In this document: positions 1 to 64,000 of the stretch, piece after piece
Numbering within the stretch: the stretch's first letter is position 1
Layout of the letters: every line of letters starts with the position of its first letter
Assembly (NCBI GenBank): GCA_022818135.1
Contig: JAFMSR010000016.1
Span: 7,732,127 to 7,796,126, forward strand
DNA from: Saxidomus purpurata
Lineage: Eukaryota; Mollusca; Bivalvia; Venerida; Veneridae
Direction: 5' to 3'
DNA length: 64,000 bases
Notes under the pieces: model-generated
What the model was told of the DNA's origin: nothing
Databases searched by the model: none
The model's input: the letters and a program-made list of their open reading frames with translations, nothing else
Made by a program: the position numbers and the translations under genes

Positions 1-439
1 TGATATGGGCGTGCATCTGTCTCACACTACATTGCATCGTTTTTGGATTGAAAGTATTTATCATTTATTTTATTCATCATTTTATTTCTTATTCACTCAT
101 AGTGTTTGTAACAAAATGAATTTATTTGTCAAGTTCAGGCCTAAATGATTGCTTCGCATTTACTTATTTTAAAGACAAGCTCTCACAGTCACATAAGAAA
201 AAAGAAGCTCGATTCCAGGCAGTTCCAGATCGCCCTGGAAACCTGAGAGTGTTGAAATATGAAAGAGAAATACAAGTCAAAACATACATTGCTTTAAATT
301 GAAGAGCTTGTTTTCAATAATATTGCAAAAAAAAGGAAATATTGTCTGTTTTACAGAGGAAGCGACATTCTGAAAGTTGTTCAGAATGTTTATCTAAATG
401 ACGTCAATGCCAAGTTTTAAACAGGCTTAAGTGGCACAA

Positions 440-1276
440 TTTATTTCCAGTCATCATAAAAATTAGTCAGAATGTTAGTCTTGATCTAAGCCGAGTTTCA
501 AACTCGGTCACGTGGAATAAAAAGTAGGTCATCCAGGCAAAACATAGAAAACCTTGTGAACACTCTGACATCCATATTTCAGACCCAATTATCTTGAAAA
601 ACAGTCAGCATGTTTGTAGTAGTGAACTTTAGGTCAAGTTCGAAACTGTATAACATGGTATCATAAGACCAGTGCACTTGGCTAAATCAAAAAGATATCT
701 TGTGAACACTACAGGCTACAGTGGACCCCTCAATTATTATAATTGTCTCAATGAGCTCAGGGTCAAGTTCAAAACTGGGTCACGTAGGGTCAAAAACTAT
801 GAAATCAGGTTAAATAACAGAAGAACTTTGCGAACACTCTATGAGCCACAGTTTATCCCCAATCAAATTGATCAGAACGTTTGTCTGAATTCTAGGCCAT
901 GTTTGAAACTGAGTCACGTCGGGTCAAAAACTATGTCGCCCAGTCAAATCATAAAAAACCCTGAGAACACTTTCTACCAAGTCATCATGAAAATTAGTCA
1001 GAATTTTTAATTAATGACCTCTGGGTCACGTATGAAACTGCGTAACAAGGGGTAAACAACTAGGACACTAGTTCAAATCATACACTGTAGAGGCCACCTT
1101 TGACATTGGTGTCAACAATCTGGTTACCGGTATTATTGATATTGACCTTTTACTTATTGTGTTCCGTTTTGCATGCCGAAAAAATTTTCTCCACGGCTGA
1201 CTTTGATCATTACATTGATCATTACATTGTTTTTGGAGCAATTTTACTCAGATGAGCGATAAAGGGCCACCTTGGC
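440..1276 (+). repeat. Degenerate tandem-cored element, right end only
   Basis: Several diverged units of roughly 150 bases recur here, each with a phrase like 'aggtcaagttcgaaactg', then 'gggtcaaaaact', then 'cttgtgaacact'. The block ends in a terminus resembling the one at 23648-23682: 'gatgagcgataaagggcc' followed by a GGCC-type hairpin. The same core and right end occur at 22270-23682, and inverted at 41100-41608. The left end is not in this copy. No protein is supported; short open frames inside are chance. Confidence 0.6.
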
Positions 1277-2373
1277 CATCTTCTTTACTTTTAACTGCAG
1301 AAGTTTGTCAAGCTTACTGCAGATGTTTCTTCCCTTATATATTAAGTATTTGTTCTCGAATATTCAGCTAATTACAGTTAATGAAATTACAATGCAAAAA
1401 AACTGATTTTAAATACATCATTTTATCTTAAAGACAGGTGTAAACCTGAGTCTCATGGAACTTTATTGTTGTGCGTTTCTAAGAGTTATTTGAATCTCAT
1501 CGAACTATATAAGTTGTGTATGAATGGTTGCGGGTGGTATTTAGACCAAACCCTAATGCTGTGCGATCTCATAAGAAGGTGATTATTAATAATGTACCTG
1601 TTGCCACAGATCCGATTCACAACAGGCGTGTAAATTTCACCGTTTAAAATGTTTAGAATTTTGCCATTTTTATGTTTGCAGTCCTAAAAGCATCAATTGG
1701 ATAATGCATGTGTTGTTTTACCGTGTAATAAACATGTTCAAACGAAGGTGTTTTACCACCTGATAATGCTCTTTACTTACTTTCAGTTATTATTATCATT
1801 TTTTTCGGAATGGTTTATAATTATTTTACGATAGTAGTATTTGACATCTATTGTTTGTTTTGTTTACTAAGAACAGTGAAAATATATATACTGTATTTAT
1901 CAGGAGAAAACATATTTTACAGAAATATACACAAAGTGATTTAATTGTAGTAATTGAAAACATTGATCAAACTTATTTTTGCGTTTTGATTAGCATTCAA
2001 ACGTCAACGGTCTTTATAATAATGCATTTAAAAAGAAACTTTGTAGTTTGCATTAAATGTTGTACATTATACATATATACCACTTTGACGAAGGTGTTTA
2101 ATCACCCGATAATGCATGTCTCGTTGTTGTTGTTTTTTATCTTTTAATTAAGATCAATTTTTTCTTTGGTTGTTTTACTTTTAGTGCTTTATTCTATATT
2201 TCTGTTCGACATTTCATTATGACATTATTTAATGTTTTGTCTGTTATCTAAACTTAATTAAACAATTCAATTATGAAAAGAAACACAAACATGAAGAAAG
2301 CTATTTCAAATTACCATTTCGTTGTGATTAGGCTTAGGTTATCCTTTGAACGCAATTGATAAAACTCGTTTTT
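1277..2373. other. Noncoding stretch, nothing recognised
   Basis: AT-rich sequence without a supportable exon. A short phrase 'gaaggtgttttaccacctgataatg' appears near 1744-1770, and related phrases recur near 2091-2115 and 3237-3263, so a diverged repeat of about 350 to 1,100 base spacing may be present. I see no gene signal on either strand. Confidence 0.4.
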
Positions 2374-3081
2374 GTGTCGCCCTTTCGGAGAAACGGCGAT
2401 ACATAGGGATCGCTTTGTCCGTCCGTCGGTCCGTCCGTCCGTCACACAAACTTAACGTTGGCTATAACTTTGCCATTTCTTAAGATTTCTTCATCAAACT
2501 TTACAATTATATTGCTTATGACAATAGGGTCATGATGCCACCAAATTTTGTAGGTCAAGTTCATATTTGACAGAGTTATGCCCCTTTTGTACTTAGATTT
2601 TGTCACGAAAACTTAACTTGGCTATAACTTTGCCATTTCTTAAGATTTCTTCATCAAACTTTCAAATTGTATTGCTTATGAAAAGGGTCGTGAAGCCGCC
2701 AAATGTGTAGGTCAAGGTCATATTTGACAGGTATGCCCCTTATATCTTAGATTTTGCTAAACTTGCCATTCTTAAGATTTCTTTATCAAACTTTCAAATT
2801 ATATTGCTTATGTCAAAAGGGTTGTGATGCCCCAAATTTTGTAGGTCAAGGTCTTATTTGACAGAGTTATGCCCCTTTTTGTCTTAGATTTTGTCACGAA
2901 AACTAAATTTTGGCTAACTTGCCATTTCTTAAGATTTCTTCAAAAACTTTTAAATTGTATTGCTTATGACTGGGTCAGATGCCCCAAAGTTTGTTGGTCA
3001 ACGTCATATTTGACAGGATGCCCCTTTTACCTTGATTTTGTCACAATTGTTGGTTATTCGACAAAGCAAAGAGGGCGACAC
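2374..3081 (+). mobile_element. Non-autonomous TIR element with internal tandem repeats
   Basis: The element starts with GTGTCGCCCTTTCGGAG and ends with its partial inverse GAGGGCGACAC, giving inverted termini of about 10 bases. Behind the left end is a simple block of 'ccgtccgt' units, then about four units of roughly 150-180 bases, each containing 'tggctataactttgccatttcttaagatttcttcatcaaac' in split or decayed form. Later units carry small deletions. A second copy in the opposite direction lies at 27917-28374, sharing the termini and the unit. No transposase is visible, so it must be mobilised in trans if at all. Confidence 0.8.
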
Positions 3082-5224
3082 GGTCACCACACCCCTATTT
3101 TATGTTTTGTTTTTATTTTGTTTTGTTTTCATTTCTATATGCAAATCTTATAATATTGATTTTTGATACATCACGTGTATTATGTTACCAATTATTTTTT
3201 ATGGTTGAATTAGATTGTAAATATATTCTACTTTTACGAAGGTGTTTTACCACCTGATAATAACTTTTGTTTGTTTTTTTTATGTTTTTTTTCTGGGGAT
3301 GGTTTATTTACTTTCTTTTTTCTGGACTAGGTAATTATGTAATACATAATTATGTAATAATATAATTCCCTTTTCTTCCAGCAGTTAAATGGAGATAAGA
3401 GCAAAAATGTAGATCCATTTGAAATTTGCGTTCGAAAGTATCAGCAAAAATCATATTTCTATTTTTATTCAGTTGTTATTTATTTGAATTAGCCTATCAT
3501 TTGTTTCACTTTTCTAGTTTATTAAGATTTAACATATATCCTATTCTTAAAATGATGTGTCACCACCTTATTAAAGACTTCGTTTCTGTTTTTGTTGTTG
3601 TTTGTTTTTCTTCTATCAAATATCACTATTTTTCTACGTTTCCGAGTGTTTTTAATGGTCATAACTTCCTTGAAACAAAAGAAAAAATGTGAGTATTAGC
3701 GAATATTTGTGTAAAATGGCTGAAGTAACCGAGGTCCCAAAATTAGGTTGGACAGACTTTAGCCACAGTATCTTTATAGGCATAAGTTTGTTTTCACTTG
3801 AGTCTGCCGACTGTACTGGCTCAATGTCTTTACGATCAGCTATCACCGTTTATCCTTTAGACCAAATTGTGAACTTAGAAACTAGATAATCTTAGTCAGT
3901 CAGACACATTTCAGAAAATCCTTGATTATCTTGTGGTTTTATTTTGAATTATCACTACTGCAGATTGTGGTACATTACTTGTACTTGTATCAAGCGACTC
4001 TTAAACATGTCATTTATCACATGTCACCATTGCACCATCTAAGAAATCTTAAAATTTAAAGTTTTTTTTATTAAATTATGAAGAAAAGTCTTTAGGCAAC
4101 ATACTGTACCCCGGCATCCTAAAAATGTACCACCGTCCTGAAATGCTGCGCTAAAACAGTCTTTAAAAGATTTTCTTTGATAAATAGCATTTAATCTTAT
4201 AATAACTGTTTGGTCATTGAGCTATACGAATAAAACTGACAAGTGCTTCCGGGTCGTTGTTCCCTTGGAAATAGCTCGATGAAATTTTGTGTCATCATTT
4301 TAAAACTGTCTCAAGCTGAATTGAAGTTACTGCCAACTGTTTTTATTGCAGCTGTGTATTATTTTGGCATTTTATATTGTTGAAACATTTATTTTTTCTG
4401 TGTTTTTAGGACTACATTTAATGATGTTACGGTTGAAAGATAACTCCGCCCCAACAAGCATGACAAGTTTATTTACTAAAAATTTCTACAGCGTCTACAT
4501 AATTATCTTGAGTGAAAACAAAAATGTTTATTGTTGACCATGTCACTTTTTCTGGTGTAGATTGACTATGATAATGATGAAGATGGGAAATATGGAGAGC
4601 TGATTGCTTGAATTTTGGTGTAGAACTCACAGGAAATGTGCAAACGTCATGTATTTACTATAGAATAAAGAAGGGAAAAAATGACCTTTGCGACACCATA
4701 CAAAAATGACGTTGTTAAAATGACGTCATGTTTTCTATGCTTTCTGGTGACGTTTCCCGCGATTTTCGACATTTTATTGAAAAAAACTCAACAAAAGTAG
4801 AGTTTGAGACACGAAATTAACAGAAGAAAGTGTTGGTATCGAGATAGACTCATAATAATTTCACTCGTGAACCCCAAAAGTAATTAATTCCACTGGCCTC
4901 TCGTAAAAATGTCACTTTTGGTGCTCAATCACTCGGTGAAATTATAACGTGATATTACAACGCAACCAACAATTATCCACTATATATTTACAGAATCGTG
5001 ACTTTAAATAATAAAACATTGCATGAGGTTATTTTAATTTGTAAATACATGTATTAATGCACTGGAAAAGTCAATAATGTTGTATTGTGGAGAATGTTGT
5101 CTTCAGAAATAAGTCATCCTCAATGATTTATTTACAGGTACTATGCACCCTCAATGTCCAAAAGGACTTAAAGCAATAAACCGGTGCTTGATTTAAACAA
5201 TCCGCATATATATTTCTTTCTTTT
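3082..5224. other. Noncoding stretch, no supported gene
   Basis: A plus-strand frame at 3716-3889 begins MAEVTEVPKLGW and could be read as a small protein, but I see no homology, splice partner or codon pattern to support it. A stretch near 4680-4960 has repeated cAMP-element-like 'tgacgtca' words and looks like old repeat sequence. Nothing else is recognised. Confidence 0.4.
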
Positions 5225-5576
5225 GATTGTTTATAGTCCCGGCCGACCCTAGGATATCTCCCTGGGTGAACTTGCCAAGACTCCTTACAGGCGCAGGTTG
5301 AAGAAAGACAGATGCAGATACAAGGTAATCCGGGTACCAGACCCCTAGCTAATAGACCCATTGGTTCTGTTACATGCCCGGTGTATAGCGACAACCTCTG
5401 GGTTTCTAACCAGTTCATCTCTAGATGAGTGGGAAACACCGAAAAGCATTTTGGATATTTCCAGTGCCCCGGCCGGGATTCGAACCGTCTGGGTCCTAAC
5501 AAATTAGGACTCAAGAACCGAGGACCTCCGGATTGGTAGTCAAGAGCGTTAACCACTTGACCACCGCGCCACCCAC
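5225..5576 (-). mobile_element. tRNA-derived SINE
   Basis: Reading the minus strand, the head begins with a GGTGGCGCGGTGGTCAAGTG-like sequence that fits an RNA polymerase III A box (5545-5575), followed about 70 bases on by the B box GGTTCGAATCCC (complement of 5475-5486). The long A-to-B spacing resembles a tRNA with a long variable arm. A roughly 250-base unrelated body follows and ends near an 'aaagaaagaaatat'-like tail. A 154-codon open frame over it is a by-product. I infer a retroposed SINE and not a working tRNA, since no clean cloverleaf forms. Confidence 0.75.
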
Positions 5577-6367
5577 CCGCATGTATATACAAATGTATGA
5601 ATCACGCACATTGAACGCTTCCATTGCGTGCAAAAGTCGGCTCCGTTGAGAAAGTTCCCAGCTAAACAATTTTGAAATTTTTAAAAGATCAATTGTTTAT
5701 GTCAACAACACAAACCTACGAAGGATTGTTTACGTCACTCGGCAAAATACGACCCATTTAACTCACACATCCTTCGCCGTATGTGAAGTGAAGCCGTCCG
5801 ACTGTGAATGCCAACTTTTGTGTGCAGAGTGATAAACTGACTTAATTTCACTTCTGTATCTAAATAAGAGAAATTTGTTGGAAAAAACACGACTGTTTTT
5901 AATCCATGTGGCTTCTGTGCGTCTGAATGGCATACTTTAGCGAAAACAGTTAGTTGTACGTTCGAAGAGTTTGACGTTGATCTATTGTTTCACGTGCTTT
6001 GGTGTTTAAACTCTCAAACTCTTAAGTTACAGAGTACAATGTATGTACACGTATTAATCAAATAATAATAACACTAGATTTATTTGGTCGAATTAAAAAA
6101 CTTCTTCTAAAATTTATGTTATTTACTACAGTAACTGGGGTAATATTAGCTTAATGCAAAAAATAAACATGTATTGAATGACGTTTACAAAATATGCAAC
6201 ATTGATGTTGAAATAGCTAGGTCGTTTTACAATTTTCTGTATTCAACATTTCATACTTCAATAATTTCGAAGTGTATACCCAAAACATGACCTAGTTTAA
6301 AACATATATGTATATGAACATCTTTTATGGCGGATAAATATTCAATCGTTTAACGTATCATTAAACT
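5577..6367 (+). other. 5' flank of the arrestin gene
   Basis: No coding sequence is seen. It must hold the promoter and 5' untranslated leader of the arrestin gene starting at 6368, or an upstream intron. I cannot assign a TATA box, initiator or transcription start with confidence. Confidence 0.4.
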
Positions 6368-9300
6368 ATGAAACCTAAGCAGTTTGATATCAAGTTTGAC
6401 AATCCACAAGGTGTGTTTACAGCAGGAACTAACGTGACTGGGACTGTGCTGTTAAGTATAGAGCAACCGCTTAAGGTTAAAGGTAAGTTAATATACGATC
6501 TTCGTTGCGGTTACTTCCCCTTGTCTTAACGTTGTAAAGCGTTTGATTGAACAAGACTTGTTTTAAAATAAAAATTGTTGATTCCAGATTTCTTTCCAAT
6601 TGAGAATGAAGTTTTTGTTGGTTATATGGGTACTTCTGGTTTATTAGAAAGTGAAATTCTAAAATATATCAAAACAAATCTGCGTGTACTAAAAATCCAA
6701 ATAAAATACAGATCGGTTTGTGTATTGATTTTAGATTGTTTATTCTTCCGTTTTGACACTACTAAGTATCACAAATTAAACATACCAGTAAGGTCTGTCA
6801 TTTATTATAGCCATTCTGGTGTCAACATTCCTGTTATCTAAAGATAAATATTTTGTTTAAAAAAACAGAATGAAAACGGTAATCTCTTAACGAATAGGTA
6901 GCATTTTGATTTATCCATGAAGTATTATAACTAATTTCTCACTGTGTCGAAGACACTTTAAATTCCTTTGACATCCATACCCAATCAGAAGGATTCACAC
7001 GTCATGGTGACACCTTGAAGCACTGTATACCAACAAATGGAAACTTTATCTGTAGGTGTTAATCATACGGATAACATGGCAAGCAATAAAACTCGAAATG
7101 ATCAACTATAACCTAATGTACTTATACAGTACACTCCGTATATAACGACTCCGGATATAGCGAAGTTCCGGATATAAGGAATACATTTTCTCTGCCCGAG
7201 TTTTCTTTTCTTTCGTTATTTTTTATGGAAATGTTATACTGATATAACAAACCTCGGATATAACAAACATACTTAAATGGTCCCATTGGGTTGGTTATAA
7301 ACGGAGTTTACTTTAGTACGTTTTTTTATATTTCTTTAACAGGTATAAAAATACTCTTTGTGGGTCAAGCGAAGGCTTTTTGGACACGCAAGCATGGCAA
7401 AAGCAAGATTAGCTACAATGGCAATGAAACGTACTTTTACACATTTGTGAAGCTGTATGATCCTGGTAAGTACTTTCCTATATATATGTCAATTGCTTAA
7501 CTGTGTCAGTCGTTAAAACCACGTTTTTCGTATCTAATTTGAGACATTTGTGGGTAATCAATTATTTCACTAATCAGATAAAGTCAAGGTGCCAAATGTA
7601 TAGCTTGGTCTTCAGTCGTGAATACTCGGTCATTATAGTCTTCTGTACGTAATAAGGCTCGAGATTTCACCAAATGTGATTTGACCAGGTAACGTTCATC
7701 TATATATTCTAGGTGAAGAAAGCGCAAGAGATCATCCTGCCGGGAGCCATGCATATCCATTTTCTTTCCAGTTAGCAGACTCACTTCCGTCCTCTTTTGA
7801 GGGAACCAGAGGTCATGTTCGATACATATGTAAGGCTACAATAGAACGTCCATGGGCTTTCGACTGCCATGTGAAACGGGCATTTACTGTTATACACAAC
7901 TTAGACATCGATAATTTCCCATCAGCTTCGGTAAGCTGATAATGAAGTTTCAAATAGAAGAGATAACCTTTTCTAACACACCTCCGTTGTTACGTAGATT
8001 TTGATTGGTAACGTCATTTTATTTAAATTTTCGACCACAGTAAAGTTCTGCTATTATGACCACCCGATATTAAGACCGCCCTCGATATTAAGACCAGACA
8101 TTTCAGAACCATATGCTCAATTTCATAGTAGGAAGGTCTCGCTAATAAGACCAATTAATTAATTAATTAGACCGATTCATTAATAAGACCATTTTTACTG
8201 GTTCTGAGGGTGGTCTCAATCATCGTGACGGGAACTTTAGTGTACGTGTATTAAATTACATATATTATATATTTCCTTTAATATGATTTTGAATTTATAT
8301 CCAACAAACCACATACAAGAATGCTAGTTTTCTTTTTGCTTCTTTGTTCAAAACAAAGATCTATAATAACAGGTCTATAATAGTTTATAGGTCTTTGTTC
8401 AAAACATCTGACCATTTTCTTCATTGTCTTCTGTTGGGTTTAAATGTCAATTCATAATTTAAGATAATCAATGTCTAATTTTCCCAGATACCAGTATCTG
8501 CTCAAGAAACAGGAGAGGTATTCGGAGGTTTGTGTTGTGGCAGTGCAGGTTTCGTGGACATACATCTGGACCTAAACAAGACCGGATATGTACCAGGGGA
8601 GCCAATTATTTACACAATTGCAGTGAAAAACCGCAGTCAGAAAACGATTAATCAAGTTGGACTGATACTAAATCAGGTAAAATTTGTAATATGGAACGCT
8701 GTATCTGTATTATGTCAAGACATTCTGCCAAATAAAATATTCGTCAACGTATTTTACAGCATGCCTGAGCTGGTCAGGTAGACAGTACGTATAATACGGA
8801 AGAAGTTATGCTTTTTTAGAGTCAAGGATTGAACTAAGTAGTTACAGTTAGTAGTACATGTGTTTGGTAAAAGACACGATTCTTAGAAAACGTATAAATA
8901 TAAAATTATAAGTTGCTAGAACTTCGGTCTACAATCAGTGTTGAGACTTGTCCCTTTGTTGTGAGCGTGGATCACGCAGTTCAGAAGCTATAAATGATTT
9001 GATTAAGACCCTTTTGATTTTCTTATTCAAATAACCAATCTTTGTTTTGGTGGATAGTTAGACAAGTTGTTGGATTGGCCGATGGATGGATTAGTTGATG
9101 GATCGATCTATGGATGGATCAGTAGATGGATAAATGAGTGGATGAATCAATATATAGATGAATGGATTTGTTGATGGATTGATAGGTAGATGGATGGATT
9201 TGTTGATGGATGTATGAGTTAACGGATCGATCGATGGATGGATAGGTAGATGGATGGATTTGTAGATGAATACATGAGTTAATGGATCGGTCGGTGAATG

Positions 9301-11058
9301 AATAGATAGATGGATGGATATGTTGATGGAGCAATCTATGGATGGATTGATAGATGGATGGACGAGTTGATGAATCTTTCGGCGAATCAATAATATGATG
9401 AGATGCTATATCGCTGGTTTGGATTTGAAATATTTTATTTCATTTTGTGTTTTTAGGTAACAACATACAAAGGTACATCAAACAATATTTGGTCACATGG
9501 AAATCCGAAGCTTCACCCAAAAACTCGGCAGTTCTTCTTATTGTACACACGTGATTGTAATTTCAAACCGGATTCGTCGAAGCAAATACAGAAGGCTATT
9601 GCATTGCCGTCACTTCCACCATCTCACCTAGATGGATGTAATATCATAGATATCAAATACAGTATCGAAGTAAGTTCTACAACTTTGTCTGCCTGTCTGC
9701 CTGTCTGCCTGTCTGTCTGCCTGCCTGTTTCTCGTTTTTATTTGCACGCTAAACAGTTTTGAAGACAAGGGAAACATTCTATTTTTATGACGGTTTCTTA
9801 TACTTCAACTAAAAACCACACCAAAATAATTTACTCGCTTCACTTTTCAGCTAAGGGTGCTCTGTGGTACAGATATCTCAGTCAAGAAAGACATCCTAAT
9901 AGGTACGACACGCTCACAACTCCAAGATGTCCGGATACCTTCAGGTGTTCAAACATTGCCAAGTGCCCCGATGAAAACCGATGATCTTCCCACATACGAG
10001 GAAGGTAAACTTGTCGTTCCATTCTAGCCAGTTTTACGCATTTTTGAGTCGTACGAGTCCCTTGCGAGTCTAAATAAATATTTACTGCGGTAACTATAAT
10101 TGGAAACAAATACAAAGGGATTAGTTCATACTATAGCTCCGATTCATACATTAATTTTGACTCCGATTTACTTAATTTTGACTCCGATTTCATACATGTG
10201 TTAATTTTGACTCCGAAACTAATTTTGACTCCAATTCCTGTGTTAATCTTGACTCCTAAAACTAATTGACTCGATTTCATACTGTGTAAATTTTGACTCC
10301 GATTTCATACATGTGTTATTTTGACTCCGAGTTTCTTGACTTCGAATTAATACTTAATTTTGACGTATAAGTTTTTGACTCCGATAATGCAATTTGATAA
10401 TGAAATGGTTATATTTAGAAGTCGCATGTAATTGGTTTTCTATTTCTTGTACACAAACTTAGTTTTAAAATGCCGATGTTATGACATTTATGAAACTAAC
10501 AATATTTCCTCAGAAGCTACAATAGGTTGACGGAAAATTATGGTACAAATCATTTATATTTTTTCTCAAAACTTATATATGATAATATTTACCCTCGTAT
10601 GGGGCTAGTGATTCTACTTTTGGAACCAGTGTAGATCATTATCAACCTGACCTGTCGTGCAGTCCGATCATGATCTGCATTGCTCGCCATTAAGTTAAGT
10701 TTTCACTGGGCACCCCTTTCAATAACTCATGAGTCAGACCAAATAAAAAAGGACAAGTCTATTTTTTAGAAATTAAGCCGGGAAAGGGATAAGTTGAGGT
10801 TATAAAGTTTTGTTATTGATACATTTTATATTGACAGCATTGGCTCCACCTCCATCGTACGCCGAGTGTGTTCATGGTCGGACAACAATAATGGACAACA
10901 GTGACGATAACAACACATCAGGGGATAATAACTGGGTCCCCTCATACCCTTATTACGATTTCGCTGCCTTTTCGCAACAAACCTACGGAGGTCAGCCGCT
11001 AGAAGTTATTGCTGCCGGACAGTCGCACGAAATCAATGATGATGATGACAACGATTGA
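6368..11058 (+). CDS. Alpha-arrestin (arrestin domain-containing protein, ARRDC family)
   Basis: Seven exons: 6368-6482, 7343-7465, 7713-7930, 8488-8676, 9457-9669, 9851-10004, 10838-11058, all GT-AG and phase-consistent, giving about 410 residues, normal for the family. The start has A at -3. The N-terminal arrestin sheet runs from MKPKQFDIKFDNP through LPSSFEGTRGHVRYICKATI, a family hallmark. The C-terminal arrestin domain begins near IPVSAQETGEVFGG and ends near LRVLCGTDISVKKDILIGT. The tail has APPPSYAEC, a PPxY motif, and an acidic end (NDDDDND). Known role of the family: adaptors that link NEDD4-type ubiquitin ligases to membrane cargo for endocytosis. Only one PPxY is seen, where vertebrate ARRDC1-4 generally have two. 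It is closest in feel to ARRDC2/3/4, but I cannot assign a paralogue. Confidence 0.93.
7127..7315 (+). mobile_element. Pogo-like MITE, copy 1 (arrestin intron 1)
   Basis: It opens with CAGTACACTCCGTATATAAC and closes with an inverse TTATAAACGGAGTTTACT, with repeated 'ggatata..aacaaa' phrases inside. It is the same family as 48712-48901, 55963-56147 and 57607-57833. The CAGT termini beside TA fit pogo/Tigger-type non-autonomous elements. Confidence 0.75.
8038..8242 (+). mobile_element. Second MITE type with CAGTAAAGTTC ends (arrestin intron 3)
   Basis: The ends CAGTAAAGTTCTGCTATTAT and GGGAACTTTAGTG are imperfect inverses, followed by TA on the right. The inside is a set of 'aagacca' / 'tggtctta' repeats in both directions ('gatattaagaccgcc', 'ctaataagaccaatt'). 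No coding capacity. It is likely a pogo or Tc1-like miniature element. Confidence 0.65.
9061..9378 (+). repeat. GATG-rich degenerate tandem repeat (arrestin intron 4)
   Basis: About 315 bases made of 'gatggatg', 'gataggtagatgg' and 'gatttgttgatgg' phrases, with a higher-order period near 64 bases visible at 9170-9310. The antisense frames that read as Ile-His-Pro-Ser repeats are a consequence of this and are not genes. Confidence 0.85.
9686..9728 (+). repeat. (CTGCCTGT)n microsatellite
   Basis: A short run of alternating 'ctgcctgt' and 'ctgtctgc' begins about 17 bases after the donor of arrestin exon 5 at 9669. Confidence 0.9.
10130..10388 (+). repeat. Minisatellite of 'attttgactccg' units (arrestin intron 6)
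   Basis: The phrase 'ttgactccga' recurs about ten times, in longer units with 'tttcatacatgtgttaa' between. Units vary from about 17 to 35 bases and many carry small deletions. It stops before 10400. It lies wholly in the last intron of the arrestin gene. Confidence 0.8.
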
Positions 11059-14000
11059 ACATTGTTTCAATTCCGTTTTACTAACGGAGTATGTCAATAT
11101 TGTACAGTACAGTCAGGATGATTTAACAGTAACGAGGCTGAAGAGTCCAAATACAATTGAACATTCTAAAGATTAGTTTTTGATTACACATATGTTCTGT
11201 CTTTTATAGTAGTGGTAGTAGGCATTTTATGTACACATTTATATGCTACGTCACTGTCACATTATCCAAACCCAACTGTATACGTGCATGTTAAGTGTTT
11301 ATTCGTATCGTTCTATAGAAAAATAGAACCATAGACGGTAATTATAGTGACTGGACACTTCAAAAGTTCTACAGAACAGAAGGGATTGTGCTAGTTTATT
11401 CAGGAGCTCTATTAGTCACCCAGACCTACATGCCCCTGTGTTCGAATGCTCATATTCACTACATTTCCCACTGGTTGAAGCCCTGCAACCGAACTAACAA
11501 TTTAAGGTAAAATACCTGCTTGTTCATAACTGAATAATACACTGTTGAAACGAATATGGAACAAACCCTCCCAATAACATTATAATAACTCAGTAGGAAA
11601 AGGAAGCCGTCGTAGCGCAGTGGCAGGGCGTTCGCCTCGGGGGTTCGATCCCCACTAACGCCATGGCGGTAGTGTTCTTAGGCAAGACACAAATATTTCT
11701 GAAGTGCTTCTCTCTGTTCGAGGTTGATTTCAACTAAGGTAATATAAGTTGTAAAAACTTGTTTCGAAATCGAGAAAAAGTAAAATAAGTATAAAAAAGA
11801 AAGAAATGATTTCATTGTATGACAAATGAAACAGATCACGCAACACGTGATCAAGCTGCAGAGGAAGTTTCACGATTTTTACAGGTGCGGCGAGATAAAC
11901 GATAAATAATCATTTACAGACGGTACAAATGATGCAAAATGCTGACATCAGCTCGTGATGTGCAAAAACATTAATTCAGAATTCTGTCAGATCGGGGTGT
12001 CGGTTTTATGTAAACGGACATGGGAACATTGAATTGATATACAAAGTATGCAACGTTTTGTACTGTATTTAAAAACCTGCGATGTGTACAGTTTTCTCTA
12101 ATAATTTATTCGAGACAGTGATGCTTTGAAAGGTACATCGAAGACAGACAAGTCTGTTTTAGAAATTTAGCCGGTTTATATACTAGTAGTGTACCACCTT
12201 AATAAATTTATTATGATTTTTCCGACTATTGCATCAGGGAAATATCTTATGCATATATTATGGGATGAGTATTGTTTTTGTTACTACGAAATATATTGAA
12301 AGTTGTTATAAATAAAGAAAAATTGTTTCTGTTCAGTTTGTGCCACACCTGTAGGCCCTTATTTGTACTCTTCTTTTCTTTTTTTTGGGGGGGGGGGGGG
12401 TAAATATCTAAAAATCATGAAAATCATAACAACTGTCTGTTCGTTCTGTGAACCAAGACCTTTAACTTGACGAACGTATTTAAGGAAAAGCAAGATTTGT
12501 CCTAAAGTTTTCGAAGGGCTTTATTGGTGAGATATATATGCAATTCTATGGACAAGGGATGATTTTGACACCATGCAATTTAGATGTATGCTACACACGT
12601 GTGTAAAGTTTCAGTAGATTGTGAAGAGCAACTTGCACGTATTTCACGTGTATTTCAAAGTCTGCTAGGGCATGCGAAAGGTTATGGGACTTGGGCGGTG
12701 AAATGTATGTAGTTTCAGCTACCAAGTTTCTTCAACTGGTCGAGCTTATGTCAGTCAATGATATCAGCAACTAACATCTTCAAACCAGTCATTTTTATGT
12801 TTGTTTTTCTGGTTGCGAAGTATTTTGTTAACTCGTTATAAGGAAACGTTTCAACTTGCCCGGGGGTTAAACGATAGAAATATTAAACTCGTGTAAAGAT
12901 TTCGATAAAAAGTGCGAGCCCTGGCACACTTCTAACCCATACCATGGTAACTCCCTATATTAGAGCTGCACATACTTTGGACAATACAATTAATTGTTCA
13001 AAGAGGTGCTAACTGAATAGATCCTAGTAACTGACTGACTAGCCAACAGTGCAAACCATACAAAGTCTTATACGCTGACCTTGTAGATAGAATCAGTTGT
13101 CGTAAGCAGGGTTTATTGTACACGTTGTTACCATTGGCCAGGAGGCTCGCCCTGCTATAAATGTAGCAAATTGCATAGTAGATCATGCTTCTATTTTAGC
13201 CGTAACTCAAGTAATATTTTGGAAAGCCGGGTACCATAACAATAAAAAAAATTTTTGCTCTTTTTAATTTATGTTTATGATCAAAACCCACAGTATGCTA
13301 TATAAATTGAGATGAATTTCGTTAATCACGAGATTGTGATAAATCTTTATATCAGGTCCTGATCCAATAGTACGAAAATGGTACATGCGGTAGCAAAGAC
13401 TAATACAGATTCAAGTTAAAAGTTTATTGATTCAACTTCAAACTTTGTTTTATTATTTTGTTGTTGCATATTTCAACAAAATTATTGAGGGTTAACTGTG
13501 AAAAGCTATAACATGTAGCAGAACAAACACATTTGGTTCACTTTAGCGAAACCAGACATAATTTACATTGTTTAAGCTACACAATGTGCAATACCAATCA
13601 TTAGTGTATAATGTATAACTATTAAAATATTATCATATGCTGCTGTATGTTGCATAATACGAAACAGAGATAATAAGAGTACACTGTAAAAACAGAAAGG
13701 AAACTTTACACTGAAATGGGTGGCAGCTGGGTTGCCACCAATTTTGGTGTGAAATAATCCTCTTGTTTTTATGGAAACAATACACCCGCTATCGGGGAAG
13801 CAGGAGTTACTTAACACGTTCTTCACAAGATATACGTAACACGTCAGTGTAAGCGTACACTTTCATTACGTATATACCCTTTCACCAAAACAGGACGGCA
13901 GAAACTGGACTTATTGGTCCAATCACTCCCATAACATTCTTCGGGGATGTCAAACAGAAGTTGTGTAACATAAAGAGTTAATTTTTTTTCAACAACTTCT

Positions 14001-14229
14001 TATTTGATTTTTTTACAACATTCTGGCGGTTTCGTAGCTATAAACGTTACAGTAATACTTTTCGTTCATAATTTCGCGAATAATAGCAACGATTTCATGT
14101 ATGATACATGGATATGTCCGTCTGCATGTGTCATGCTACAGTTTGAGACCATAACCATGTGCGTGGAATGCAGCAAATGCAAGTCCTTGGTCAGTTGACT
14201 TTTGCAACGATACACGACGCGGCAAGCAA
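11059..14229 (+). other. 3' flank of the arrestin gene
   Basis: No coding exon is supported. The first clear AATAAA downstream of the stop on the plus strand is at 12310-12315 ('ttataaataaagaaaaattg'), which would give a 3' untranslated region of about 1.25 kb if used. A G-run lies near 12386-12400. On the minus strand, AATAAA complements at 13423-13428 and 13449-13454 could end the DUF4291-nucleotidyltransferase transcript. Confidence 0.45.
11605..11800 (+). mobile_element. SINE with a shortened tRNA head
   Basis: An A-box-like 'gtcgtagcgcagtggcagg' at 11608-11626 is followed after only about 15 bases by the B box 'gggttcgatcccc'. The normal tRNA head has about 35 bases between the boxes, so the anticodon-arm part appears deleted. 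A non-tRNA body follows ('gttcttaggcaagacac') and ends in an A-rich tail near 11800. Confidence 0.65.
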
Positions 14230-14307
14230 TACACCGACTTGAGTGTAGGTGTGACATCAATTCAGGGCAAAGTTACATTTCCGTGTCACTACATCCAAGT
14301 CGGTGTA
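14230..14307. other. Imperfect inverted repeat just past the fusion-gene stop
   Basis: The arm 'tacaccgacttgagtgtagg' at 14230-14249 pairs with 'acatccaagtcggtgta' at 14291-14307, extended by 'tgtgacat' against 'gtgtcac'. Arms are about 25 bases with one or two slips and a loop of about 25. It lies about 93 bases past the stop codon of the minus-strand gene and would fold as a stem-loop in its 3' untranslated region. It may equally be a decayed small MITE. Confidence 0.55.
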
Positions 14308-14399
14308 TCTGACCAACTGACACTTGTATGGATTTACAATACGCTAGATCGGGAGTATCTCTTTACTGATTCTGGAGTAAAATTGCATTATTTTTGTGC

Positions 14400-15487
14400 T
14401 TATTTAGTTAGATACAAAGCACCACAATTCTGAAAAATATACTCCCCTTCTTCTTCCGTGATCCAATTGGACTCAATCATGTTTTTAACCACTTTCAAGT
14501 CGTTCGCAACTTTCTGATTATTTTTCATTTTTCCTTCATTTAATTTCCGCAGGTTCTGACGGATCGATGTCGAACTGATGTTGTTCATCTCAGTTGGCAC
14601 AACAAAGAATTGGAGCGACCGATTCGGATCATTTTTCTTTGCTTTCTCAAACGATTTTCTTGCACCTGAACTCATCCCCTTGCGACCAACACAGAGAATG
14701 AACCTGTTTTCTCTCCTGATGGCAGCCACCCTGCTGTGTGTCAAGATCGCACGATCAGATCCCATCAGTAGGACAAGAGTAGCATGTGGCTTGTTTAGGT
14801 CCTTACGCAATTGTAATCCGAATTTAAGTTGTGAGCCGACTGGAGTTGGCGAAACTTTAATACACGGGTGATTGACGCAAGCGAGTTCGCAAAGTTTTAA
14901 TCGATGTTCAAATTTAATACACAGATCACGTGAATTTTGAAATTTGTCTTTGATGTTATTGTCCGAAGCTATAGCAATTTGTGTATCACAGACGTGGTAC
15001 TTTGCTGTATTTTCGAGCCACTGCTTGGCTTCAACAAGTGCGTTAACGTGCCCTAGATGTACTGGATTAAAAGCACCATAAAGGTACAAAATTGCCTCTC
15101 TCGCGTCATTAGACGAAAAGTCTTCCTCTGAGTTATTTACGCTTGAGAACGCTTCAGCGAGTGTAAAATTGAATGAGTCGATGTCTAGAGGTTCAGCAAA
15201 ATCTTCAGCCTTATCGGTCTCTTCGTTTGTTATGTCCAATGCATTACAGATCTCTCTAGAACCAGGTATGTAGTCCGTTTCTTTCGGAGTCCAAACGGAG
15301 TTTAGATTTCCCTTCTGGATATGTCGTCTCTGGTGTTCAACATACTCCGATATATCTTTGATGCCGAGAACCCATTTGGTATAGAACTGCCGCAAAATTG
15401 AACCACTTATTCTTATATTCGGAACATACCGTGTAAGAACTTCGCCCGTCGGAGACCTGTCCAGATACCATTCAAGGAGAACCTCAT
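14400..15487 (-). CDS. Exon 3: DUF4291 C-terminus plus nucleotidyltransferase domain
   Basis: This exon reads for 362 codons including the stop. The acceptor is TTTATAG at 15488-15494 (complement), weak in pyrimidines but the only one that keeps frame with exon 2. The first 60 residues match the DUF4291 end, including 'SGSILRQFYTKWVLGIKDIS'. The enzyme domain starts near residue 468 (AILYLYGAFNPVHLGH); the (H/T)xGH motif and the distal ISSTxxR motif of the cytidylyltransferase-like superfamily are both intact. LLMGSDRAIL lies where bacterial-type NMNATs have their central strand and Asp. The compact HLGH form resembles bacterial NadD more than classical animal NMNAT1-3. Substrate (NMN, NaMN or another phosphate compound) cannot be told from sequence alone. 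Confidence 0.88.
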
Positions 15488-18400
15488 CTATAAATAGATT
15501 TAAAGTGTTTGAATTTTTTACAAAGCGTTGTCGCGATACACATCTTTATTAAATCAGGTTATGCATGTTATATGGTTTTCAAATGTGATTTTTGAACTAA
15601 CTGTTTTGAATTGCAATCTTATATTTAGCATTTAATGGTTGAAACAAATTCTAAGGTCTCTTGGTAACGTTTTTAATGGTCGAAAATATTTTTACGGCGA
15701 CGGCGTGTGTTTGCGACTATTAAAACCCGCAGTTACTGACGAAATGTCTAAATCACTAAAGTAACGTATTTGCTAAAATGTGTTACTGAAAAACCTTTAG
15801 ATAAGTTATTTAACCGTCGCAAATCTTCATGACGTTACTACTGCAATCAGAATCGACGTTTTTGGGACGGTTGTCGAAAGACCGCCGTCCCAGAGGGAAA
15901 AGAATTGAACAGAACAATAAAGATACAAACGAATTTGGCGTTACGAGGTTCCTAAAACACAGGCAACTCCGATGAAAGAAATAGTTCTAAGCGGAGTAAT
16001 ATCTAAATGCCGCAAAAGTGTTGAACTTTCTGTTTCAGACTGAGTATATTTCTACTTTAGTTCACATTTAAACGTCTTGGTTTTTGCAGTTAGGTCTCTT
16101 TCAATTGAGCATTTAAAATCCTACTTTGTAATTAAACACAATTGCACGGAATAAATGAGTGATCATTTTCACGCCTTGTAGTGAAAATTTCGGTATCTCG
16201 CTTAAAATTGAACATTTCAGTATTGCTTGCCTAAATTTAATGTACACATGCAAACACAACCGTCCCATCAGTACGTTCAGTGCTTTGATTTTAACAGAGG
16301 TAGAGGACGTAAGAACATAAACTTTCTTGATTTAGCCTGGTGATTTATTTATTCATATGCAACTATGCTGTTTTAAGTAAAACTATACCATGTACACATG
16401 TATACCGCTGTGTAAATTACTTTGTACAATTTTGTATTTAAAGTGAGGCGTATTAAAATAAACATACCATAAAACATGAATTGCCCTGTGTAACTACAGG
16501 AAATTATATATTCTATACATATCATCTCAATGTGTTTTACATTTTCAATACAAAACCTTAATCTCAGATTATCTATGCAAATTAATGAATCAACTTAAAT
16601 TCCCAGGATCACAATGAATCAACTTAAAGTCCCAGGATCACAATGAATCACCTTAAAGTCCCAGGATCACAATGAAGCAACTTAAAGTCCCAGGATCACA
16701 ATGAATCAACTTAAAGTCCCAGGATCACAATGAATCAACTTAAAGTCCCAGGATCACAATGAATTAACTTAAATTCCCAGGATCACAATGAATTAACTTA
16801 AATTCCCAGGATCACAATGAATCAACTTAAAGTCCCAGGATCACAATGAATCAACTTAAAGTCCCAGGATCACAATGAATCAACTTAAAGTCCCAGGATC
16901 ACAATGAATCAACTTAAAGTCCCAGGATCACAATGAATCAACTTAAAGTCCCAGGATCACAATGAATCAACTTAAAGTCCCAGGATCACAATGAACATTA
17001 AGTCATGCTAGAGAGTCAGGTGCTACTAGAACAATAGAAAAAAGACTTTATCAGAATACACATGTAAACTTGTAAACACGTATGCCCTAGGTCAGTTTTC
17101 AATAATTTATGGTTCTATTTCCTTTCAAAATGACCATCATAATATAGATATTCTAAAGGATTAATCCCGTTGTTAAAATTATGATGGTCACTTTGAAGGG
17201 TATTACCTAGGCAGAATTTGCCGTAGTCGCTCTCTTCCTTTGGCACTAAAAATTACAAACTTTTGAACGAAAAAGGAGGGTGGCATCTCCTAATAAAAAA
17301 ATATCCTATTTAGACACAAAAACAAACATTGACAGTGCTGGGGTCGGTCACAAGTAGATTGGTGAGCTCAACCGATCTTTTAATTCACTTAACATAACTT
17401 GAAGTGCAATAATACTCAAAATAATCCGTTGTTTTTAAGAACACTGGGAGAATGCATTTAAAATATTAAAGTGACATTATGCTCATCTTACTGCACATAG
17501 TGTATTTTTGGTGACAGTTTTATAAAAGTAATTTTCGGTACCTGTGCATTTAAATGTGTTAAACTAATGATAATGCCGCATTAATATTTGAAGTTGGTGC
17601 CTTAGAAATTAAAGAAATGGACTAATTAAATAATAATTCCTTCCTTGGCAGTGATCTCCCTTGTGTTATTAGTGTTGCTCGGCAGTGGAGGGAAGCAACT
17701 CCGACATGCATTTGTTTATTTCTTAAATTGACTCTCCCAGTCAAAATAGGAAAAGTAATTTTGGAAAGTTATTATTTCGTACTGGTGCAGGAAAAGTTTG
17801 TTGAATTTGGGTTAAAAGTTATTATGTCCTCTACCCTTTTCACACACACCTATTTCAGCTGGAATTTTACTTAAAACAAATGTGCATAATGTCACTTTAA
17901 GCTATACCTAAAAATCCAAGGAGAATATTACAGTTTCTACTAGAAACAATGCCCTAATTTACTTCTTTTGGTTACTGTAGATCTAAATGTGCTTGTTCCG
18001 GATGTGATTATGTGAGAAACCTCTTACGTTTAGACAGCTACAGCTCATTCTGGATAAAGTGACAGTCACGCAGCAAAACAGTTTAATATTATTATATATG
18101 TTAATTCATTAGATAATGCAAGGACTTAATCTTAAATTCTTAATTAATTGCATGTCAAATGCAACTGCTATTATCATAGATGAACAGTACTTTTTTGCTC
18201 GTTTTATATCATGAACTAAACTTAAACCAAGAGTTTAACGTATTAGTATTTCATTGGTTCGTGACAATGATGCTGAAGCAGATAATTTATACATGTAACA
18301 AACCGGATAAAAGTACACAATACACGGAAATAACAACAGAAATCAAAGATCAAGTGCTTGATAATCAGCTGGGGAATTTTCAAAGGTTTATACGTTTACA

Positions 18401-21280
18401 AACAACTGAACTTAATCTCTGCCAAACGAACTCCTTTTTTTTTTTTAAATCTTCATTGTTACACACAATATATTTTGATTAACAGATGACTAATTTCAAG
18501 AAAATGAAAAGGCTTCATTTGCATAGATTTTGCAGCTTTCATATCATTTGAATGCATGTATTACTAAGTATTAATACATGTAAAGGGTTAGCTAGAGCAA
18601 GAACTACGTTGCATTTTTTTTTATCCTCAAGGTCTGATAAAGGCGGAAAATTTATTCAGTATGCTCTTCATGTGTTTTTGTTGCGTTTAGAAAGTATGTA
18701 AACGTGTAGATATTTCGAAAGGTCTGTTAAACCTCTAAACAAATACAGCTGCCCCTATGCTGAAAGGTGTCGTTGCATTTAATACACCAATCCCTTCTTG
18801 CAGATTGTATGCTTTCGCATGTTCTGTGATAGGTCACAATCCCTAACCATAAGAAAATGGTTATAAAATTGAAACATATAAAAAATTCAAATGCTAATGA
18901 CACGGTTTCCTTTGACAGGGAAAAAATTATAGAATATAAGGAAGTATTTGAGGATAGAGGGTGAAACCTATCTGTAACTCTTGTTCAAAATTTGAGGACA
19001 GTTGATAAATCTTATAACATGTACATATAATGACATATTTCCTTTTGTAGAAATTAGCACCAACTTTGTTTAAAAAAGAGAGAAGGCCTTTCTAGAAATG
19101 TATTGGTTTACAAACTATTTCACAAATTAAGAAAGATTTAACCTTAACATATTTTTGCTAATAAATGTTCAGCTAGACTCTAAGCGTACCTTAAAATATA
19201 CACGGGGAAAATATGTCTCGAGCAAAAGTATCAAGCGGAAGTATTTTGAGTGTTAAACCAGTAGGGTGTGTACATACATGAAAACGGAAATCATTTGAGA
19301 TGGACTACACGGTAAATTTTAAAACAAAAATCAACGACGGGTCAAAAGTGAAAACAGAATATATTCCTTGTTTGAATATAAAACAAGATCTTGGAAGTAG
19401 CAGTTTTTTAATATTTCAGTTGTTAAAGACGCAATCCCCTCCCTGTGTTTCGACCGTTATTATCTTGATATAAATATGGTAATGATCTCTATATTTGACT
19501 GCTAACAGTAATATTAAGCTTAGAGGACATTTATCCCTGTTAACATTTTCTGATATTACCGCGTGGTGCATAAAATGATATACCGAGCTTATATGAATGG
19601 CTCTTAAACCAGTATTATTTCGTGCAGGTAGTGATTACTTTATTAGACACGAATCAGAACTATATGTCTCAATGCTTAATTTCGATAATAGGCTATATGT
19701 AATCAATCCAATACAAACAACAAGGTAATACACATACCGAGCTCTCTATCATTTTGAACGTCATCCGCGTATGTACGTAGTATCGTTTCAAACCCTTCTC
19801 TTCGTATTGAAACAGCTAAGATCCTCTCGTGATCCAATCCATTCCCCCAATTACAACTGTGCATTTTTCTTACAAAGCTCGTTTGAAGCCATACGAAATC
19901 GTTATTTTCCTGAATGCTTTCATCATTCTTTCTGTTTCCTTCATGTTTTTCCGACACTGCTATTCTCAATCTAGGTGGTACCGGTGGCAAACTTTCATCC
20001 GATTCACATTTTGTGGGTATATTGGTCTTATTTTTACATTTTTCAGAAACGTTTGAAACTGCTTCAAAATCAATTTCTTTTTCACTTTTTATAGACATGG
20101 TTGCTTCTCCTTCGAGTTTTACTGGATCACTTAACAACTTTTTAAGCTGTTTCGTTCTACGTGGTACTGGTGGCCTACACCCACCGGTATCACATTTTGT
20201 ATATACTATAGTCTCATTTTCACATTTTGAGGAACCACTTGAATCTGCTTCTACTGATTCGTCTGTTTTGTTTTCATATTTTACTGGCAACGTTGCCTCG
20301 TCTTTAAGATCTGCTGACTCATGAAACAACTGTTCACACTTTTCTAATACAGTTGCGTCCCCTAAAAGTTTTGCTAAATCGCTTGTCTCTTTTTCACATC
20401 GAACTGACTCGGTTGTTTCCCCTTCAACGTTTGCAGACGCGTCTCTCTCTGTTTCACATTTACCCAATGCACGTGCAACCTTATTGCATGAATAATCGTC
20501 TGCTAGATTAAAACAGAAAACAAACACTCTAAACGTGCTTATCTATGTGTTTGCCAAAATAACTTCAGTGCAACTGAGATTAAATAACGATATCAAAATT
20601 AGTTATTTTACGAAAGATTGAACCTGCAAAGCAATCATTCTAGGATAGGTCGAACACAAAAATTTATTTGCACCGAGTGTTGATTTCAGCAATATCAAAC
20701 TACAGTCAAACCTGTGAACAAAGACCAGTGTTGGGAAGCTACAAATGCGGTCTTTGTTTACAGGTGGTCTTTATTCACAGGTATTTTACTACATATGAAT
20801 AGTGCAAGGTGATCTCCCCGCTGGTCTTTATTTGCAGGGTGGTCTTTATTGGGAGGTGGTCTTTAACACAGGTTTGACTGTATATAAATAACTGAGGCAA
20901 ATCAAGATTTGTATATATGACATTTATAGTTATTGTACTGTACATTTGTATAGATCAGTCCAATCAGATAAATCCTCTTTATTATCTACAAATGTAATTC
21001 TTTTCACACCGTACAATATCTAATTAAACCTTATACCTGTTTCTTCGATGCAAACGCCATTTTGTGAAGCTGCTACATTTATGTCGTCTGCATCTTTAGA
21101 GAAATGATCTGTAATCCATTTTTCACGTCCCTTGTAGAAACCATTTCGTATTTGACCATGCACTGTCCCGTAAACTATTATTGCAACATCGTCATACTGC
21201 GAAAGAATATGTCTGCCTTCACTTGGCCAGCTATCTTTTTGCTGGGCATTATAACGATCCAGTTTTAGATTGAAACTCAT
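14400..21280 (-). CDS. DUF4291 domain fused to an NMNAT-like nucleotidyltransferase
   Basis: Three exons on the minus strand: 21037-21280, 19738-20502, 14400-15487; GT-AG junctions, phase 1 at both introns, 698 residues. The start ATG at 21278-21280 has A at -3. Residues 1-81 hold the DUF4291 N-terminus (SEGRHILSQYDDVAIIVY). Residues 82-280 are a low-complexity insert rich in Glu, Lys, Thr and Cys. Residues 281-395 complete DUF4291 (VWLQTSFVRKMHSCNWG, ILAVSIRREGFETIL, then LEWYLDRSPTGEVL and YTKWVLGIKDISEYV). After an acidic linker comes a nucleotidyltransferase with GAFNPVHLGH (474-483) and ISSTSIR (640-646). The family fold and motifs are established; the fusion and its role are my inference. 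An alternative is two adjacent genes, but the exon that carries the nucleotidyltransferase also carries the DUF4291 C-terminus in one open frame. Confidence 0.82.
16584..16989 (+). repeat. 29-bp minisatellite, exactly 14 units
   Basis: The unit starts AATGAATCAACTTAAAGTCC and ends CAGGATCAC. The 406 bases divide into exactly 14 units of 29 with no indels and only scattered single-base variants (unit 1 and two neighbouring middle units read 'aaattccc'; one unit has 'gaagca'; one has 'tcacct'). It lies in intron 2 of the DUF4291-nucleotidyltransferase gene. Confidence 0.97.
17083..17214. mobile_element. Small palindromic MITE-like element
   Basis: Outer ends 'tgccctaggt' and 'tacctaggca' are inverses apart from one base. 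Inner arms 'cctttcaaaatgaccatcat' and 'atgatggtcactttgaag' also pair. About 130 bases in total, in intron 2 of the fusion gene, able to fold as one long imperfect hairpin. Confidence 0.65.
17466..17900 (+). mobile_element. TTAA-flanked MITE, copy 1
   Basis: It begins TTAAAGTGACATTATGC and ends with the exact inverse GCATAATGTCACTTTAA. If the outer TTAA is the duplicated target, the terminal inverted repeat is 13 bases and the target is that of piggyBac-type elements. Length 435. The second copy (25511-25939) is inverted and of similar length, with shared inner text such as 'ttgactctcccagtcaaa' and 'gaagcaact'. No open frame of note. Confidence 0.85.
19738..20502 (-). CDS. Exon 2: low-complexity insert and DUF4291 core
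   Basis: The exon carries a roughly 200-residue insert of loose repeats: a Lys-Cys-Glu or Lys-Ser-Glu triplet recurs about every 20 residues, alternating with 'GEATMS' or 'DEATLP' phrases. Two PxxPxR motifs, PPVPRR (residues 192-197, about 20156-20173) and PPVPPR (254-259), fit class II SH3 ligands. The final 56 residues return to conserved DUF4291 sequence. The insert splits DUF4291 between its first strand pair and its Trp-Ile-Lys-like 'VWLQTSF' segment, and probably loops out of the fold. Long antisense frames here are shadows. Confidence 0.8.
20701..20882. mobile_element. MITE with perfect 16-base inverted ends
   Basis: It begins TACAGTCAAACCTGTG and ends CACAGGTTTGACTGTA, a perfect inverse, with TA at each end as the likely target duplication. 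The interior is packed with 'ggtctttatt' and 'ggtctttgtt' repeats. It fits a Tc1/mariner or pogo-type miniature element of about 180 bases, in intron 1 of the fusion gene. Confidence 0.88.
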
Positions 21281-22269
21281 GATACTGTATTATTTTATTT
21301 CCAGCGTACTGTTTAACAGCTGCATAATAGTATGTACATATTAAAGATAACTTCCTGGTTACACGGCGAACTCAACCACAGTGTTATTGAATGTTAAAGC
21401 TACATACTTCATTGTAATCGTACTGTAGTTTACTGTTCACGTCTTAATAATAACTACGCTTATCCCCCTTAATATTACATTTTCTTTCCTGTTTGTACAC
21501 TAGTACTAGCAATGATTTCTTAAGATTTTAAATGAGAAAATGAATTGACACTATCCTAAAAGGAGTGATCGTGTTTACAGACAAAATCCCGTATTACGCA
21601 ATGTTTTCTACAGAGATAAGTCCGGTTGGCACCAGATGGTATAGTCCGTATTTTTGTATTGTTAGTAGTGTTTTGTTAACGACCGTAACTTTTTTTAAAA
21701 CACAAGATACTTTTTAAAGTTTTATATCACTGGAAAGCTAATAAAATGTACATATTATTCATTATTTTCAATTTAAGTTGTTTAAAAATTCAAAATGAAA
21801 CATTCGCGAGCGCGTAATTTACACTGATTTCATCAATGGTTGCAGCAGCAACAAACCGTTATGAAAAAATCAGTTGTCATTCAGAACGATATTTTTTTCA
21901 AAAGAGATATACTAATGTGCAAATAGCATTGTCTCAAAAGCATTGTTTTAAATCCTTCAGACAGCAAAAAAAGTAATCGAAAATCGAAAATTCCTTTTCG
22001 ATACACAATCATTGTAAACACAACTATTATTGTCCACCATTAATCTTATCAAACTTGATGAGTGACGTCACGGCCATCTCTCTTATTATGCAGTAAAGCA
22101 GTGAAACGCTGACATACAATATGCACGATTCATTGTACAGTCATACACACGTTTAGTATGTAGGCAGATTACAGCAGAATGATACACGGTCGATAAGACT
22201 GGCGCTCCGTCCTAACAGTACTGTTCTTTTTATCATTGTACTATTACAGGGTTTACTGTTTTGTATTTA

Positions 22270-23682
22270 TATAGCTCGCCTGAGCACGAAGGAAGTGCTC
22301 AAATGTGAGCTATGGTGAACGCCTACCGGTGTCCGTCGTCGTCTGTCTGTCGACACTTTAATCTTGTGTATGCAATAGAGGCTGCATTTTTCTCTGGATC
22401 TTCATGCAACTAAGTCAGTATGACTACTTTGGTTACTTTTGATTCTAGGCCGAGTTCGAATATGGGTCAACTGGGTTCAAAATCTAGGTCACGGGGTCAT
22501 ATCATAGAAAAATCGGGAGCATACATTGTACAACAGAGGGTTGCATTTTAAATTTCATTGAATCTTCATGAAACTTTGTCAGAATGATAGCCTTAATCAA
22601 ATCTAGGTCGAGTTTGAATATGGGTTATCTGGGGTCAAAAGCTAGATCACGGGGTCAAATCATAGAAAACCCTTGTGAATGCAATAGAGGCTGCATTTTT
22701 CATAGGATACTCGTGAAACCTGGTCAGTATGATCGCATTGATGAAATCTAGGTTAAGCGTGAATATGGGTTGGCGGGGTCAAACACTAGGTCATTGGATC
22801 AGATCATAGAAAAACCTTGTGAATGCAATAGAGGTTGCATTTTTCATCAGATCTTCATGAATTTGTCAGTATAATTGCCTTGATGAAATATAGGTGGAGA
22901 TTGAATATCGGTTATCTTGGGTCTAATTACTAGGTCACGGGGTCCAATCATAGAAAAAACCTTGTGTATGTAATACAGGCTGTTTTTACTGGATACTTGT
23001 GAAACTTTGTCAATATGACTTCCTAGATAAAATCTATGTTGATTTAGAATAAGGGTTATCTGGGATTAAAACCTAGGTCACGAGGTCAACTCATAGGAAA
23101 ACCTTGTGAATGCAGTAAAGGTTGCATTTTTCATCAGATCTTCAGGAAACTTTGTCAGTATAATTGCCTTGATAAAATATAAGTATAGTTTGAATATCGG
23201 TTATCTGGGGTGTAAATACTAGGTCACGGGGTCAAATCATAGAAAAACCTTGTGTATGTAATAGAGGCTGCATTTTTCACTGGATACTCGTGAAACTTTG
23301 TCAATATGACTTCCTTGATAAAAGCTTAGTCTATTTAGAATATGGGTTATCTGGGGTAAATACCTAGGTTACGAGGTCAAATCATAGGAAAACCTTGTGT
23401 ATGCAATGTAGGTTGCATTTTTTCATTGTATCTTCATGACACCTTGTCAGTATGAGTGTCTTGATCAAATTTAGGTCAAGTTCGAATATGGGTAATCTGG
23501 GGTCAAAAACTAGGTCACCAAGTTAAAAACCAAATCATCATGTAAGATGGTCAAAACGTTTGACTTGCCAAGGTCAAACAGAATGTTTGTGTTAATGGCA
23601 TATAGTTAAGGGTTGCAGTTTGGTCATATATTGTCATAATTAGGTTGCAGGTGAGCGACATAGGGCCATCTTGGCCCTCGTG
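22270..23682 (+). mobile_element. Long tandem-cored non-autonomous element, most complete copy
   Basis: The left end is 'tatagctcgcctgagcac', with a short GAGCAC/GTGCTC hairpin and then a 'gtccgtcgtcgtctgtctg' patch. Eight or nine units of about 150 bases follow, each containing variants of 'ccttgtgaatgcaatagagg', 'aaactttgtcagtatga' and 'actaggtcacggggtcaaat'. The right end is 'caggtgagcgacatagggcc' then the hairpin GGGCCATCTTGGCCC. No protein. The terminal hairpins recall Helitron-like non-autonomous elements, but I do not see a clean TC...CTRR pair. Confidence 0.8.
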
Positions 23683-24003
23683 TTTATATTTGCGACTTAA
23701 ATATACCATTTAAATGGTCGAAAGATAATAATTGCGACCGCGTAAGCCGAAATCGACAAAGTTATTTGTAGTCATTAAACCCATAAGAATAAAATAAACA
23801 TTGTCCCTTGAAAAGAGGGACCAAAGTCGATTTGGTTGTTTTCCTTTATAACATTAACACAGATGAAATACACCCTCCCTTTGACTTTTTTCTTAAGCTA
23901 ATGCTTTTTTCTATGCATTTTATATAGTCTATAGTAAAGAGCTAAGAAAAAAAAATCCCCCCTTTTTCATTTTTTTTTTTTTCTGATATTTTAAAATGCT
24001 TAG

Positions 24004-24037
24004 AAAAAAAAATAAAAAAAAAAAAAAAAAAAAAATT
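24004..24037 (+). repeat. A-rich run
   Basis: About 34 bases of A with a single T, next to another A/T-rich homopolymer patch at 23949-23982. It could be a retroposon tail, but no body is recognised beside it. Confidence 0.85.
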
Positions 24038-25510
24038 GTTCCTTCAGTCATTTAAGATGAACTTCAAGTGACGAACTGTCATACTTTCATATAATTTAGT
24101 TACCAGATCTAATGAAAACCAGTTTACTGAGCGAGAGTTAAAACCTTCTAAAAATAGGTTTAATAGTTTTATACAATAAATTTTCTGTAAACCTGTTCGG
24201 CAGAGGATACATATTCCCTGAATTTGCTTGCTATCGTCTAGCATCGTTGCGAGGTTAAGAAACCAGTTGATGATTACTTATTTTACATAACTTTGATTAA
24301 CATACTTCAAATTAATGCCCATAGTTTAAGTTAATTTCTTTGCGAAGTTAAGATATTCAATGTGAAGTATACCAGGGTTAGAATCACAAGATCATTTTCT
24401 TTCCTGTGTGTGTTAGTATTGGTGCTGAGGCTGTGTTAATCAACAGGTCGGAGACTCTGATGTTAATGGTAGAGCTTTTCTGCCTTTAATTTGTAAGTAG
24501 ACTAGTGACTCTGCAGTTTATTTTTAATTCGTAGCAGTGACACAGAATGCCATTTCTGTGACTATCCCGTCATGCAACACGCTTTGCGGTAAAATCGTAT
24601 GCTCAACTTGCAAGTTGAGTGAATCAATTTGCAATCCGTACTTATATTCAACATTGTTGATGGGTCTGTAACAAAAACACAATAAGCCATACTTTTATAC
24701 TTCTGGGGAACTCAAAGGCGATATGTGACCAATCTGACTTTGCTATCCCGTTATATACGGCGGGATATATAGTTTTGGCGTTGTCCAGACCAGTCATTTC
24801 GTGGGAGGGGCTGTCACAATTTAATTTCATTTGGTCAAAACAATCATGTAATGACTCCCAAACGAAGTTTTTTTAAACTGAGGATGGTCCCTTTTAAAAT
24901 GAAAGGGCACAGTAACGCTGGGAAGTTTCCCGATACATGTATCATAATCTACTTTTTTAAAACACTTCGTTACAAATAATAACTCATTGCTTATTGAAAT
25001 ACTAACAACACATGTTTTTCAAGAATGCTTTATTCAAAAGAAACCGATAGAATAGCAAAGACGGACAAAAATGTAAGTGACTAAATGTGATATAAAGAAC
25101 ATAATGCGGCTTTGAAATTTACGTGATTCCAAGTATCTGTGAAATGTTTGACCAGCAAACCTAATTGTAAACTACATTTAAACGTATTTTTGAAATATTG
25201 GGTAGTAATTTTGATTAAGATTACACTTTAAAAATCACATTAAAACAACATTTAGGACAGTAAATCGATACATGTACAGAAAGTTTATAATAATTATAAA
25301 GAGTTCACAAAAATAATGCAAATCGCGTAATTCTGTTAAAACCAACTGCCACTTCCAATGTGAATATATATATGATAATTTTACAAAATATGTGCGTGAA
25401 GATCATTCAAATCAGTGTTAAGGTAACTACAAAATACTGAACACGAATTATTATATTTATATTAAATGACAGTTGCACTTTTCCGAACTAGTCTTACGAA
25501 AATTTAAGTA

Positions 25511-25939
25511 TTAAAGTGACATTATGCGCATTTTTTTCAAGTAAAAATCCAGCTGAATATGGTGTGTGTACAAAAGCGTAGAGGAAATAATAGCTTTTAA
25601 CCCAATACACCAAACTCTTCACGCTACCAGTATGAAATAAATAACTTTCCAAATATTGATTTTCTTATTTGACTGGGAGAGTCAATTTAAGAAAAGAACA
25701 ACTGCATGCAGGAGTTGCTTCCCTTCCACTGCCGAAATCTCTACCAACATCAACAACGACACAATCAACTATCATTTTATCAGTCCGACTTTTTTTATAT
25801 CTAAAGCACCAACTTCAAATACTAATGCGGCATAATCATTAATTTAACATATTTAAATGAACAGCAACCAAAAATTGCTTTTATAAAACTGTCACCAAAA
25901 TACACTATGTGCAGTAAGATGCGTATAATGTCACTTTAA
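25511..25939 (-). mobile_element. TTAA-flanked MITE, copy 2 (inverted)
   Basis: Ends are TTAAAGTGACATTATGC and TATAATGTCACTTTAA, as in the copy at 17466-17900, and the interior matches that copy in reverse ('gactgggagagtcaattt', 'ggagttgcttccctt', 'gtcaccaaaatacac'). It lies about 400 bases past the fibrocystin-L stop. Confidence 0.85.
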
Positions 25940-26335
25940 TCACAATATAAACAAATATCACAGAGCTATCGTTCAGTATCACAGCAAGATTTTGTTAAAT
26001 TTTGTATGACTATAAGTTAATGACATCTTAATTAAAAACAACTACATGCGTATATATAACAGTAAGACACGTAATAAATGAAATAAGTATATAATAAAGA
26101 GGGATTTCTACTCCCTAGAATACTCTAGAAACTCATATATTTACGTGATTTCACAAAGGGCATAGATTCTAATACTAGCGAAAGTGAAACAAAATCCAAA
26201 ATAAACATTTCAGTTTCAAGTCCATATAAGTATTTCAATCTCGTGTAGTCATCAAGTAATCCGCTTGTATAGTTCAATTCATTGCAATATCATCGCGTGG
26301 TAAACATCACGTGATAGAATTTCGTAGGCTAAAAT

Positions 26336-63951
<37,616 letters not shown>

Positions 63952-64000
63952 CTGTAGACATATTGTATAATTGTATAATATTTATAAAAGGGCCAGTGAA

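Follow-up and report, generated by a model that had tools for sequence, protein, structure and literature searches.

The window, a stretch of 64,000 nucleotides from the 1.13-Gb assembly of the clam Saxidomus purpurata, contains a gene in which a DUF4291 domain is fused to an NMNAT-like nucleotidyltransferase domain. The fusion is real. An open frame at 14400-15545 runs unbroken through the end of DUF4291 and the whole nucleotidyltransferase domain; because this one frame carries both, the link within exon 3 is certain and, as the first-pass annotation had held, independent of gene prediction. On balance, the evidence leans modestly towards a bivalve protein family whose intact members couple NAD synthesis to ART-like use of NAD, probably on RNA, and in which the window copy is divergent.

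Structure of the fused gene

The gene consists of three minus-strand exons with canonical GT/AG splice borders, and its ATG-to-stop reading frame comprises 698 codons. The features of the gene and its surroundings are as follows.

21037..21280, minus strand: exon 1, codons 1-81, with the start codon and the DUF4291 N-terminal strand (HILSQYDDVAIIVYG)
20503..21036, minus strand: intron 1, phase 1, borders GTATAAGG ... TAATCTAG
19738..20502, minus strand: exon 2, bulk of the low-complexity insert, then the DUF4291 core to ...RREGFETILRTYADDVQNDRE; AG acceptor, GT donor
15488..19737, minus strand: intron 2, phase 1, borders GTATGTGT ... TTTATAG
16584-16995: 29-bp tandem array inside intron 2, 14 copies, 97% matches
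14400..15487, minus strand: exon 3, encoding the C-terminal part of DUF4291, a linker and the NMNAT-like domain (GAFNPVHLGH ... SSTSIR), down to the stop codon
22553-23518: 146-bp tandem repeat upstream of the gene, 6.7 copies

Mercenaria LOC123559349 (521 aa) supports the previously proposed 698-residue model: it has the same architecture with a shorter insert and aligns to both parts of the window protein, with 48% identity across residues 280-695 and 62.5% across exon 1 residues 1-40. Exon 1 has an ATG start and a GT donor and is kept in Mercenaria. The acceptor of exon 2 reads TAG/CAG, and the start of this exon may therefore move by one codon. An insert of ~230 aa (about residues 47-283) of low complexity splits the DUF4291 domain.

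The HMM search that had been proposed as a check placed both domains above the curated Pfam cut-offs, DUF4291 (PF14124) at residues 284-409 (3e-16, 60.3 bits against a gathering cut-off of 27) and CTP_transf_like at 472-647 (1.9e-10). DUF4291 had been expected at residues 1-81 and 281-395. This held for our own DUF4291 profiles, which match residues 4-46 and 284-424 in a run on a tiny database whose E-values are not comparable; it did not hold in full for Pfam, whose match stops short of exon 1.

Fold, neighbours and substrate clues of DUF4291

The DUF4291 domain of an oyster relative, used as a stand-in for the window copy, gave a confident predicted fold. Its best PDB match is the C-terminal toxin domain of RhsP2 (7rt7; 14% identity), an RNA 2'-OH ADP-ribosyltransferase, and further ADP-ribosyltransferases (ARTs) follow at greater distance. 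According to PMC11833690, the ADP-ribose that RhsP2 places on RNA can be taken off by PARG. By this predicted structure DUF4291 has an ART-type fold, as the first-pass annotation had guessed. RhsP2 is not among the listed matches of sequence-profile searches with DUF4291. The catalytic triad of RhsP2 is given as R-Y-E in an excerpt of PMC12340436, whereas this triad is not evident in DUF4291. In an alignment of 11 rows, bacterial and eukaryotic, 26 residues are invariant, and the core has no invariant glutamate of the kind used in H-Y-E, R-S-E or R-Y-E triads, which is the main weakness of an ART-like reading. RhsP2 is also a secreted interbacterial toxin, whereas none of the DUF4291 genes examined here forms part of a toxin gene. 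DUF4291 occurs in bacteria, one fungus and many animals, and was found at 3 loci on viral contigs. A literature search with thin coverage of subscription journals found no paper on DUF4291 function and no description of an NMNAT-ART fusion.

A scan of species genomes returned at least 578 DUF4291 relatives, of which the best 80 were retained; these are the top-ranking hits of a single query and not a random sample. Their flanks of up to 6 kb (less at contig ends) were searched by tblastn with representative neighbours, whose identities were assigned through Pfam. At least one NAD/ADP-ribose neighbour lies in 15 of these 80 best loci, one of which (L051) hangs on a single weak NADAR match. The neighbours are NADAR (14/80), NrtR (13/80), KptA (12/80), a Pfam-confirmed macrodomain (9/80), ARH (7/80), PARG (6/80) and SIR2 (5/80). 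Another query, recognised as macro-like by eye only and lacking any Pfam match, hit near 9 of the 80. Matches of an NMNAT-Nudix query other than at L098 are probably Nudix cross-matches. By our reckoning, 12 of the 15 flanked loci are from Bacteroidota, which contribute 15 of the 80 loci in total, with one from Verrucomicrobiota and one from Paenibacillus.

Four loci (L023, L024, L038 and L040) hold two DUF4291 genes in one NAD/ADP-ribose cluster, one of the short bacterial type and one with an animal-type N-terminus. Across the bacterial NAD/ADP-ribose clusters (with NrtR, NADAR, macro, SIR2, ARH and KptA genes), DUF4291 is a separate neighbour gene, unlike in the clam fusion. These clusters also differ from the ARG-centred systems of Iyer et al., since those, according to an excerpt of PMC9503650, were sought by the absence of coupled ARTs and sirtuins. 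On plasmids, a macrodomain gene lies near DUF4291 in one of seven regions viewed (Eleftheria). PADLOC, run for defence families, matched 0 of 4 proteins.

Two side observations concern DUF4291 loci. A conserved DUF4291 neighbour of ~138 aa without a Pfam match (L024:6609-7022) has relatives in 8 of the 80 loci, and the L026 copy seems to be joined to a PARG domain. At L015, a DUF4291 gene on an E. coli plasmid directly follows apaH among chromosomal-type genes.

The fusion, the fold and the bacterial neighbourhood agree in placing DUF4291 in NAD/ADP-ribose chemistry. They could also be read as a homeostasis module, in which DUF4291, as an ART-fold sensor or hydrolase of NAD/ADP-ribose, regulates the NMNAT domain or complements it, rather than acting as a transferase. 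The absence of an invariant core glutamate would suit such a role, as would the Nudix regulator NrtR near 13 of the 80 bacterial loci and the ADP-ribose hydrolases found there too; but the nearest fold is that of a transferase and the 26 residues invariant from bacteria to eukaryotes suggest an enzyme, and we consider a sensor or hydrolase distinctly improbable.

Among the best 120 of 3886 relatives retrieved with five fused proteins as queries, seven (P0061, P0062, P0066, P0069, P0073, P0082 and P0098; four of them named Mytilus) carry DUF4291 fused to Surp, and six of these seven also carry RRM. These fusions are a lead towards RNA processing and, together with the RhsP2-like fold, favour RNA as the substrate. 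By eye, P0061 has a RanBP2-like zinc finger as well.

The same fusions would fit a KptA/Tpt1-like enzyme that processes RNA ends or 2'-phosphates, with the NMNAT-like domain recycling or replacing the NAD used. KptA/Tpt1 has no catalytic glutamate, in keeping with the DUF4291 core, and KptA lies near DUF4291 in 12 of the 80 loci. However, two genes side by side need not do identical jobs, and the best fold match is RhsP2, with no KptA chain among the matches listed. We regard this KptA/Tpt1-like activity as unlikely.

The NMNAT-like half and the spread of the fusion

The window protein carries both nucleotidyltransferase motifs, GxFNPxHxxH and SSTxIR, and the NMNAT-like domain of a Ruditapes relative adopts, in a predicted structure, the NMNAT fold. 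The closest structures are human NMNAT3 and NMNAT1, at about 21% identity, with plant and fungal NMNATs likewise near. NCBIfam TIGR00482 matches the window protein at 9.3e-14 and 51.9 bits, under its equivalog cut-off of 112.45. Sequence relatives of this half include rotifer and EukProt proteins; it gave no match in phage records and one weak locus on viral contigs. A separate ordinary NMNAT gene seems to be present elsewhere in the host genome (two exon matches, E about 7e-4).

The first-pass annotation had read the HLGH form as a bacterial sign and considered transfer from bacteria. A bacterial origin of this half is not supported, because the fold is closest to human NMNAT3/1. Among the 79 family rows showing the motif, HTRH (28) and HTQH (27) are commoner, and HxGH occurs in eight, four of them in the five-row subclade of the window copy. 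The clam protein differs from human NMNAT3 and NMNAT1 in that its NMNAT-like domain is fused to DUF4291. It resembles the NMNAT-Nudix (NadM) and NMNAT-kinase (NadR) fusions, as given in an excerpt of PMC9503650, in that an NMNAT-type domain is joined to another NAD-related enzyme, but there the partner is a Nudix or kinase domain and in the clam it is an ART-fold domain.

The fusion had been suggested as something to seek in other molluscs, and it is present in Mercenaria and in six other bivalves identified by name (Ruditapes, Mactra, Mya, Dreissena, Potamilus and Sinanodonta). When residues 281-690 were searched against 5.8 billion proteins, two matched, Mercenaria LOC123559349 and P0002, the latter beginning in the C-terminal DUF4291 part and containing the second domain. 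In a precomputed table, 15 of the best 120 of the 3886 relatives have both Pfam domains, and P0007, P0013 and P0023, beyond those 15, have both motifs in sequence. P0019, derived from a transcript (GFUD01006510) that we take to be from a copepod, is also a fusion. P0004 (615 aa on a contig of 2,058 bases) and P0008 (428 aa on 1,439 bases) cross both intron positions of paralogue B and so are probably transcript-derived.

The host genome has two further DUF4291 genes, both fused: paralogue A, about 76 kb away on the contig of the window gene, and paralogue B on another contig. In all three genes a phase-1 intron lies directly ahead of the C-terminal DUF4291 part, and the last exon holds the second domain.

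In the DUF4291 tree (40 of the 80 bacterial rows used), the fused P0018 and P0019 fall outside the bivalve fusions. AU tests were run with 20 of the 80 bacterial rows and without the long-branched window and Mercenaria rows. Holding 10 bivalve and the two other fused rows together gave p 0.045; adding two unfused oyster rows to the grouping gave p 0.68. Given the latter value, both histories are tenable: there may have been a single ancient fusion that oysters later lost, or two separate fusion events.

Divergence of the window copy and a proposed mechanism

The window copy keeps 11 of the 26 invariant DUF4291 residues (insert left out), compared with 24 in paralogue A and 26 in B. The tally for Mercenaria, 9 of 26, is an underestimate from a partial alignment of its domain and is set aside. 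It has Asn and Ala in place of human Tyr55 and Trp169, which we take to be NMN-site residues; paralogues A and B and the Ruditapes protein retain both equivalents. The ATP-site motifs GAFNPVHLGH and SSTSIR are retained. In the DUF4291 tree the window copy pairs with Mercenaria, with a branch length of about 2.0 plus 0.77. The nucleotidyltransferase tree was built from 78 of 111 rows, after 10 redundant or short and 23 NadD-like rows were dropped; in it the window subclade comprises five rows (SH-aLRT 100), one of which is a protein from Dreissena that lacks a DUF4291 match. Several 'fused' labels in this tree were given by eye from a DUF4291 tail, and P0128, with the same tail, is labelled standalone.

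Judged by its sequence, the window copy is a divergent DUF4291 member whose activity cannot be assumed. The pattern points to a diverged paralogue subject to a different constraint, which may be a pseudo-ART or have altered function. The 15 changed invariant residues, the missing NMN-site Trp and Tyr, the very long branch and the large low-complexity insert might instead mark a decaying pseudogene. Yet the full 698-codon frame and its splice borders are intact, and the related frames P0001 (Mercenaria), P0002 and P0128 keep GxFNPxHxGH and SSTxIR despite large divergence; decay is very unlikely in our estimation.

In the favoured explanation, an ART-fold DUF4291 domain is joined to a eukaryote-type NMNAT-like adenylyltransferase, and the intact members are paralogues A and B and the Ruditapes, Mactra, Mya, Dreissena, Potamilus and Sinanodonta proteins. 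Their C-terminal domain would most likely convert ATP and NMN/NaMN to NAD or a close adenylyl dinucleotide, and the N-terminal domain would most likely use up NAD as it transfers or processes ADP-ribose on a nucleic acid, which is probably RNA. The fusion would thereby furnish its own co-substrate. Catalysis by the ART half of the window copy has probably been lost or altered, and the NMN pocket of this copy has changed; it is likely a pseudo-ART, a regulatory protein or a neofunctionalised paralogue with a predicted ATP-binding adenylyltransferase site. The original proposal of a NAD maker joined to a NAD user may stand for the family; because the window copy has lost most invariant DUF4291 residues and the NMN-site Trp/Tyr, the proposal suits the intact paralogues better than this copy.

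A bolder reading, possible though doubtful, is that animals (several bivalve lineages and the source organism of P0019) carry a self-fuelling nucleic-acid ART, one polypeptide making NAD and spending it on RNA, and that DUF4291 is a general cellular family of RNA-directed ARTs, the endogenous counterpart of RhsP2-type toxins. ART-type fold, NAD/ADP-ribose neighbourhood, NMNAT-like fusion and fusions to RNA-binding domains converge as clues. RNA ADP-ribosylation is familiar mainly from toxins and defence; if this reading is true, it would gain a family of endogenous enzymes in animals, and the making and spending of NAD would be coupled within one chain.

Elsewhere in the window, Rfam gave 0 matches over the whole length. 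Two minus-strand open frames presumably belong to a fibrocystin-like gene:

42238-43806 and 47073-48623, minus strand: the domains encoded are a CEMIP-type beta-helix and IPT/TIG

About 1.5 kb at 50668-52146 consists of A, C and G homopolymer runs with long open frames in all six frames on both strands, possibly an assembly or sequencing artefact. Contig C62 of the host assembly, where FolD-like and PPAT-like single open frames adjoin by eye (L008), looks bacterial, from a symbiont or contaminant.
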